Shown here: in pieces, positions 1 through 64,000 of the stretch
Layout: each line of letters begins with the position of its first letter
Position numbering within the stretch: the stretch's first letter is position 1
Position numbers and translations under genes: made by a program
NCBI RefSeq assembly: GCF_022843985.1
Contig: NZ_JALHMP010000003.1
Location: 124,001-188,000 of the forward strand
Source of the DNA: Phreatobacter sp.
GTDB lineage: Bacteria; Pseudomonadota; Alphaproteobacteria; Rhizobiales; Phreatobacteraceae
Length of the DNA: 64,000 nt
Reading direction: 5' to 3'
Notes under the pieces: model-generated
Told to the model about the DNA's origin: nothing
Database searches by the model: none
Seen by the model: the letters and a program-made list of their open reading frames with translations, nothing else

Positions 1-269
1 ACCGGTGTCAGCAGCAGGGTGCGGCCATCGGCCGGCGCATTGATCACCGCCTGGGTACCGATCTGCCCGCCGGCGCCAGGCCGCGCCTCGACGATGGCCG
101 TGTCGTTCAGCGCCCGCCCCACCTCGTCGGCGACGATACGGGTCAGGGCGTCCCCTGCCCCGCCGGCGGCGAAGGGAAAGATGAAGCGCAGCGGACCGGA
201 CTGGGCGCGGGAGGCCCCCGCCGCGAAGGGCGCCAGCGCTGCTCCTGCGATGAAATGCCTGCGATCCAT
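1..269 (-). CDS. Bug/TctC-family substrate-binding protein (N-terminal part; runs off the window)
   Basis: The N-terminal 89 residues of a periplasmic binding protein of the tripartite tricarboxylate transporter family. The start has a clear GGAGG ribosome-binding site 5 nt upstream. Residues 1-22 form a signal peptide with a twin-arginine look (MDRRHF, then a hydrophobic stretch ending near SRAQ). It is followed by the family's FIFPFAAGGAGD segment, which in these proteins lines the carboxylate-binding loop. No TctA/TctB membrane genes are visible here, which is usual because many Bug proteins are encoded alone. The ligand cannot be told from this fragment. A second family member lies at 61991-62965. 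Confidence 0.85.
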   Translation of the reverse strand, partial: MDRRHFIAGAALAPFAAGASRAQSGPLRFIFPFAAGGAGDALTRIVADEVGRALNDTAIVEARPGAGGQIGTQAVINAPADGRTLLLTP

Positions 270-318
270 GATCCCCTCCCGCTCCCTGTCGTTGCGCCCA
301 TCACTGCACGACGGCCGC

Positions 319-347
319 ATCCTAGCAACGGCACCCCTTCCTGTCAA
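319..347 (-). promoter_or_regulatory. Sigma-70-type promoter of the Bug-family gene
   Basis: On the minus strand, TTGACA (347-342) and TAGGAT (324-319) are separated by exactly 17 nt. Transcription would start near 312, giving a leader of about 43 nt before the start codon at 269. This is one of the best promoter matches in the window. Confidence 0.65.
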
Positions 348-357
348 CGACAATTTT

Positions 358-368
358 CCTATGATAGG
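358..368. promoter_or_regulatory. Small palindrome upstream of the Bug promoter (candidate operator)
   Basis: CCTATGATAGG is a perfect 5-bp inverted repeat around one central base. It sits about 10 bp upstream of the -35 box in an AT-rich patch. A regulator site is plausible, but no regulator gene is adjacent in the window. Confidence 0.3.
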
Positions 369-426
369 TCTTTTTGTCTAGATCGTCACCACCGGCGCTC
401 CCTGCCCGGCCGGCGCGCGGTGCCGC

Positions 427-2109
427 TCAATAGGCCCTGACCGGATGGATGAAGGGCCAGGGCGAGGCTTCCGAGCCACGGGCGACCTTGACCTCGATGA
501 GGGCCGGCGCGCCCTTGGCCAGCGCTGCGGCCAGCACCGGCCGCAGCGCGGCCGGCGACGCGACGCTCGCCGTGTCGATGCCGAAGGCCCTGGCCAGGGC
601 CGGAAAATCCGGATTGACGAGATCGGCGCCGATCAGCCGGTTGCCGTAGCGGGTCTCCTGGTCGCGGCGGACATTGCCGTAGGCCTCGTTGTTGAACAGG
701 ACGGTGACGAGGCCGATGCCATATTGGACCGCGGTGGCCAGTTCCTGCACGCCGAACATGAAGCCGCCGTCGCCGGTGATCGCCACCACGGGCCTGTCGG
801 GATGGGCCACCTTGACCCCCAGCGCCGTCGGGAACCCATAGCCCAGCGTGCCCTGGAAGCCGGTCGAGACATAGGTCCGCGGCTGGTGGACGGGATAGCC
901 GAAATAGCTGGCAAAGCCGGCCTGGCAGAGTTCCTCGACGAGCAGGCCGTCGGCGGGGAGGACGTCGCGGATGACGTCGAGATAATCGATCTCCGGCTGG
1001 ACGATGCGGATCGCCTCTGCGGCCGCAGCGCGGGCGTCTTCGATCGCGGCGCGGTTGTCGACGGCGCGGTGTCCGTCGAGGGCGGCGAGCAGCGCCATGA
1101 CGGCCTCGCCGCTGTCGGCGACGATGCCGGCATCGGCCTCGAGCCGGCCCATTTCCGCGGGATCGATGTCGATGCGGATGAGCGAGCGGCCGCCGTCGAG
1201 GTGGGTCGTTACCTGCATCATGTTGGCCCAGCGCATGGTCGGCATTTCGAGCCGCGTGCCGATGCCGATGACGAGGTCGCAGTCGCCGTAAAGCCGGAAG
1301 GCGGCATAGGAGGACAGGCCCCAGGGGCCGGCCTCGTCGACGACGCCGCGGCCGCCGCGGAAGGCCGCCACCGGCGCGCCGATGCGCTCGGCGAGGCGGG
1401 CGATGGCCGGGCCGGCATCCTGTGCCCCCGATCCGGTCATGATGATCGGGCAGCGGGCGGCGCGGATCAGATTGGCGGCATGGGACACCGCCAGCGGGTC
1501 GGGCTTCGGCGGCGTGTCGCGCACCGCGGCGGCAGCCTGCGGCACGTCCTCGGCTCCGGCCATGACGTCCCAGGCCATTTCGAGTGCCACAGGGCCGGGC
1601 CGGCCTGACTGCGCCTGACGGAAGGCCTCGGCGACGAGGGCCGGCGCATCGGCGGGCCGCTCGATCCGGGCCGCCCATTTCACCAGCGACGTGAGGGTTC
1701 CGAGCTGGTCGGCGATCTCGTGCAGATGGCCGCGCCGCCGGCCGATGAAGCCGGAGGGGATCTGCCCGGTGAGGCAGACCATCGGCGTGTTGCAACCCCA
1801 GCCGGTGGCCAGCGCCGCGGTGGTGTTGAGGACCCCGGGGCCCGGCACCACGGAATAGACGCCGGGCCGGCCGGTCGAGCGGCCATAGCCGAAGGCCATG
1901 TAGCCGCAGGCCTGCTCGTGGCGGGCGCCGACGGTGCGTATCCGGTCGGTGTTGCGGGCCAGGGCGTCGAAAAGCGGATACATCTGGGCGCCCGGCAGGC
2001 CGAAGACCGTATCGACTCCGTTGGCGATCAGTGCCGCGACGATCGCCTCGCCGCCGGTCATCGGCACGGACCCGCCATTCGGTGTTGCGGCTTTTTCGCT
2101 CACGGCCAT
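427..2109 (-). CDS. Thiamine-pyrophosphate-binding enzyme, acetolactate-synthase-like
   Basis: A 560-residue member of the TPP-dependent decarboxylase/acetolactate synthase superfamily with the usual three domains. The N-terminal Pyr domain carries the catalytic glutamate (E65 in GARHEQ). A central dinucleotide-type domain follows, and the C-terminal PP domain holds the TPP motif, GDGGFMFG followed by FNNEAYGN. Length fits the family. No small regulatory subunit (IlvH) is nearby and the sequence lacks a specific IlvB signature, so a 2-oxo-acid decarboxylase or carboligase of unknown substrate is the safest call. Its start overlaps the end of hemF by 10 nt, implying co-transcription and coupled translation. 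Confidence 0.85.
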
Positions 2110-3014
2110 TTCACCACCGGCGGCAGGGACGACAGGATGCTCTCGACATTGCCGCCGGTCTTCAGGCCGAAGACCGTGCCGCGGTCGTGCAGCAGGTTGA
2201 ACTCGACATAGCGGCCGCGGCGGACGAGCTGTTCGTCGCGGTCGGCCTCCGTCCAGGGCGTGGTGAAATTGCGCCGCACCAGCTGCGGATAGATCTCGGC
2301 GAAGGCACGGCCGACATTCTGGGTGAAGGCGAAATCGGCGTCGCGGTCACCGCTGTCGAGATAGTCGTAGAAGATGCCGCCGATGCCGCGCGGCTCCTTG
2401 CGATGCGGCAGGTAGAAATAGTCCTCGCACCAGGCCTTGAAGCGGGCGTAGTCGGCGACCCCGTGGCCGTCGCAGGCGCCCTGCATCGCCGCATGGAAGG
2501 CGAGCGTGTCGGGATCGGTCTGGTTGCGCCGCCGGTCGAGGACCGGCGTCAGATCGGCGCCGCCGCCGAACCACATGCGGCTGGTGACGACGAGGCGGGT
2601 GTTCATGTGCACGGCCGGCACGTTCGGATTGACCGGATGGGCGATCAGCGAGATGCCGGTGGCGAAGAAGCGGGGATCCTCGCTGGCGCCGGGAATCTGG
2701 CTGCGGAACTCGGGCGCGAACTCGCCGTAGACGCTGGAACAGTGGACGCCGACCTTCTCGAAGACGCGTCCCGCCATCATGCTCATCACACCGCCGCCGC
2801 CATCGGCGCCGGTATGGTCGGTGCGCGTCCAGGGCTTGCGGGAAAAGCGGCCGGCCGGCGCCGTGGAGCCGGGCAGATCGTCCTCCAGCGCCTCGAAGCG
2901 GGCGCAGATGTCGTCGCGCAGGCTCTCAAACCAGGTTCGGGCCCTGACCTTGCGGTCGGACAGGTCGGGCGGCATGGGCGAGGGATCGGGACGGGGAGCG
3001 TTCTGTGTCTTCAT
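2100..3014 (-). CDS. hemF: Oxygen-dependent coproporphyrinogen III oxidase
   Basis: A 304-residue HemF. It oxidatively decarboxylates coproporphyrinogen III to protoporphyrinogen IX in heme synthesis, using O2. Diagnostic segments are [18 protein letters not shown] with the following [10 protein letters not shown], the EDYFYLPHR region, [10 protein letters not shown], and [16 protein letters not shown] near the end. An in-frame extension upstream reads through the tandem repeat at 3071-3180 as repeated Pro-Pro-Asn-Pro-Ala. I reject it as coding, because the ATG at 3014 begins a protein of normal family length. The 15-bp repeat array lies in its upstream region. The TPP-enzyme gene follows with a 10-nt overlap. 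Confidence 0.95.
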
Positions 3015-3070
3015 GGCCCTGCGATCTAGCGCCCTTGGAACGTCGCGTTCAAGCCTGTCGGACGGCAAGG

Positions 3071-3180
3071 GGGCGGGACTTGGCGGGGCGGGACTTGGCG
3101 GGGCGGGATTTGGCGGGGCGGGATTTGGCGGGGCGGGATTTGGCGGGGCGGGATTTGGCGGGGCGGGATTTGGCGGGGCG
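3071..3180 (+). repeat. 15-bp G-rich tandem repeat array upstream of hemF
   Basis: About seven copies of a 15-bp unit (GGCGGGGCGGGATTT, with an early ACT variant) run head to tail without interruption. The last five junctions are identical. Each unit carries a G4 run and a G3 run separated by one C, so two neighbouring units contain four runs of at least three Gs with loops of 1, 7 and 1 nt. This meets the usual pattern for a G-quadruplex on the plus strand, which is the template strand for hemF. The array lies between the response-regulator stop (3205) and the hemF start (3014). Confidence 0.95.
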
Positions 3181-3204
3181 ACGACGGGCGGCATCCCGCC
3201 CGTC

Positions 3205-3609
3205 TCACAGCCGGGCGCTATCGTACCAGAAGCGCTCGATGCTCTCGGCGAGCGCGCGGTAGCCGTCGGAGGAGCGCGGCTTGACCACATAGGCATTGGC
3301 ATGGTCGCGGTAGCAGCGCCGGATGTCGGTACTGCTTTCCGAGGACGAGAAGATCAGGGTCGGAAGGCCGCGGGTGACCTCATCGCTGCGGATCTGCAGG
3401 AGGACGTCGTGGCCGTCCATCCCGGGCATGTTGAGATCGAGCAGCACCAGATCGGGATTGAAGCGCGTGATCTCGGCGAGCGCCGCCTCGCCGCTGTCGG
3501 CGTGCCTGATCTCCAGCGGGACAGGCGCCGCGGCGAAGGCGTTGCGCAGAAAGAGGACCTCGTTGGGATCGTCATCAACGATCAGCAGTTTCCGGCCGGG
3601 ATCGCGCAT
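3205..3609 (-). CDS. Single-domain response regulator
   Basis: A 134-residue stand-alone receiver domain with no output domain. The acidic pocket is at D12-D14, the phospho-accepting aspartate is D58 ([11 protein letters not shown]), the conserved Ser/Thr lies in FSSSES, and the lysine in VVKPRS. It overlaps the end of the upstream histidine kinase gene by 35 nt, so the kinase is its likely partner. Receivers of this Rcp1-like type, with a tyrosine- and tryptophan-containing C-terminal helix, are often partners of phytochrome-like kinases. The output is unknown; it probably acts by protein contact or phosphotransfer. Confidence 0.9.
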
Positions 3610-5800
3610 CGTCTCCTCCTGCTGGGCGGGTCTTCTCGTCCCGCTGCCGGGGCAGCGTGAACTGGAAGCGTGCGCCTTTCGGCCAGTCCTTGTCGAGCCA
3701 GATTTCACCGCCATGGCTTTCGACGATACGGCGGCACAGGGCGAGGCCGAGACCGAGGCCGGGATAGCGGCTCTCGTCGCGGTGCAGACGGCGGAAAATC
3801 TCGAAGATCCGCTCGCTGTACAGCGGGTCGATGCCGATGCCGTTGTCCTCGACGCTGATCTCCCATGTCCGGCCGGCCGGGCGGGCGCGGATCTTGACGA
3901 CGAGCCGCTCCTCGCCGCGGTATTTGATGGCGTTGCCGACGAGGTTCTGGAACAGCCGCGCCAGCAGGTCGCCGTCACCCGCGACCTGCGGCAGGTTGAA
4001 GACCTTGATGGTGGCGCCGGCGGCGGCAATGTCGGCATCAAGCAGGGCGACGGCCTCGCGAACCGCGGCGGCGAGATCGATCTCGTCGCGTTTGACCTCG
4101 GCATAGGCGACTTGCGTGTAGGCGATCAGGCTGCGGATCAGTCGCTGCATGCGCTCGACGCTGGCCATGATGTTGGCCGCATAGCCGGCAGCCTCGGCAT
4201 CGGTCTCGCCGATCCTCACCTTCAGCATGTCTGAGAACATGTTGATGTGGCGCAGCGGCGCCTGCAGGTCGTGCGACACGATGGCGGAGAACTGGCGCAG
4301 CGCCTCGTTGGTCTGCCGGAGCTTGGTCTCCTGGTCCTGCCGCTCGGTATCGTCGCGGACCACGACCATGATGTTGGGCTCGTGCGGACCGACGCCGTCG
4401 ATGCGGCTGTAGGCCGCCTGGATCCAGACCCAGTGTCCCTCCTTGTGGCGCAACCGGTGGATGCTGAAGCCGAGATCGCGGCCCTCGCCGATGGCCCGGT
4501 TGATCGCCTCCACCCGTTCCCAATCGTCCGGATGGACAAGGGTGACGGGCCGTACCTCCATGAGTTCGTCGGCGGTGTAGCCGACGAGCCGCGTCGCCGA
4601 GGGCGAGGCGTAGAAGATGCGCCCCTCGACAGTCCGCAGCAGGATCATGTCGCGGGCGTTCTCGGCGAGCAGCCGGTAGCGCGCCTCGCTGGCCCGGAGT
4701 TCCAGCCCGCGCTGCTCGACCCGCTGCTCAAGCTCGCGGTTGGCCCGGGCGAGGGCCGAGGCCTGGAGATGCAGCTGGACGGAGGCCCGTCCGAAAGCCT
4801 CGCCGACCCGATTGACCTCGGCGACGCCGGTGCGCGGCACCACCGTCAGCTGGCCGCGCTCCATGGCGACGGCGGCATCGGCCATGGTGGCATTGGCGTC
4901 CGCCAGGCGCCGGACGATGAGCGTCGCCATGACGGTCGCGACGGCGATCAGGGCGACCGCGACCACGAGCATCCAGCCCAGCGAATGCCAGAGCGCCCGG
5001 TCGAGCGCCGCGACGTCGACGCCGAGCGACAAGAGCCAGCCCGAGGATGACAGGCGGCTGTAGAGGGCCGAGACCTCGACCCCGTCGGGTTTGACACCAC
5101 GCCAGGTGCCGCCGCTCCCCGTCAGCATGTCGAAGGCCGGAAGGGGCCGGCCCATCAACTCGACATGGCGGGACGAGCGGGCGATGATCAGCCCCTGCCG
5201 GTCGGCGAGGGTCGCGTAGAAGGGCGCAGCGACGCCGAAATCGGCCATGATCCGGGTGAAGACCTCCGGCGTGAAGGTCGTGGACACGACGGAGACGACT
5301 TCACCGCCGCGGATGACAGGCAGGAAGATCGCCACTGCAAAGGTGCCGGTACCGCGGCTGACAAAAAGGTCGGAGAAGACCGGCGCCTTGCCGGTGATGG
5401 CGGCACTGATCGGGGCGAGGAGTGACCAGCGCGGCAGGGGGCTCCCCGGCTGCGTGCTGGTATCGACGAGCAGCTGCCCGTCCAGGCGCCGCAGGCGGAT
5501 GTCGATGCCCATGGCGGCGAATTCGCGCGCCTGGGCGTCGAAGCCGGCGACATCGCCGCTGTCGATGGCTGGCGATGTCGCCAGGACGCGCAGGATGTCG
5601 AGGCGCGAGGACAGCAGGCGATCGATCTCGGCCGCAACGTTCTGGCTGCGCTGCAGAGCACCGGCCTCGAGCTGGCGGCCCTCCGCCTGGATGAAGCGCC
5701 AGGTGAGAAAGGCGGCGAGCAGGAGCAGGGGCACGGTCAGGGCTGCGGCGAAGGCGGCCAGGTAGATCGCCAGCGAGCGTTCCTTGACTGCGCCGTCCAC
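3575..5800 (-). CDS. Membrane sensor histidine kinase (dCache-like sensor, PAS, HisKA, HATPase)
   Basis: A 741-residue inner-membrane kinase. Order: membrane segment at about 12-34, periplasmic sensor of about 235 residues resembling a double-Cache ligand-binding domain, second membrane segment at about 273-297, linker, PAS domain at about 375-490 (ARDMILLR, then WIQAAYSR), dimerisation domain with the phospho-accepting histidine H510 (SHDLQAPLRH), then the ATPase domain with N623 (N box NLVGNAIKY), EDNGIGID (G1) and GLGLGLAL (G2). The FSAIVSHDLQAPLR type is common in phytochrome-like kinases, but no bilin domain is present. Co-transcribed with the single-domain regulator that it overlaps. 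The ligand is unknown. Confidence 0.92.
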   Translation of the reverse strand: MDGAVKERSLAIYLAAFAAALTVPLLLLAAFLTWRFIQAEGRQLEAGALQRSQNVAAEIDRLLSSRLDILRVLATSPAIDSGDVAGFDAQAREFAAMGIDIRLRRLDGQLLVDTSTQPGSPLPRWSLLAPISAAITGKAPVFSDLFVSRGTGTFAVAIFLPVIRGGEVVSVVSTTFTPEVFTRIMADFGVAAPFYATLADRQGLIIARSSRHVELMGRPLPAFDMLTGSGGTWRGVKPDGVEVSALYSRLSSSGWLLSLGVDVAALDRALWHSLGWMLVVAVALIAVATVMATLIVRRLADANATMADAAVAMERGQLTVVPRTGVAEVNRVGEAFGRASVQLHLQASALARANRELEQRVEQRGLELRASEARYRLLAENARDMILLRTVEGRIFYASPSATRLVGYTADELMEVRPVTLVHPDDWERVEAINRAIGEGRDLGFSIHRLRHKEGHWVWIQAAYSRIDGVGPHEPNIMVVVRDDTERQDQETKLRQTNEALRQFSAIVSHDLQAPLRHINMFSDMLKVRIGETDAEAAGYAANIMASVERMQRLIRSLIAYTQVAYAEVKRDEIDLAAAVREAVALLDADIAAAGATIKVFNLPQVAGDGDLLARLFQNLVGNAIKYRGEERLVVKIRARPAGRTWEISVEDNGIGIDPLYSERIFEIFRRLHRDESRYPGLGLGLALCRRIVESHGGEIWLDKDWPKGARFQFTLPRQRDEKTRPAGGDDARSRPETADR

Positions 5801-5879
5801 GTCGCCCCGCCACGTCCGATTCGCGCCACTCCGCGGCGGTTATAGCATTATGACCGTCGTTGCGGCGCCAGCGACGGCA

Positions 5880-6254
5880 TCAGCCGCCCGGCGACTCGTC
5901 GGTTCCGCAGAAGATGTCGTGGACGACGCTGATGACACGCCGCACATCGTCATTCGCGAGACTGTAGTAGATCGTCTTGCCGTCGCGGCGGGTCGAGACG
6001 AAACCTTCGAGGCGCAGGCGCGCAAGCTGCTGCGACACCGTGGGCTGCCGCAGGGAGAGGATCGTCTCCAGTTCGCCGACGGAGCGCTCCTTCTCCGACA
6101 GCAGGCAGAGCAGCACGAGGCGGTTCTCATGGGCGAGCGCCTTGAGGAACCTGCTGGCATCACGCGCCTTGTCGGCGAGACCCACGGTCGCAGTGGAGAG
6201 GTCCTCGGCGGCTCGCCAGTCGACCGATACCGCCTTCGCCATTCCCGCTGCCAT
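5880..6254 (-). CDS. ArsR-family regulator of the BigR/SqrR persulfide-sensor type
   Basis: A 124-residue winged-helix repressor. The recognition helix region is LRQPTVSQQLARLR and the wing is TRRDGKTIYYSL. Two cysteines, C50 (LVLLCLL) and C116 (DIFCGTD), are 66 residues apart. This is the same spacing and local context as the two redox cysteines of BigR and SqrR, which form a tetrasulfide bridge in response to sulfane sulfur. Metal-binding motifs of classical ArsR/SmtB proteins are absent. No persulfide dioxygenase, sulfide:quinone reductase or rhodanese gene is adjacent, so its target is unclear. An AT-rich region with a repeated motif lies upstream. Confidence 0.85.
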   Translation of the reverse strand: MAAGMAKAVSVDWRAAEDLSTATVGLADKARDASRFLKALAHENRLVLLCLLSEKERSVGELETILSLRQPTVSQQLARLRLEGFVSTRRDGKTIYYSLANDDVRRVISVVHDIFCGTDESPGG

Positions 6255-6349
6255 CTCCGCGTCTCCCGTGTGCCCCGCCGCGCATCGCCGTCTCCGACAT
6301 GCGCCGGCTGACTGGCCGAACGTCCGGCCAGGGCTCCAGAAAACCCTAT

Positions 6350-6370
6350 ATCATTAAGATGTTGATCATT
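6350..6370. promoter_or_regulatory. Direct ATCATT repeat upstream of the BigR-like gene (candidate operator)
   Basis: ATCATT occurs at 6350-6355 and 6365-6370 (15-bp period) in the only AT-rich patch upstream of the regulator's start at 6254. Autoregulation is common in this family, so this is a candidate binding region, but the match to published BigR or SqrR boxes is not convincing. Confidence 0.3.
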
Positions 6371-6779
6371 CATACCGCCCGCTCGCGCACAGGTCGGTGA
6401 GGCCGCGGCCGGAGCGGGCGCGACCGCCAGTGCCGGAGCCTCCCCACAACCGCCCGGTGCAGAAGGCAGCCACAAGGACTTCCCCCGGGCACAACGATCA
6501 CTGCAAGACTGGGCCTTGCAAACACAGGCTCATCACGCAGGGAGACTGAGTCGGGACCATGATATCGCGATTCCGATGATGCGCCGCACAACTTACGGAT
6601 GCTCACCACCTTCCGCGCAACGTCATCATGCCGACTAAGGTTTTCGACCAGCACGGGATTTTAACGCTCGCATCTCCCATCGTAATCTGACACTGTGCCG
6701 GTGCCCATGCGGGCAGGTGCTGGCGCACCTCAGGCGCGACCGTCGCGTCGGCCCTGACGGAGGTACGTCCGTCCAGGTA
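6371..6779. other. Intergenic stretch without a supportable gene
   Basis: Lies between the divergently transcribed BigR-like gene and the glycine-rich protein gene. Short open frames on both strands lack ribosome-binding sites and family features. It should contain the promoter of the gene at 6792, but I could not pick out convincing -35 and -10 boxes. Confidence 0.5.
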
Positions 6780-6791
6780 GTGGAGTTCACC

Positions 6792-7253
6792 ATGACCATC
6801 ATCCGAGGCAGCCGTCTGGCTGCCGCCTTCGCCGTCACGATGCTGGCGTCCGGCCTCACCCTCGGACTGCCGTCCTCGGCGGCGCGGGCCGCCTCGCTCA
6901 TCGACACGGCGCCGGTGTCGTCCCTCGACGCCGACCGTTCGCCGGTCGAAATGCAGCAGCGTCGCGGCGGTGGTTTCCGCGGCGGCCCTGGCTTTCGCGG
7001 TCCCCGCCCCGGCGGCGGTGGTCGACCCGGTTTCCGCGGCGGACGCGGGGGCGGCAATGTCGGCGCGGCCATCGGCCTCGGCGCGGCGGCCCTGATCATC
7101 GGCGGCGCTGCCGCCGCGGCGGCCTCGCAGCGCGACGGCTATTACCGGGACGACTATCGCCGGAGCTATGGCCCGCGGGAATGCTGGATCGAGCGTCGCT
7201 GGGTCGACACGCCCTATGGCCCGGAGCGCCGTCGCGTGCGCATCTGCGAATAA
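6792..7253 (+). CDS. Secreted glycine/arginine-rich small protein
   Basis: A 153-residue protein of unknown function. A signal peptide covers about residues 1-37 (hydrophobic core, then SSAARA). Next comes a low-complexity RGG/FRGG region (about 57-88), then a glycine-zipper-like hydrophobic helix (about 90-112), and a basic C-terminus with two cysteines (ECWIERRW and VRICE). Such layouts are common in alphaproteobacterial exported proteins with glycine-zipper helices. GGAG lies 6 nt before the ATG and decides the start. It stands alone and is closed by a strong terminator at 7275-7313. Confidence 0.75.
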   Translation: MTIIRGSRLAAAFAVTMLASGLTLGLPSSAARAASLIDTAPVSSLDADRSPVEMQQRRGGGFRGGPGFRGPRPGGGGRPGFRGGRGGGNVGAAIGLGAAALIIGGAAAAAASQRDGYYRDDYRRSYGPRECWIERRWVDTPYGPERRRVRICE

Positions 7254-7274
7254 GCCGATTGCCGTGAATTGACG

Positions 7275-7313
7275 GGCCGGCCTCGTTCCTGCGGGAGCGG
7301 GGCTGGCCTTTTT
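7275..7313 (+). terminator. Intrinsic terminator of the glycine-rich protein gene
   Basis: GGCCGGCCTCG (7275-7285) pairs with CGGGGCTGGCC (7298-7308), with G-T wobble allowed, across a 12-nt loop. It is followed directly by five Ts. Confidence 0.8.
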
Positions 7314-7426
7314 GCGGAATATGATCGGACAGGCATCACCAAGCATACACTACCTGGCTACCCACCTGTCGCGGTCATTCCATAGTAGCCTCGCGGCGAG
7401 AGCACCCGATTCCGCTGGAGACTGGC

Positions 7427-7870
7427 ATGCGGCAGTTGACTCGCCTCATGATCATTGACGACGAGCTTCATGACATCGGGTTCATGCTGCAGTTCTTCGA
7501 GGAGCGGATTCCCGATTGCGCTTTCGAGACATTCGGCTCCGCCGAGGAAGCCCTGGCGCGCCTGCATTTTACCGAGGCGCGGGGTGACAATCCGCACCTG
7601 CCGGAAGATCCCGATATCATCATTCTCGACCTGAAGCTGGGCGCAATGGACGGGTTCGATTTCCTGAGGTCGCTGCGCCGCGACGAACATCTGCGCCACA
7701 TCCCGGTGATCGTGATTTCGGGCACGGCATCGCCCCTGGCCGTCGACCGCGCCTATGAATTCGGCGCCAATGCCATGTTCCGGAAGCCCTCGTCGCTGGG
7801 TGGCTATCGGGAAATGATCGGGGCGATCGTCGACTACTGGCAGCGCACGGCCCGCCACGCCGCAGCCTGA
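7427..7870 (+). CDS. Stand-alone response regulator (receiver domain only)
   Basis: A 147-residue receiver domain with the acidic pair D11/D12, phospho-accepting D68 (IILDLKLGAMDG), ISGTAS at the switch threonine position, and the lysine in FRKPSS. A 10-residue spacer before strand 3 (ARGDNPHLPED) and the C-terminal helix YREMIGAIVDYWQ resemble Rcp1-like regulators, as does the regulator at 3205-3609. There is no kinase beside it, so its partner is unknown. Reading begins at ATG 7427, with CTGGAGACTGGC upstream giving a usable GGAG. Confidence 0.85.
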   Translation: MRQLTRLMIIDDELHDIGFMLQFFEERIPDCAFETFGSAEEALARLHFTEARGDNPHLPEDPDIIILDLKLGAMDGFDFLRSLRRDEHLRHIPVIVISGTASPLAVDRAYEFGANAMFRKPSSLGGYREMIGAIVDYWQRTARHAAA

Positions 7871-8029
7871 AGGACGCAGGGCTGCGGCTGACACCATCCG
7901 GCGTCCCCCCTGGTCAGGCGCGTGCCACGCATTCACGCCGCAGGCCGACCGATGGTCGCCGCGGGGAGAGCATCGGAGCGCCGGCGGCCGGCCTGATGCC
8001 GGGGCCCGTCCTGAGGCAGAGCCTTTGGT

Positions 8030-8039
8030 CCCCCCCCCC
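8030..8039 (+). repeat. C10 homopolymer upstream of a small secreted protein gene
   Basis: Ten consecutive Cs lie 25 bp before the start at 8065 and about 14 bp before its GGAG. Tracts of this length are prone to slippage. Confidence 0.9.
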
Positions 8040-8064
8040 GCCCCAGAACCCCTCGGAGATCCGC

Positions 8065-8415
8065 ATGATTCGCATCGCCCTCGTCTGCTTCGCCCTCCTC
8101 CTCGCGCCAGGCGCCGCAGCCGCCCGCGACGCCGGCTGCCGGATCGAACAGGCGGGACGGGTGGTGCTCGACCGGATCTGCGATTTCACCCCCGACGGTC
8201 GTAACGGCTCCTTCGCCCTGTCGCCGCGCGGCGGTGGCCAGGGCGCGCTGTTCGGGCCGATCCTGATGGTGTCGGTCTCCGTCATCGAGCCGGGGCTGGC
8301 GGAGGTCCGCGGTCTGACGCGCGACGGTATCAATTCGCGCTGGGGCACGGCCCGCCGGTCGGTCAGCGACCGGGCCTGCTGGGAGGGCAGCGACTTCCGG
8401 ATCTGCGCCCGCTGA
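8065..8415 (+). CDS. Small exported protein of unknown function
   Basis: A 116-residue protein with a typical signal peptide (MIRIALVCFALLLAPGAAAA) and a mature part with four cysteines (GCRIE, RICDF, ACWEG, FRICAR), probably forming two disulfides in the periplasm. I do not recognise a family. A longer frame starts at 7996, but ATG 8065 has GGAG 7 nt upstream and begins exactly at the signal peptide. Monocistronic, followed by a convergent gene. Confidence 0.7.
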   Translation: MIRIALVCFALLLAPGAAAARDAGCRIEQAGRVVLDRICDFTPDGRNGSFALSPRGGGQGALFGPILMVSVSVIEPGLAEVRGLTRDGINSRWGTARRSVSDRACWEGSDFRICAR

Positions 8416-8430
8416 CCGGAAGCCCCGGCC

Positions 8431-8757
8431 TCAGTCGGTGCCGGTGGGAGCGCCTGCTTCGGCATCCATGCCGAGTTCCGCGGCGACGGCCCGCATAATC
8501 TCCATCTGGCGGGCGGTCACCTCGCCCTGGAGCCTCGCATCCAGGGCGAGATCGACCGCATAGAGCGGCAGATTGCCTTCGATGAGGGCGAGGACGCGGT
8601 CGGAGGCGGGGGCGCCGTTGCGCGAAACCATGACGTTCTGGTGCGTGTCGGCGGTGCAGACCCGCGGCACGGACCGGCGCTCGGCATGCACTTCGGAGGC
8701 CAGCGTCACGAGAGCGAGGAGCCCCGCCGCCGTGCCCTGGCAAAGGTGTCGGTTCAT
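8431..8757 (-). CDS. Small exported protein of unknown function
   Basis: A 108-residue protein. Starting at 8757 gives a signal peptide (MNRHLCQGTAAGLLALVTLA, cleaved near VHAER). The mature region is mostly helical and acidic, with one cysteine (PRVCTAD). A longer frame upstream to 8889 is possible but would bury the signal peptide. Convergent with the small exported protein at 8065-8415, with stops 15 bp apart. No family recognised. Confidence 0.6.
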   Translation of the reverse strand: MNRHLCQGTAAGLLALVTLASEVHAERRSVPRVCTADTHQNVMVSRNGAPASDRVLALIEGNLPLYAVDLALDARLQGEVTARQMEIMRAVAAELGMDAEAGAPTGTD

Positions 8758-8921
8758 CGCTGTCGTTCCCGGCGTGTCGGCTCCGCGTGACGAACGCCGC
8801 GAGAACCTGATGGCTGTGGAACGTGGAAGGACGCTGGGAGGTTCCGCTGCGGCCAGGTCTGGGGCCAGGTTGTGCCGTGGGCGATGCACAGGCTTCGCCT
8901 TCCCGGAATCACCAGGGGCGT

Positions 8922-8995
8922 TGGCTGGGTCGCTAGGATTCGAACCTAGATAGCGGGTACCAAAAACCCGAGTCCTACCATTAGACGACGACCCA
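8922..8995 (-). tRNA. tRNA-Gln (anticodon TTG)
   Basis: A 74-nt cloverleaf including an encoded CCA end. The acceptor stem TGGGTCG/CGACCCA has 7 pairs, the anticodon stem CGGGT/ACCCG encloses the loop TTTTGGT with anticodon TTG, and the T arm is CTAGG-TTCGAAT-CCTAG. The anticodon reads CAA. Confidence 0.95.
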
Positions 8996-9048
8996 AAGCC
9001 GGATTGCCCCGGCGCGGCGCGAAGCAGCGGGCGAAGCAGGCGGGCGGG

Positions 9049-9077
9049 ACCATAGCGATGTGATCCGCCGGGTTCAA
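9049..9077 (-). promoter_or_regulatory. Promoter of tRNA-Gln
   Basis: On the minus strand, TTGAAC (9077-9072) and TATGGT (9054-9049) are 17 nt apart. The start site would be near 9042, giving a leader of about 45 nt before the tRNA. Confidence 0.5.
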
Positions 9078-9162
9078 CGGGCGCTGTGGAGACATTGCGG
9101 GCCGTCCTGCCTGCCGAACGGCCAAGCCGCGGACAGTGGACGGCGCGCGCCCTCCTGCACTA

Positions 9163-9178
9163 GGTTTCGCGCGAAACC
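9163..9178. promoter_or_regulatory. Perfect palindrome upstream of the acyl-CoA ligase gene (candidate operator)
   Basis: GGTTTCGCGCGAAACC is an uninterrupted 8-bp inverted repeat ending 42 bp before the start at 9221. The size and position suit a dimeric repressor site, for example of the TetR or FadR type that often controls fatty-acid genes. No regulator gene is adjacent. Confidence 0.45.
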
Positions 9179-9220
9179 GGCCGGCATCCGTTCGGCCAGC
9201 GCATCGCCGTGGAGGATACC

Positions 9221-10846
<1,626 letters not shown>

Positions 10847-10936
10847 CCGTCCTGCAACGGTGATGCGGTCATCCCGGCGTGGCGCCGCAACCTGCGCGAC
10901 GCTAGGATGGGCCAGCCGATGCCGCCGGAGAATGAG

Positions 10937-12301
10937 ATGACCGATGCAGCCCAGCCCGGGCCATGGGGACCGCGATCCGCCGCCGCGGCCATGGCGGCGG
11001 CGGAACAGGCGCAGCAGCAGCGGGCATCGACGACCTCGGTGCCGGGCACGGTCCGGGCGACGCCCGCCACGACAGCGGTCGGCTTCACCGGCCGGGCGGG
11101 GGAATTGTTCGGCCTGCTGGTCAAGGGCTTCCTGCTGCAGGTGGTGACCCTCGGGATCTACCGGTTCTGGTTCATCACCGAGATCCGGCGCTATTACTGG
11201 GCGCACAGCTTTGTCGGCAGCGAGGACATCACCTATACCGGGCGCGGCCTGGAACTGCTGAAAGGGTTCCTCATCGCGCTGGCCATCCTGGTGCCGATCC
11301 AGGCGGCCTCCTTCTTCGTGCTGCTCGGCCTGCCGCAGGCGGAGATTGTCGTCACCCTCGTGGTCTTCGTCCTCTACCTGCTGCTTGGGCAGTTCGCCGT
11401 CTATGCCGCCCGCCGCTACCGGCTGACCCGCACCGCATTCCGCGGCCTCAGGCTGCGGATGACCGGCTCGGCCTGGTCCTATGCCTTCAAGGCCTTCGGA
11501 CTGTGGATCCTGGTGATCCTGTCGCTCGGCCTCGCCTATCCCTGGGCGGCGACGATCATGGAGCGGCTGAAGATGCGCGCCACCTGGTTTGGCGATGCCC
11601 AGGGCGATTTCGTCGGCACCGCCGGCGACCTGATGAAGCGCGGCATTCTCCTGTGGATCCTGGCCCTCGGCCTGCCGCTGCTGATGATCGGGTCAGTACT
11701 CGCCGCCATTCCGGCGGATATCTGGCGCGAGCTCTTCGCCGCCCTCGACGACGGGGTGATCAGCCGGCGGTCGGCCACGGGCCTCGCCTTCGCCGCGCTG
11801 ACCGGCGCGGGCATCCTCACCATCGCCATCCCGATCCTGCTGTTTCCGGCCTTCTCTGCGGTGGTCTTCCGCTGGCGGATGAACGGCACGCGGATCGGCG
11901 GCGCGGCGCTGGCCTCGACCTTCAGCATCGGCAGTTCCTACCGGGTCTTCGTCCTCGGCGGGCTCGCCATGTTCGGCATCGTCGTCCTCATGGCGATCGT
12001 CGGCCTTGTCATGTTCGGCGGCATCGCCGCGGTGGCCTTCGCGCGCGACGACCTGACCTTCGATTCCCCCGTCGCGGGGGTGACGGGCGTGGTGCTCCTG
12101 GTGCTCGTCTATATGGTCTTCATCGGCTCGCTGTGGATCGCCAAGCAGCTCCTCATCGACCTCAGGCTGCAGCGGGCCCGGCTGCGGTCGCTGAGCGTCC
12201 TCAACCTCGCCGCCCTGGACGCGGTCCGTGCCAACAATGTCGACGCCTCGGCCATGGGCGACAGTCTCGGCGACGCCGTCGACTTCGGGTTCGGTGCCTG
12301 A
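10937..12301 (+). CDS. YjgN-family (DUF898) multi-pass membrane protein
   Basis: A 454-residue inner-membrane protein of the DUF898/YjgN family, function unknown. A hydrophilic Ala/Gln-rich N-terminus of about 50 residues is followed by six to eight hydrophobic helices. The family-typical segments are FTGRAGELFGLLVKGF, TLGIYRFWFITEIRRYYW and SLGLAYPWAATIMERLKM. The ATG at 10937 is preferred for its GGAG 6 nt upstream; another ATG exists at 10907. Its stop overlaps the next gene's start (TGATG), so this protein and the M48 peptidase are translationally coupled. Confidence 0.85.
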   Translation: MTDAAQPGPWGPRSAAAAMAAAEQAQQQRASTTSVPGTVRATPATTAVGFTGRAGELFGLLVKGFLLQVVTLGIYRFWFITEIRRYYWAHSFVGSEDITYTGRGLELLKGFLIALAILVPIQAASFFVLLGLPQAEIVVTLVVFVLYLLLGQFAVYAARRYRLTRTAFRGLRLRMTGSAWSYAFKAFGLWILVILSLGLAYPWAATIMERLKMRATWFGDAQGDFVGTAGDLMKRGILLWILALGLPLLMIGSVLAAIPADIWRELFAALDDGVISRRSATGLAFAALTGAGILTIAIPILLFPAFSAVVFRWRMNGTRIGGAALASTFSIGSSYRVFVLGGLAMFGIVVLMAIVGLVMFGGIAAVAFARDDLTFDSPVAGVTGVVLLVLVYMVFIGSLWIAKQLLIDLRLQRARLRSLSVLNLAALDAVRANNVDASAMGDSLGDAVDFGFGA

Positions 12302-13410
12302 TGCCCAGCGTCGCCGCCACCTATTACGACGGGATCGTGAGCCGCCGGCAGACGGTGGAGGTCTCGCTCCATCCGCAGGGTCTGGCGATCTTCTCCCAAG
12401 ACGGCCTGGTGGCCGCCACCTGGCCCTATGCCGACATCCGGCGCATCGAGGGCTTTCGCGGCAGCGGCCTCGCCGTGACGCGGGTGCCCGAACCCGGTTC
12501 CACCGCCGAACCGCGCCTGGAGATCGCCGATCCGGTATTCGTCGCCGAACTGTCCGCCCGGGCGCCGCTGACGCTGACGGGCAAGGCTGCCGGACGCAGG
12601 GAAACCCGGTCGGTGGTCATCTGGGCCATGGCCGCCGTGGTCTCGCTGCTGGGGCTCGCCTATTGGGGCCTGCCGGCCATTGCCGGCCGCATCGCGCCGC
12701 TCGTGCCGGCCAGCGTCGAGGCGCGGCTGGGCGCCGCCATGGATCCGCAGATCCGCGCCGAGTTCGGTGGCCCCTCGGGCATGAAGACCTGCACCGCGCC
12801 GGCGGGCCTGGCGGCTCTCGCCGAACTTGTCGGCCGCTACGAGAAACTCGCCAACCTCCATGTTTCCCTCAAGGTCGTGGTCGTCGACAACCCGATGGTG
12901 AACGCCTTCGCCCTGCCAGGCGGCTACATCTATCTCATGCGCGGGCTGATCCAGCGCGCCCGCTCGCCGGACGAGGTCGCCGGCGTGCTCGGCCACGAGA
13001 TCGGCCACGTCAAGTTCCGCCACGGCCTGCAGTCGGCGATCCAGAGCGGCGGGCTCGGCTTCCTCCTCGGCACGATCTTCGGCGACTTTGCCGGCGGCAC
13101 GGCGATCCTCCTCGCCTCCCGCACGCTGCTCAGCAGCGCCTTCTCGCGTGATGCCGAGCGCGAGGCGGATGCCTTCGGCGTCGACCTGATGCTGAAGGGC
13201 GGCGGCAATCCGGAGGGCCTCGCCGGCTTCTTCGGCTCAGCCGGCGGCGGCGGCGCGCCGGGAGCGCTCAACTGGCTGACGAGCCATCCCGCCAGCGCCG
13301 AGCGCGAGGCCGCCATCCGGCGCCTGGCACAGAACCGGCCCGTTCTGTCCCCGGCGCTGACGCCCGACCAGTGGCAGGCGCTGCGCGGCATCTGTCAGAC
13401 GACCAGCTGA
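12301..13410 (+). CDS. M48-family membrane metallopeptidase
   Basis: A 369-residue zinc peptidase. The N-terminal ~100 residues form a cytoplasmic beta-rich domain, followed by one membrane segment (about 104-128). The catalytic HEIGH motif is at 232-236, and the third zinc ligand is E288 in EREADAFG. This matches the architecture of YcaL/BepA-like or HtpX-like proteases with the peptidase domain outside. The gene is fused by a 1-nt stop/start overlap to the DUF898 gene, a pairing that suggests the membrane protein and the protease act together, perhaps in envelope quality control. That role is inference. Confidence 0.88.
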   Translation: MPSVAATYYDGIVSRRQTVEVSLHPQGLAIFSQDGLVAATWPYADIRRIEGFRGSGLAVTRVPEPGSTAEPRLEIADPVFVAELSARAPLTLTGKAAGRRETRSVVIWAMAAVVSLLGLAYWGLPAIAGRIAPLVPASVEARLGAAMDPQIRAEFGGPSGMKTCTAPAGLAALAELVGRYEKLANLHVSLKVVVVDNPMVNAFALPGGYIYLMRGLIQRARSPDEVAGVLGHEIGHVKFRHGLQSAIQSGGLGFLLGTIFGDFAGGTAILLASRTLLSSAFSRDAEREADAFGVDLMLKGGGNPEGLAGFFGSAGGGGAPGALNWLTSHPASAEREAAIRRLAQNRPVLSPALTPDQWQALRGICQTTS

Positions 13411-13426
13411 TGCGGAAGGCCTGACG

Positions 13427-14209
13427 ATGCGCCGCGTTCCCCTCGTCGAACCGACCTCCCGCCTGGCGGTCTGGAGCCTACGGATCACGCTGGTCGGCCT
13501 CGCCGTGATGGTGGTGGCGGTGCTGGCGGCACGAACGGACAGGCTCGACGGGCTGCAGGCGGTCGTCGCCCTGGCCATCGGCATCGCCATCACCGGGATG
13601 GGTCTCCTGGCGGCGCTGATCGCCGGGGCGACGATCTGGTTCAGCGGTTATCGCGGTGCGCGCCAGGCGGCGGCCGCCGCGCTTCTCGGCCTCGCCGCAA
13701 CGGCCTATCCGGCGGCGATGGTGCCGATCGGCCTCAGTCTTCCGGCGATGAACGACATCACGACCGACTTCGCCGATCCCCCGGGTTTTTCCATCGCCAC
13801 CATGGCGCGGCCGGAGACCGCCAATCCCGTGGCCTATCCGGCGGCCTTCGCCACCATCCAGCGACGTCTCTATCCCGAGATCCGGCCGATCGAGGTCGAC
13901 CTGCCCGCCGAGAGCGTCAATGCCATCGTCACCGACCTTGTCGAGGACCGCCGCTGGACCGTGCTCGACCAGGTCGATTATCGCGGGCCCGAACGCGAGG
14001 GCCGGGTCGAGATGGTGACCCGCTCGCTGCTGCTCGGCTTCCGCGACGACATCGTCATCCGCATTCGCACGGTGAACGGCAGGTCCCGGATCGACATGCG
14101 GTCGGCGTCGCGTTACGGAAGCCAGGATTTCGGCGTCAACGCCCGGCGCGTCATCGCCGCCCTGGACGAGATGCGCGCGGCGGCGCGGCGGGCCCAGCGC
14201 GAGCGATAG
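13427..14209 (+). CDS. DUF1499-family membrane-anchored protein
   Basis: A 260-residue protein of unknown function. Three hydrophobic helices cover about residues 12-110. A DUF1499 domain follows, with the family hallmarks MNDITTDFADPPGF, VTRSLLLGFRDDIVIRI and DMRSASRYGSQDFGVNARR. It begins 16 bp after the M48 peptidase gene and ends 9 bp before the M20 peptidase start, so it belongs to the same transcription unit. The family is common in alphaproteobacteria and lacks a known reaction. Confidence 0.85.
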   Translation: MRRVPLVEPTSRLAVWSLRITLVGLAVMVVAVLAARTDRLDGLQAVVALAIGIAITGMGLLAALIAGATIWFSGYRGARQAAAAALLGLAATAYPAAMVPIGLSLPAMNDITTDFADPPGFSIATMARPETANPVAYPAAFATIQRRLYPEIRPIEVDLPAESVNAIVTDLVEDRRWTVLDQVDYRGPEREGRVEMVTRSLLLGFRDDIVIRIRTVNGRSRIDMRSASRYGSQDFGVNARRVIAALDEMRAAARRAQRER

Positions 14210-14218
14210 GTGACTGAC

Positions 14219-15364
14219 ATGAGCATAAAGGCGGCGACCGTTCCCCTCCATGAGGACGAGGTGATCGAGGGCATCCGCCGCTGGGTGACCATCGAGAGCC
14301 CGACCTATGACGTCGGCGGGATCGAGGCCGTCCTGGATGCGGTCGAGCAGGACTTCGAAGGCCTGCCCGTGGTCTTCGACCGGCGCGAGGGCCGGGACGG
14401 CTATGGTGGCATCCTCAAGGTGTCGTCGGCGGAGCCCTCCAACGAGAAGCCGATCCTCGTCCTCACCCATATCGACACGGTCCATCCCAAGGGGACGCTG
14501 ACCGGCCGCCTGCCCTTCCGCCGCGACGGCGACAAGCTGTTCGGGCCGGGCCTCTACGACATGAAGGGCGGCGCCTATCTCGCCGTCGCCGGCTACCGGG
14601 CGCTGGTGCGCGCCGGCGTGCCGACCGCCCGGCCGGTGACCTTCCTGTTCACGCCCGACGAGGAGGTCGGCAGTCCCACCTCCCGCGCCGTGATCGAGGA
14701 GGAGGCGGCCAGGGCCGCCTATGTGCTCGTCACCGAGCCCGCCCGCGACGGCGGGCGTATCGTCACCGCCCGGAAGGGCGTCGGCCGCTTCACCCTCACC
14801 TGCACCGGGCGGCCCGCCCATGCCGGTGCGCGCCACATGGACGGCCGCAGCGCCATCCGCGAAATGGCGCACCAGATCCTCGCAATCGAAGGCATGACCG
14901 ATTACGCGCGCGGCATCACCACCACGGTCGGCCTCATCAAGGGCGGCACGGCGGCCAATGTCACGCCCGAGACCTGCACGGCCGAGATCGACCTGCGGGT
15001 GCCCGATCCGGAGGTCGGTGCCGAGATGGTGGCGCGGATCCGCGGGCTCTCCCCGGTGGACCCCGACGTGACGCTGGCCATTGACGGCGGCATCAACCGG
15101 CCCGCCTATCCGAAGACCGCGATGATCGTCGACATGCTGGAGCGGGCCCGCCAGGTCGCCCATGCGGTCGGCTTCGACCTCGCGGACTGCCCGATGACGG
15201 GGGGCGGCTCGGACGGCAATTTCACCGCCGCCCTCGGGGTTCCGACCCTCGACGGCCTCGGCATCGACGGGGCCGGCGCGCACACGCTGGAGGAACATGG
15301 TTTGGTTTCCTCGATCCTGCCACGGGCCCGTGTTCTTGCAGGCTTGATGGAAACCCTGAGGTAA
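14219..15364 (+). CDS. M20-family metallopeptidase (glutamate carboxypeptidase-like)
   Basis: A 381-residue di-zinc hydrolase. The metal-binding residues are visible in THIDTVH, the DMKGG segment (bridging Asp), DEEVGS (catalytic Glu plus metal ligand), TEPARDGG and near the C-terminus in HTLEEHG. The dimerisation lid holds GRPAHAGARHMDGRSA. It resembles the CPG2/ArgE-like branch that cleaves amide-linked glutamate or related groups; the substrate is unknown. A GTG at 14210 is in frame, but ATG 14219 with AGGTGA upstream is the better start. Last gene of the DUF898-M48-DUF1499 cluster. Confidence 0.85.
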   Translation: MSIKAATVPLHEDEVIEGIRRWVTIESPTYDVGGIEAVLDAVEQDFEGLPVVFDRREGRDGYGGILKVSSAEPSNEKPILVLTHIDTVHPKGTLTGRLPFRRDGDKLFGPGLYDMKGGAYLAVAGYRALVRAGVPTARPVTFLFTPDEEVGSPTSRAVIEEEAARAAYVLVTEPARDGGRIVTARKGVGRFTLTCTGRPAHAGARHMDGRSAIREMAHQILAIEGMTDYARGITTTVGLIKGGTAANVTPETCTAEIDLRVPDPEVGAEMVARIRGLSPVDPDVTLAIDGGINRPAYPKTAMIVDMLERARQVAHAVGFDLADCPMTGGGSDGNFTAALGVPTLDGLGIDGAGAHTLEEHGLVSSILPRARVLAGLMETLR

Positions 15365-15414
15365 GGCGCATCCGCTAAATCTGTCCGCCGTTGGGCTCAG
15401 GGAGCAGGCGTGGC

Positions 15415-15609
15415 ATGGCCGAGATGTGTGGCAATTGCCGGAATTTTTTCGAACCGCGCAGCGGCGGCGTCTGCCGCGCCCACCCGCCCACGGCGCGTGA
15501 CGACGGAACGGCGCGCTGGCCCTCGGTGGCGCGCAGCGACTGGTGCGGCGAGTATCGGGTCACGCCGCCGCCGGAAAATCCCGGAATCCGGCGCCTCGCG
15601 ACCGCGTGA
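15415..15609 (+). CDS. Small four-cysteine protein (probable zinc or Fe-S binding)
   Basis: A 64-residue protein with CGNC near the N-terminus, a third cysteine in GVCRAHPP and a fourth in SDWCGEY. The C-X2-C...C...C pattern with WPSVARSDWCGEY recurs in small bacterial and phage proteins and suggests one bound metal ion. Function unknown. The ATG at 15415 follows GGAGCAGG; a longer TTG-initiated frame is less likely. It stands alone after the M20 gene. Confidence 0.65.
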   Translation: MAEMCGNCRNFFEPRSGGVCRAHPPTARDDGTARWPSVARSDWCGEYRVTPPPENPGIRRLATA

Positions 15610-15657
15610 TCGCGCAGGCCCTGACCGTGCGGCGGCGGCGTGGCCCGCCAGCAGAAG

Positions 15658-15870
15658 TCACGGGACAGTCAGCGACCACATGATCAGATAGGCGCCGAGC
15701 AGGATCACGGCCGCCCCCAGGCTGATCACAAGCACGAGCAGGACCGGCTTTCCGAGGGGGCCGCTGCGGGCGGTGTCAGCTTTCAGGATCTGAGCGCCCG
15801 GTGCAGCCTCGCGCGGCGGCGGCATCTGCCGGTGATCGGGCTCAATAATCTTGGTGCCGTCATCGACCAT
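15658..15870 (-). CDS. Small single-pass membrane protein
   Basis: A 70-residue protein with a hydrophilic, proline-rich N-terminus and one C-terminal membrane helix (about 43-66: VLLVLVISLGAAVILLGAYL). The layout is that of a tail-anchored small protein. Function unknown. The start at 15870 follows GAGAGA; an extension to 15915 is possible. Confidence 0.55.
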   Translation of the reverse strand: MVDDGTKIIEPDHRQMPPPREAAPGAQILKADTARSGPLGKPVLLVLVISLGAAVILLGAYLIMWSLTVP

Positions 15871-15958
15871 GGTTCTCTCCCGTGACACGGAGAACCAACG
15901 CTGTCCGGGCGCCACCGGTTCCGCGACGGGCGGCCGGGCGCCCCCGGGAGATTGACGG

Positions 15959-16273
15959 TCAGCGCAGCGGATCGGCCGGGGTCAGCAGGACCATGTCGGA
16001 GGGCCGCATCCGGAACGTCTCGGCTTCGGCCTCCATATAGGCGGCATTCACCGCGAAGGTGCGGATCACCAGTTCCTTGACGCTGCGGACCAGCGCCAGA
16101 CTGGTCTCCGGGTCGAGCGGCCCCTCGTCGATCAGCTGCGCGGCGCGCCCCAGTGAGGCCGTCGCCTCGGCGAAGGCCCGTACCACCTTGGCGCGCCCTG
16201 CCGCCTCTTCCGAGACCTCGCGCTGGGCGAAGAGCGAGACGATGTTCGATTGGGGTGTTGCACCGGGCGGCAT
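15959..16273 (-). CDS. Hypothetical helical protein
   Basis: A 104-residue soluble, alanine- and glutamate-rich protein predicted mainly helical. No family recognised. The start at 16273 has GAGG 7 nt upstream; an earlier GTG (16312) is possible. The upstream region carries nested palindromes at 16356-16383. Codon use is like its neighbours, so it appears native. Confidence 0.6.
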   Translation of the reverse strand: MPPGATPQSNIVSLFAQREVSEEAAGRAKVVRAFAEATASLGRAAQLIDEGPLDPETSLALVRSVKELVIRTFAVNAAYMEAEAETFRMRPSDMVLLTPADPLR

Positions 16274-16355
16274 GGGGAACCTCGACGTCGTCAAATAGTG
16301 CTTTTCTTGCACGTCACTTGGGGGAAAATGCTAGGCCAGCACGGTAAAAAAAGGA

Positions 16356-16383
16356 TTAATGTTTACGTAACGTCATGCGTAAA
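16356..16383. promoter_or_regulatory. Nested palindromes / CtrA-like half match upstream of the 104-residue protein gene
   Basis: In the AT-rich patch upstream of the gene starting at 16273, TTACGTAA (16363-16370) is a perfect palindrome nested in TTTACG-N10-CGTAAA (16362-16383). TTAA-N7-GTAA starting at 16356 also partly matches the CtrA box. The role is unproven. Confidence 0.35.
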
Positions 16384-16500
16384 GTGTCTACATGGACGGC
16401 TGTCCCGACGGTCTCTTGCAGACAAGATCGCAGTCGTCGAGGCGGTGAAAGCCGGCCCGCGGCGCGCTTGCCGGAGGACGAGGGGACAGTGGCCCAACGA

Positions 16501-16528
16501 AAAAGGGCGACCCGCAGGTCGCCCTTTT
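16501..16528 (-). terminator. Intrinsic terminator downstream of tRNA-Pro
   Basis: AAAAGGGCGACC and GGTCGCCCTTTT form a perfect 12-bp inverted repeat around a 4-nt loop, with T-runs in both directions. It lies 37 bp beyond the tRNA 3' end on the minus strand. Confidence 0.85.
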
Positions 16529-16565
16529 CGTCCACGAAGCCGCCAGAAGGCCTGAAGGCTTCCGC

Positions 16566-16642
16566 TGGTCGGAGTGGCAGGATTTGAACCTGCGACCCCC
16601 ACGTCCCGAACGTGGTGCGCTACCAGACTGCGCTACACTCCG
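16566..16642 (-). tRNA. tRNA-Pro (anticodon CGG)
   Basis: A 77-nt cloverleaf with encoded CCA. Acceptor stem CGGAGTG/CACTCCG, anticodon stem CCACG/CGTGG with loop TTCGGGA (anticodon CGG), and T arm GCAGG-TTCAAAT-CCTGC. It reads CCG. Confidence 0.96.
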
Positions 16643-16660
16643 CCTCGCGAACAGGCCGCG

Positions 16661-16689
16661 TGTATAGCGGCGCCTTCGACCCCGCGCAA
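16661..16689 (-). promoter_or_regulatory. Promoter of tRNA-Pro
   Basis: On the minus strand, TTGCGC (16689-16684) and TATACA (16666-16661) are 17 nt apart. Transcription would start about 12 nt before the tRNA. Confidence 0.6.
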
Positions 16690-16764
16690 CCCCATCCATG
16701 CCGCCTTTCGATGCTGCCGCCAGACGTCTCGACGCCGCCACCTGCGACCCCCTAGATTGCCGCC

Positions 16765-17610
16765 ATGAGCCGACATTCCTTCGAGGCCGTCGCCTTCGCC
16801 GGCGGTGGCAACCGCTGTTACTGGCAGGGCGGGTTCTGGGACGCCCTGAATGCCGCCAGCCCGCAAAGGCCGGCCATCGTGGTCGGGGTCTCGGCGGGCG
16901 CCTTCCAGGCCTGTTTCTCGCTGATCGGCGCCGGCGACCGCGTGCGCCGGATCGTCCTCGACGCCTGCGCTGGGATCGACCGGGAGGTGGAGTGGCGCCG
17001 GCTCCTGCGCGGCCGGTCGCCCTTCATCGTTGCCGGGCTCTACCGCGACCTCATCGCCGAGGTCTTCGGCGATCTCGAACTGGCGGCGCTGCGGGCGGCG
17101 CCCGAGATCCTGATCCAGGTCACCCACCCGCCGGCCTTCATGCCGCCGCTGGTCGCCGCCTATGCCGCCATTGCGGCCTATCAGGTCGAGAAGCTCTGGA
17201 CGGGCGCCGGCCATTCGCGCGCCGGGCGCCATGTCGGCCTGACGGCGGGCTTCGTCTCGACCCATGGGATCGCGACCCGCGAGGACCTGGTGGCGGCCCT
17301 GATGGGCACGGCGGCCGTGCCGCCCTTCATGCCGGTGGGGCTGGTGAACGGGCGCCCCGCCCTCGACGGCGGGCTGGTCGACAATCCGCCGGTGGAGCGC
17401 ATCGCCGCGGTGGAAAAGGCCGGCGGGCGAACGCTGGTGCTGACGACGCGCGCCGGCGGCACCATCCCGGCGGTGGAGAACCGCACGGTGGTGCGCCCCT
17501 CGGTGCCGATTCTGTCCAGCCGCTTCGCGGTGACCGACGGGGCGGCGATCCGCGCCGCCTATGAACTCGGCCTCAAGGACGGCGAGGCTTTCGCGCGGCG
17601 CCGGGACTGA
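16765..17610 (+). CDS. Patatin-like phospholipase
   Basis: A 281-residue lipid acyl hydrolase of the patatin family. The oxyanion motif is GGGNRC (13-18), the nucleophile serine is S43 in GVSAG, and the catalytic aspartate is D201 in DGGLVDNPP, so the Ser-Asp dyad is intact. There is no signal peptide, so it is cytoplasmic or delivered otherwise. The third residue after the glycine triad, Arg-Cys instead of Arg-Gly, is a small deviation. It stands between tRNA-Pro and a convergent HAD phosphatase, with stops 7 bp apart. Confidence 0.9.
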   Translation: MSRHSFEAVAFAGGGNRCYWQGGFWDALNAASPQRPAIVVGVSAGAFQACFSLIGAGDRVRRIVLDACAGIDREVEWRRLLRGRSPFIVAGLYRDLIAEVFGDLELAALRAAPEILIQVTHPPAFMPPLVAAYAAIAAYQVEKLWTGAGHSRAGRHVGLTAGFVSTHGIATREDLVAALMGTAAVPPFMPVGLVNGRPALDGGLVDNPPVERIAAVEKAGGRTLVLTTRAGGTIPAVENRTVVRPSVPILSSRFAVTDGAAIRAAYELGLKDGEAFARRRD

Positions 17611-17616
17611 CGAGGC

Positions 17617-18321
17617 TCAGGCCCGCCGGTCGAGCCAGGCGGCCACATCCATGAACGAGGGCAGCACCACGTCGGCATGGATCGCGAAATCGGCGGGCAC
17701 CAGGGGACCGGTGGTGACGCCGACGGCGACAACGCCGGCAGCGCGGGCGGCATGCATGTCGTGCAGGCTGTCGCCAATCATCGCAACCTCGTGGGGCGCC
17801 ATCGACCAGGCGTCGAGGAAGGCGTGGATCTGGCCGGGGGCCGGCTTGCGACCGTGGCCGGAATCCCAGCCGACGATGAAATCGAAATGGTGGTCGATGC
17901 CGAGCCGCGCCGTCTGGCTGCGGGCGCCGTTCTCGGAATCGTTGGTGACGACGCCAAGGACGAGGCCGCGGGCCTTGAGCGCGCCGATCGCCCCGGCGGG
18001 ATCGCCGATGGGGGTCAGGCCGGCGAGCCCCTCCTCGACGAAGAGCACGTCCATCTCGTCGGTGACGGCCTTGGAGAAGGGCACGCCGATGGCCTCGGCC
18101 CAGAGCGGACCGTAGTCGGCGGAGGAACCGGCCACCAGCGGCGAGGTCGGATGGAAGCGCAGGGCGGCCTCGTCGAAATGGGAGACCTGCATCAGCCGCT
18201 CGATCTTGCCGCGGTCGCCGCGGGCCATGCGGTCCATGACGCGGAAGGCGGCCGGCCCCCAGGTCTTGTCGAAATCGACGAAGGTGCCGTCCTTGTCGAA
18301 GAGAATCGCGCGAATGGTCAT
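17617..18321 (-). CDS. HAD-superfamily phosphatase (phosphoglycolate-phosphatase-like)
   Basis: A 234-residue haloacid-dehalogenase-type hydrolase. Motif I is DKDGT at 9-13 (nucleophile D9, acid/base D11), motif II TND, motif III the lysine in GRKPAPG, and motif IV MIGDSLHD. The cap insertion lies after motif I, as in Gph-type enzymes. The substrate is a small phosphate ester, not determinable here. It is transcribed away from thrC, and a TGTGAC/GTCACA palindrome lies 23 bp before its start. Confidence 0.88.
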   Translation of the reverse strand: MTIRAILFDKDGTFVDFDKTWGPAAFRVMDRMARGDRGKIERLMQVSHFDEAALRFHPTSPLVAGSSADYGPLWAEAIGVPFSKAVTDEMDVLFVEEGLAGLTPIGDPAGAIGALKARGLVLGVVTNDSENGARSQTARLGIDHHFDFIVGWDSGHGRKPAPGQIHAFLDAWSMAPHEVAMIGDSLHDMHAARAAGVVAVGVTTGPLVPADFAIHADVVLPSFMDVAAWLDRRA

Positions 18322-18343
18322 GGGGCAGCTCCTAGACCCGCCA

Positions 18344-18361
18344 TGTGACATGCAGGTCACA
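18344..18361. promoter_or_regulatory. Inverted repeat between the HAD gene and thrC
   Basis: TGTGAC (18344-18349) and GTCACA (18356-18361) are perfect inverted arms around 6 nt. The site is 23 bp upstream of the HAD start and 91 bp upstream of thrC, so it could serve either gene. Confidence 0.4.
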
Positions 18362-18451
18362 AGCGGTCCAGACGCCGCGGCGGGCTTGCCATGGGCGGGC
18401 TTGCGGCCTAATCCCGCCTCGACCCTTGATCCAGGCCGTGGAGGCCTTGCC

Positions 18452-19864
18452 ATGCGCTACATCTCGACCCGGGGCGAAGCACCGGTGCTGGACTTCCCCG
18501 ATGCGCTCCTCGCCGGCCTTGCCCGCGACGGCGGCCTCTATGTGCCCGAGACCTGGCCGGCCCTGACGCCGGAGGCCATCGCATCGCTGTCGGGCCAGCC
18601 CTATGCGGAGGTTGCCAAGCGCGTGCTCGCCCCCTTCGTCGACGGGGCGATCGCCCGTGGCGATCTCGAACGCATGATCGATGAGGCCTATGCCGGCTTC
18701 CGCCATCCGGCGGTCACGCCGCTGGTCCAGCTGTCCGCGTCGGAATGGGTTCTGGAGCTGTTCCACGGCCCGACCCTCGCCTTCAAGGACTGCGCCATGC
18801 AGCTCCTTGGCCGGCTGATGGACCATGTGCTGAAGGCGCGCGGCCAGCGCGCCACCATCGTCGGCGCCACTTCGGGCGATACGGGCGGGGCGGCGGTGGA
18901 GGCCTTCAAGGGGCTTGACCAGGTCGACGTGGTCATCCTCTTCCCCGAAGGCCGGGTGTCGGACGTGCAGCGTCGGATGATGACCACCGTCGATGCGGCC
19001 AATGTCCATGCGGTGGCCATCGACGGCACCTTCGACGACTGCCAGGCCATCGTGAAGGGCCTGTTCAACAACCACGCCTTCCGCGACCAGGTGCGGCTGT
19101 CGGGGGTCAACTCGATCAACTGGGCGCGGATCGTTGCGCAGGTCGTCTATTATTTCGCCGCCGGCGCGGCGCTCGGCGCCCCGCATCGCGCCGCCCGCTA
19201 TGTCGTGCCGACGGGGAATTTCGGCGATGTCTTCGCCGGCTATGTCGCCAAGCGCATGGGCCTGCCGATCGCGGAACTGGTGGTCGCCACCAATGTCAAC
19301 GACATCCTGGCGCGCACGCTCAAGACCGGCCGCTACGAGGTCACCGGCGTGGTGCCGACCTCCTCGCCGTCGATGGATATCCAGGTCTCGTCCAATTTCG
19401 AGCGGCTGCTGTTCGACGCCTATGGCCGGGATGCCGGTGCCGTGCGGCGGCTGATGGCGGGCCTTGCCCAGTCGAAGAGCTTCACCATCGACACGGGGCC
19501 TCTGACGGCAATGCGCTCTGAATTCGCCGCCGCCCGCGCCGACGAGGCGGAGGTCTCGGCCATGATGAAGGCGACGCTGACGGAGGCGGGCTATCTCCTC
19601 GACCCGCACACCGCCGTCGGCATGGTGGCGGCCCGCAAGGTCGCCGCCGACCCGGCCGTGCCGACCGTGGTGCTCGCCACCGCCCACCCGGCCAAGTTCC
19701 CCGATGCGGTCGAGGCGGCGACCGGCACCCGGCCAGCCCTGCCGCTCTGGCTCGGCGACCTGATGACGCGCGAGGAGCGCATCACCCTCCTGCCGAACGA
19801 CCAGGCGGCGGTGGAAGCCCATGTGCTGGCGAAGACGCGGGCGGCGGTGGCCGGCGCTGCGTGA
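18452..19864 (+). CDS. thrC: Threonine synthase
   Basis: A 470-residue PLP enzyme that converts O-phosphohomoserine to threonine and phosphate. The N-terminal segment MRYISTRG is typical of the long bacterial type. K112 in GPTLAFKDCAMQ binds PLP, ATSGDTGGAA holds the phosphate, and PTGNFGDVFAGY is the C-terminal cofactor loop. GGAGG lies 7 nt before ATG 18452. In-frame extension upstream to 18206 runs through the HAD gene and is rejected. In many Hyphomicrobiales thrC is followed by an M16 peptidase; here the convergent liv cluster follows instead. Confidence 0.96.
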   Translation: MRYISTRGEAPVLDFPDALLAGLARDGGLYVPETWPALTPEAIASLSGQPYAEVAKRVLAPFVDGAIARGDLERMIDEAYAGFRHPAVTPLVQLSASEWVLELFHGPTLAFKDCAMQLLGRLMDHVLKARGQRATIVGATSGDTGGAAVEAFKGLDQVDVVILFPEGRVSDVQRRMMTTVDAANVHAVAIDGTFDDCQAIVKGLFNNHAFRDQVRLSGVNSINWARIVAQVVYYFAAGAALGAPHRAARYVVPTGNFGDVFAGYVAKRMGLPIAELVVATNVNDILARTLKTGRYEVTGVVPTSSPSMDIQVSSNFERLLFDAYGRDAGAVRRLMAGLAQSKSFTIDTGPLTAMRSEFAAARADEAEVSAMMKATLTEAGYLLDPHTAVGMVAARKVAADPAVPTVVLATAHPAKFPDAVEAATGTRPALPLWLGDLMTREERITLLPNDQAAVEAHVLAKTRAAVAGAA

Positions 19865-19867
19865 GGG

Positions 19868-20572
19868 TCACATCCCCAGATAGGCCTTCCTGACGCCGTC
19901 GTCGGCGAGGAGCTCGGCGCCCGTGCCGGTCAGCGTCACCCGGCCGTTCTCCAGCACGTAGCCGCGGCTGGCAAGCCGCAGGGAGACCGCGACGTTCTGC
20001 TCGACGAGGAGGCAGGTGAGGCCGCCCTCGGCGAGGTCGCGGATGGTGCGCAGCACGTCCTGGACGACGGTCGGAGCAAGGCCGAGGGAGGGCTCGTCGA
20101 ACATGACGAGTTCGGGCTCGCCCATCAGGCAGCGGCCGATGGCGAGCATCTGCTGCTCGCCGCCGGAGAGCGTGCCGGCCGCCTGACCGGCGCGCTCCAG
20201 GAGCCGCGGAAACATGGCGTAGACGCGCTCGATGTTGCGGGCCTTGTGGCGGCGGGCGCGCGGGATCATGGCGCCCATGGCGAGGTTGTCGGCGACGGAG
20301 AGCGAGGGGAAGACCTGACGGCCCTCCGCCACCTGGCCGATGCCGAGATCGCAGACCTCGTGGCTGGGCAGTCCGGTGATGTCGCGGTCCTTGAAGCGGA
20401 TGGTCCCAGCTGCGGGGCGGTGCATGCCGGCGATGGTGCGGATCAGCGAGGTCTTGCCGGCGCCGTTGGCGCCGACAATGGCGACGATGGAGCGCTCCGG
20501 CACCTCCAGCGAGACCTTGTCGAGGGCCTGGGCGTCGCCGTGGAAGACATCGATGTCGTGGACGAACAGCAT
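19868..20572 (-). CDS. livF: Branched-chain amino acid-type ABC transporter ATPase (LivF)
   Basis: A 234-residue ATPase. Walker A GANGAGKT is near residue 34, the signature is LSGGEQQM, Walker B MFDEPSLGLAP, and the switch histidine is replaced by the usual family VEQN segment. It is the second ATPase of the HAAT family importer and starts directly after the livG stop. Last gene of the five-gene cluster binding protein-livH-livM-livG-livF. Confidence 0.93.
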   Translation of the reverse strand: MLFVHDIDVFHGDAQALDKVSLEVPERSIVAIVGANGAGKTSLIRTIAGMHRPAAGTIRFKDRDITGLPSHEVCDLGIGQVAEGRQVFPSLSVADNLAMGAMIPRARRHKARNIERVYAMFPRLLERAGQAAGTLSGGEQQMLAIGRCLMGEPELVMFDEPSLGLAPTVVQDVLRTIRDLAEGGLTCLLVEQNVAVSLRLASRGYVLENGRVTLTGTGAELLADDGVRKAYLGM

Positions 20573-21291
<719 letters not shown>

Positions 21292-21295
<4 letters not shown>

Positions 21296-22308
21296 TCGCG
21301 CCCCTCCGGAATGCCGAGCTTCTTCTTCAGCCAGGGCCAGACGCCGTTCGGGGTGAACCAGATGATGACCATCAGCGCCGCGCCGTAGAAGACGAGATTG
21401 ACGCCGGGAATGGCGCGGCCGGCGATCTTCTCGACCAGGGCGATGAGCGTCTGGCCGAGGGGGGTGAGGATGAAGGCGCCGAGGATGGGACCGAACAGCG
21501 TGCCGAGACCGCCGATGATCGGCGCGAGGATCATCTCGATGGAGCGGGCGATGTCGAAGGTCTGGCTGGGAAAGAGATTGTTCTGGTAGAAGGCGTAGAC
21601 GACCCCGGCCACCGCCGTCATGGCGGCGGAGATGACCACTGCCGCCATCTTGGCGCGGAAGACGTCGATGCCGAGGGCCCGCGCCGCCTCCGCATCCTCG
21701 CGCACGGCGAGCCAGGCATGGCCCAGCCGCGACCGGCGCAGCGCCGCGCAGAGGATGAAGGCGATGATCATCATCGCCAGCGCGACGTAGTAGAACAGCA
21801 TGGGCCCGCCGCGCAGGTTCACCGGGCTGGCGGCCGCCGATACGGGGATGAAGAAGCCGGCGGCGCCGCCGACGAAGGACCAGTTGTCGAAGCCGATGCG
21901 CGCCACCTCGGCGAAGGCGATGGTCAGCAGGGCGAAATAGACGCCCTCGATGCCGAAGCGGAAGCCGAGCCAGCCGATGACGGCGCCGAAGGCCATGGCG
22001 ACGAGTATGGCCGGCACGATGGCGATGGCAGGCGAGATGCCGAACTTCACCCAGAGCAGCGCGCCGATATAGCCGCCGAGGCCGACATAGAGGGCATGGC
22101 CGAGGGACAACTGGCCGCAGAAGCCCATCATGATGTTCCAGGCCTGGCCGACGGTGGCGAACCAGAAGATCAGGAAGAAGACCGAAAGCAGATAGCGGTC
22201 GAGCACGACCGGCGCCACCAGCAGCACGGCGAGGAAGGCCGCCAGCAACAGAAGGGCGCGGCGCGGCGCCTCGTCGACCAGCCGGGCGAGCGTTGCGAAG
22301 GGGTTCAT
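21292..22308 (-). CDS. livM: Branched-chain amino acid-type ABC transporter permease (LivM)
   Basis: A 338-residue inner-membrane permease with about eight to nine helices. The family coupling segment is FGCRIRAIRED-like (here LGHAWLAVREDAEAARALG) and the motif GGLGTLFGPILGAF lies near the C-terminus. ATGA-type overlaps with livH and livG indicate one operon. It forms the channel with LivH. Confidence 0.93.
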
Positions 22309-23174
22309 GCCCGCCTCCCGAGGAGGCCCTGCGGCCGGAGCGCCAGGACAAGGACGAGCAGGCCGAAGGAGGCCATGGTCTTCATCGAGGGCGCGATGAG
22401 GACCGAGGCCAGCGCCTCGGCGATGCCGATCAGCAGGCCGCCGACGATGGCGCCGGTCATCGAGCCCATGCCGCCGATGATGACGATGGTGAAGGCGAGC
22501 AGCGTGAAGGCCGGCGCGATCATCGGCGTCGCATCGGTCAGCGTCACCATCAGCGCGCCCGCCGCCCCGACGCAGGCAAGGCCGAGGCCGAAGGTGAGCG
22601 CGTAGAGCTTCTTGACGTCGAGGCCGACCACGGCCGCGCCGACGAGATTGTCGGCGCAGGCACGGATGGCGACGCCGGTCGCGGTGAAGCGGAAGAAGGC
22701 GAAGAGCAGGGCCGCCACCGCCAGCGCGGCGATGGCCGCATAGACACGCACCTTGTCGACGATGATGGCGCCGATTTCCCAGCTGTCGAAGGAATAGGGC
22801 AGGTTGGCGCTGCGGGCATCCGGGCCGAAGATCATCAGCGTGCCGTTGACCATGATGATGGCGAGGCCCACCAGCAGGATGAACTGCTCGTGTTCAGGGC
22901 GCGAGACGAAGGGGTTGATCAGCGTGCGCTGCAGCCCGTAGCCGATGACGAAGAAGGCGGCGGCGATCGGCAGCATCGACAGGAAGGGGTCGATGCCGAA
23001 GGAGCGGAACAGCACGAAGGCGGCATACATCCCGACAACGGCGAATTCGCCATGGGCGAAGTTGACGACGCGGACGACGCCGAAAATGACCGAGAGGCCG
23101 AGCGCCATCAGGCCATAGACGAGGCCCGTCAGCACACCCTGGACGAGAACATTGGCGTAGAGCGACCAGAGCAT
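22305..23174 (-). CDS. livH: Branched-chain amino acid-type ABC transporter permease (LivH)
   Basis: A 289-residue inner-membrane permease with about eight helices. Characteristic segments are ALGLSVIFGVVRVVNFAHGEF near the N-terminus, the coupling-helix region ATGVAIRACADN, and GGMGSMTGAIVGG. It pairs with LivM. It lies 99 bp after the binding-protein gene, with a strong hairpin in the gap. Confidence 0.93.
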   Translation of the reverse strand: MLWSLYANVLVQGVLTGLVYGLMALGLSVIFGVVRVVNFAHGEFAVVGMYAAFVLFRSFGIDPFLSMLPIAAAFFVIGYGLQRTLINPFVSRPEHEQFILLVGLAIIMVNGTLMIFGPDARSANLPYSFDSWEIGAIIVDKVRVYAAIAALAVAALLFAFFRFTATGVAIRACADNLVGAAVVGLDVKKLYALTFGLGLACVGAAGALMVTLTDATPMIAPAFTLLAFTIVIIGGMGSMTGAIVGGLLIGIAEALASVLIAPSMKTMASFGLLVLVLALRPQGLLGRRA

Positions 23175-23238
23175 GCCGTTCGGGGTGTCCGTTGTGGAAG
23201 ACAGCCGCAGTTAGCCTGTCGGCAGGCCCGCGGCAACA

Positions 23239-23260
23239 GCCGGGGGCAGAGGCCCCCGGC
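23239..23260 (-). terminator. Intercistronic hairpin between the binding-protein gene and livH
   Basis: GCCGGGGGC and GCCCCCGGC form a perfect 9-bp stem with a 4-nt loop, without a T-run. In binding-protein operons such stems often protect the upstream message from 3' decay or cause partial termination, giving more binding protein than permease. That role is inferred here. Confidence 0.55.
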
Positions 23261-23273
23261 GATATGCGCAGAT

Positions 23274-24500
23274 TCAGCTCCGTCCCTGCCAGGCCGGGAA
23301 GGGCAGCACCGGCTCGGCGACCGCCACGTCCTTCGGCAGGACGACGGTCGGGACCCGTCTGAGGTTCTGCACCAGGGCGGAGCCGATATTCGGGTTCTGG
23401 CCCTTGGCGTCGAAGGTGATGGGACCGCCGATCATCACGTGCTCGGGCAGGTTGGTGGCCTTCACCGCCTCCATGAGCTGGGGCCCATTGGTCGTGCCGG
23501 CGCGCTTGAAGGCGTCGGCGGCGATCAGCATGCCCTCGAAGGCGAAGCCGGCATTGAAGCTGTCGACGGCGAAACGGTTGTTGGGGTTCGCCTTGACGAA
23601 GGCCTTCTCGAAGGCCTGGGTCATGTTCGACTTCGGGTTGGCCCAGGGCAGGCCGAAGAGCACGAAATCGGCCAGCGGCCCGAGGGCCTGGTAGAATTCC
23701 TCGTCATAGAAGCCGGGCGAGCCGGGCGAGATGATCGCCTTCGGCTGGAAACGCTGGCGCACCATGTCGCGCACCATCTTGATGGCGTCGGAGGCGCGGG
23801 TGACGCACATGACGAGATCGGGATTGATCGAGCGGATCTTGGTGACCTCGACCGAAAGGTCCTGCGCGCGCGGGTCGTAGGCGATCTTCTCGACAAGCTG
23901 GATCGGCAGGCCGACGCGCGGCCAGATGGCGTCCATGGCGTTGCGCTGGGCGGTGCCGAACGTGTCGTTGGCGTGGAGGAAGACCGCCTTCTCGAACTTG
24001 ATGGACTTGGCCTCCATCACGTCTCTGATCAGACGCAGGCCGTTGGTGACGAGCTGGCCGCCGGTCTGGAAGTTGCGGACGAGGAACTTGTAGCCCTGCT
24101 CGGTGATCTGCGGGGCGGCAGCCACGTTGACGACGAAGGGCACCTGACGCTGCTCGGTCACCTGGGCGATGGCGAGGGTGTGGCCGGAATCGAAGGCGCC
24201 GGTCAGGACGTGGCAGCCATCGTTGATGGCGCGCTCGGCCTGGGTGCGGGCGACGTCGGCATTGGATTCGGTGTCGATATGGACGATCTCGACCCGGTAG
24301 CCGAGCTGACCGAGCAGTTCGGGGGCGGCCAGCACGCCACGATGCATGGACTGGCCGGCCTGGGCGAAGAAGCCGGAGCGCGGCAGCAGCGAGCCGATCT
24401 TGAGCGTCTGGCCCTGCGCCTTGACGACGGCGGGGGCGACCAGCGTGGCGGCGGCCCCGGCCATGGCGGTGCGGCGGGTGATGGTGGTTGTTGTCTTCAT
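23274..24500 (-). CDS. Periplasmic substrate-binding protein of the liv-type ABC transporter
   Basis: A 408-residue type-1 periplasmic binding protein (Peripla_BP_6 family). A Tat-like signal peptide (TITRRTAMAGAAATLVAPAVVKAQ) precedes LKIGSLLPRSGFFA. The ligand-contact region TGAFDSGHTLAIAQV and the hinge segments fit amino-acid or amide binding, but the ligand cannot be named. GGGAGGAACCG precedes ATG 24500. First gene of the transporter operon, upstream of livH. Confidence 0.92.
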   Translation of the reverse strand: MKTTTTITRRTAMAGAAATLVAPAVVKAQGQTLKIGSLLPRSGFFAQAGQSMHRGVLAAPELLGQLGYRVEIVHIDTESNADVARTQAERAINDGCHVLTGAFDSGHTLAIAQVTEQRQVPFVVNVAAAPQITEQGYKFLVRNFQTGGQLVTNGLRLIRDVMEAKSIKFEKAVFLHANDTFGTAQRNAMDAIWPRVGLPIQLVEKIAYDPRAQDLSVEVTKIRSINPDLVMCVTRASDAIKMVRDMVRQRFQPKAIISPGSPGFYDEEFYQALGPLADFVLFGLPWANPKSNMTQAFEKAFVKANPNNRFAVDSFNAGFAFEGMLIAADAFKRAGTTNGPQLMEAVKATNLPEHVMIGGPITFDAKGQNPNIGSALVQNLRRVPTVVLPKDVAVAEPVLPFPAWQGRS

Positions 24501-24626
24501 CGGTTCCTCCCTGGATCCGAATGGTCTTCCATCTCGGATCGCCTCGTAGCCCGATCTTACGCGAAGACGCGCCGAGGGAAAGCGGGGGCAACGCAAGGCC
24601 ACGCCGCCGGCCTGCAGTCCCTTTGA

Positions 24627-25394
24627 TCAGGCCGGGGTCTTCTGCTCGAAACGGCAGATATCGGCAATGAGGCAACGGGGGCAGTCGGGCCTCGCTGCCT
24701 TGCAGACATAGCGCCCATGCAGGATCAGCCAGTGGTGGGCGTGCAGCCGGTAGGCATCCGGCACGACCTTCTCCAGGCCGAGTTCGACGACGAGCGGCGT
24801 CTTGCCGGCCGCGAGGCCGGTGCGGTTGGCGACGCGGAAGAGGTGGGTGTCGACGGCGATGGTCGGCAGGCCGAAGGCCATGTTGAGCACGACATTTGCT
24901 GTCTTGCGGCCGACGCCCGGGAGCTTTTCCAGCGCCGCCCGGTCGGCCGGCACCGCGCTGCCGTGCTCGGCGATCAGGCGCTGGGACAGGGCGATGACGT
25001 TCTTCGCCTTGGTGCGGAACAGACCGATCGTCTTGATGTAGCCGATCAGCGCCTCCTCGCCGAGGGCCACCATCTTTTCGGGCGTGTCGGCGACCTTGAA
25101 CAGGGGGCGCGTTGCCTTGTTGACCCCGATATCGGTCGCCTGGGCCGACAGCGCCACGGCGACGAGCAGCGTATAGGCGTTGACGCTTTCGAGTTCGCCC
25201 TTGGGCTCGGGCGTGACCTCATGGAAGCGGAAGAAGATCGCCTCGATCTCCTGCGGCGTCAGCCGGTCACGCTTGCGACGCCTGGCGGCGGCTTTCGCTG
25301 CGGCGAGATTGGCGATCGCCTTGGCCGGCCGCTTCGCCGGGCCCCCGTCGACCTTGGTTCGGATGGACTTCCGGGGAGTGGTCGGAGCACGCAT
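24627..25394 (-). CDS. nth: Endonuclease III (DNA glycosylase/AP lyase)
   Basis: A 255-residue enzyme that removes oxidised pyrimidines and cleaves at abasic sites. The helix-hairpin-helix LPGVGRKTA carries the catalytic lysine K164, and D182 is in VDTHLFRV. The 4Fe-4S cluster ligands follow C-X6-C-X2-C-X5-C near the C-terminus. About 40 basic, alanine-rich residues extend the N-terminus beyond the E. coli length; the ATG at 25394 is chosen because further upstream sequence belongs to the divergent DUF2244 gene. Only 22 bp separate the two start codons. Confidence 0.95.
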   Translation of the reverse strand: MRAPTTPRKSIRTKVDGGPAKRPAKAIANLAAAKAAARRRKRDRLTPQEIEAIFFRFHEVTPEPKGELESVNAYTLLVAVALSAQATDIGVNKATRPLFKVADTPEKMVALGEEALIGYIKTIGLFRTKAKNVIALSQRLIAEHGSAVPADRAALEKLPGVGRKTANVVLNMAFGLPTIAVDTHLFRVANRTGLAAGKTPLVVELGLEKVVPDAYRLHAHHWLILHGRYVCKAARPDCPRCLIADICRFEQKTPA

Positions 25395-25416
25395 TCCGGT
25401 CGTATAGTCTGCTGCA

Positions 25417-25956
25417 ATGAGCAGCGGCAAGGCAGACGCGGTCCTGGATGCGGAGGCGAGAGCGGAAGAGGCGCCGCTCTTCGCCGCCCTGCTGACACCC
25501 CACCGCTCGATGGGCTGGCCCGGCTTCCTGGCCGTGATGGCGGCCGTGGGCCTGGTCAATCTCGTCGGCGCGGTGATCTTCTTCTCCATCGGCGCCTGGC
25601 CGGTCCTGCCCTTCCTCGGCCTCGACGTCCTGATCATCTTCCTCGCCTTCCGCGCCAATTATCGTCATGCGCGGGCCTTCGAGGAGGTGATTGTCACGCC
25701 CACCGAGATCCTGGTCCGCAAGGTGACCTGGCACGGCCAGGCGCGCGAATGGCGCTTCAACCCGGCCTGGACGCGCCTCCACCAGACGCGCGACGATGAG
25801 GACGGACAGGTGCTCGGCCTGACGCTCGACGAGGGGCGGCGGCAGCTGGACATCGCGACCTTCCTGCCCCCCGTCGAGCGCGAGGGCTTCGGCAAGGCGC
25901 TCACGGTGGCGCTGGCCGAGGCCAGGCGCGGACCGGTGCGCACCCATTTCGACTAA
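25417..25956 (+). CDS. DUF2244-family membrane protein
   Basis: A 179-residue protein with two membrane helices (about 38-58 and 62-80) followed by a cytoplasmic domain. Family features are the PHRSMGWPGF entry to helix 1 and FRANYRHARAFEEVIVTPTEI after helix 2. Function unknown. DUF2244 is conserved in alphaproteobacteria and is often next to nth, as here, where it is transcribed divergently. The YbaK-type gene follows 12 bp later. Confidence 0.88.
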   Translation: MSSGKADAVLDAEARAEEAPLFAALLTPHRSMGWPGFLAVMAAVGLVNLVGAVIFFSIGAWPVLPFLGLDVLIIFLAFRANYRHARAFEEVIVTPTEILVRKVTWHGQAREWRFNPAWTRLHQTRDDEDGQVLGLTLDEGRRQLDIATFLPPVEREGFGKALTVALAEARRGPVRTHFD

Positions 25957-25968
25957 CGGACCATTCGC

Positions 25969-26433
25969 ATGGCAGGATCGATCGACCGCGTGAGGGCGGC
26001 GCTCAGGGACGCGGGGCATGACGACACGATCGTCACCTTCCCGGACAGCACCCGCACGGCGGCGGAAGCCGCCGCGGCCGTGGGCTGCGCCGTGGCGCAG
26101 ATCGCCAAGTCCCTGGTGTTTCGCGCCGGCCCGCGGCCGGTGCTGGTCATCGCCAGCGGCATCAACCGGGTCGACACGGCCAAGGTGGCCGCACTGGTCG
26201 GAGCGGCTGTCGAGCGGCCCGACGTGCGCTGGGTGCGCGATGTCACCGGCTTTGCCATCGGCGGCGTGTCCCCCGTCGGCCACCTGACCCCGCCTGTCGT
26301 GCTGGTGGACCAGGACCTTGCCGTCCTCGACCCGATCTGGGCGGCCGCGGGTGCCCCGAATGCGGTGTTCCGGACGCGCTTCGCCGACCTGCTGACGCTC
26401 TCCGGCGGCCGGGTGGCTGCTATCGCCGAATAG
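25969..26433 (+). CDS. YbaK/ProX-type aminoacyl-tRNA deacylase
   Basis: A 154-residue editing-domain protein. The AQIAKSLVF segment contains the lysine expected to contact the aminoacyl-tRNA, and GFAIGGVSPVGH is the conserved loop of the YbaK superfamily. It probably hydrolyses mischarged tRNA (for example Cys- or Ala-tRNA-Pro); the exact specificity cannot be read from sequence. It follows DUF2244 closely and likely shares its promoter. Confidence 0.88.
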   Translation: MAGSIDRVRAALRDAGHDDTIVTFPDSTRTAAEAAAAVGCAVAQIAKSLVFRAGPRPVLVIASGINRVDTAKVAALVGAAVERPDVRWVRDVTGFAIGGVSPVGHLTPPVVLVDQDLAVLDPIWAAAGAPNAVFRTRFADLLTLSGGRVAAIAE

Positions 26434-26515
26434 GCGGTACGATCCGCAGGAATCGGGTGGCTGCCGGCAGGGTCATGGCCCATTGTCGCGGCAGATCGTC
26501 CCCTGGAGCCCCATC

Positions 26516-27403
26516 ATGCTCAACGTCGTCCAGCTCGAACAGCACGGCCGGCCCATCCGCCTCAGCGAGGCCGCCGATGATTACGAGACCGTCCGCAAGA
26601 CACTCGCCTTCATCACCGACCACTGGCGCCGCCAACCCTCGGTGGAGGAGATGGCCGGTCATGTCGGCCTCTCCGCCGGCCATCTGCACCAACTGTTCCG
26701 GCGCTGGGCCGGGCTGACGCCGAAGGACTTCCTGCAGGCGATCACGCTGGATGCGGCGCGCGCCCTGCTGCGCGACGAGGCAAGCGTCCTCGATACGGCC
26801 TACGAGGTCGGTTATTCCGGACCGGGGCGCCTCCACGACCTCTTCGTGACGCATGAGGCGATGTCACCGGGAGAGTTCAAGACCGGCGCGGCGGGGCTCG
26901 TCATGCGCTACGGCTTCCACCCCTCGCCCTTCGGCCTCGCCATCGTGGTGGCGACCGACAGGGGTCTCGCCGGCCTCGGCTTCTGCGACCCGGGCGGCGA
27001 GCCCTCGGCCCTCGCCGATATGCAGGGACGCTGGCCGAAGGCGGTCTTCGTCGAGGATGCGGCCGCCACGGCGCCGCTGGCGCTGCGGGTCTTCGATCCC
27101 GCCGCATGGACGGACGAGCGTCCCCTGCGGGTCTGTCTGATCGGCACCGATTTCGAGGTCAGGGTCTGGGAGACGCTGCTGCGCATCCCCATGGGCAAGG
27201 CGACGACCTATTCCACCATCGCCGGCCATATCGGCAGGCCGACGGCGGCGCGGGCCGTGGGAGCGGCGGTGGGCAAGAACCCCATCTCCTTCGTCGTCCC
27301 CTGCCACCGCGTGCTCGGCCGCTCCGGCGCGCTGACCGGCTATCACTGGGGCCTGACGCGCAAGCAGGCCATGCTCGGCTGGGAGGCCGGGCACACGGGG
27401 TGA
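26516..27403 (+). CDS. Ada-like fusion: AraC-type DNA-binding domain plus O6-methylguanine-DNA methyltransferase
   Basis: A 295-residue fusion. Residues about 27-120 form an AraC-type helix-turn-helix domain (VEEMAGHVGLSAGHLHQLFRR). Residues about 130-290 form the alkyltransferase, with active-site cysteine C263 in VPCHRV and the DNA-binding wing RPTAARAVGAAVGKNP. The zinc-bound N-terminal domain of E. coli Ada that senses methylphosphotriesters is missing, so if it is a regulator it must respond through C263 or not be methylation-activated. Start at 26516 with GGAG 8 nt upstream. Confidence 0.92.
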   Translation: MLNVVQLEQHGRPIRLSEAADDYETVRKTLAFITDHWRRQPSVEEMAGHVGLSAGHLHQLFRRWAGLTPKDFLQAITLDAARALLRDEASVLDTAYEVGYSGPGRLHDLFVTHEAMSPGEFKTGAAGLVMRYGFHPSPFGLAIVVATDRGLAGLGFCDPGGEPSALADMQGRWPKAVFVEDAAATAPLALRVFDPAAWTDERPLRVCLIGTDFEVRVWETLLRIPMGKATTYSTIAGHIGRPTAARAVGAAVGKNPISFVVPCHRVLGRSGALTGYHWGLTRKQAMLGWEAGHTG

Positions 27404-27448
27404 GTGGCTGCCGGGCATCTGTCTTGGAAGAGGCTCTCACTCTCCGTG

Positions 27449-27533
27449 ATGGCCGGGCTCGGCCCGGCCATCCACGACTTGAACACGACCGTTGCTGAAT
27501 GACGTCTTGGATGCCCGGGCCAAGCCCGGGCAT
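27449..27533. repeat. Composite palindromic repeat (REP-like) of two 23-nt palindromes
   Basis: Two palindromes with 10-bp arms and 3-nt loops, at 27449-27471 (arm ATGGCCGGGC) and 27511-27533 (arm ATGCCCGGGC), are separated by 39 bp containing CATCCACGACTT. A related arrangement is at about 41652-41730, whose second palindrome differs at only one position, and a remnant is at 54910-54924. Dispersed intergenic elements of this look are common in Hyphomicrobiales. Confidence 0.8.
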
Positions 27534-27623
27534 GACGGACAGGGTGGGGTCCATCCGCAAGCCCCATGCCTCCCCTGCCCGCCCGCCGCTGGAATTCCGC
27601 CGGCACCCGGCTAGAAGGGCGGC

Positions 27624-28949
27624 GTGACCACCGCTCTCGCAGCCTCCCCCGTCGTGACCCATCGCCGCGTGCTCGCCATCGCGGTGCCGATGATCTTCGC
27701 CCATGTGACGACACCGCTGCTCGGCATCGTCAGCGCCACAGCCATCGGGCGGCTCGGCGATGCGACGGCACTGGCTGCAGTCGCCCTCGGCGCCGTCATC
27801 ATCGATGTGATCTTCTGGGCCTTCGCCTTCCTGCGCATGGGCACGATCGGGCTGACGGCGCAGGCGGTCGGTCGCGCCGATGCGGTCGAAAAGCGCGCCG
27901 TCATCGCCCGGGCCCTCATCCTCGCGGTGGCACTCGGGCTGGCGCTGATCGTGCTGCAGAAGCCGCTGCTGTTCCTGTTCTTCACGGCCATGGGCGCCTC
28001 CCCGGCCGTCACCGCCGCGGCCGATACCTATGTGTCGGTCCGCCTGTGGTCGGCGCCGGCGGTCTTCGTCAATTTCGCCGTGCTCGGCTGGCTGATCGGC
28101 CAGGCGCGGACCATGACCGGCCTGGTGCTGCAGATCGTCATCAACGTCGCCAACATGGCGCTGACGGTCGTCTTCGTCTCCGTCCTCGGCCTCGGCATCA
28201 CCGGCGCCGCTACCGCCAATGCCCTGGCCGAATATGGTGGCGCGGCCGTCGGCCTCGTCGTCGTCATGGCCTCACTCGGCTGGCGCTTCGCCGTCCCGTG
28301 GCGGGTCGTCCTCGACCGGGCGCGCATCCTGCGCACCATCGCCATCAACCGCGACATCATGATCCGCACCGCGGCCCTCGTCGGATCCTTCGCCTTCTTC
28401 ACCCGCCAGGGGGCGGTCGGCGGCGATGCGACCCTCGCCGCCAATGCCATACTGATGAATTTCGTCGGCGTCGTCGCCTTCTTCCTCGATGGCTTCGCCA
28501 CATCGGCCGAGCAACTCGGCGGCCAGGCGGTGGGGGCCCGCGACGAAAAGGCCTTCCGCCGGACCCTCTGGCTGTCGAGCCTGTGGGCGATCGTCTTTGG
28601 AACGCTCGCCTCCATCGCCTTCTTCGCCGGCGGGGCGCAGGCCATCGACCTCGTCACGACCTCGGAGGCTGTCAGGGCGGAGGCGCGGCGCTTCCTGCCC
28701 TATATGGCGCTGACGCCCTTCACCGGGGTCATGGCCTTCCTGCTCGACGGCGTCTTCATCGGCGCGACCTGGACCGCCGCCATGCGCAACTGCATGCTGG
28801 CGGCGGCGGCGACCTTCGTCGCGGCCTGGTGGCTGCTCTCCGGCTACGGTAATGACGGGCTGTGGATCGCCTATCTCGTCATGCAGGCCGTGCGCGGCCT
28901 CTATCTCGGCCTCGCCATGCCCGGCCTGATGCGCGCAACCTTCAGGTGA
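27624..28949 (+). CDS. MATE-family multidrug/sodium efflux transporter (DinF-like)
   Basis: A 441-residue inner-membrane exporter with twelve hydrophobic segments in two homologous halves. The N-half begins [19 protein letters not shown] with the MATE/DinF pattern, and the C-half contains [20 protein letters not shown], a typical MATE C-half segment. It would use a cation gradient to expel toxic cations or metabolites. The start is a GTG; no ATG exists in the first helix. Its last 8 nt overlap the convergent pyrD gene. Confidence 0.9.
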
Positions 28950-30021
28950 GGCGCCACTCGGCATTGGCCTTGCCGACGAGGTCGGCGACCGAGGCGACGC
29001 GTTCGCGCACCAGCCGCTGGGCCAGCCCCTGCTTGATCTCCCCGACCAGGCCGAAGCCCTTGAACACCAGGCCCGAATAGAGCTGAACCAGCGTCGCCCC
29101 CGCGGCGATCTTGGCATAGGCGTCCTCGGCCGAGGCGACGCCGCCGACACCGATCAGGGGAAACTGACCCTCGACGCGGCGCCAGGCCTCGGCGAGCATG
29201 ACCGTCGACCGGCCGAAGAGCGGCCGTCCCGACAGGCCGCCGGTCTCCCTGGCGGTCGCCTGGTCCTTCAGGCTCGCCGGGCGGTCGATCGTCGTGTTGG
29301 AGACGATCATGCCGTCGATGCCGCGGCGGCGGCTGACGGCCACCATGTCGTCAAGGCCTTCCAGCGACAGGTCGGGCGCGATCTTGACCAGCACCGGGCG
29401 GCCCGGCGCGGCCTTGTCGCGGGCTTCAAGGCAGCGGGCGAGGACCTCGTCGAGGAAGCTCGCCTGCTGCAGGTCGCGCAGGCCCGGCGTATTCGGCGAG
29501 GAAACGTTGACCGAGAGATAGGACACGTGGGGGCTGAGCTTCTCGACCAGCAGGCCGTAATCGGCGACGCGGTCGGCGGAGTCCTTGTTCGGCCCGATAT
29601 TGACCCCGACGATGCCGCTGCGGCCCGCCCGTTCCGCGAGGCGCCGGGCGACGACGTCAGCGCCGTCGGAATTGAGGCCGTAGCGGTTGATGACCGCTTC
29701 GTCAGGCACGAGGCGGAAGACACGCGGCTTGGCATTGCCGGGCTGGGGCTTCGGCGTGACGCCGCCCACCTCGACGAAGCCGAAGCCGAGCCTGAGCGAC
29801 GCATCGGGCACTTCCGCGTGTTTGTCGAAGCCGGCGGCAAGACCGATCGGATTGGGGAAATGGAGGCCGAAGGCCGAGACAGCAAGGCGCCGGTCATCCG
29901 TGCCGCAGCCCGGCAGCGGCAGGGTCTTCAATGCCGCAATGGCGAGGTTGTGGCCCGTCTCCGGATCCGTGGAGAGCAGAACCGGGCGGACGAGGCGCGA
30001 GGCGAGAGAGAGCAGGGACAT
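28942..30021 (-). CDS. pyrD: Dihydroorotate dehydrogenase (quinone)
   Basis: A 359-residue class-2 enzyme, membrane-associated, oxidising dihydroorotate to orotate with quinone in pyrimidine synthesis. A short N-terminal helical region (about 1-40) is typical of the quinone type. [14 protein letters not shown] begins the FMN barrel, the catalytic serine is in [14 protein letters not shown], and [12 protein letters not shown] binds the FMN phosphate. ATG 30021 gives the normal family length. Confidence 0.95.
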
Positions 30022-30098
30022 GGGTGGTTTCTGGCACCGCGCGGCGGGGCGGGCAAGGGTGGAGGTCAAGAACCCTGCCCTCAGCCCGCCGCGTCACG

Positions 30099-31325
30099 TC
30101 AAATCCGCACGATCTTGGCGTCCACCGGCCATTCCAGCGTCTTCAGCGCCTGGGCGAGGTCCTCGATCAGGTCGTCGGGATCCTCGAGGCCGACGGAGAG
30201 GCGCAGCAGCCCGTCGGTGATGCCCATTTCCAGCTTCTCGGCAGGGGTGAAGCGGTCGTGCGTCGTCGTCGGCGGATGGGTGATGAGGCTCTTGGAATCG
30301 CCGAGGTTGTTGGAAATCCTGATGATGTTCAGCGCGTTGGCGACGCGGAAGGCGCCGGCCTTGCCGCCCTCGACCTCGAAGGCGATCAGCGTCGAGCCGC
30401 CGCGCATCTGGCGCTTGGCGAGCGCGTATTGCGGATGGTCCTTGCGGCCGGGATAGATGACCTTGGTAATGCCCGGCAGCGCGGCCAGCGCATCGGCAAT
30501 CCTGGCCGCGCTGGTCGTCTGGCGTTCGACGCGCAGCGGCAGGGTCTCCAGGCTCTTCAGCACCACCCAGGCGTTGAACGGGCTCATGGCCGGGCCGGTC
30601 TGGCGCAGGTACTGGTAGACATTGTCCTGGATGAACTGCCTCGAGCCGAGGATGACGCCGCCGAGGCAGCGGCCCTGGCCGTCGATGTGCTTGGTGGTGG
30701 AATAAACCACGCAGTCGGCGCCGAGGGCGAGCGGGCTCTGCATCATCGGCGTGGCGAAGACGTTGTCGACGGTGACCTTGATGCCGCTCTTCCTGGCGAT
30801 CGCGACGATGGCGGCGATGTCATAGACCTCGAGGGTCGGATTGGTCGGGCTCTCGAGGAAGAAGACCTTGGTGTTGGGACGCACCGCCGCTTCCCACTGG
30901 GCGAGGTCGGCGCCGTCGACAAGGGTCGACTGCACGCCGAAGCGCGGCAGCAGCGTCTCGATGATGTAGCGACAGGACCCGAACAGCGCCTTGCAGGCCA
31001 CCACATGGTCGCCGGCGGAGAGCTGGCCGAACATGGCGGCGTTCACCGCGGCCATGCCCGTGGCGGTCGCCTTGGCGGCCTCGGCCCCTTCGAGCAGGGC
31101 GATGCGGTCCTCGAACATCTGGACCGTCGGGTTGGAGAAGCGGGCATAGATGAAGCCGGCATCCGTGCCCTTGAAGCGGGCCTCGGCCTGTTCGGCACTG
31201 TCATAGACATGGCCCTGGGTGAGGAAGAGGGCCTCCGACGTCTCGCCGAATTCCGAACGGAGGGTCCCGCCATGGACGAGGCGGGTGGCCGGCCGCATGC
31301 GGGAGGGATCAAAGGGCTTCTTCAT
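30099..31325 (-). CDS. metZ: O-succinylhomoserine (or O-acetylhomoserine) sulfhydrylase
   Basis: A 408-residue Cys/Met-metabolism PLP enzyme. It makes homocysteine directly from acylhomoserine and sulfide. PLP-binding K212 lies in YSTTKHIDGQGR, with the family DNVFATPMMQSPL and SVGLEDPDDL segments. The DGQGRCLGG segment fits MetZ rather than cystathionine enzymes. Its leader contains a SAM-II riboswitch and a terminator, which together identify it as a SAM-repressed methionine-pathway gene. Two in-frame ATGs are close together; 31325 begins the usual MKKPFDPSRMRPATRLVHGG end. Confidence 0.95.
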   Translation of the reverse strand: MKKPFDPSRMRPATRLVHGGTLRSEFGETSEALFLTQGHVYDSAEQAEARFKGTDAGFIYARFSNPTVQMFEDRIALLEGAEAAKATATGMAAVNAAMFGQLSAGDHVVACKALFGSCRYIIETLLPRFGVQSTLVDGADLAQWEAAVRPNTKVFFLESPTNPTLEVYDIAAIVAIARKSGIKVTVDNVFATPMMQSPLALGADCVVYSTTKHIDGQGRCLGGVILGSRQFIQDNVYQYLRQTGPAMSPFNAWVVLKSLETLPLRVERQTTSAARIADALAALPGITKVIYPGRKDHPQYALAKRQMRGGSTLIAFEVEGGKAGAFRVANALNIIRISNNLGDSKSLITHPPTTTHDRFTPAEKLEMGITDGLLRLSVGLEDPDDLIEDLAQALKTLEWPVDAKIVRI

Positions 31326-31368
31326 CGCATCGCTCCTCGTGGCGCGGCGGCGGGACACTTGTCCCCCG

Positions 31369-31406
31369 AAAAAACAGAACCCGACCTGGCAAAAGCCGAG
31401 GCCGGG
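31369..31406 (-). terminator. Attenuator terminator in the metZ leader
   Basis: On the minus strand CCCGGCCTCGG (31406-31396) pairs with CCAGGTCGGG (31389-31380) around a 6-nt loop, with one G-U pair and one bulge. It is followed by TTCTGTTTTTT (31379-31369). The left arm overlaps a competing hairpin in which GGCCGGG of the riboswitch (31426-31420) pairs with CCCGGCC (31406-31400). Confidence 0.7.
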
Positions 31407-31419
31407 TTGATCCCATGCG

Positions 31420-31478
31420 CCCGGCCTTTTAGCGAATTGTTTAGCGTGGTTCGCAAGCCGGCCGGCCAAATCTCCACG
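31420..31478 (-). promoter_or_regulatory. SAM-II riboswitch controlling metZ
   Basis: The minus-strand leader carries the SAM-II layout. Stem P1 is CGTGG/CCACG, the loop begins AGATTTGG, GGCTTGC precedes the P1 3' strand, and CGCTAAAAGGCCGG follows. The last part pairs back with GGCCGGCC in the loop to form the H-type pseudoknot. The GCTAAA-N-CGCTAAAAGG pattern is diagnostic of the class. Binding of S-adenosylmethionine should lower metZ expression. The promoter start predicted from 31490-31518 lies only about 5 nt upstream. Confidence 0.9.
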
Positions 31479-31489
31479 TCGTGGTGAGG

Positions 31490-31518
31490 TTGGTAGGGCG
31501 GCGGTGCGCAGGCGTCAA
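31490..31518 (-). promoter_or_regulatory. Promoter of the metZ riboswitch transcript
   Basis: On the minus strand TTGACG (31518-31513) and the weak -10 TACCAA (31495-31490) are 17 nt apart. The start near 31483 fits the 5' end of the SAM-II aptamer. Confidence 0.45.
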
Positions 31519-31534
31519 GCGGTTTGTTCGTTTT

Positions 31535-31553
31535 GACGAACGTTTCGTTCGTC
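31535..31553. promoter_or_regulatory. Inverted repeat directly upstream of dcd
   Basis: GACGAACG (31535-31542) and CGTTCGTC (31546-31553) form a perfect 8-bp inverted repeat around TTT. It ends immediately before the GGAG of dcd (31554-31557). It could be an operator or a leader hairpin that hides the ribosome-binding site. Confidence 0.45.
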
Positions 31554-31566
31554 GGAGTTGGGGCGC

Positions 31567-32661
31567 ATGCAGGACGACATGGTTCAGGGCATTCTGCCCG
31601 CACAGGCGATCGAGGATCTGGTGGCGCGCGGCGCGATCCGCATCGCCCGGGCGCTCGATGCCGACCAGGTTCAGCCGGCCTCCCTCGACTTGCGCCTCGG
31701 CACCCGCGCCTATCGCATCCGGGCGAGTTTCCTCCCCGGTCCCCATACGACGGTGGCCGACCGGCTGCAGGCTGTCGCCCTGCACGAGATCGACCTGTCG
31801 CGCGGCGCGGTGCTGGAGACGGGCTGCGTCTATCTGGTCGAACTGATGGAGGGGCTGGCCCTGCGCGGCGGCATTTCGGCCACCGCCAATCCGAAGAGCT
31901 CGACCGGCCGGCTCGACGTCTTCACCCGCGTCATCCTCGACCGCGCCCAGGCCTTCGACACGATCCCCGCCGACTATGAGGGGCCGCTCTATCTCGAAGT
32001 CTCGCCGCAGACCTTCCCGATCCTCGTGCGCGCGGGCTCGCGCCTGTCGCAGATCCGCTTCCGCCGCGGCCGCGCCGACCTGACGCTCGACGAGGTCAAT
32101 GGCCTGCAGGAGACCGAGCGGCTGGTGGATACCGGCACGCCGGTGGTGGGGCCGGTCGGCATCGCGGTGACCATCGACCTCCTCGGCGAGGCCTGGGGCG
32201 GGCTCCTCGGCTACCGTGCCAAGCGCCATTCCAGCGTCATCGACGTCGACAGGAAGGCCGCCCACGACGTGCTCGACTTCTGGGAACCGATCCAGGAGCG
32301 CGGCAAGGGCGAGATGATCCTCGACCCCGACGAGTTCTATATCCTCGCCTCGAAGGAGGCCGTGGTGGTGCCGCCGGATTATGCGGCGGAGATGCTGCCC
32401 TTCGATCCCCTCGTCGGGGAATTCCGCGCCCATTATGCCGGCTTCTTCGACCCCGGCTTCGGCCATGCCACCGCCGGCGGCCGCGGCGCGCGCGCCGTGC
32501 TCGAGGTGCGCTCGCGCGAGGTGCCCTTCATCCTCGAACACGGGCAGATCGTGGCGCGTCTCGTCTATGAACGGATGACCGAGCGGCCGCGCACGCTCTA
32601 TGGACAGTCGGGCTCGAACTACCAGGCGCAGGGCCTGAAGCTCTCCAAGCATTTCCGCTGA
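31567..32661 (+). CDS. dcd: 2'-deoxycytidine 5'-triphosphate deaminase, long two-domain form
   Basis: A 364-residue enzyme converting dCTP to dUTP for thymidylate synthesis. It is about twice the usual E. coli length. The first half holds QPASLDLRLG, SSTGRLDVFTRVI and the active-site-like PADYEGPLYLEVSPQTFPI. The second half, from about 190, repeats a dUTPase-like fold with the PF06559-type segment LLGYRAKRHSSVIDVD. This duplicated form is typical of alphaproteobacteria. ATG 31567 follows GGAG by 9 nt; a TTG at 31558 abuts the GGAG and is unlikely. Divergent from metZ. Confidence 0.88.
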   Translation: MQDDMVQGILPAQAIEDLVARGAIRIARALDADQVQPASLDLRLGTRAYRIRASFLPGPHTTVADRLQAVALHEIDLSRGAVLETGCVYLVELMEGLALRGGISATANPKSSTGRLDVFTRVILDRAQAFDTIPADYEGPLYLEVSPQTFPILVRAGSRLSQIRFRRGRADLTLDEVNGLQETERLVDTGTPVVGPVGIAVTIDLLGEAWGGLLGYRAKRHSSVIDVDRKAAHDVLDFWEPIQERGKGEMILDPDEFYILASKEAVVVPPDYAAEMLPFDPLVGEFRAHYAGFFDPGFGHATAGGRGARAVLEVRSREVPFILEHGQIVARLVYERMTERPRTLYGQSGSNYQAQGLKLSKHFR

Positions 32662-32694
32662 TCGGGTCCCACGCGGGCAACCCGGCCGCCGGCG

Positions 32695-33708
32695 CTATGG
32701 TTCCTGTTCTCCACCCGGCACAGGCCTGAAGGAGCCGCCCAAGGCCCTCTTGAGCGTCACCAGCGGGGACTCACCGAAAACATCGCGGTATTCGGTGGAG
32801 AAGCGGGCCACGTTCGAAAAGCCGAGACGATTGGCGGCATCGCGCACCGTCGTGATCTCGCCGCTTTCCAGCAACTGCCGGGCCTGGCGCAGGCGCGCGC
32901 GCTTGATCACAGTGTGCGGCGAGGCTCCCATACGGCGACGGAAGGCGAGTTGCAGGGCGCGGACGCTGACGCCCACGGCCTCGGCGACCTCGGTCACCGT
33001 GAGGGGGGTGTCCATCGCCTCGATCAGTTCCATCGCCCGACTGACCTGATGGGCAGATGGCGGCGCGACATCGTCCGGATCTCCCAGGCCAAGGAAGATG
33101 CCGGCCTGCTCGATGATGAACATCAGCAAGGCCTCTTCGGTCAAACGAAGAGAATGGTTCGCGGCGCGTCTGGCGCGGTGAGCCAGCTGAATGTTCACCA
33201 GGGCAGAACTGACATGGGCATTGAGACCGCGGCCGACCGGACTATCGACCCCGAAAGCCTTCGCCCAGGGCCAGTCATCGCCGATCGGACGATCGATCAG
33301 CAGGCGCGCCATTTCGGTCGCCCTGTCGAAACACATCAGCACCAAGCGGCAATCGGAGTCGGCCGATGCGAAATGCCGTTCTGAGCGCAGCGTGTCGAAG
33401 ATCAGTCCCTGGTCCGGCGCGATGATCATGTCCTCACCTGCCCGGGAGACCCCGACGAGGCCTTTGCTGACGGTTCTGATTCCGATGCAGCGCACGCCAT
33501 TCCGGCTGCAGGCCGTGCTGCCATAACCGTTGAAGGAATCGACCACGAAGGTCGAGCCGTTGGAGACGAACGCGACGTCAAGGGCGAAGGGACCGGGCGC
33601 CGCAGGCCGGATGGATATCCGGCAATTCGTCGAACGCCCGAGTTCGTCGGATGCCTGATCGGCATCGCGATATGCGGCGCTTCCCAACAGCAGCTCACCG
33701 GGAAACAT
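32695..33708 (-). CDS. AraC-family transcriptional regulator
   Basis: A 337-residue regulator. The N-terminal ~220 residues are an AraC-binding-like sensor domain (AraC_binding_2 type, with DSFNGYGSTA). The C-terminal ~100 residues have two helix-turn-helix motifs (LTVTEVAEAVGVSVRALQLA and VRDAANRLGFSNVARFS). Ribosome-binding site AGGAG lies 6 nt before the start. The inducer and targets are unknown, as neighbouring dcd and the chemoreceptor are not typical targets. A perfect palindrome lies just upstream (33723-33739). Confidence 0.9.
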   Translation of the reverse strand: MFPGELLLGSAAYRDADQASDELGRSTNCRISIRPAAPGPFALDVAFVSNGSTFVVDSFNGYGSTACSRNGVRCIGIRTVSKGLVGVSRAGEDMIIAPDQGLIFDTLRSERHFASADSDCRLVLMCFDRATEMARLLIDRPIGDDWPWAKAFGVDSPVGRGLNAHVSSALVNIQLAHRARRAANHSLRLTEEALLMFIIEQAGIFLGLGDPDDVAPPSAHQVSRAMELIEAMDTPLTVTEVAEAVGVSVRALQLAFRRRMGASPHTVIKRARLRQARQLLESGEITTVRDAANRLGFSNVARFSTEYRDVFGESPLVTLKRALGGSFRPVPGGEQEP

Positions 33709-33722
33709 CAGACAGCTCCTAA

Positions 33723-33739
33723 ATCAAATGACATTTGAT
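33723..33739. promoter_or_regulatory. Perfect palindrome upstream of the AraC-type gene (candidate operator)
   Basis: ATCAAATG (33723-33730) and CATTTGAT (33732-33739) are perfect inverted arms around a single A. The site is 15 bp before the regulator's start and just upstream of its AGGAG. AraC proteins usually bind direct repeats, so a dimeric repressor of another family is also possible. Confidence 0.5.
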
Positions 33740-34074
33740 CCCTGCTTTACACAGCGCCGGACCTGCCGCAAGGATATTTTATAAAATCTCGCGATCGCAG
33801 AATTCCTAGGGTGTCTATATTGACCAATTGATGATCCGTCCATGAAAAGGACCGCACATTCATCGCTACTATTGATGAATACGTTTAACGTACCGCTATA
33901 CAAAACGCGAATTCTCATCGATTAACTTCGGATTAACTGAAAATGTGCCTATTTGTCGCATGGCCGACCTGCGACTTTAGGAGAGCCCCGCGTGGTCGCT
34001 CCTCGCCTCTAGGTCATCCCCACGTGCATTGGCGCGCCGGACCGCTGGCCGCGCGCTCCCCGATCCACATATTG
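33740..34074. other. AT-rich intergenic region between the AraC gene and the chemoreceptor gene
   Basis: No gene is supported here. A 64-codon minus frame lacks a ribosome-binding site and normal codon use. It holds the CtrA-type site at 33922-33936 and an inverted repeat TTCATC (33859-33864)/GATGAA (33874-33879) with a 9-nt loop, so it is probably the chemoreceptor promoter region. Confidence 0.55.
33922..33936. promoter_or_regulatory. CtrA-type binding site (TTAA-N7-TTAA) upstream of the chemoreceptor gene
   Basis: TTAA at 33922-33925 and 33933-33936 are separated by exactly 7 nt, the full consensus for the cell-cycle/motility regulator CtrA of alphaproteobacteria. It lies 150 bp before the chemoreceptor start. 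Confidence 0.5.
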
Positions 34075-34086
34075 GAGGCCACCACC

Positions 34087-35793
34087 ATGCTGTCTCTCGG
34101 CGCCGTCAGAACGACCCCGAAAATTCTCGCCCTGGTCATTCTTCTCAATATTGCCATGGTCGTCGTCGGCCTGGTCGGCATTTTCGCGGTGAGCATCGTC
34201 TCGAATGACGCGCAGGAGGCATCGGGGGCCGCCCAGCGCGCCGTCGCCTCGGCCCGAATCAACAGCGGTGTTCTCGCCCTGAACCGCATCGAACTGCTGA
34301 TCGCCGCCGACCCGCGCCCCGAACGGATCCGCGAGCTGACGGCGGATGCCGGTCGGGAAATGGAGCAGACCCGCCAGCGCTTCGACATCATCCGTGCGTC
34401 GACGGCACCGGTCGTACAGGAGGCCCTGCGCAAGGCCGAAACCTCCTTCGAGCCGCTGCGCGCCTCGGTGCAGAGGAGCCTTGCCGCCGCGGCGCAGGTT
34501 CAGGGGGCCATCACCGCCGAGCAGCAGAAACAGCTCGACGAGATGTCGCTGAACAGCCGGCGGCTCATGGTCGAGACGCGCCAGGTGGTTGCGGATATGA
34601 CCAATGTCCTGATCGGACGGTCCACTGAACGCGCCAAGGCCATCCAGGACACTGCGGACGAAAAGGAAAAGCTGCTCTACGTCATCATGGCGATCACCGG
34701 CATCATCGGCATCGGTCTCGGCGTCCTCATCGGCCAGGTTGGCATCGCCCGGCCGATCCGCGCCATCAACGAGACGCTGGCGAGCCTGGCCGAGGGCAAG
34801 TTCGACGTGAAGGTCACGGGGACCGAGCGCAAGGACGAGGTCGGTGACATCGCCCGGGCGGCCGAGATCTTCAAGGCCAACGGCCTCGAGACCAGTCGCC
34901 TGCGCGCCGAACAGGAGGCCGCCAAGGCCCAGCAGGAGCAGCAGCAGAAGGCGATGATGCGCGAGCTCGCCGACCGCTTCGAAGCCTCCGTCGGCGGCAT
35001 CGTCGACATGGTGTCGGCAGCGGCCACCGAGATGCAGGCCACCGCCACGCAGCTCACGGCCTCCGCCCAGGAAGCCTCGGCCCAGTCGACCTCGGTCGCC
35101 AGCGCCGCCGAAGAGGCCGGCGCCAATGTCACCGCCGTCGCCAGTTCGGCGGAGGAGCTCGGTGCCTCGGTGCAGGAGATCGGCCGCCAGGTCGAGCATT
35201 CGGCAAACCTCGCCCGCGGGGCGGTCAAGGAAGCCGATTCCACCAGCGGCATCGTCGCCGAACTGTCGCAGGGCGCCGCCCGCATCGGGGCGATCGTCGA
35301 GATGATCTCGAACATCGCCAGCCAGACCAATCTCCTCGCCCTCAACGCCACCATCGAGGCGGCGCGGGCGGGCGAGGCCGGCAAGGGCTTTGCCGTCGTC
35401 GCCCAGGAGGTCAAGGGCCTTGCCGAGCAGACAGCGAAGGCGACCAGCGAGATCGGTTCGCAGATCGTCTCGATCCAGGAAACGACGCGCAAGGCGGTGG
35501 ACGCCATCGCCGGCATTACCGGGAGCATCCGCTCGATCGACGACGCCAGCTCGTCGATAGCCTCGGCGGTGGAGCAGCAGGGCTCGGCGACCCGCGAGAT
35601 CGTCAACGCGGTCGGCCAGGCCTCGACCGGCACCAGCGAGGTATCCTCCGCCATCACCTCCGTCGCCCAGGCCGCAGCGGAGACCGGCCACGGCGCCTCG
35701 CAGGTGCTCAGCGCCTCCTCCGACCTCGCCCGCCAGGCCGAACGCCTCTCGGCCGAGGTGCGGCAATTCCTCGCCAATGTCAGGGCCGCCTGA
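34087..35793 (+). CDS. Methyl-accepting chemotaxis protein
   Basis: A 568-residue transmembrane chemoreceptor. Membrane helix 1 is about 12-34, the periplasmic four-helix-bundle sensor about 35-195, and helix 2 about 198-218. A HAMP domain follows (about 219-272: [21 protein letters not shown]), then the long coiled-coil signalling domain with the highly conserved hairpin tip [20 protein letters not shown] and [18 protein letters not shown]. There is no C-terminal CheR-binding pentapeptide. GGAGG is 7 nt before ATG 34087. The ligand is unknown. A CtrA-type site upstream suggests it is expressed with motility genes. Confidence 0.95.
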
Positions 35794-35874
35794 TCGGCAG
35801 TGACGAAAGGCCGGGATTCGGGCTGCAGCCGCCCGGGTCCCGGCAAGGCCTTCAACGCGACACGGTCAGCCCCG

Positions 35875-36120
35875 ATGAAAAAAACGTCCTTCCGTGTGGT
35901 CGACGCATCCTTCGTGCAGCCGGGCGCTGCGACCTTGATCGCGACGGAGATGCATGTGCTGGCGAGCGCCCTGCAACGCCTGCAGATGCCCATCGCCAAC
36001 GCGCCGTTCCACAATCATGAAGAGCTCAACGTCCAGTTCGCTGTCATGACAAAGACCTACATCGAATTCTTCGCCTGCTATTGCGCAGCCATCCAACGCG
36101 CCCTGGACACATCCGGCTGA
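35875..36120 (+). CDS. Hypothetical small protein
   Basis: An 81-residue soluble, mostly helical protein with two cysteines close together (FFACYCAAIQ). No family recognised and no good ribosome-binding site before ATG 35875. It could be a small orphan gene downstream of the chemoreceptor. A minus-strand frame covers the same region, but the plus-strand composition is more protein-like. Confidence 0.4.
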   Translation: MKKTSFRVVDASFVQPGAATLIATEMHVLASALQRLQMPIANAPFHNHEELNVQFAVMTKTYIEFFACYCAAIQRALDTSG

Positions 36121-36795
36121 GCGTCCGGCGAAACGGATCCCTGATCGGGGCCGGACCAGGGAGGTGACCGGGACGAGGCCAGCGCGCCCAAAGCCGCCGA
36201 CGGGCAACCCTTGCGAACAGCAACGCACTGAGCTCCGGCAAGTCGCCCGTCCTGAGCGGGAAGACCGACCGCGTCTGTCAGGCACCCGCTTCAGGTCTCT
36301 TCTCACTTCTGATATCACACCCTCGCCATTCGACTGACAATGTATCCATTAAACGCAAAACAGTACAGAAAGCGAATTATTGTTTTAAGGTCATAATCAA
36401 ACTATTTATATTGAAATTTTACAAACTCTGGCTCAGACTTTCCAATCACAACATTACTCTTCCGCATGGGAAATTCGGCGCGATCTCGTCAAACCAAGAT
36501 GCACTTACATGATGGGTGGTGAGATAATCCGGACGATCTCCGGTTCGCGGACCTGCCTCTGCGGCATGGCGCGGCATCCCTGCGGCGCGCCCCATCGCGA
36601 CACGATCGCAGCAGCTCATGCGCAGAGCCAACAGCCCCGCCCCAATCTCCGAGAATGCCGGCCGGAGGGCGGGTCCCTGCGTCGGGAGCGATGCCGGGTG
36701 CCTTCCGCCGTTCTGGCGCGCGCCGGTTTCACAGGTCGTTACAGAATCACATGGCCCGGCCGTTGCCATGCGATCTCAGAGGGGCGTGGCACGGC
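36121..36795. other. Intergenic region, partly AT-rich, no supportable gene
   Basis: The 36310-36480 part is clearly AT-rich and probably contains the promoter of the HD-GYP gene, but no clean -35/-10 pair stands out. Open frames over 36446-36795 lack ribosome-binding sites and family features. Confidence 0.5.
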
Positions 36796-37866
36796 ATGAC
36801 GCAATCTGCATCCGCCGCGCCAGTGATGCCCCCCGGGGTCTTGCTGGCCTATGATCCGGACAGCGTGGCCCTTGCACGCGCGTGCCGGGACCTGGCCACC
36901 GACATGCCGATCACACAGCTTCCCCACGAAGGCCTGCCGCGCCAGTTGGCGGCCGACGCCTATGGTGCCATCGTCTATTGTGGGGACCTGCGCAACATCG
37001 CGACGGCCCGGGCGGTCCGGGCCCATTCCAGTGCGGTCGCCGGCACGTGCCGGCTCTACTTCGGCCTGACACGCTTCGACCACTGGGCGCGCACGCAGGC
37101 CTTCGCCTTCGGAGCCAGCGGCGTGCATGCCGTCACATGCGGCAAGGACCTGCGCGCGCTTGTCTCGAAGGTGCGATATGGGTTTTCGCCCGAAACCGCC
37201 GACAGCGGCGAGCAGTTCCATGGGATCTTCGCGCTCGGACAGCAAGGCAACCGGCTCAGGGCGGATATGGTCGAGGCTGCCGGCGAGACCGTCATCGACG
37301 AGATCGAATCGATCGGAATCGGCGAATGGCTGAAGAGGGTGCGCGAGCATCACCAGGGAACCTATCAGCACTGCATGACCGTCACCGGGCTTGCCGCCCG
37401 CTATGGCGGATTGCTCGGGTTTTCTCACCGGGACCAGAAGCACCTGACCGAGGCCGCCCTGCTGCACGACATCGGCAAGGCCTTCATTCCGCTCGCCATC
37501 CTCGACAAGCCCGGACGTCTCGACATGAACGAGGTCGAGATCATCCGTGCCCATCCGGTCGAGGGGCACCGCTACCTCGAGGACCTCGCCCAATGTGACC
37601 CCATGGTGCTGGAGAGCGTCCTTCGCCATCACGAGCTTCTCGATGGCAGCGGCTATCCCGATGGCCGGAGCGCCGGCCAGATCTCCGATCTGACGCGCCT
37701 GATCACCATCTGCGACATCTATTCGGCGATGATCGAACAACGCTCCTACAAGGTCTCGCATACGCCCGCCGCGGCCATCGCGGAACTCGAGGCCATGGCC
37801 GGCGCCGGCAAGCTGGATCGGGCTCTGGTGCGCGCCTTCGGCCGCCTGGAGGCCGAACTGGCCTGA
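36796..37866 (+). CDS. HD-GYP domain protein (probable cyclic-di-GMP phosphodiesterase) with a degenerate receiver-like N-terminus
   Basis: A 356-residue protein. Residues about 14-128 look like a receiver fold (LLAYDPDS at the acidic site, YGAIVYCGDLRN near strand 3) but lack a clear phospho-accepting aspartate and lysine set. Residues about 180-355 are an HD-GYP domain: HDIGK at 224-228, AHPVEGH, HHE at 278-280 and DGSGYPDG containing GYP at 286-288. All metal-binding residues appear present, so c-di-GMP hydrolysis is likely. The start is uncertain: ATG 36796 is weakly supported and an in-frame ATG lies at 36751. Confidence 0.88.
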   Translation: MTQSASAAPVMPPGVLLAYDPDSVALARACRDLATDMPITQLPHEGLPRQLAADAYGAIVYCGDLRNIATARAVRAHSSAVAGTCRLYFGLTRFDHWARTQAFAFGASGVHAVTCGKDLRALVSKVRYGFSPETADSGEQFHGIFALGQQGNRLRADMVEAAGETVIDEIESIGIGEWLKRVREHHQGTYQHCMTVTGLAARYGGLLGFSHRDQKHLTEAALLHDIGKAFIPLAILDKPGRLDMNEVEIIRAHPVEGHRYLEDLAQCDPMVLESVLRHHELLDGSGYPDGRSAGQISDLTRLITICDIYSAMIEQRSYKVSHTPAAAIAELEAMAGAGKLDRALVRAFGRLEAELA

Positions 37867-37924
37867 GCCTGACATGGACCTGTGGGAAGCTGCGCCGCTG
37901 CCGGACGCTGTCCTGCCCGCCTCT

Positions 37925-39100
37925 TCAGGTCCCCGCCAGTTGCTGCTCGACCAGCCTTGCGAAGCAGCTCGCGCCGATCGGCAGCAGATCGTCGTTGAAG
38001 TCGTAGTGGCCGTTATGGACCGGCACCGCCTTGTGGGTCTCGGTCACCTGTCCCAGCAGCATGAAGGCGCCGGGAGCCTTCTCGAGATAGTAGGCGAAGT
38101 CCTCGCCGGCGGTGAGCGAAGGCAGGTCGGTCTTGATGAGATCGTCGCCCACCACATCGCGCGCCGCGGCCTCGAAGGCGGAGGCCTCCTCCACCGTGTT
38201 GATGGTCGGCGGATAGGAGCGCTTGTAGTCGAGGATGAGCTCGACACCGTGGGCGGCGCAGAGGCCGTTGACGGTCTGGTGGAAGAGCGCGTCCATCGCC
38301 AGCCGCGTCGCGGGCTTCAGCGTGCGGATGGTGCCGGACATGGTCACCGTCTCGGGAATGACGATCTGCGAGGTTCCCGCATGGAACATGCCGATGGAGA
38401 GCACCACGGTGTCGTGCGGGTCCATACGGCGGCTGACGAGGTTCTGCAGCGCGCCATAGATCTGCACGGCGCAGGGCAAGGGATCGAGCCCGCGATGGGG
38501 CTGGGCGGCATGGCTGGAACGGCCCTTCACGGTGATGGTGAAATAGTCGACCGCCGCCAGCACCGTGCCGGGGCGGATGGCGGCGGTGCCGAGCGGCAGG
38601 TCCCAGGCATTGTGGATGCCATAGACCTGGTCGCAGGGGAATTTCTCGAAGAGCCCGTCGCGCAGCATTTCGGCAGCGCCGGTGAGGCCTTCCTCGGCCG
38701 GCTGGAAGATGAGATGGACGCTGCCGGAGAAGTTGCGCGTCTCGGCGAGATAGCGCGCCGCGCCGAGCAGCATGGTGGTGTGGCCGTCATGGCCGCAGGC
38801 ATGCATGCGGTTCTCGTAGGTGCTCTTGTAGGGCAGGTGGTCGTTGAGTTCCGGCATCGGGAGGGCGTCCATGTCGGCGCGCAGACCGATCTTGCGGTTG
38901 CCCGGCCGGCCGTGGATGACGCCGATGAGGCCGGTCTTGCCGAAGCCGCGATGCACCTCGATGCCCCAGGATTCCAGCTTCTCGGCGACGATGCCGGAGG
39001 TGCGGACCTCCTCGAACCCGATCTCGGGATGGGCGTGGAAATCGCGGCGCCATGCCGTCATCTCGGGGTGGAATGCGGCGATGCGGTCGATGACGGCCAT
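37925..39100 (-). CDS. M20D-family amidohydrolase (hippurate hydrolase/aminoacylase-like)
   Basis: A 391-residue di-metal amidohydrolase. Metal and catalytic residues are visible in GLRADMDALP, HACGHDGHT, FQPAEEGLTGA and near the C-terminus GEDFAYYL. The lid domain carries KGRSSHAAQPHRGLDP. It cleaves N-acyl amino acids or related amides; many relatives are annotated HipO, but the substrate cannot be read. It is the second M20 enzyme in the window. Start at 39100 (MAVIDRIAAF) fits the family better than the longer frame. Confidence 0.9.
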   Translation of the reverse strand: MAVIDRIAAFHPEMTAWRRDFHAHPEIGFEEVRTSGIVAEKLESWGIEVHRGFGKTGLIGVIHGRPGNRKIGLRADMDALPMPELNDHLPYKSTYENRMHACGHDGHTTMLLGAARYLAETRNFSGSVHLIFQPAEEGLTGAAEMLRDGLFEKFPCDQVYGIHNAWDLPLGTAAIRPGTVLAAVDYFTITVKGRSSHAAQPHRGLDPLPCAVQIYGALQNLVSRRMDPHDTVVLSIGMFHAGTSQIVIPETVTMSGTIRTLKPATRLAMDALFHQTVNGLCAAHGVELILDYKRSYPPTINTVEEASAFEAAARDVVGDDLIKTDLPSLTAGEDFAYYLEKAPGAFMLLGQVTETHKAVPVHNGHYDFNDDLLPIGASCFARLVEQQLAGT

Positions 39101-39191
39101 GGCGATGGTCCCGGGTGACGAAGTGAGGCGCAAAGGCTAGCCGGCGGCGGCAATAAGGCAATCCTCAATGCCGCTGAACCGGCCCTGCACC

Positions 39192-39962
39192 TCAGCGGCG
39201 GGCGAGCGGCACGGGCACCTGCCGGCCGTCGACCAGGACGCGGGTGCAGGCGAGGCCGAAGACCGTGCCCAGCAGCGCCTCCGACAGGGTCTCCTCCGGC
39301 GGGCCGGCCGCCATCAGGCGGCCCTGGTCAAGGACCGCGACCGTGTCGGCGAACCGGGCGGCGAGCGTCAGGTCGTGCAGGACGGCGAGAACGGTGCGCC
39401 CCTCGGCGGCGATCTCGCGCAGGAGGCCGAGGACGGCGAGTTGGTGGGCCGGATCGAGGGCGGTGGTCGGCTCGTCGGCGAGGAGGAGCGGCGCCTCGGT
39501 CGCGAGCGCGCGCGCGAGCATCACCCGCGCCCGCTCGCCCCCGGAAAGCTCGGTGACGGGCCGGCCCGCAAGGGCTGCGAGGCCGAGCCGATCGAGGGCC
39601 GCGGCAACAGCCCGCCCGTCCTCGGGCGTCGCCCGGGAGAAGGGATCGCCATGGGGGAGCCGACCGAGCAGGACGGCGTCGCGCACGCTCAAGGCCCAGG
39701 CAAGTTCGGAGCGCTGCGGGAGATAGGCGATGCGGCGCGCCCGTGCCGCCGCGGCTCCCGCGCCGAGCGTCTCGCCACCGAGACGGATGGTGCCGGTGAA
39801 GGGCGCGAGTCCGGCGACGGCCCGCAGCAGGCTCGTCTTGCCGGCGCCGTTCGGGCCGACGACCGCGAGCAGGGCTCCCGCCGCGACCGCGAGCGTGACG
39901 TCACGCAAGACCGGGTGGCCGCCGAGGGACACCGAGACCTGATCGAGGGCGAGGCCGCTCAT
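39192..39962 (-). CDS. Iron-siderophore/heme ABC transporter ATPase (FecE/HmuV-like)
   Basis: A 256-residue ATPase. Walker A GPNGAGKTS, Q-loop YLPQRSEL, signature LSGGERARV, Walker B LLLADEPTTALDP and switch histidine LHDLTLAARF, in FecE/FhuC order. Its start overlaps the permease gene by 4 nt. It energises import of a ferric chelate, heme or cobalamin. No binding protein or TonB receptor gene is next to it, so the ligand is open. Confidence 0.9.
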   Translation of the reverse strand: MSGLALDQVSVSLGGHPVLRDVTLAVAAGALLAVVGPNGAGKTSLLRAVAGLAPFTGTIRLGGETLGAGAAAARARRIAYLPQRSELAWALSVRDAVLLGRLPHGDPFSRATPEDGRAVAAALDRLGLAALAGRPVTELSGGERARVMLARALATEAPLLLADEPTTALDPAHQLAVLGLLREIAAEGRTVLAVLHDLTLAARFADTVAVLDQGRLMAAGPPEETLSEALLGTVFGLACTRVLVDGRQVPVPLARR

Positions 39963-40936
39963 GCACCCTCCTCCGCCCGCCGGATATGCAGGATGCGCCA
40001 CAGGAAGAAGGGCACGCCGACGAGCGCCGTGACGACGCCGGTCTTGATCTCCGTCGTCGCAGGAACGAGGCGCACCAGGATGTCGGCTGCCGTCAGCAGG
40101 GCAGCGCCGGCGAGCGCCGACGGCAGCAGGATGCGGGCGGGATCGGAGCCTGCGGCCCGGCGCACCAGATGCGGCGCGACGAGGCCGACGAAGCCGATGG
40201 CCCCGGTGACAGAGACCGCAGCGCCAACGCCCAGCGCCAGCCCCGCGGCGACGGCGAGGCGGCTGCGCGCAACATCGGTCCCGAGGCTCGCCGCGACCTC
40301 CTCGCCCAGCGTCAGGGCACGGTAGGCCTTGGCCTGTGAGGCGAGCAGCAGCGCGCCGAGCGCCATGAAAGGCCCGGCCAGCGCCAGATGGACGAAGGAG
40401 CGGTCCTCGAGCGAGCCGAGCAGCCAGAAGGCGATCTCGAGGGCGGCGAAGGGGTTGGGCGCGAGATTGAGGACAAGCGCCGTGGCGGCGCCGAAGAAGG
40501 CGTTGAGGGCGAGGCCCGCCAGCAGCAGGACGGTGATGCCGGCACGCTGGCCGGCGACGAGGAAGAGCAGCGCCACGGACACGAAGGCGCCGGCCATGCC
40601 GGCGACCGGCAGTGCCAGCGACAGGGCCGAGGCGCCGCCGAAGGCCAGAACGAGGGCCGAGGCGAAGGCCGCCGCCGCAGGCGCGCCGAACAGGGTCGGC
40701 TCGGCCAGAGGGTTGCGCACGAGCCCCTGCAGCGCGGCGCCGGCCAGGCCGAGCGTCGCCCCGATGGCCAGGGCGAGCAGGGTCCGCGGCAGCCGGATGT
40801 CGGTGACGATGATGGCGGCCGTGCTCTCGCCGCCAGCCAGCCCCTGCAGGACTTCGGCCGGCGGCAGCCAGACGGGTCCCGCCATCAGCGACAGGCCGGC
40901 GAGGAGGATGCACAGAAGGGCCAGCGCCGCCGTCAC
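39959..40936 (-). CDS. FecCD-family ABC transporter permease
   Basis: A 325-residue permease with nine to ten helices. Family features are DIRLPRTLLALAIGATLGLAG and GLVRNPLAEPTLFGAPA near the N-terminus and GAIGFVGLVAPHLVRR before the coupling helix region. The start is GTG, 16 bp after the trmB stop, so it is probably co-transcribed with trmB from the large upstream unit or from its own promoter inside trmB. Partner of the overlapping ATPase. Confidence 0.92.
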   Translation of the reverse strand: MTAALALLCILLAGLSLMAGPVWLPPAEVLQGLAGGESTAAIIVTDIRLPRTLLALAIGATLGLAGAALQGLVRNPLAEPTLFGAPAAAAFASALVLAFGGASALSLALPVAGMAGAFVSVALLFLVAGQRAGITVLLLAGLALNAFFGAATALVLNLAPNPFAALEIAFWLLGSLEDRSFVHLALAGPFMALGALLLASQAKAYRALTLGEEVAASLGTDVARSRLAVAAGLALGVGAAVSVTGAIGFVGLVAPHLVRRAAGSDPARILLPSALAGAALLTAADILVRLVPATTEIKTGVVTALVGVPFFLWRILHIRRAEEGA

Positions 40937-40952
40937 GTCATCTCCCCGGCGG

Positions 40953-41645
40953 TCAGTTGCGCCGGAAGGTCAGATAGCACGGCGTGCGGCCCTCGCGCAG
41001 CGCCTTGGCCTCGTAGCGGGTCGACTGCCAGTTCGGCCAGGGCGTCTTCCAGTCGCTCGCCGTCTCGGCGGCAAAGGTGAAGTCCGGAGCGCGCAGGACA
41101 TGTTCCAGCGTCCAGGCGGCGTAGTGGTCGATGTCGGTGGCGAAGCGGAACTCCCCGCCGGGCTTCAGGATGCGGGCGAACTCGGCGACGGTGTGGTCGC
41201 CGACGAACCGGCGCTTGTGATGGCGCGTCTTCGGCCAGGGATCGGGATAGAGCAGATAGACGAGGTCGAGCGAGGCGTCCGGGAACCAGGGCAGGAGAAG
41301 GCCGGCATCCTTGGTGTGCAGGCGGACATTGTCGATGGTGCCGCGGTCGATCTCGGCCAGCATCTTGGCCATGCCGTTGACAAAGGGCTCGACGCCGACA
41401 AAGCCAAGGCGGGGGAAGGCCGTCGCCTCGCGCACCAGATGCTCGCCACCGCCGAAGCCGATTTCCACCACATAGCCTGCGACCGGGCGGGGAAAGAGCC
41501 CGGCGAGATCGCAGGGCCCGGACGGATCGACGCGCAGGCGCGGCAGCAGGGTCTCGAACAGGTCGGCCTGGTGCGCACGCAGGGGCTTGCCCTTGCGCCG
41601 CCCGAAGAAGGAGCCCTGCCCCGCGAGGCGCTTGTCGTCGGTCAT
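40953..41645 (-). CDS. trmB: tRNA (guanine-N7-)-methyltransferase
   Basis: A 230-residue SAM-dependent enzyme methylating G46 of tRNA. The SAM site is EIGFGGGEHL, followed by VGVEPFVNGMAKML. YPDPWPKTRHHKRRF and the C-terminal RYEAKALREGR are diagnostic. It follows metK after a terminator and a REP-like palindrome. ATG 41645 gives the normal length; upstream in-frame sequence lies in the repeat region. Confidence 0.95.
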   Translation of the reverse strand: MTDDKRLAGQGSFFGRRKGKPLRAHQADLFETLLPRLRVDPSGPCDLAGLFPRPVAGYVVEIGFGGGEHLVREATAFPRLGFVGVEPFVNGMAKMLAEIDRGTIDNVRLHTKDAGLLLPWFPDASLDLVYLLYPDPWPKTRHHKRRFVGDHTVAEFARILKPGGEFRFATDIDHYAAWTLEHVLRAPDFTFAAETASDWKTPWPNWQSTRYEAKALREGRTPCYLTFRRN

Positions 41646-41707
41646 GATCGAATGCGGTGTCCCGGACATCCACGAAGTCTGCTGGCGCATCCGGTTACAA
41701 GTCGCGG

Positions 41708-41730
41708 ATGCCCGGGACAAGCCCGGGCAT
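41708..41730. repeat. REP-like palindrome between metK and trmB
   Basis: ATGCCCGGG (41708-41716) and its inverse in GCCCGGGCAT (41721-41730) form a 9-bp palindrome, differing from the copy at 27511-27533 by one base. CATCCACGAAGT about 47 bp to the left matches the spacer of the composite element at 27449-27533, so this is a second, partly decayed copy. Confidence 0.75.
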
Positions 41731-41762
41731 CACGCAAGGTGGGCGGCGCCGGCCAACACAAC

Positions 41763-41787
41763 AGAAAAGGGGGCCAGGGGCCCCCTT
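41763..41787 (-). terminator. Intrinsic terminator of metK
   Basis: AAGGGGGCC (41767-41775) and GGCCCCCTT (41779-41787) form a perfect 9-bp stem with a 3-nt loop. On the minus strand the stem ends in CTTTTCTGTT. It lies 26 bp beyond the metK stop. Confidence 0.8.
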
Positions 41788-41812
41788 CCCTTCAACATGC
41801 GGACCGTTCGCC

Positions 41813-43078
41813 TCAGGCGGCGACGGCTTCCTTCAGCTTGGCGACGAGGTCGGTCTTCTCCCAGGAGAAGCCGCCATCACGGGACGCCTTGCGGCCGAAA
41901 TGGCCGTAGGCCGAGGTGCGGGCATAGATGGCCTTGTTCAGGCCGAGATGCTCGCGGATGCCGCGCGGCGAAAGATCCATGACCTCGGCCAGCGCCTTCT
42001 CGATCTTCGCCTCGTCGATGCCGGCCTTGCCCGTGCCGTGCAGGTCGACATAGATCGACAGCGGCTTGGCGACGCCGATGGCATAGGCCAGCTGGATGGT
42101 GCAGCGGTCAGCCAACTTGGCGGCGACGACGTTCTTGGCGAGGTAGCGCGCCGCATAGGCGGCGGAGCGGTCGACCTTGGTCGGATCCTTGCCGGAGAAG
42201 GCACCGCCGCCATGGGGGGCCGCGCCGCCATAGGTGTCGACGATGATCTTGCGGCCGGTGAGGCCGGCGTCGCCGTCCGGGCCGCCGATGACGAACTTGC
42301 CGGTGGGATTGATCCACCACTTGCAGTCCTTGGCGATCTCCAGGCCCTCCAGCGTCTCGCGGATCACCGGCTCGACGATCTTCTGGACGTCCTTCGAGGT
42401 CAGCTTTTCGTCGAGATGCTGGGTCGACAGCACGATCTGCGTGACAGCGGCGGGCTTGCCGTTCTCATAGCGGATGGTGACCTGGCTCTTGGCGTCCGGG
42501 CCAAGCTTGCCGCAATTGCGCTCACCGGCCTTGCGGTACTTGGTCAGGTTCTCGAGGATCTTGTGGGCGTAGTAGAGCGGCGCCGGCATGAGTTCCGGGG
42601 TCTCGCGGCAGGCATAGCCGAACATGATGCCCTGGTCGCCGGCACCCACGTCCTTGTTGCCGGCCTCGTCGACGCCCTGGGCGATGTCGGCGGATTGCGG
42701 ATGCAGCAGAACGTCGATCTTCGCCTTCTTCCAGTGGAAGCCGTCCTGCTCGTAGCCGATCGCCTTGATCGCCTTGCGGGCCGCCGACTTGAACTTGGAG
42801 GGATTGACGACCGGATTGCCGTGCGCGTCCTTCACGACCTTGCCGTCCTTGCCCTTCTTCAGCAGCGAATCCGGCACGCGGACCTCACCGGCGATGACGA
42901 CGCGGTTGGTCGTGGCCAGCGTCTCGCAAGCGATGCGCACGGAGGCGGCGGGAACGCCGGCCTTGGCAGCCTCCTTGAAGACCAGGTCGACGATCTCGTC
43001 AGAGATGCGATCACAGACCTTGTCCGGATGGCCTTCAGACACGGATTCCGAGGTGAACAGGTAGGAACTGCGGGACAC
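41813..43078 (-). CDS. metK: S-adenosylmethionine synthetase
   Basis: A 421-residue enzyme making SAM from methionine and ATP. It carries [16 protein letters not shown] at the N-terminus, [12 protein letters not shown], and the P-loop-like [18 protein letters not shown]. The length suits alphaproteobacterial MetK with its extended insert around residues 75-95. GGAGGACG precedes the start. It lies between the HTH regulator and trmB; the 259-bp upstream leader contains a stable GC hairpin. Confidence 0.97.
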
Positions 43079-43165
43079 GAAACGTCCTCCAGAAGCAAAG
43101 GCCCGCGGTTATGGCGGGGCGAGGCGCCGTCGTTATCGGTGGCACCATGAACCGGATTTGAACAT

Positions 43166-43189
43166 CCGCGCGCCTGAGAAGCCGCGCGG
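43166..43189 (-). promoter_or_regulatory. Stable hairpin in the metK leader
   Basis: CCGCGCG (43166-43172) and CGCGCGG (43183-43189) form a perfect 7-bp stem with a 10-nt loop, in the 259-bp gap between the HTH gene and metK. No known SAM riboswitch pattern is visible, so this is only a structural candidate. Confidence 0.35.
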
Positions 43190-43337
43190 CTGCCGGGGAC
43201 GCACGCATCGTCCGGCGCCCAAGACGGGCGAGGTTCTGGCAACAGCTTGTTCGGCGGTCAAGTCCGAATATGGCAAAAAGGCCGGTTCGTTCGCAAAAAA
43301 GAACGTCCGTGACCTTTTTCTCCGGCGAAATCCGATG

Positions 43338-43757
43338 TCAGGCGGATTCTTCCTCGTCACCAGCGAAGGCGCTGACGAGATCGACGATCTTGCGGCGGAC
43401 CTTGGGATTCTTGATGCGGATGAACGCCCGGTTCAGCGCAAGGCCCTCGCTCGTCGACAGGAAGTCCGACACATAGGACGCTGCGGCGACGTCTGAGAAG
43501 CCTCCTTCAGGGGCCGGTTCACCCGAGGGTGCGCCCTCGAAAAAGAAGGAGACGGGAACCGAGAGAATGGCGCCGATCTGCTGGAGCCGGCTTGCGCCGA
43601 TTCGATTCGTGCCCTTCTCGTATTTCTGCACCTGCTGGAAGGTCAGGCCAAGGCGCTCGCCCAGTTTTTCCTGGCTCATGCCGAGCATCATGCGACGCAT
43701 GCGCACTCGACTTCCAACGTGCTTGTCGATCGGGTTCGGGGACTTCTTCACTACCAT
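43338..43757 (-). CDS. XRE-family helix-turn-helix regulator
   Basis: A 139-residue protein. Residues about 20-75 form a Cro/CI-type helix-turn-helix (SQEKLGERLGLTFQQVQKYEKG). The C-terminal half is a conserved alphaproteobacterial tail (VSDFLSTSEGLALNRAFIRI, then KVRRKIVDLVSAFAG). In many Hyphomicrobiales this gene lies between lnt and metK, as here. Its target is unknown; metK downstream is an obvious candidate. GGAGAG is 6 nt before the start at 43757. Confidence 0.9.
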   Translation of the reverse strand: MVVKKSPNPIDKHVGSRVRMRRMMLGMSQEKLGERLGLTFQQVQKYEKGTNRIGASRLQQIGAILSVPVSFFFEGAPSGEPAPEGGFSDVAAASYVSDFLSTSEGLALNRAFIRIKNPKVRRKIVDLVSAFAGDEEESA

Positions 43758-43975
43758 CAAAGACTCTCCGTGCCTCCGCACGCCTTCAAGAAACCCACCC
43801 GAGAAGCCCCCCGGCTTCGCAACGTCGCCTGTATGGTCGAACGCCGCAGTGCGACCATATCACCCACATCACGCGGTACCAAATGCCGACGGGAGGGGGG
43901 CACTCTGGCATCTTTCAGTTTGCTTATGGCTAATTGTGCAGATCGTTACAAGTAAATTGACGATCGGCCTCGGCG

Positions 43976-45589
43976 TCAGGTCGGATGCAGACCCGTCCGG
44001 CGGCTCCGCCGCAGCAGGATCAGGACCAGACCAAGGGCGGCGACGGCCAGAGGAACGTGGCCGGCACGTGCAAAAAAAGTGGGTTGGAGGGCTTTTGGCA
44101 GATCCGCATCGAGAACGTCACGGGTGCCCAGCGGCAGGGCACGCAGCGTCCGGCCCAGTGGATCGACCACCCCGGAAATCCCACTATTTGCGGCACGAAT
44201 CACCGGCAGCCCCTCTTCGATCGCGCGCACGGCGGTCTGGTGCATGTGCTGGAACGGCCCGGGCGTGAAGCCGAACCAGGCATCGTTGGTGAGGTTGAGG
44301 AGCCATTGCGGCCTGAGATCGGCGGCTGTGGCGGCACCGGGAAAGATCACCTCGTAGCAGATAAGGATGCCGACCGGCGGGATCCCCGGCACGAGAAGCG
44401 TGCGACGACGGTCACCGGCGGAAAAACCGCCGCGCTGGCGCGTGATGGCTTCCAGGCCAAGCGACTCCAGACGCTCCTGAAACGGCAGATATTCCCCAAA
44501 GGGAACCAGATGAACCTTGTCGTAGGTCTGGTTGATGACCCCGTGGTGGTCGATCACATAGGCCGAATTGAAGACGCGCGGCTCGCTTCGACCGGGCAGA
44601 GGCTCGTCCGGACGCGCGGCGCCGGTGATCAGTGTCACGCCCGGCGGGATCAGGTCGGCGATCTTCGACAGCGCCTCGCGATCCCAGATGAGGAAGAAGG
44701 GGAAGGCCGATTCGGGCCAGATCAGGTGGGTAACGTCACGCAGGCCCGAGCGCTCCGGCGAGGTCGCCTTGTCGGAGAGTTCGGCGTAGCGGGCGAGGAT
44801 CTCGTCACGGGCCTCCGGACGGAAGCGCTGGTCCTGGGGGATGGCCGGCTGGACGATCCGCAGCTTGACGCCGGGGACGAAGGCGATCTCCGTCGCCGAA
44901 ACACGCCAGCCGCCGAACAGCGCCAGGCACATCAGCGACAGCACCGCCCCGGTCGGCACGGCGAAGCGCACGGTGGGCGTCGCCTCCTCGTCCCCCATCA
45001 CGGTGGGGGCCGCGAAGACGAGAATCGTGATCAGAGTCAAGCCGTAGACGCCGACCAGGGCGGCACCCTGGGCGAGCCAGACATACTGGGTCAGGGCATA
45101 GCCGTAGAGGTTCCAGGGAAAGCCGGTCAGGACCGTGCCACGCAGAAATTCGGCGAGGGTCAGGCCGAGGGCGAGTGCCAGGATGCGCCGCGCGCCCGGA
45201 CGCCAAAGGAGCCGCGCCACCATCGCCCCGAAGGCCGTGAACAGGGCGAGACCGGCCGGCAGCAGCATGACGGCGGCCGGCAGAAGCCAGGCGAAACGGT
45301 CGGCCTCGACGAGGAAGGCGGCACCCACCCACCAAAGACCGGCGAGGTGATAGCCGAAGCCGAACCACCAGCCCGTCCGGCCAGCGGCGAGCAGCGTCCG
45401 CCAGCCGCCGCCCGCGGCGGAAGCGCCGTCGAGCAGCCAGACGAGAACGGGGAAGCTGACGGCGAGGACCGGAAAGACGCCGAACGGCGGCATGGCGAAG
45501 GCGGCGAGGGCGCCGGTGCCGAAGGCCAGCCCCGTCCGCTTCCATCCCCAGGCGAGGATGACCGTGCGCGCCAGACCGCCGACCGTCAC
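43976..45589 (-). CDS. lnt: Apolipoprotein N-acyltransferase
   Basis: A 537-residue inner-membrane enzyme adding the third acyl chain to lipoproteins. About six to seven helices occupy residues 18-225, followed by a periplasmic nitrilase-like domain with the catalytic triad E293 (WPES), K358 (YDKVHLVPFGEYLPF) and C411 (ICYE), and a final C-terminal helix. The start is GTG. It follows corC after 96 bp in the conserved order phoH-ybeY-corC-lnt. Confidence 0.95.
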   Translation of the reverse strand: MTVGGLARTVILAWGWKRTGLAFGTGALAAFAMPPFGVFPVLAVSFPVLVWLLDGASAAGGGWRTLLAAGRTGWWFGFGYHLAGLWWVGAAFLVEADRFAWLLPAAVMLLPAGLALFTAFGAMVARLLWRPGARRILALALGLTLAEFLRGTVLTGFPWNLYGYALTQYVWLAQGAALVGVYGLTLITILVFAAPTVMGDEEATPTVRFAVPTGAVLSLMCLALFGGWRVSATEIAFVPGVKLRIVQPAIPQDQRFRPEARDEILARYAELSDKATSPERSGLRDVTHLIWPESAFPFFLIWDREALSKIADLIPPGVTLITGAARPDEPLPGRSEPRVFNSAYVIDHHGVINQTYDKVHLVPFGEYLPFQERLESLGLEAITRQRGGFSAGDRRRTLLVPGIPPVGILICYEVIFPGAATAADLRPQWLLNLTNDAWFGFTPGPFQHMHQTAVRAIEEGLPVIRAANSGISGVVDPLGRTLRALPLGTRDVLDADLPKALQPTFFARAGHVPLAVAALGLVLILLRRSRRTGLHPT

Positions 45590-45685
45590 GGGGCGGCGCC
45601 CGCATGGGATCGGGGCGAATCGGGCAATGTTCCGCTCATGGGCCCCGTGTCCGACAGCGCGGCCACGGGGTCAAGCGGCCCCCGC

Positions 45686-46963
45686 TCAGGTCTTGTCGCC
45701 GCGGCCGGGAACCGGCGGCGGCGACACCGCTTCGGACTGGACGGCAGGTGGCGGCAGCATCTGCCCCGCCACAAGGGATGCGGCGGGAGGCGAAGGCGCG
45801 GCGGCCGGTGTGGAGGCCACGGCCGCGACGGCGGCCTGCTCCTCCTCGTCCTTGCGGCGGCCACGCGCGGGCGGCCGGCTGATCAGGCCACGACCGCGGG
45901 TGATCTTGACGCGCTTCACGCGGCGGGGATCGGCGTCGACAATCTCGAATTCCAGTTCGCCAGGGCCGGCAACGAGTTCGCCGCGCACCGGCACGTGGCC
46001 GGCAACCACCGTGAGATAGCCGCCGATCGTGTCGACATCCTCGGTCACATCCTCGCCGGGATCGAAATCGGGGCCGAGAACCTCGCGGACCTCGTCGAGG
46101 GTTGCCCTGGCATCGGCGATGTAGGCGCCGTCGGCGAGCTGCGCGATGGTCTTGCCATCGTCGACGTCGTGCTCGTCCTCGATGTCGCCGACGATGCTCT
46201 CGACGATGTCCTCCATGGCGATGAGGCCGTCGGTGCCGCCATATTCGTCGACGACGAGCGCCAGCTGGATCCGCGTCGCCTGCATGCGCGCAAGCAGGTC
46301 GATGGCGGGCATGGAGGGCGGCACGAAGAGGATCGGTCTGATCAGCCGCGTCCCCGACAGCGACACCTTGAGGTCGACGGCACCGAGATCGAGACCCGGT
46401 GCGATCTTCCCAGCGGCGGGCTTGTCGGCCGCGGCGCCGGCCTCGGCCTCGCTTGCCCGCGCGCGCCGCTTGCGCGTCGCCTTCTTCGCCTCGGCAAAGA
46501 GGTGTTTCACCAGGTCCTTGATGTGGACCATGCCGACGGGATCGTCGAGTGTATCGTCGAAGACGACGAGCCGGGTATGGCCGGCATCCTCGAAGGCCTG
46601 CATCAGGTCGGCCAGGGAGACATCCTTCTGGACCGCCATGATGTCGGCGCGCGGCTGGGCGAGATCATTGACACGGCTCTCGCGCAAATCGAGGATATTG
46701 CGCAGCATGGAGCGCTCTTCCGGCGAAAAGCCGGCGGCAGCGGGCGCATTTTCCTCGAGAACATCTTCGAGATTCTGCCGCGCCGAGGTCTGTGTCCTCA
46801 GGCGCAGTCGCGCCATGAGCCGGTCGATCCAGCGGTCGTGCTTGTCTGCGGCACGCTCGGGCGGCGGTCTTGGACCCTCCGCAGGCTGTCCGTTCGCAGG
46901 GGTCGACGTGGAAGCGGCCTCGGCCGCGGTGGTTCGGTATCGACTGTCGCTAGGGTCGGGCAT
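45686..46963 (-). CDS. CBS-domain protein of the CorC/TlyC hemolysin family
   Basis: A 425-residue protein. It contains two CBS motifs (about 100-235) with VVDEYGGTDGLIAMEDIVESIVGDIEDEHD, followed by the CorC_HlyC transporter-associated domain ending in ELEFEIVDADPRRVKRVKI. A basic stretch RKRRARASEAEAGAAA is inserted between the CBS motifs, and the C-terminus has a proline/alanine-rich tail of about 60 residues. No membrane segment is present. Commonly linked to magnesium/cobalt efflux, but the function is unproven. Its start overlaps ybeY by 14 nt. Confidence 0.9.
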   Translation of the reverse strand: MPDPSDSRYRTTAAEAASTSTPANGQPAEGPRPPPERAADKHDRWIDRLMARLRLRTQTSARQNLEDVLEENAPAAAGFSPEERSMLRNILDLRESRVNDLAQPRADIMAVQKDVSLADLMQAFEDAGHTRLVVFDDTLDDPVGMVHIKDLVKHLFAEAKKATRKRRARASEAEAGAAADKPAAGKIAPGLDLGAVDLKVSLSGTRLIRPILFVPPSMPAIDLLARMQATRIQLALVVDEYGGTDGLIAMEDIVESIVGDIEDEHDVDDGKTIAQLADGAYIADARATLDEVREVLGPDFDPGEDVTEDVDTIGGYLTVVAGHVPVRGELVAGPGELEFEIVDADPRRVKRVKITRGRGLISRPPARGRRKDEEEQAAVAAVASTPAAAPSPPAASLVAGQMLPPPAVQSEAVSPPPVPGRGDKT

Positions 46964-47465
46964 GGGTTCCGTCGGGCATCATCCGCCCGGTCGCGTGGGG
47001 ATCGCTGATTCCAAGAGTCGCAAGAATGGAGGTTTCCATCGCCTCCATCGCCACGGCCTCAGCCTCGGACTCGTGATCATAGCCTAAAAGATGCAAGAGG
47101 CCATGGATCGTCAAGTGGGTCAGGTGGTCGGACGGGGTCAGGACCTCCTCGCCGGCCTCCCGGACGAGGGTCTGGTAGGCGATGACGACGTCGCCGAGGA
47201 GAGGCCCCCGCGGCGCCGGAAAAGACAGCACGTTCGTGGGTTTGTCCTTGGCGCGATACTCGCGGTTCAGGCGCTGGACCATGGCATCGTCGGCGAGCGC
47301 CACCGACAGTTCCGCATCCGCGGGGATCGCGACGTCGCGCCGTTCCGAAACGGCGGACACGGCCCGGCGGACGATGTCCTCCGCCGCCGGAAGGCCATCC
47401 CACAGGTCGGAGAGGATCGCGATGTCCGTCCGGATCGCGGCCTCGTCGTGGCCGGAAAGGCTCAT
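46950..47465 (-). CDS. ybeY: Endoribonuclease YbeY
   Basis: A 171-residue metal-dependent RNase acting in 16S rRNA 3' maturation and ribosome quality control. The zinc site HGLLHLLGYDH and the family segment REYRAKDKPTNVLSFP are clear. It overlaps phoH by 4 nt and corC by 14 nt, so the three are translated as a coupled set. Confidence 0.95.
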   Translation of the reverse strand: MSLSGHDEAAIRTDIAILSDLWDGLPAAEDIVRRAVSAVSERRDVAIPADAELSVALADDAMVQRLNREYRAKDKPTNVLSFPAPRGPLLGDVVIAYQTLVREAGEEVLTPSDHLTHLTIHGLLHLLGYDHESEAEAVAMEAMETSILATLGISDPHATGRMMPDGTHARP

Positions 47466-48547
47466 GGCTGACGCATGCGCCGCGGCTGGTGGGGCGCGGC
47501 ATGTTCGCCCGCCCGGGTCGCGGCCTCATAGGCCCGGACGATGCGGCCGACGAGTTCGTGGCGCACTACATCATCCTCGGTGAAGTAGCACTGGGCGATG
47601 CCATCGACGGTCTCGAGGAGGTCGAGGGCTTCCGATAGGCCCGACTTCATGCCGGGCGGCAGGTCGACCTGGGTCGGGTCGCCGGTGATGATCATGCGCG
47701 AGTTCTCACCGAGGCGGGTGAGGAACATCTTCATCTGCATGGATGTCGTGTTCTGCGCCTCGTCGAGGATCACCACGGCATTGGTGAGGGTGCGGCCGCG
47801 CATGAAGGCCAGCGGGGCGATCTCGATCATGCCCGACTGCATGCCGCGCTCCACCCGCGGCGCGTCCATCAGGTCGTAGAGCGCGTCGTAGATCGGCCTC
47901 AGATAGGGATCGACCTTCTCCTTCAGGTCGCCGGGCAGGAAGCCGAGGCGCTCGCCGGCCTCGACCGCGGGACGCGTCAGGATCAGCCGGTCGACCAGGC
48001 CCTTGTCGAGCAGCGCCACGGCCTGCGCCACTGCGAGCCAGGTCTTGCCGGTGCCGGCAGGGCCGATGCCGAAGACCAGTTCGTGGCGCTTCAGGGCGCG
48101 GATATAGCCGTCCTGAGCGGGGGTGCGGGCCCGGACCGTCCGCTTGCGCGTGACGATCTCCTCGTGGCCGAGACGCGGCGCGCCGTCGGCCTCGAACAGG
48201 GACCCCTGGGAGGTGGTCATGCGGATGGCGCCGTCGACGTCGCCGAGGGTCAGGTCCTGGCCGCTCTTCAGCCGCGCATAGAGATTTTCCAGCACGACCT
48301 TGCCCTGTTCGCAGGGATCGGCGGGACCGACGAGGTTGACGAGATTGCCGCGGGCGGTGGCGCGAATGCCGAGCCGCTTTTCCAGGAAGGCGAGGTTCTG
48401 GTCATACTGGCCGAACAGGCGGCTCGCGAGGCGGTTGTCGTCGAAGGAGAGGGTGATCTCGGCCTCGGCCGTGTCGTCATGGGTCGCAAGCCAGGGAATG
48501 TTGCGTCCGCTGTCCGGGCCAAAGCCGCCCCCGCTGGGATTTTTCAA
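47462..48547 (-). CDS. phoH: PhoH-family ATPase (PhoL type)
   Basis: A 361-residue ATPase. An N-terminal KH-like region of about 110 residues precedes the helicase-like ATPase with GPAGTGKTWLA (Walker A), LTRPAVEAGERLGFLPGD, VILDEAQNTT (Walker B) and ITGDPTQVDLP. The protein is thought to act with YbeY in RNA metabolism. The start is TTG (48547) with GAGGA about 9 nt upstream; no suitable ATG exists before the N-terminal domain. miaB ends 33 bp upstream. Confidence 0.93.
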   Translation of the reverse strand: MKNPSGGGFGPDSGRNIPWLATHDDTAEAEITLSFDDNRLASRLFGQYDQNLAFLEKRLGIRATARGNLVNLVGPADPCEQGKVVLENLYARLKSGQDLTLGDVDGAIRMTTSQGSLFEADGAPRLGHEEIVTRKRTVRARTPAQDGYIRALKRHELVFGIGPAGTGKTWLAVAQAVALLDKGLVDRLILTRPAVEAGERLGFLPGDLKEKVDPYLRPIYDALYDLMDAPRVERGMQSGMIEIAPLAFMRGRTLTNAVVILDEAQNTTSMQMKMFLTRLGENSRMIITGDPTQVDLPPGMKSGLSEALDLLETVDGIAQCYFTEDDVVRHELVGRIVRAYEAATRAGEHAAPHQPRRMRQP

Positions 48548-48580
48548 CCGCGCCGTCCTCTTGTCCTGGGTTGAGACCGC

Positions 48581-49981
48581 TCACTCTGCCGCATGCACTG
48601 CCATCATATGGGCATCCGCCGCGAGAACGCCATCCAGGGAGTTTGTCTTGGCCCCGGTGATTCGCACAGGGACGATGCTGCCGATCACAGACGACGGTGC
48701 GATGACCTGGACCGGCGAGAGATAGGGCGAGCGGCCGACCATCTGCCCCGGCTTGCGGCCGGCCTTCTCGAAAAGGATGTCGACGGTGCGGCCGATGAGG
48801 CTCTCCTGGAAAGCCTGCTGCTGGGCTGTCACCAGCGCCTGCAGCGCATGAAGCCTCTCGGTCTGCAGCGATTCCGCCACGTGGCCGTCCATCTCGGCAC
48901 CGGGCGTTCCGGGCCTTGCGGAATAGGCGAAGGTATAGGCGGCGGCGAAGCCGACCTGGCGCACGAGGTCCATCGTGTCGGCAAAATCCGCGTCACTCTC
49001 GCCGGGGAAGCCGACGATGAAGTCGGAGGTGAGCGCGATATCGGGCCGCGCCTGGCGGATGCGGTCGACGAGGCGCAGGTAGTCGTCGCGGGTGTGCTTG
49101 CGGTTCATCCGCTTCAGCACGGCCGTCGAACCGGATTGCACCGGCAGGTGCAGGGAGGGCATGAGGCTCGCCAGGTCGCGATGGGCGGCGACGAGATCGT
49201 CGCTCATCTCGCGCGGATGGCTGGTGGTGTAGCGCAGCCGGGCGATGCCCGGCACATCGGCGAGGCGGTGGAGGAGCCGGGCGAGCGTCCATTCCGAACC
49301 CTCCGGCCCCGCCCCGTGATAGGCATTGACGTTCTGGCCGAGCAGGGTCACCTCGCGCACGCCCGATGCCGCCAGTTTCTCCACCTCGGCGAGAATCTGC
49401 GTGATGGGGCGGGAGACCTCGGCGCCGCGGGTATAGGGCACGACGCAGAAGGTGCAGAACTTGTCGCAACCCTCCTGCACGGTGACGAAGGCGGTGAGGC
49501 CGCGGGCGCGGGTCCTGGCTTCGCTCGCCGCCGGCAGGACCTTGAACTTGTCCTCGACGGGAAATTCGGTGTCGACCACACCGGGCGTGACACCGGCGCG
49601 GGCGACGAGGTCGGGCAGACGGTGATAGCTCTGCGGGCCGACGACGAGATCGACGACCTTGGCGCGCCGGACGATCTCCTCGCCCTCGGCCTGGGCGACG
49701 CAGCCGGTGACGCCCACCATGACCTTGCGGCCCCTTGCCCGCGCCTCCTCCTTGATGACGCGCACGCGGCCGAGTTCGGAATAGACCTTCTCGGCGGCGC
49801 GCTCGCGGATGTGGCAGGTGTTGAGGAGGATGAGATCGGCCTCCTCCGGCGTCGCCACCTCGCGATAGCCCTCAGTGCCCATGACGTCGGCCATGCGCTG
49901 GCTGTCATAGACGTTCATCTGGCAGCCATAGGACTTGACGTAGACGGCCTTGGTCTGGGTCTTTTCGGCGGTTTCGCTCAT
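48581..49981 (-). CDS. miaB: tRNA-2-methylthio-N6-dimethylallyladenosine synthase
   Basis: A 466-residue radical-SAM methylthiotransferase modifying A37 of tRNAs that read codons starting with U. The N-terminal UPF0004 domain has cluster cysteines C20, C56 and C94. The radical-SAM motif is C172-X3-C176-X2-C179, followed by [10 protein letters not shown]. The C-terminal TRAM domain starts near 385. First gene of the conserved run miaB-phoH-ybeY-corC-lnt. Divergent from the DUF2147 gene across 156 bp. Confidence 0.96.
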
Positions 49982-50137
49982 CAGGGGCTCCGTTGGCCGG
50001 TGCTATAGCGGGTTCCCGAAGGGCCGTTAAGGGGGCGCCATTGATGTCACAATCGCGTGATCTCCCGCCGCATCTGCCGAACCATGGACAGATTCCTGGC
50101 GTAAGATCACGTTTGTCACCATCGGCGGAGATGACCC

Positions 50138-50509
50138 ATGCATGTCCTGAAGACGGTTGTCTTGTCCGGAGCATTGCTCGCGGCAAGCCTTGCGGGCGCC
50201 CAGGCGCTGGAAGGCAACTGGCTGCGCGGTGACGGCAATGCCCGGGTGCGCATCGCCCCCTGCGGCGACAAGGTCTGCGCCACCAATCTGTGGATCGGCG
50301 ACACGAGTTCCGGCGAGGAGGTGGGCGACCGGCTGGTCATGACCCTGGCCCCCAAGGGACCCGGGAAGTTCGAGGGGACGGCGTTCGACGTCAAGCGTGG
50401 CCGCAACTACAACATCATCATCACCACCAGCGGTGATCGTCTCAGCACGCGCGGCTGCATCCTCGGACGCCTTCTGTGTCGGGAAGTGACCTGGACGGCC
50501 GCCCGCTAA
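50138..50509 (+). CDS. DUF2147-family exported protein
   Basis: A 123-residue protein with a signal peptide (about 1-23, ending AGAQA) and a DUF2147 beta-barrel-like domain beginning LEGNWLRGDGNARVRIAPCG. Four cysteines are present. The family is widespread and exported, with unknown function. GGAG lies 7 nt before ATG 50138. It is a single gene, convergent with xseB. Confidence 0.85.
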   Translation: MHVLKTVVLSGALLAASLAGAQALEGNWLRGDGNARVRIAPCGDKVCATNLWIGDTSSGEEVGDRLVMTLAPKGPGKFEGTAFDVKRGRNYNIIITTSGDRLSTRGCILGRLLCREVTWTAAR

Positions 50510-50554
50510 GGGGCGGCGATCGGAAGGGGGCGTCAAAGGTCAGCGATCACCCCG

Positions 50555-50815
50555 TCAGCCCGCATCCAGCGGCGTCGTTCCTGCCGGAGACCCGTCGGCG
50601 GCCAGCGTGATCTTCTGGACCCGCGCCTCGGCGTCGCGCAGCAGCGCCTCGCAGCGCTTCTTCAGGGCCTCGCCGCGCTCGTAGATGGCGATGGAATCCT
50701 CGAGCGGCACGTTGCCGCCCTCCAGTTTCTGGACGATCTGCTCGAGTTCGCCGAGCGCCTTCTCGAAGGAGAGGGCCGCGACATCGGCATGGGGGGCGGC
50801 GCTCTTGTCGCTCAT
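50555..50815 (-). CDS. xseB: Exodeoxyribonuclease VII small subunit
   Basis: An 86-residue helical protein with the XseB core [20 protein letters not shown] and [22 protein letters not shown]. It forms exonuclease VII with XseA, which is not in the window. GGGAG is 6 nt before ATG 50815. It follows the histone-deacetylase-family gene by 26 bp, a common pairing in Hyphomicrobiales. Confidence 0.93.
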
Positions 50816-50841
50816 GGGCACTCCCGGGGAATCGGCTGGGG

Positions 50842-51789
50842 TCAGCCGCGCATCAATGCCATGACATGGGCGCCGACGGAACGGCCGAGCCCCTCGAGGT
50901 CGTAGCCGCCTTCCAGCACCGAGACGACACGGCCGGAGCAGGTCTCGTCCGCCACCTCCATCATCCGCTTGGTCGCCCAGGCGAAATCGGCTTCCGTCAG
51001 GTTGATGTTGGCGAGCGGGTCGCGCTCATGGGCATCGAAGCCGGCCGAGATCAGCACGAGATCGGGACGGAAACCGCGCATGCGCGGCAGGATCACCGTG
51101 TCGAAGGCCTCGCGGAAGGCGTCGCCGCCGTCGCCGGCGCGCAGCGGCGCATTGACGATCTGGTTGTGGGCGCCGGTCTCGTTCAGCGCGCCGGTGCCGG
51201 GATAGAGCGGCATCTCGTGGGTCGACAGATACATGACCGAAGGGTCCGACCAGAAGATGTCCTGGGTGCCGTTACCGTGGTGGACGTCGAAATCCATGAT
51301 GGCGACGCGCGTCGCGCCATATTTCGCCTGGGCGTGTCGGGCAGCGATGGCGACATTGTTGAACAGGCAGAAGCCCATGGCGGTCGCCGTCTCGGCATGG
51401 TGACCGGGGGGGCGGGTAGCGACGAAGGCGTTGCTGACCTTGCCGGCCATCACCTCGTCGACGGCGAAGACGGCGCCGCCGGCGGAGCGCAGCGCCGCCT
51501 CGTAGGACCCGGGCGACAGGGTCGTATCGCCATCGACGTGGACGAGGCCGACGAAGGGCGTGGCATTGACCAGCTTTTCCACGAATTCGGGCGGATGGAC
51601 GCGCAGAATGGCCTCGGCGGAGGCTTCCGGCGCCTCGTCGCGGGCGAGGTCGGCGAAACGCTCGTGCTCCAGGACATGGGTGATCATGCGGAGACGGTCG
51701 GCGCGCTCGGGATGGCCGAAGGGTGTCTGGTGCTCCAGGCACTTGGCATGGGAAATGACGAGTGTGGTCACAGCGGCCGGCCCTTCCAT
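50842..51789 (-). CDS. Histone-deacetylase-superfamily amidohydrolase
   Basis: A 315-residue zinc deacetylase. Conserved pieces are the histidine pair in [20 protein letters not shown], the metal site [27 protein letters not shown] and the C-terminal [11 protein letters not shown]. It belongs to the bacterial AcuC/acetylpolyamine amidohydrolase group. The substrate may be acetylated protein, polyamine or other acyl amine. ATG 51789 and GTG 51771 are both possible starts. In an operon with xseB. Confidence 0.9.
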
Positions 51790-51990
51790 GCACTGTCACG
51801 GGGCGCAGAGGCCTCGCCGCCGCCCATCCCGGAATGATTAAAGCATGGGGCGTCCCGCGCAACGGGGGGGCCCCACGCAAACGTGATGGCGCTTGCCGTT
51901 TTCCCTGTTGGTGCATCGCAAAACATGGTTTCCCCCCTCGCATCGCCTGTGTCAGGCTGATGACGTTCGGCCACTTGCTCGGGGTTTTTC

Positions 51991-52809
51991 ATGATCCGTG
52001 CATTGATCCTTGTCGTGTTCCTGTCTCTCGCCGGGCCCATTGCAGCGCAAGCCCAGAGCCGATCCGCCGCCAGCGAAGTCGATGTGCAGATCGTGCTGGC
52101 GGTCGACATTTCCTATTCGATGGATCCCGAGGAGCAGCGCCTGCAGCGCGAGGGCTACGTCAAGGCGATCACCTCGCCGGAGGTGCTCGATGCGATCCGC
52201 AAGGGCCTGGTCGGCAAGATCGCGGTGAGCTACCTGGAATGGGCCGGTCATCACGAGCGGCAGGTCGTCATCGACTGGCGGATCATCGACGGGCCGGAGA
52301 GCGCCCAGGCCTTCGCGGCCGAACTGCAGTCGAAACCCTATCGCCGGGCCTTTCGCACCTCGATCTCCGGCGCCATCCAGGCAAGCGTCGACCTTCTCGA
52401 GAAATCAGGCCTGCGCTCGCTGCGACGGGTCATCGACGTGTCGGGCGACGGCTCCAACAACAACGGCCCCCATGTGGAGATCGCCCGCGACGACGCCCTC
52501 GCCAAGGGCATCGTCATCAACGGCCTGCCCATCGTCATCCCGCGGCAGAACACCCGCTATGTCGATATCCCCAATCTCGATGCCTATTACCAGGACTGCG
52601 TGGTCGGCGGTCCCGGCTCCTTCGTCATCCCCATCACCAACCCGGAGGAGTTCGTCACGGCGACCCGGCGCAAGCTGATCCTCGAAGTCGCTGGCATCAC
52701 ACCCGTCTGGCCGCTGCCCGGGGGACCCTTCGTCGTCCCGGCCCAGGCCCAGAAGGTCGACTGCCTGGTCGGCGAACGGATCTGGCGCGAGCGCTGGGAG
52801 CGGAACTGA
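51991..52809 (+). CDS. DUF1194-family exported protein with VWA-like fold
   Basis: A 272-residue exported protein. The signal peptide covers residues 1-22 (ending AAQAQ). The DUF1194 domain resembles a von Willebrand factor A fold: DISYS forms a metal-ion site and VSGDGSNNNG the third loop. It may bind a partner through the metal ion, but its role is unknown. It stands alone, divergent from the deacetylase gene. Confidence 0.88.
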   Translation: MIRALILVVFLSLAGPIAAQAQSRSAASEVDVQIVLAVDISYSMDPEEQRLQREGYVKAITSPEVLDAIRKGLVGKIAVSYLEWAGHHERQVVIDWRIIDGPESAQAFAAELQSKPYRRAFRTSISGAIQASVDLLEKSGLRSLRRVIDVSGDGSNNNGPHVEIARDDALAKGIVINGLPIVIPRQNTRYVDIPNLDAYYQDCVVGGPGSFVIPITNPEEFVTATRRKLILEVAGITPVWPLPGGPFVVPAQAQKVDCLVGERIWRERWERN

Positions 52810-52827
52810 GCGCAGCGCGCCAGGGCC

Positions 52828-52845
52828 GCCCGCGACGGCGCGGGC
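52828..52845. terminator. GC hairpin between convergent genes
   Basis: GCCCGCG and CGCGGGC form a perfect 7-bp stem around ACGG, between the DUF1194 and VOC genes. It lacks a T-run, so it may only be a weak or Rho-assisted terminator. Confidence 0.45.
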
Positions 52846-52857
52846 GTCACGCCGCGC

Positions 52858-52867
52858 GGGGGGGGGG
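52858..52867 (+). repeat. G10 homopolymer next to the VOC-gene stop codon
   Basis: Ten Gs lie 2 bp beyond the VOC-gene stop. Long G tracts are slippage-prone; here the position is non-coding. Confidence 0.9.
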
Positions 52868-52869
52868 CA

Positions 52870-53856
52870 TCAGAGGCTGACGAGGCGGATGGCCGTGCCC
52901 CAGGGATCGGCCGTCGCGAAGCCGCCGGACAGGGCGGTAATCCCGGTGCCCGCCGAGGCGAGCCTCGCCTGCTGCGCGTCGAGGATGGCGCGGTCCTTCA
53001 CCTCCAGCGAGAACCAGGCGATGCCTGTTGCGTTTGCATCGCGGGCGCCGGCGCCCTGGCTGCGCCAGGCATTGATGCCGAGATGATGGTGGTAGCGGCC
53101 CGAGGAGAGGAAGGCCGCGCCGCTGCGCTGGCGCGTCGTGTCGAGGCCGATCGCCGCGCCGTAGAAGGCCTGGCCGCGGGCGACGGAGCCGACGCGCAGA
53201 TGCATGTGGCCGATGCGCAGGCCCGCCGGCGCGGAGGCATAGTCGCTGACCTGGGTATTGGTCAGGCCGACGAGGTCGTCGACATCCAGCGGATCGGTGG
53301 TCATGGTGACCGCATCGCCGTCCCAGCGCCAGAGGTCCGGGGCGCGGTCACTGTAGACCTCGATGCCATTGCCCTCGGGATCGTCGAGATAGACGGCCTC
53401 GCTGACGGCATGGTCGGCAAAGCCGGTGAGCCGCACGCGGTTGCGGGCGACATGGACCAGCCAGCGGGCCAGGTCCTTGCGGGTCGGCATCAGGAAAGCG
53501 GTGTGGAACAGGCCGGCCGTGCCCTGGCGCTCGAAAGGCGCCGACGGCCGCTCCTCGAGCACCAGCAGCACATGGCCGCCGGCACCGAGCCCGACGCGAC
53601 CTGGGGCGGTCTCGATCACCGAAAGGCCGAGCACGTCGCGGTAGAAGCCGGAGACGAGGGCGAGGTCGCGGACGACGAGGGAGACCTGTCCGACGCGCAT
53701 CGGCGTCTGGTGGGCGAAGAGAACCGGAGCCGGCTCCGTCCGCGGGCCGGCGGCGACGCCCTCGGCCCGCGCCGCCGCAACCGCCGCAACCGACAGGCTG
53801 GCGGCGCCTGCCATCTCCAGCAGCGCACGGCGCGTCATCCCCGCATTGAACGCCAT
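52870..53856 (-). CDS. VOC-family (glyoxalase/extradiol-dioxygenase-like) protein with a Tat-type signal
   Basis: A 328-residue protein with two paired VOC modules. Candidate metal ligands are H in RIGHMHLRV, the HHHLGIN segment and an acidic residue near AWFSLEV, as in CatE-like dioxygenases. The N-terminus MTRRALLEMAGAASLSVAA looks like a twin-arginine export signal ending near ARA, which is unusual because VOC dioxygenases are normally cytoplasmic. AGGAGA precedes ATG 53856. The substrate is unknown. Confidence 0.82.
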   Translation of the reverse strand: MAFNAGMTRRALLEMAGAASLSVAAVAAARAEGVAAGPRTEPAPVLFAHQTPMRVGQVSLVVRDLALVSGFYRDVLGLSVIETAPGRVGLGAGGHVLLVLEERPSAPFERQGTAGLFHTAFLMPTRKDLARWLVHVARNRVRLTGFADHAVSEAVYLDDPEGNGIEVYSDRAPDLWRWDGDAVTMTTDPLDVDDLVGLTNTQVSDYASAPAGLRIGHMHLRVGSVARGQAFYGAAIGLDTTRQRSGAAFLSSGRYHHHLGINAWRSQGAGARDANATGIAWFSLEVKDRAILDAQQARLASAGTGITALSGGFATADPWGTAIRLVSL

Positions 53857-54048
53857 CGTCCCGTCTCCTGCCTGTCCAAAAAGCCGCGTCGCCGGTAGCA
53901 TGGCGGAAGGCCAGCACGCATTTCACGTCCACGTCAGGACCGGTCATGGAATCGTCGATCGCGGCGCTGGGCAGTCCCGCGACCCGTGCTCTTGCATCGG
54001 CGCGCGCTTCGGGTTTGTCTGCGCGCCCGTTTCCCCTGGGAGGATGAC

Positions 54049-54837
54049 ATGGATTTCGGCCTGTCCGACAAGAAAGCCCTCGTTCTGGCGTCGAGCCGCG
54101 GTCTCGGCCTCGGCATCGCCGAAGCGCTGGCGGCTGAAGGCGCGACCGTCATGCTGGTCGGCCGCACCGCCGACCGCATCAAGGCCCATGCCGAGGCGAT
54201 CACCGCCCGCGGCAAGGGCAAGGCCTATGGCATGGCCGCCGATCTCGGCGCCGACGGCGCCGTCGACGAGATCGTCGCCCTCGCCGAGAAGACCCTCGGC
54301 CAGATCGACATCCTCGTGAACAACACGGGCGGCCCGCCGGCCAAGCCTGCGACCGAGGTTGCCCCGGACGAGTGGGCGAAGCTGTTCAAGGTGATGGTCG
54401 AGCCGGTCTTCCAGATCACCGCCAAGGTCCTGCCGGGCATGCGCGCCCGCAAGTGGGGCCGCATCCTGACGGTCGCCTCGTCGGGCGTCGAGAACCCGAT
54501 CCCCAACCTCGCCCTGTCGAACGCCCTGCGCTCGACCATCGTCGGCTGGTCGAAGACGCTGTCGAACGAGGTCGCCAAGGACAATGTGACGGTCAACATG
54601 ATCCTGCCCGGCCGCATCGCCACCGACCGGATCAAGGAGCTCGACGAGGCCAATGCCAAGCGCTCGGGCAAATCGATGGACGAGATCCAGGCCGCCTCGA
54701 TCGCCACGATCCCGGCCGGCCGCCTCGGCACCGCCGCGGAATTCGGCGCCACCGCCGCCTTCCTCTGCTCCGAGCAGGCCGCCTATATCACCGGATCGAA
54801 GATCCGCGTCGACGGCGGCGCGACCAAGAACGTCTGA
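54049..54837 (+). CDS. Atypical short-chain dehydrogenase/reductase-like protein
   Basis: A 262-residue Rossmann-fold protein close to FabG-like reductases. The cofactor loop reads ASSRGLGLGIAEAL rather than TGxxxGxG. NNTGGPP and VASSG are present, but the region where Tyr-X3-Lys should lie reads NLALSNALRS, without the tyrosine or lysine. This matches the known BKR-like SDR subgroup with an imperfect catalytic tetrad. It may use a different chemistry or only bind a ligand. GGGAGG is 6 nt before ATG 54049. Confidence 0.88.
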   Translation: MDFGLSDKKALVLASSRGLGLGIAEALAAEGATVMLVGRTADRIKAHAEAITARGKGKAYGMAADLGADGAVDEIVALAEKTLGQIDILVNNTGGPPAKPATEVAPDEWAKLFKVMVEPVFQITAKVLPGMRARKWGRILTVASSGVENPIPNLALSNALRSTIVGWSKTLSNEVAKDNVTVNMILPGRIATDRIKELDEANAKRSGKSMDEIQAASIATIPAGRLGTAAEFGATAAFLCSEQAAYITGSKIRVDGGATKNV

Positions 54838-54845
54838 GCCAGGCG

Positions 54846-54872
54846 GGGGCAGCCTCCACAAGGGGCTGCCCC
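54846..54872 (+). terminator. Hairpin after the SDR-like gene
   Basis: GGGGCAGCC (54846-54854) and GGCTGCCCC (54864-54872) form a perfect 9-bp stem, 8 bp after the stop codon. No T-run follows, so termination efficiency is uncertain. Confidence 0.5.
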
Positions 54873-54988
54873 ACCGCCCCCCAGCGTCGGGGCAGGGCCA
54901 GCTGTTCGTACCGGGCATGACGGAAAGGTCGGCGCCAAGGACCCGGCCCGGATGACACGTCCGCCGCCCTCGGCTAAATCCTCCCCCC

Positions 54989-55558
54989 ATGATCCATCCC
55001 GCCAAGGCCGCCCTGCGCGAGGCCGCGCTCGCCCGCCGCGACGCCCTTGATCACGCCTTTCGCATCGAGGCGGCGTTGACGCTGGCCGAGACCTTCCCGC
55101 TCGACCGCATTCCCGTCGCCGGCAGGGTGGTGTCGGGCTTCCTCCCCATCCAGTCCGAGATCGACATCCGTCCGCTGATGGACCGCCTGCGCCAGGCCGG
55201 CGCGCGCCTGGCGCTGCCGGCGTTCCCGGACCGCAAGGGCCCCATGATCTTCCGCGAGCTCGTCCGCGGCGCCGAGCTCGTGCCCATGGGCTTCGGCACC
55301 TATGGCCCGGGACCCGAGGCCGCCGAGGTCCAGCCCGACATCCTGCTCACCCCGCTTTCCGCCTTCGACCAAGCCGGGCACCGCATCGGCTACGGCAAGG
55401 GCCATTATGACAGGGCGCTCGCCCGCCTCGACGCGCTGGCGCCGCGCATCGCTGTCGGCATCGCCTTCGCCTGTCAGGAGGTTGACGCGGTGCCGCACGA
55501 GCCCCATGACCGGAGACTGGATTTCGTGCTCACTGATAGCGGTTTCAGGACCTTCTGA
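54989..55558 (+). CDS. 5-formyltetrahydrofolate cyclo-ligase
   Basis: A 189-residue ATP-dependent enzyme recycling 5-formyl-THF to 5,10-methenyl-THF. Conserved regions are KAALREAALARRDAL at the start, FLPIQSEIDIRPL, the ATP segment RIGYGKGHYDRALA and a C-terminal VPHEPHD. Its stop overlaps the start of the metallophosphoesterase gene (TGATG), so both are co-translated. No 6S RNA is visible upstream, although the two often neighbour each other in other bacteria. Confidence 0.93.
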   Translation: MIHPAKAALREAALARRDALDHAFRIEAALTLAETFPLDRIPVAGRVVSGFLPIQSEIDIRPLMDRLRQAGARLALPAFPDRKGPMIFRELVRGAELVPMGFGTYGPGPEAAEVQPDILLTPLSAFDQAGHRIGYGKGHYDRALARLDALAPRIAVGIAFACQEVDAVPHEPHDRRLDFVLTDSGFRTF

Positions 55559-56358
55559 TGCGCCTCCTCTTCCTCGGCGACGTGGTCGGCAAGGCCGGCC
55601 GCACCGCCGTCACCGAAAAGCTGCCCGGCCTCATCGCCGACCTGAAGCTCGACTGCGTGGTGATCAACGGCGAGAACGCCGCCCATGGCTTCGGCATCAC
55701 CGAGGCGATCTACGAGGAGCTGCTCGATGCCGGGGCCGACTGCGTCACGCTCGGCAACCATTCCTGGGACCAGCGCGAGGCCCTGGTCTTCATCGACCGT
55801 GCGCCCCGCCTCGTCCGCCCGGTCAATTACCCGTCCGGCACGCCCGGCCGCGGCGCGGCGCTGGTCGAGGCCAAGAACGGCGCGCAGGTGCTCGTGGTGA
55901 ATGTCATGGGCCGCGTCTTCATGGACGCCATGGACGATCCCTTCGCCGCCGTCGAGCGCGAGGTGGAGGCCGCCCCGCTCGGCCGCGTGGCGGACGCCAT
56001 CGTCGTCGACATCCATGCCGAGGCGACCAGCGAGAAGCAGGTGATGGGTCATGTGCTCGACGGACGCGTCTCGCTGGTCGTCGGCACCCATACCCACGTG
56101 CCGACCGCCGACCACCGCGTGCTCTCCGGCGGCACCGCCTTCCAGACCGATGTCGGCATGTGCGGCGACTATGACGGGGTCATCGGCATGGACAAGGCCG
56201 AGCCCCTGCGCCGCATGCGCGAGAAGACGCCGGGCGGCAAGTTCGAGCCGGCGGGCGGGCCCGCCACCCTGTCGGGCATCATCGTCGACATCGGGCCGAA
56301 CGGTCTCGCAACTGCGGTGACGCCGCTGCGCGTCGGCGGGGCGCTGTCGCCGACCTGA
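55558..56358 (+). CDS. YmdB-like metallophosphoesterase (TIGR00282 family)
   Basis: A 266-residue metal-dependent phosphoesterase. Metal ligands are visible in LFLGDVVGKAGR, INGENAAHG, TLGNHSWDQ, VDIHAEATSEK and VGTHTHVPTAD. In Bacillus the homologue YmdB cleaves 2',3'-cyclic nucleotides and affects RNA decay and biofilm genes; the role in alphaproteobacteria is not established. Overlaps the cyclo-ligase gene by one base. Confidence 0.92.
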   Translation: MRLLFLGDVVGKAGRTAVTEKLPGLIADLKLDCVVINGENAAHGFGITEAIYEELLDAGADCVTLGNHSWDQREALVFIDRAPRLVRPVNYPSGTPGRGAALVEAKNGAQVLVVNVMGRVFMDAMDDPFAAVEREVEAAPLGRVADAIVVDIHAEATSEKQVMGHVLDGRVSLVVGTHTHVPTADHRVLSGGTAFQTDVGMCGDYDGVIGMDKAEPLRRMREKTPGGKFEPAGGPATLSGIIVDIGPNGLATAVTPLRVGGALSPT

Positions 56359-56364
56359 CGGCCG

Positions 56365-56655
56365 TCAGGGAAAGAGGGCGCCGGCCGCGGCGAGGGACGT
56401 GTTCTCGACGAGGTCGACGCGACGGACGGTGCCCCCGGCATCCTGTGCCGAGCGGGCGAGGCCGTCGGCGATCTCCGCCGCCTGGGCGTCGCGATGGACC
56501 CGCACCGCGGCGACAGTGGTTTCGGTGGCACCATCGATCCCGAAGAAGACCAGGTGGCCTTCGCCCCGGGCTTCCAGCAGGACCAGGCGGTCGACGAGCG
56601 CCGCCCGCGCCCTCTCGGCGTCGGGCGGCAGGCTGATGAGCAGGACGACCGCCAT
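56365..56655 (-). CDS. Hypothetical protein downstream of acdS
   Basis: A 96-residue protein of mixed alpha/beta character beginning MAVVLLISLPPDAERARA. It starts 5 bp after the acdS stop and likely shares the acdS message. No family recognised. A link to ACC use is only suggested by position. Confidence 0.6.
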   Translation of the reverse strand: MAVVLLISLPPDAERARAALVDRLVLLEARGEGHLVFFGIDGATETTVAAVRVHRDAQAAEIADGLARSAQDAGGTVRRVDLVENTSLAAAGALFP

Positions 56656-56660
56656 GACCG

Positions 56661-57689
56661 TCAGCCGTTGCGGAAGAGGTAGCTGTAACCGTTGATCGCC
56701 GGCACGCCGCCGAGATGGGCGTAGAGCACCTTCGATCCCTTGGGGAAAAAGCCCTTCTTCACCAGATCGATCATGCCCTGCATGGATTTCCCCTCGTAGA
56801 CGGGGTCCGTCATCATGCCCTCGAGCCGGGCCGACAGCCGGATGGCCTCCACCGTCTCGGGCGAAGCGAGGCCGTACTCCGGATAGGCATAGTCCTCGTT
56901 GAGCACGATGTCGGCGTCGGTGATGGCGCGGCCGAGGCCGACGAGGTCGGCGGTGCGTTCGGCGATGCGCTTGATCTGCGCCCGCGTCTCCTTCGGGGTG
57001 GCGGAGGCGTCGATGCCGATGACGCGGTCGGCGCGGCCGTCGGCCGCAAAGCCCACCACCATGCCGGCCTGGGTGGAGCCGGTGACCGAGCAGACCACGA
57101 TGTAGTCGAAGGCGAAGCCGAGTTCGGCCTCCTGCGCGCGCACCTCCTCGGCGAAGCCGACGAAGCCGAGGCCACCGAACTTGTGGTCCGAGGCGCCGGC
57201 GGGGATCGCATAGGGCTTGCCGCCCTTGCGCTTCACGTCCTCCAGCGCATTCTCCCAGCTCTGCTTGAACTCGATGCCGAAGCCCTCGTCGACCAGTTCC
57301 ACATGGGCGCCGAGGATGCGGCTCATGAGGATGTTGCCGACACGGTCATAGACGGCGTCGTTCCAGTTCACCCAGCTCTCCTGCACCAGGCGGCACTTCA
57401 TGCCGAGCTTGGCGGCCACCGCCGCCACCTGGCGGGTGTGGTTCGACTGCACGCCGCCGATGGTCACCAGCGTGTCGCAGTTCTGCTGGATCGCCTCGGG
57501 GATCAGATATTCGAGCTTGCGCAGCTTGTTGCCGCCGAAGGCGAGGCCGCTGTTGCAGTCCTCGCGCTTGGCCCAGAGCTCGACGCCGCCGCCGAGATGG
57601 GCCGACAGCCTGTCGAGCTTCTCCAGCGGCGAGGGGCCGAAGGTCAGCTTGTGGCGGGGGTAGCGGTCGAGTTTCAGGGCAGTGGCCAT
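56661..57689 (-). CDS. acdS: 1-Aminocyclopropane-1-carboxylate deaminase
   Basis: A 342-residue PLP enzyme splitting ACC, the plant ethylene precursor, into 2-oxobutyrate and ammonia. PLP lysine is K55 ([10 protein letters not shown]) and S82 lies in VQSNHTRQ. The two residues that separate true ACC deaminases from D-cysteine desulfhydrases are present: E299 in YEGKSMQ and L326 in [13 protein letters not shown] is 8 nt before ATG 57689. The divergent Lrp-type gene upstream fits AcdR control. Confidence 0.95.
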
Positions 57690-57774
57690 GGCGGCATCTC
57701 CGGAGGGTGGGCGGAGGCGGCCACCGGCAGCATCCGATGGGCCATGATGGTGAGCCATCCGGAGAGCACCGGGG

Positions 57775-57814
57775 TTGCGAACTTGCACAAGAATTGCATC
57801 GTCTGTTGCGTCAA
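57775..57814. promoter_or_regulatory. Candidate AcdR binding region between acdS and acdR
   Basis: TTGC recurs at 57775, 57783, 57794 and 57806, about one helical turn apart. Within it CTTGCACAAG (57782-57791) and TTGCGTCAA (57806-57814) are inverted repeats. Lrp-type octamers often bind such phased half-sites. Confidence 0.45.
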
Positions 57815-57837
57815 TCGCCGCCGAAAGCGCAATCCGG

Positions 57838-58359
57838 ATGAAGAAACCTCAAGTCTCACGCAATCCCAAGTCGCAGTCTGCGATGTCCCCTCCGGAGCCG
57901 CTGGACCGCATCGACCGGAAGATCCTCAACCGGCTTCAGCGCGACGCCGCCATTCCCAACCAGGATCTCGCCGATGCGGTGGGGCTGTCGCCGGCCCCGA
58001 CGTCACGCCGCGTCCGGCGCCTGAAGGACGAAGGCTACATCGCCCGCGAGGTCGCCCTCGTCGATCCCGCGCGGGTCGGCTCGATGCTCATCGCCTTCGT
58101 CTCGGTGGAACTCGACCGCCAGCGCGAGGACGTGCTGCGCTCCTTCGAGCGGGTGATCTCGACCCAGCCCGAGGTGCAACAATGCTACTTCGTCACCGGC
58201 GAGACCGACTACATGCTCATCGTCCTGTGCCGCGACATGGACCACTACAACGACTTCGTCCGGCAGGTCCTCGCCCGTGAGCACAACATCAAGCGCTTCC
58301 GCTCGAGCTTCAATCTCCAGCGGATCAAGTTCGACACGGGCATCTATCTGGAGGAATGA
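57838..58359 (+). CDS. acdR: Lrp/AsnC-family regulator of ACC deaminase
   Basis: A 173-residue Lrp-type protein. An N-terminal helix-turn-helix ([15 protein letters not shown], then [21 protein letters not shown]) is followed by an AsnC ligand-binding domain ([17 protein letters not shown]). It lies divergent to acdS, as AcdR does in other proteobacteria, and probably activates acdS in response to ACC. ATG 57838 is chosen; ATG 57883 (158 residues) is also plausible, and neither has a strong ribosome-binding site. Confidence 0.88.
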
Positions 58360-59120
58360 GGGGAATTGGCCTGTTGAGCTCGTGCCAAATTCCGGCACTC
58401 CTCGACGAAATCGGGAAACCGCAGCCGCATCTCAATCTGCTCGGGAAGCGTTAGATTGTACCAGAAGCCAATCCCAATGGGACCCACCGTCCGAGATGAT
58501 ACGAACCTAATTGGGGTCAAACTGGGCGGCTTTGTAACTATGACGATTCCGCCATGGGCTGCATATTGGAGAGGAGAATCGTTGCCCAAGACATTTTGAA
58601 TTTTATCGAATTGCGAGTCTCGACCAATATCGATCCATATGCAATTGCGAGAATTCCGCTGTAATACAAATCTCGCAAGGTGCATCGGGATCGGGGCGCC
58701 AATTTCAGCGATATGGCAACCAATAAGCTTTGCGAAATACCTGAACAAATCCGTATATAATTCGCTTCCCGTCTGAAGGTCTTTTTTATCAAAAACGGCT
58801 CGGGGGTGCAAATCCTGACTGGCATATGCTTCGGCGCGAGCAATAAATGTGCTATACACGCGATCAGCCCGCTGGGTAGCACTTGTATTGCAGATCTCAC
58901 AGCTTGTGGCCGAGAATTTTAGCCGCTTCGCGTTTGGGCTCTGCAACAAATAGACTGGCTGCATTGACCCACCTGTGGGGGCCAAAGTAATTGCCTCTGA
59001 TCCAAAATGCCGACGAATGTCGGTTGACTTTATCTTATGCTCGCGCGTCATTCTGAGCCCGCTCGTGCAAATCCAGCACTGGTTCGGTGCGAACGGCTTC
59101 ACAAAGAAGTAGGGTAGCAT
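58344..59120 (-). CDS. HNH-like zinc-finger protein of unknown function (probable horizontally acquired gene)
   Basis: A 258-residue protein. C15-X2-C18, E27-H28 in TREHKIKSTD, and C74-X2-C77-N78 form a treble-clef HNH-like pattern (CWIC...REH...CEICN). Residues about 80-250 form a conserved-looking but unnamed C-terminal domain with YTDLFRYFAKLIGCHI. The gene is clearly poorer in G+C than its surroundings: 24 of 60 bases in 58561-58620. Its last 16 bp overlap the 3' end of acdR, so its final residues are encoded by host sequence. A nuclease or nucleic-acid-binding role, perhaps in defence, is inference. Confidence 0.65.
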   Translation of the reverse strand: MLPYFFVKPFAPNQCWICTSGLRMTREHKIKSTDIRRHFGSEAITLAPTGGSMQPVYLLQSPNAKRLKFSATSCEICNTSATQRADRVYSTFIARAEAYASQDLHPRAVFDKKDLQTGSELYTDLFRYFAKLIGCHIAEIGAPIPMHLARFVLQRNSRNCIWIDIGRDSQFDKIQNVLGNDSPLQYAAHGGIVIVTKPPSLTPIRFVSSRTVGPIGIGFWYNLTLPEQIEMRLRFPDFVEECRNLARAQQANSPHSSR

Positions 59121-59258
59121 TGACAAGTCCCGGCCGCCCAATTGGTCGCCAGCGACCCTAGCTGAGGCGCAAATGCGCAGCAGCGGCCTGATTCTCTCAG
59201 TTGGGACGTCACCTCCAACCGCTTGACCCCCCATCAGCTTCCCCCTAATCCGCAGCCC

Positions 59259-60344
59259 ATGTCGCACAACACCTTCGGCCACCTGTTCCGCGTCACCACC
59301 TTCGGCGAGAGCCACGGGGTGGCGCTCGGCTGCGTCGTCGACGGCTGCCCGCCTCGGATCCCGCTGACCGCCGAGGACATCCAGGCCGATCTCGACCGCC
59401 GCCGTCCCGGCACCTCGCGCTTCACCACCCAGCGCCGCGAGCCCGACGCGGTGAAGATTCTCTCCGGCGTGATGATCGACGACGACGGCGTGCAGGTGAC
59501 CACCGGCACGCCCATCGCCCTGGTGATCGAGAACACCGACCAGCGCTCGAAGGACTATTCCGACATCAAGGACAAGTTCCGGCCGGGACATGCCGACTTC
59601 ACCTATGAGGCGAAATACGGCATCCGCGACTATCGCGGCGGCGGCCGCTCCTCGGCGCGCGAGACGGCGGCCCGCGTCGCCGCCGGTGCCATCGCCCGCA
59701 AGGTCGTGCCGGGGCTGGTGGTGCGCGGCGCCCTCGTGCAGATGGGCCCGCATGCCATCGACCGCGCCAGGTGGGACTGGGACGTGGTCGGCGCCAACCC
59801 GTTCTTCTGTCCGGACCCCGACAAGGCCGCCTTCTACGAGACCTATCTCGACGGCATCCGCAAGGCCGGCTCCTCCATCGGCGCTGTGCTGGAGATCGTC
59901 GCCGAGGGCGTGCCGGCCGGCCTCGGCGCGCCGATCTACGGCAAGCTCGACGCCGAGATCGCCAGCGCCCTCATGGGCATCAACGCGGTCAAGGGCGTCG
60001 AGATCGGGTCGGGCTTCGCCTCCGCGGCGCTGACCGGCGAGGAGAATGCCGACGAGATCCGCATGGGCAATGACGGCAAGCCGCTGTTCCTCTCCAACCA
60101 TGCCGGCGGCATCCTCGGCGGCATCTCGACCGGGCAGGCCGTCGTCGCCCGCTTCGCCGTCAAGCCGACCTCGTCGATCCTCACGCCGCGGCTGACCATC
60201 GACAAGGCGGGCGGCGAGACCGACATCCTCACCAAGGGCCGCCACGACCCCTGCGTCGGCATCCGCGCCGTGCCCGTCGGCGAGGCCATGGTCGCCTGCG
60301 TCATTGCCGATCACTATCTGCGGAACCGCGGCCAGAACGGGTAG
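59259..60344 (+). CDS. aroC: Chorismate synthase
   Basis: A 361-residue FMN-dependent enzyme, last step of the shikimate pathway (EPSP to chorismate). Signatures [14 protein letters not shown] near the N-terminus, [20 protein letters not shown] in the middle and FAVKPTSSI near the end are all present. ATG 59259 begins [20 protein letters not shown], the usual family start; the frame extends upstream to 59223 without support. Divergent from the HNH-like gene. Confidence 0.96.
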
Positions 60345-60370
60345 GGCAGCATTTGCTGCGTCAGCGAGCT

Positions 60371-60530
60371 GCGCCCTTGGAGGCTCACCATTTCGGCGCG
60401 CGCCTCGGGATGATGAACGTGGAGCTGACATCTGGGCGCGGCAAAGGTTGGGTTGCCTCCCTTCCCGCCTTGTGCCGCTCACCGCCCTCCCCATCGCGAG
60501 GTGCGAGCGGAGCGAGCCTCGAAGGACGCA
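60371..60530. repeat. Inverted pair of REP-like elements between aroC and ribB
   Basis: An element at 60371-60413 (CCTTGGAGGCTC... CGCCTCGGGATG) and one at 60492-60530 (CATCGCGAGGTGC... CCTCGAAGGACGCA) share sequence in opposite orientation, each with a GAGG/CCTC stem. They fill most of the gap upstream of ribB, which otherwise shows no gene. Confidence 0.6.
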
Positions 60531-60627
60531 CCGTCGCACCGCAGTCTATTCATCCCTGCCAAAACGCAGGGCTGTATCCGCAAAAATTCAGTTTGACTGA
60601 AAATTCCTCCCCCGCCATTTTCGGGCC

Positions 60628-61953
60628 ATGAAGCTCGACATCTGGCTCGCCCGTGCCGGCATGACGCGGCTGGCCTTCGCCCGCCGGCTCGGCGTGTCGC
60701 CGGCCACCGTCACTGCCCTGTGCAATGGCGATGCGCCGTGGATGTCGCGCGACACGGCGCAGCGCATCGCCGAACTCACGGCGGGGGCCGTCACCCCCAA
60801 TGACTTTATCGGCCTTGCCGGGCCGCGTGATCAGGAGAGATCCATGCTCGAAGCCACCGAACGCGTGAAGGCCGCCCTCGACGCCTTCGGCAAGGGGCAG
60901 ATGGTCGTGGTCACCGACGACGACGACCGCGAGAACGAGGGCGACCTGATCGTCGCCGCCTCGCTCTGCACGCCCGAGCAGATGGCCTTCATCGTCCGCC
61001 ATACCTCCGGCATCGTCTGCACGCCGCTGACCCTGCAGGAAGCGCAGCGCCTGCGTCTCGATCCCATGGTCTCGTCCAACGACTCGCCGCATGGCACGGC
61101 CTTCACCGTCTCGGTGGATTACCGCCACGGCACGACCACCGGCATTTCCGCCGATGATCGCACCGCCACGGTCCGGGCGCTGGCCAATCCCAATGTCGGC
61201 GCCGTCGATTTCGTCCGCCCGGGCCACATCTTCCCGCTTATCGCCAAGGAGGGCGGGGTGCTCATGCGCTCCGGGCACACGGAGGCGGCGGTGGATCTGT
61301 GCAAGCTCGCCGGCCTGCCGCCGATCGGCGTCATCTGCGAACTGGTCAACGACGATGGCACGGTCACCCGCGGACCGCAGGTCACCGCCTTCGCCGAGAA
61401 GCACGGCCTCCTGATGGTGTCGGTCGCCGATCTCATCAAGTACCGCCAGGCGCGAGACCGGCTGGTCGAGCGTGCCGGCGAGTTCCCGATCGAGACGCCC
61501 TATGGACCCGCCCGGGGCATCGCCTACCGCACGCCCTATGACCGCGTCGAGCATCTGGCGCTGGTCTTCGGCGAGGTCGACGAGGCCGGAGCGACACTCG
61601 TCCGCCTGCACCGCGAGACGGTGCTGCGCGACGTCTTCGGCAAGAACCGCTCCTGCGACGCGGCGATGAAGACCCTGGCGCGGAAGGGTGGTGTGCTGGT
61701 CTATCTGCGCGACGGCACGGCCGGCGTTCCCGCCCAGTCGCTGGCCGCCACCGCCCCCGCCCCCGACATCCATGAGAGCCACGGCTCGGCCAAGATGCGT
61801 GACGACCAGTGGCGCGAGATCGGCCTCGGTGCCCAGATCCTCCGGGATCTCGGTGCCAACCGCATCCGTCTGCTGGCCTCCAAGACCCGCCACTATGTCG
61901 GGCTCGGCGGCTTCGGCATCGAGATCGTCGCGACCGAGATGCTGGAGGGCTGA
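60628..61953 (+). CDS. ribB: 3,4-Dihydroxy-2-butanone-4-phosphate synthase with N-terminal HTH and degenerate GTP-cyclohydrolase-II tail
   Basis: A 441-residue fusion. Residues 1-62 form a Cro-like helix-turn-helix (TRLAFARRLGVSPATVTALC). Residues about 80-280 are RibB, with TDDDDRENEGDLI and RSGHTEAAVDL, making the riboflavin four-carbon unit. Residues about 290-440 resemble RibA, but the zinc-cysteine segment reads VLRDVFGKNRSCDAAM, keeping one of three cysteines, so cyclohydrolase activity is unlikely. ATG 60844 has a strong AGGAGAGA before it and would give a 369-residue RibB without the HTH; ATG 60628 has only a weak site. Confidence 0.9.
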   Translation: MKLDIWLARAGMTRLAFARRLGVSPATVTALCNGDAPWMSRDTAQRIAELTAGAVTPNDFIGLAGPRDQERSMLEATERVKAALDAFGKGQMVVVTDDDDRENEGDLIVAASLCTPEQMAFIVRHTSGIVCTPLTLQEAQRLRLDPMVSSNDSPHGTAFTVSVDYRHGTTTGISADDRTATVRALANPNVGAVDFVRPGHIFPLIAKEGGVLMRSGHTEAAVDLCKLAGLPPIGVICELVNDDGTVTRGPQVTAFAEKHGLLMVSVADLIKYRQARDRLVERAGEFPIETPYGPARGIAYRTPYDRVEHLALVFGEVDEAGATLVRLHRETVLRDVFGKNRSCDAAMKTLARKGGVLVYLRDGTAGVPAQSLAATAPAPDIHESHGSAKMRDDQWREIGLGAQILRDLGANRIRLLASKTRHYVGLGGFGIEIVATEMLEG

Positions 61954-61990
61954 CCGGCCCCGCGGCTCCCGGTTCCGGGAGCCGCCGCGG

Positions 61991-62965
61991 TCATTCGGGC
62001 CTGATATTGGCCGCTGCCGCGATGGCCTTCATCTGCTCGATTTCCCTGGCGATCTCGCCAGCCCAATCCGGAATGACACGGTAGACGGGTTCAAATCCCG
62101 ATTTCCGCATTTCGGCCTGGGCGGCCGGATCGCGCAGGACAGCCGCAAGGGCCTCGCCGAGCTTCGCCCGTGCATCGGCGGGAATGCCGCTCGCCGTCAC
62201 CACGGCGACCCAGGAGGACAGGTCGATCCCGCCAAAGCCGAGTTCCTGGAGGGTCGGGACGTCCGGCAACATCGGCGACCGCGTCGCCGAGGTCACGGCG
62301 AGGGCGCGGACCCTTCCCGATTCGATCTGCGGCCGCGCCGCCACCACCGTGTCAACGAGGAAGGGCACGTGCTTGCCGACGAGATCGTTCATGGCCGGCC
62401 CGCTGCCCCGGTAGGGGACATGGACCATGCGGATGCCGGCGACCGACTTGAACCACTCGCCGGCGAAATGCGACACGGTCCCCGTCCCGAACGATGCCAG
62501 TGTCAGCTTGTCCGGCTCGGCCTTGGCTGCTGCCACAAGGGCCGGCACGTCCCGGATCGGATGGTCGGCATAGGTCAGGAGCACGAGATTGGCGGTCGCG
62601 ACCTGGGCGAGAGGTTCGAAATCGCGGGTCGCCACGTAGGGGAGGTTCGGCATGATCGCCGGATTGAGCGTGAAGGTCGAGTTCGACGTGAGGAGGAGGG
62701 TGTAGCCGTCCTTTGGGGCCTGAAGCAGCGCCTGGACGCCGATCACAGTGCCGGCGCCCGGCCGGTTGATGACGATGACCGGCTGGCCGAGTCGGCTCTC
62801 CAGGGCCCGGCCGAGAAAACGGCTCAGCACATCGGCGGCCCCGCCCGCGGCAAAGGGCGCGATGATCTGCAGCGGCCGTTCGGGGAAGCGGGTCTGGGCC
62901 TGCGCCCCCAGCGGGGCAAGAGCTGTCAATGTCGCCAGCAGGGTCGTCACAATGCGTCTGTTCAC
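61991..62965 (-). CDS. Bug/TctC-family substrate-binding protein
   Basis: A 324-residue periplasmic binding protein. GTG 62965 has GGAG 6 nt upstream and begins a signal peptide (VNRRIVTTLLATLTALAPLG, cleaved near AQA). The family segments IIAPFAAGGAADVLSR, RPGAGTVIGVQAL, and LASFGTGTVSHFAGEWF are clear. It likely captures a carboxylate such as a dicarboxylate or aromatic acid; no TctAB genes are nearby. Confidence 0.93.
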   Translation of the reverse strand: MNRRIVTTLLATLTALAPLGAQAQTRFPERPLQIIAPFAAGGAADVLSRFLGRALESRLGQPVIVINRPGAGTVIGVQALLQAPKDGYTLLLTSNSTFTLNPAIMPNLPYVATRDFEPLAQVATANLVLLTYADHPIRDVPALVAAAKAEPDKLTLASFGTGTVSHFAGEWFKSVAGIRMVHVPYRGSGPAMNDLVGKHVPFLVDTVVAARPQIESGRVRALAVTSATRSPMLPDVPTLQELGFGGIDLSSWVAVVTASGIPADARAKLGEALAAVLRDPAAQAEMRKSGFEPVYRVIPDWAGEIAREIEQMKAIAAAANIRPE

Positions 62966-63208
62966 AATGTTCTCCGCAACGGGGCCTCGCCGGCCCCTCT
63001 CGTTCACGACGATCGGCGAAGGGTGAGCCTCGCCGGAACACCCCGTCGCAGCCGCCCGTTCGGGCATGGCGGAATGATCCCCGCGGAAAATAGGCTGCCG
63101 ATCGGCAGGGCTGCAAGCGGTGGCCGCTGCGCGCCTTGCGTGCAGCACCGTCCGCGCCCTGCGGCCTAATGTCCTTGGGCCAGGACTCCGGAACCGCAGA
63201 CGTGCGCC

Positions 63209-63982
63209 TTACTTCCGCGTCATGAAGGCCATGAAGGCCTGTCGCGCCTCGTCGCCCTTGAGCAGCTCGGCGAAAAGCGCGCCTTCCTCGTCCATCCGGG
63301 CCCGTACCTCCTCCGCCCCCTTGCGCATGAGGCGGCGCGAATGGGCGAGGGCGATCGGCGGCTTGGAGGCGAGCTTCGTCGCCACCGCGAGGGCCTTGGC
63401 CTCGATCTCAGCCGAGGGCACGACGGCGTTGACGAGGCCCATGGCCTCGGCCTCCTGCGCCCCGAAAGGCTCGGCCAGCAGGAGATATTCGGTGGCCTTC
63501 TTCATGCCGGCGAGGCGCGGCAGCAGCAGCGACGAGGCGGCCTCCGGCACCAGGCCGAGATCGACGAAAGGCATGCGGAACATGGCAGCCGGGCTGGCAT
63601 AGGCGAGGTCCATATGCAGCACCATGGTGGTGCCGATGCCGATGGCGAGGCCGTCCACCGCGGCGATCATCGGCACCTCGACGGTCGCCAGCGCCTTGAT
63701 GAAATCGCCCGCCGGCGATCCGGCGGAAGCCCCGGCCGCCGAGCGCTGCATGAAGTCGGCGATGTCGTTGCCGGCGGTGAAGACGCCCGGGCCGCCGGCG
63801 AAGACAACGGCACGCGTGCCCTCGGCAGCCGCATTCTCGATGACGCCGCGCATCGTGTCGTACATGGCGCCGGTCAGCGCGTTCTTCTTGTCGAACCGGT
63901 TCATCCGCACCAGCACCACGCCCTTGTCGTGACGGGTGACGGTGACATGGTCGGTGCCGGCCTGCGCAGAGATGCGGTCCAT
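63209..63982 (-). CDS. Enoyl-CoA hydratase/isomerase-family protein (probably isomerase type)
   Basis: A 257-residue crotonase-fold protein. The oxyanion segments VVFAGGPGVFTAGNDI and AAVDGLAIGIGTTM are present. Only one acidic catalytic position is seen (E in LGLVPEAASS), and the first glutamate of true hydratases is replaced in GIGTTMVLHMD. That pattern resembles delta-3,delta-2-enoyl-CoA isomerases. It may serve fatty-acid oxidation along with the AlkK-like ligase, though far from it. Confidence 0.88.
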   Translation of the reverse strand: MDRISAQAGTDHVTVTRHDKGVVLVRMNRFDKKNALTGAMYDTMRGVIENAAAEGTRAVVFAGGPGVFTAGNDIADFMQRSAAGASAGSPAGDFIKALATVEVPMIAAVDGLAIGIGTTMVLHMDLAYASPAAMFRMPFVDLGLVPEAASSLLLPRLAGMKKATEYLLLAEPFGAQEAEAMGLVNAVVPSAEIEAKALAVATKLASKPPIALAHSRRLMRKGAEEVRARMDEEGALFAELLKGDEARQAFMAFMTRK

Positions 63983-64000
63983 GGAGGGATCCTCAGCTCG

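Follow-up and report, generated by a model that had tools for sequence, protein, structure and literature searches.

In the literature on SAM-II riboswitches, the view that these elements control translation is based on the metX element from the Sargasso Sea, and the original prediction for the DNA analyzed here, a 64,000-nucleotide stretch of a Phreatobacter genome (referred to as the window), treated the class as one often described as translational. The published record does not support that emphasis, as in the available text of two papers (PMC1273637, PMC2258182) the predictions for SAM-II in the α- and β-proteobacteria most often involve terminators, which were noted there already in 2005 and 2007. 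For metZ of Sinorhizobium meliloti, the available text of a 2022 study (PMC9373788) predicts SAM-induced Rho-independent termination and reports that in vivo, at high SAM, a leader RNA about 100 nt long (the RZ sRNA) goes up and the metZ mRNA goes down. According to the same text the shift is also observed with stronger metK induction, and both promoter activity and RNA stability change as well; within it an in vitro termination assay on S. meliloti metZ was not found, and “in vitro transcription” occurs only for a spike-in RNA. Elsewhere, according to the part of PMC4239095 that could be consulted, SAM_alpha precedes metY in 26 of 30 genomes from two α-proteobacterial lineages. The literature covered, which mostly excluded subscription journals, yielded no covariation model for SAM-II that treats aptamer and platform jointly; the accessible text of PMC13273304 names the fluoride, ZTP, lysine, TPP, purine, SAM (RF00162) and glmS classes, and that of PMC3723493 mentions SAM-II only in a reference title.

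The leader of metZ in Phreatobacter had been proposed to contain a SAM-II riboswitch, and the covariance-model search bears this out. Upstream of metZ, a minus-strand match to the Rfam model RF00521 scores 65.9 bits, where the gathering score is 36; the match covers the whole model (positions 1-79 of 79) with an E-value of 1.4e-12 over the window, and it is the one SAM-II match in this genome and hence the sole such element found there. The P1 hairpin (CGTGG/CCACG) and the pseudoknot P2 (CCGGCC/GGCCGG), which the loop of P1 forms with the 3′ strand of the aptamer, are both present. The conserved GCTAAA core (Table 1) presumably takes part in contacting SAM, as in the SAM-II crystal structure. 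The GGCCGGG sequence, designated strand B, is indeed the 3′ strand of the aptamer, and its exact complement CCCGGCC, strand C, is found downstream where the original prediction had placed it. Pairing of strands A and B gives the pseudoknot, that of B and C the antiterminator as first proposed, and that of C and D the terminator; the three pairings are mutually exclusive as a matter of arithmetic, since the strands have bases in common. As modeled, the antiterminator thus shares strands with both the aptamer and the terminator.

An intrinsic terminator with a U-rich tail, likewise anticipated, is located between the aptamer and metZ, and an automatic scan calls the same one. Its stability over positions 31406-31369 is −20.5 kcal/mol (z −4.74), with none of 200 shuffled sequences equally stable. 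Strand B pairs with the arm of its own terminator at all seven positions (7/7, score 7.0), while against the 18 other terminator-like arms in the window, a set from which its own arm is excluded, scores go up to 6.0 with a median of 3.5. Rarity of the GGCCGGG sequence was also considered as evidence and rejected, with 55 matches against 48 ± 8 expected; as the bare 7-mer is common, the weight rests on its place in the aptamer and the terminator.

The gene under control starts at position 31325 and is identified as metZ by both NF005696 (689 bits, cut-off 675) and TIGR01325 (554.4 bits, cut-off 510.05). The Shine-Dalgarno-like GAGGAG in front of it lies outside the aptamer, 81 nt past strand B and 30 nt past the U-tract, with the strong terminator in between, and no ribosome-binding site is found inside or beside the 3′ strand of P2. 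Direct occlusion of the ribosome-binding site is therefore not expected, which makes it very improbable that metZ is controlled at translation by a pseudoknot hiding that site, as in the Sargasso Sea metX SAM-II, even though this is the mechanism described for the structurally best studied SAM-II RNA and strand B is G-rich.

Upstream of the aptamer, a weak promoter consisting of TTGACG and TACCAA separated by 17 nt is possible judging by the sequence, and it would start the RNA on the edge of P1, at about position 31484; the automatic promoter scan reported none at the metZ leader. Just upstream of the possible −35 box, at positions 31535-31553, there is a palindrome GACGAAC-N5-GTTCGTC that occurs in exactly one mismatch-free copy per genome in 12 of 12 Phreatobacter genomes, always beside the metZ SAM-II leader, with the five central bases varying among the genomes. 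The divergent gene on the plus strand (31558-32661) encodes a dCTP deaminase (NF005734), and the palindrome looks like a candidate operator for the divergent dcd/metZ pair.

Table 1 Features of the metZ leader in Phreatobacter (window coordinates).
Feature	Coordinates	Strand	Basis or remark
Possible promoter, TTGACG (31518-31513), 17 nt, TACCAA (31495-31490)	31490..31518	-	by eye
SAM-II aptamer	31409..31487	-	RF00521, full model
P1 5′ strand, CGTGG	31474..31478	-	Rfam alignment and folding
P1 3′ strand, CCACG	31445..31449	-	folding
Strand A, CCGGCC: P2 pseudoknot 5′ strand, partner of strand B	31460..31465	-	
Conserved core, GCTAAA, directly 5′ of strand B	31428..31433	-	
Strand B, GGCCGGG: P2 3′ strand and antiterminator 5′ strand	31420..31426	-	
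Strand C, CCCGGCC: terminator 5′ arm, complement of strand B	31400..31406	-	
Strand D, GGTCGGG: terminator 3′ arm	31380..31386	-	
Terminator tail, TTCTGTTTTTT, with U6 at 31374-31369	31369..31379	-	
Extended antiterminator helix (predicted); pairs 31433-31432/31390-31389, 31429-31420/31400-31391, 31418-31417 and 31415-31412/31406-31401	31389..31433	-	P1 enforced; replaces the 7-bp B-C helix, other register
Shine-Dalgarno-like GAGGAG	31333..31338	-	by reading the sequence
metZ, O-succinylhomoserine sulfhydrylase, controlled gene	30099..31325	-	NF005696 and TIGR01325

Taken together, the SAM-II riboswitch very probably functions as a transcriptional OFF switch, or attenuator, for metZ. By the tests run it is a genuine and well-formed SAM-II attenuator, and the folding models make the following mechanism likely. 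RNA polymerase would start near position 31484, and P1 would be the first element to fold. When SAM is present, strands A and B would close the pseudoknot and leave strand C free to pair with strand D, and the terminator thus formed would stop transcription at the U-tract, at about position 31369, giving an RNA of roughly 115 nt. At low SAM, strand B would instead pair with strand C over 7 bp and later form a longer helix that extends into the loop of the terminator; strand B would in this way hold on to the terminator 5′ arm until the polymerase has passed, and metZ would be transcribed. The proposed switch, in which the pseudoknot and the antiterminator have the 3′ strand of the aptamer in common and SAM should accordingly favor the terminator, is supported by the computations and by the described homologues.

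Growing transcripts were folded with P1 enforced, and the SAM-bound pseudoknot was represented by blocking strands A and B, a stand-in that does not include the energy of SAM. With the pseudoknot left free, the 7-bp B-C helix has a probability of 1.00 in transcripts ending at 31400 and 31398 and of 0.94 in those ending at 31396, and then fades to 0.25 at 31394 and 0.02 at 31392. In these folds the B-C pairing of the original prediction is only the first antiterminator, replaced by position 31392 with the longer helix, which is the main antiterminator predicted. The extended helix keeps hold of the terminator 5′ arm and absorbs AAA within the conserved GCUAAAA strand; an alternative antiterminator fold with the same core is also predicted under the same constraint. 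Again with P1 enforced, the terminator is almost absent at transcript ends 31386 or earlier (P ≤ 0.02), and at ends 31380-31370 its probability rises from 0.34-0.83 with strands A and B free to 1.00 when both are blocked. For the RNA spanning 31484-31369 the antiterminator is predicted at −39.4 and the terminator at −38.9 kcal/mol, P1 being enforced in both; the antiterminator is thus favored by 0.5 kcal/mol with a 5′ end at 31484, and the favored state shifts with the assumed 5′ end, as a start at 31487 gives a terminator probability of about 0.75-0.85.

Folded without constraints, the whole leader reaches −49 kcal/mol; in this fold the terminator is present, P1 is disrupted and the two strands of the pseudoknot form a nested pairing. 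An ON fold in the absence of ligand is predicted for growing transcripts with P1 enforced, and not for the full-length leader without constraints. At equilibrium in this energy model, termination would occur with or without SAM. Since the terminator is present in the unconstrained fold, the ON state must be co-transcriptional, and the “clean” transcriptional switch that had been envisaged is not supported by these folds. We infer from the models that the ON state would depend on folding of P1 ahead of the other elements and on a decision taken while the polymerase is between about 31400 and 31370. A co-transcriptional decision of this kind is usual for terminator riboswitches.

The extended helix raises a further idea, which we hold only tentatively and consider rather doubtful: the SAM-free antiterminator, by spanning the AAA of GCUAAAA via a U-run in the terminator's own loop, may dismantle part of the ligand-binding core and so lock SAM out until the polymerase has passed. 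In folds with P1 enforced, extension of the antiterminator through the AAA (P > 0.5) is predicted in six of the seven distinct Phreatobacter leaders, the exception being L040; across the order it is predicted in 22 of 91 leaders, versus 10 of 91 after the loop letters were shuffled once.

Among the Phreatobacter genomes the strands of the switch are well preserved. All 12 leaders of this type have the same strands B and C, strand D reads GGTCGGG in seven and GGCCGGG in five of these, both of which can pair with strand C, and metZ follows the leader in 11 of 12 cases, with the twelfth contig (L038) ending before the gene. A second SAM-II element (L008, G008:C1:1643318-1643395) is present in one Phreatobacter genome, located before the start of a metA-like gene, as judged by eye; no terminator is called for it, and it may therefore act on translation. 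A separate feature of the 12 leaders is a predicted hairpin CGGGGGACAAGTGTCCCG directly after the U-tract (31351-31368 of the minus strand in the window), the flanks of which vary among Phreatobacter genomes yet remain paired (AAGGGGACAAGTCCCCTT, CCGGGGGACAAGTCCCGG). Its energy compared to shuffled sequences is unremarkable in the one Phreatobacter leader reported (L036, z −0.74), and further genomic copies of the hairpin GGGGACAAGTCCCC are not in excess, with 11 per strand against 21 and 23 for the reversed control. Several related leaders (L090, L094-L096, L098, L103 and L105) have a hairpin of the TGACC..GGTCA type instead, and evidence for a general post-U-tract hairpin in the leaders of the order is weak, with z < −2 in 17 of 96 leaders versus 10 of 138 coding windows.

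On a broader scale, SAM-II is found in all 12 genomes of the family (all belonging to one genus), and in 50 of 61 nearer relatives, the own genome counted. At the level of the order, 239 of 297 genomes have it, 235 of them above the cut-off. The 149 loci examined comprise the 69 best matches and a further 80 hand-picked among the matches listed, and high-scoring loci are favored in this set. At least five of the six P2 pairs are present in 146 of these loci, the register having been picked for best pairing; the three misses include the misparsed L128. A terminator-like hairpin is found within 170 nt in 102 of the 149 loci, made up of 84 of 119 preceding metZ-like genes and 18 of 30 others. The terminator finder called none in the remaining 47 loci, of which some, such as L003, L089 and L097, show a hairpin by eye whose tail is short or interrupted, and others may be translational. 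Some leaders of the order, L179, L181, L140 and L183, have much longer terminator hairpins, of about 50 nt and −28 to −32 kcal/mol; the first two of these leaders have GGCCC in place of GGCCG in strand B.

The complementarity between strand B and the downstream sequence was evaluated in 139 distinct leaders, which remained of 148 leaders, L128 being left out, once those duplicated over their first 70 nt were removed. With no gaps allowed, the best pairing between the 7-nt strand B and the next 60 nt has a mean score of 5.53 across these leaders, kinship ignored, compared to 4.35 ± 0.09 for dinucleotide shuffles, none of 100 of which reach the observed value. When the strands are permuted between leaders, kinship again being ignored, the score is 5.17 ± 0.06 and none of 500 permutations reach 5.53; individual scores of 6.5 or 7 are found in 61 of the 139 leaders. 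A second set of 91 leaders was derived from the 96 distinct ones with a called terminator by removing those where the terminator is too near strand B. Here a 6-nt strand B scores 4.47 against the terminator arm versus 4.18 ± 0.05 when permuted (0 of 1000), and the 71 distinct strand-arm pairs score 4.17 versus 3.88 ± 0.07 (0 of 1000), both comparisons likewise ignoring kinship. Coordinated changes are seen in L006 and L026, where strands A, B and C read CCGGTC, GACCGG and CCGGTC, respectively, and in L129, with CCAGCC, GGCTGG, CTAGCT and AGCTAG for strands A to D; the pairing of strand B with the arm is weaker (3.5 of 6) in L027, L167 and L169.

In 38 of the 91 leaders the terminator is predicted to gain more than 0.3 in probability when strand B is blocked, compared to 6-11 with strand B shuffled and 20-28 with strand B swapped between leaders (five runs each), and in 45 of the 91 the terminator probability exceeds 0.5 even without blocking. 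Strand B pairs with the terminator arm before strand D exists in 79 of 91 leaders, against 41-55 with shuffled and 68-74 with swapped strands; this count is only weakly specific because GGCC is self-complementary and GGCC-rich arms resemble one another. Reverse-complemented terminators were tried as a control and rejected as not discriminating (70 versus 79 of 91).

These comparisons bear on another interpretation, according to which a SAM-II aptamer is followed by a largely SAM-independent terminator, the leader chiefly yields a short RNA and the metZ level is set by promoter activity and RNA stability. Such an arrangement would fit the unconstrained fold, where the terminator forms without SAM, as well as the available text on S. 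meliloti (PMC9373788), where the short RNA far exceeds the mRNA in either medium, and where a drop in promoter activity and stabilization of the RNAs are seen at high SAM. A terminator independent of the aptamer would, however, not need B-C complementarity, which exceeds that of shuffled and permuted sequences, and the predicted switching is more frequent than with a shuffled strand B, so we consider this interpretation improbable. Termination might also be combined with SAM-dependent stabilization of the RNA in an incoherent dual regulation, as reported in the accessible text for S. meliloti metZ (PMC9373788); by analogy this is possible for Phreatobacter, if less likely than not, and it would add to the attenuator mechanism, not replace it.

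SAM-dependent attenuation of metZ transcription thus remains the preferred explanation, and in this the Phreatobacter leader is an ordinary SAM-II system: the same arrangement has already been described in related bacteria, the unusualness that had been ascribed to it does not hold, and the overall picture of SAM-II is unchanged. What the locus offers is plain strand sharing in a compact four-strand attenuator, which would be a convenient model for timing SAM binding against termination during transcription, while the order-wide comparison provides quantitative support for a mechanism mostly predicted so far. The Sargasso Sea metX SAM-II (2QWY) belongs to the same aptamer class but differs in being described as hiding a ribosome-binding site and not as controlling a terminator. 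The Gluconobacter oxydans SAM-II leader likewise precedes an O-succinylhomoserine sulfhydrylase gene, and RNA-seq coverage suggests termination within it, as far as the available text of PMC5756330 goes; it comes from another α-proteobacterial group, and a test with SAM was not found in that text. The SAM-II of Agrobacterium and relatives (the metA element, RF00521) shares P1, P2, a promoter just upstream and, in many cases, putative intrinsic terminators, whereas the RNA probed in the accessible part of that study derived from metA and omitted the proposed terminator stem (PMC1273637). The metZ SAM-II of S. meliloti differs from that of Phreatobacter in genus and sequence, while the two are alike in aptamer class, in the gene controlled and, according to the available text of PMC9373788, in the predicted SAM-induced terminator.
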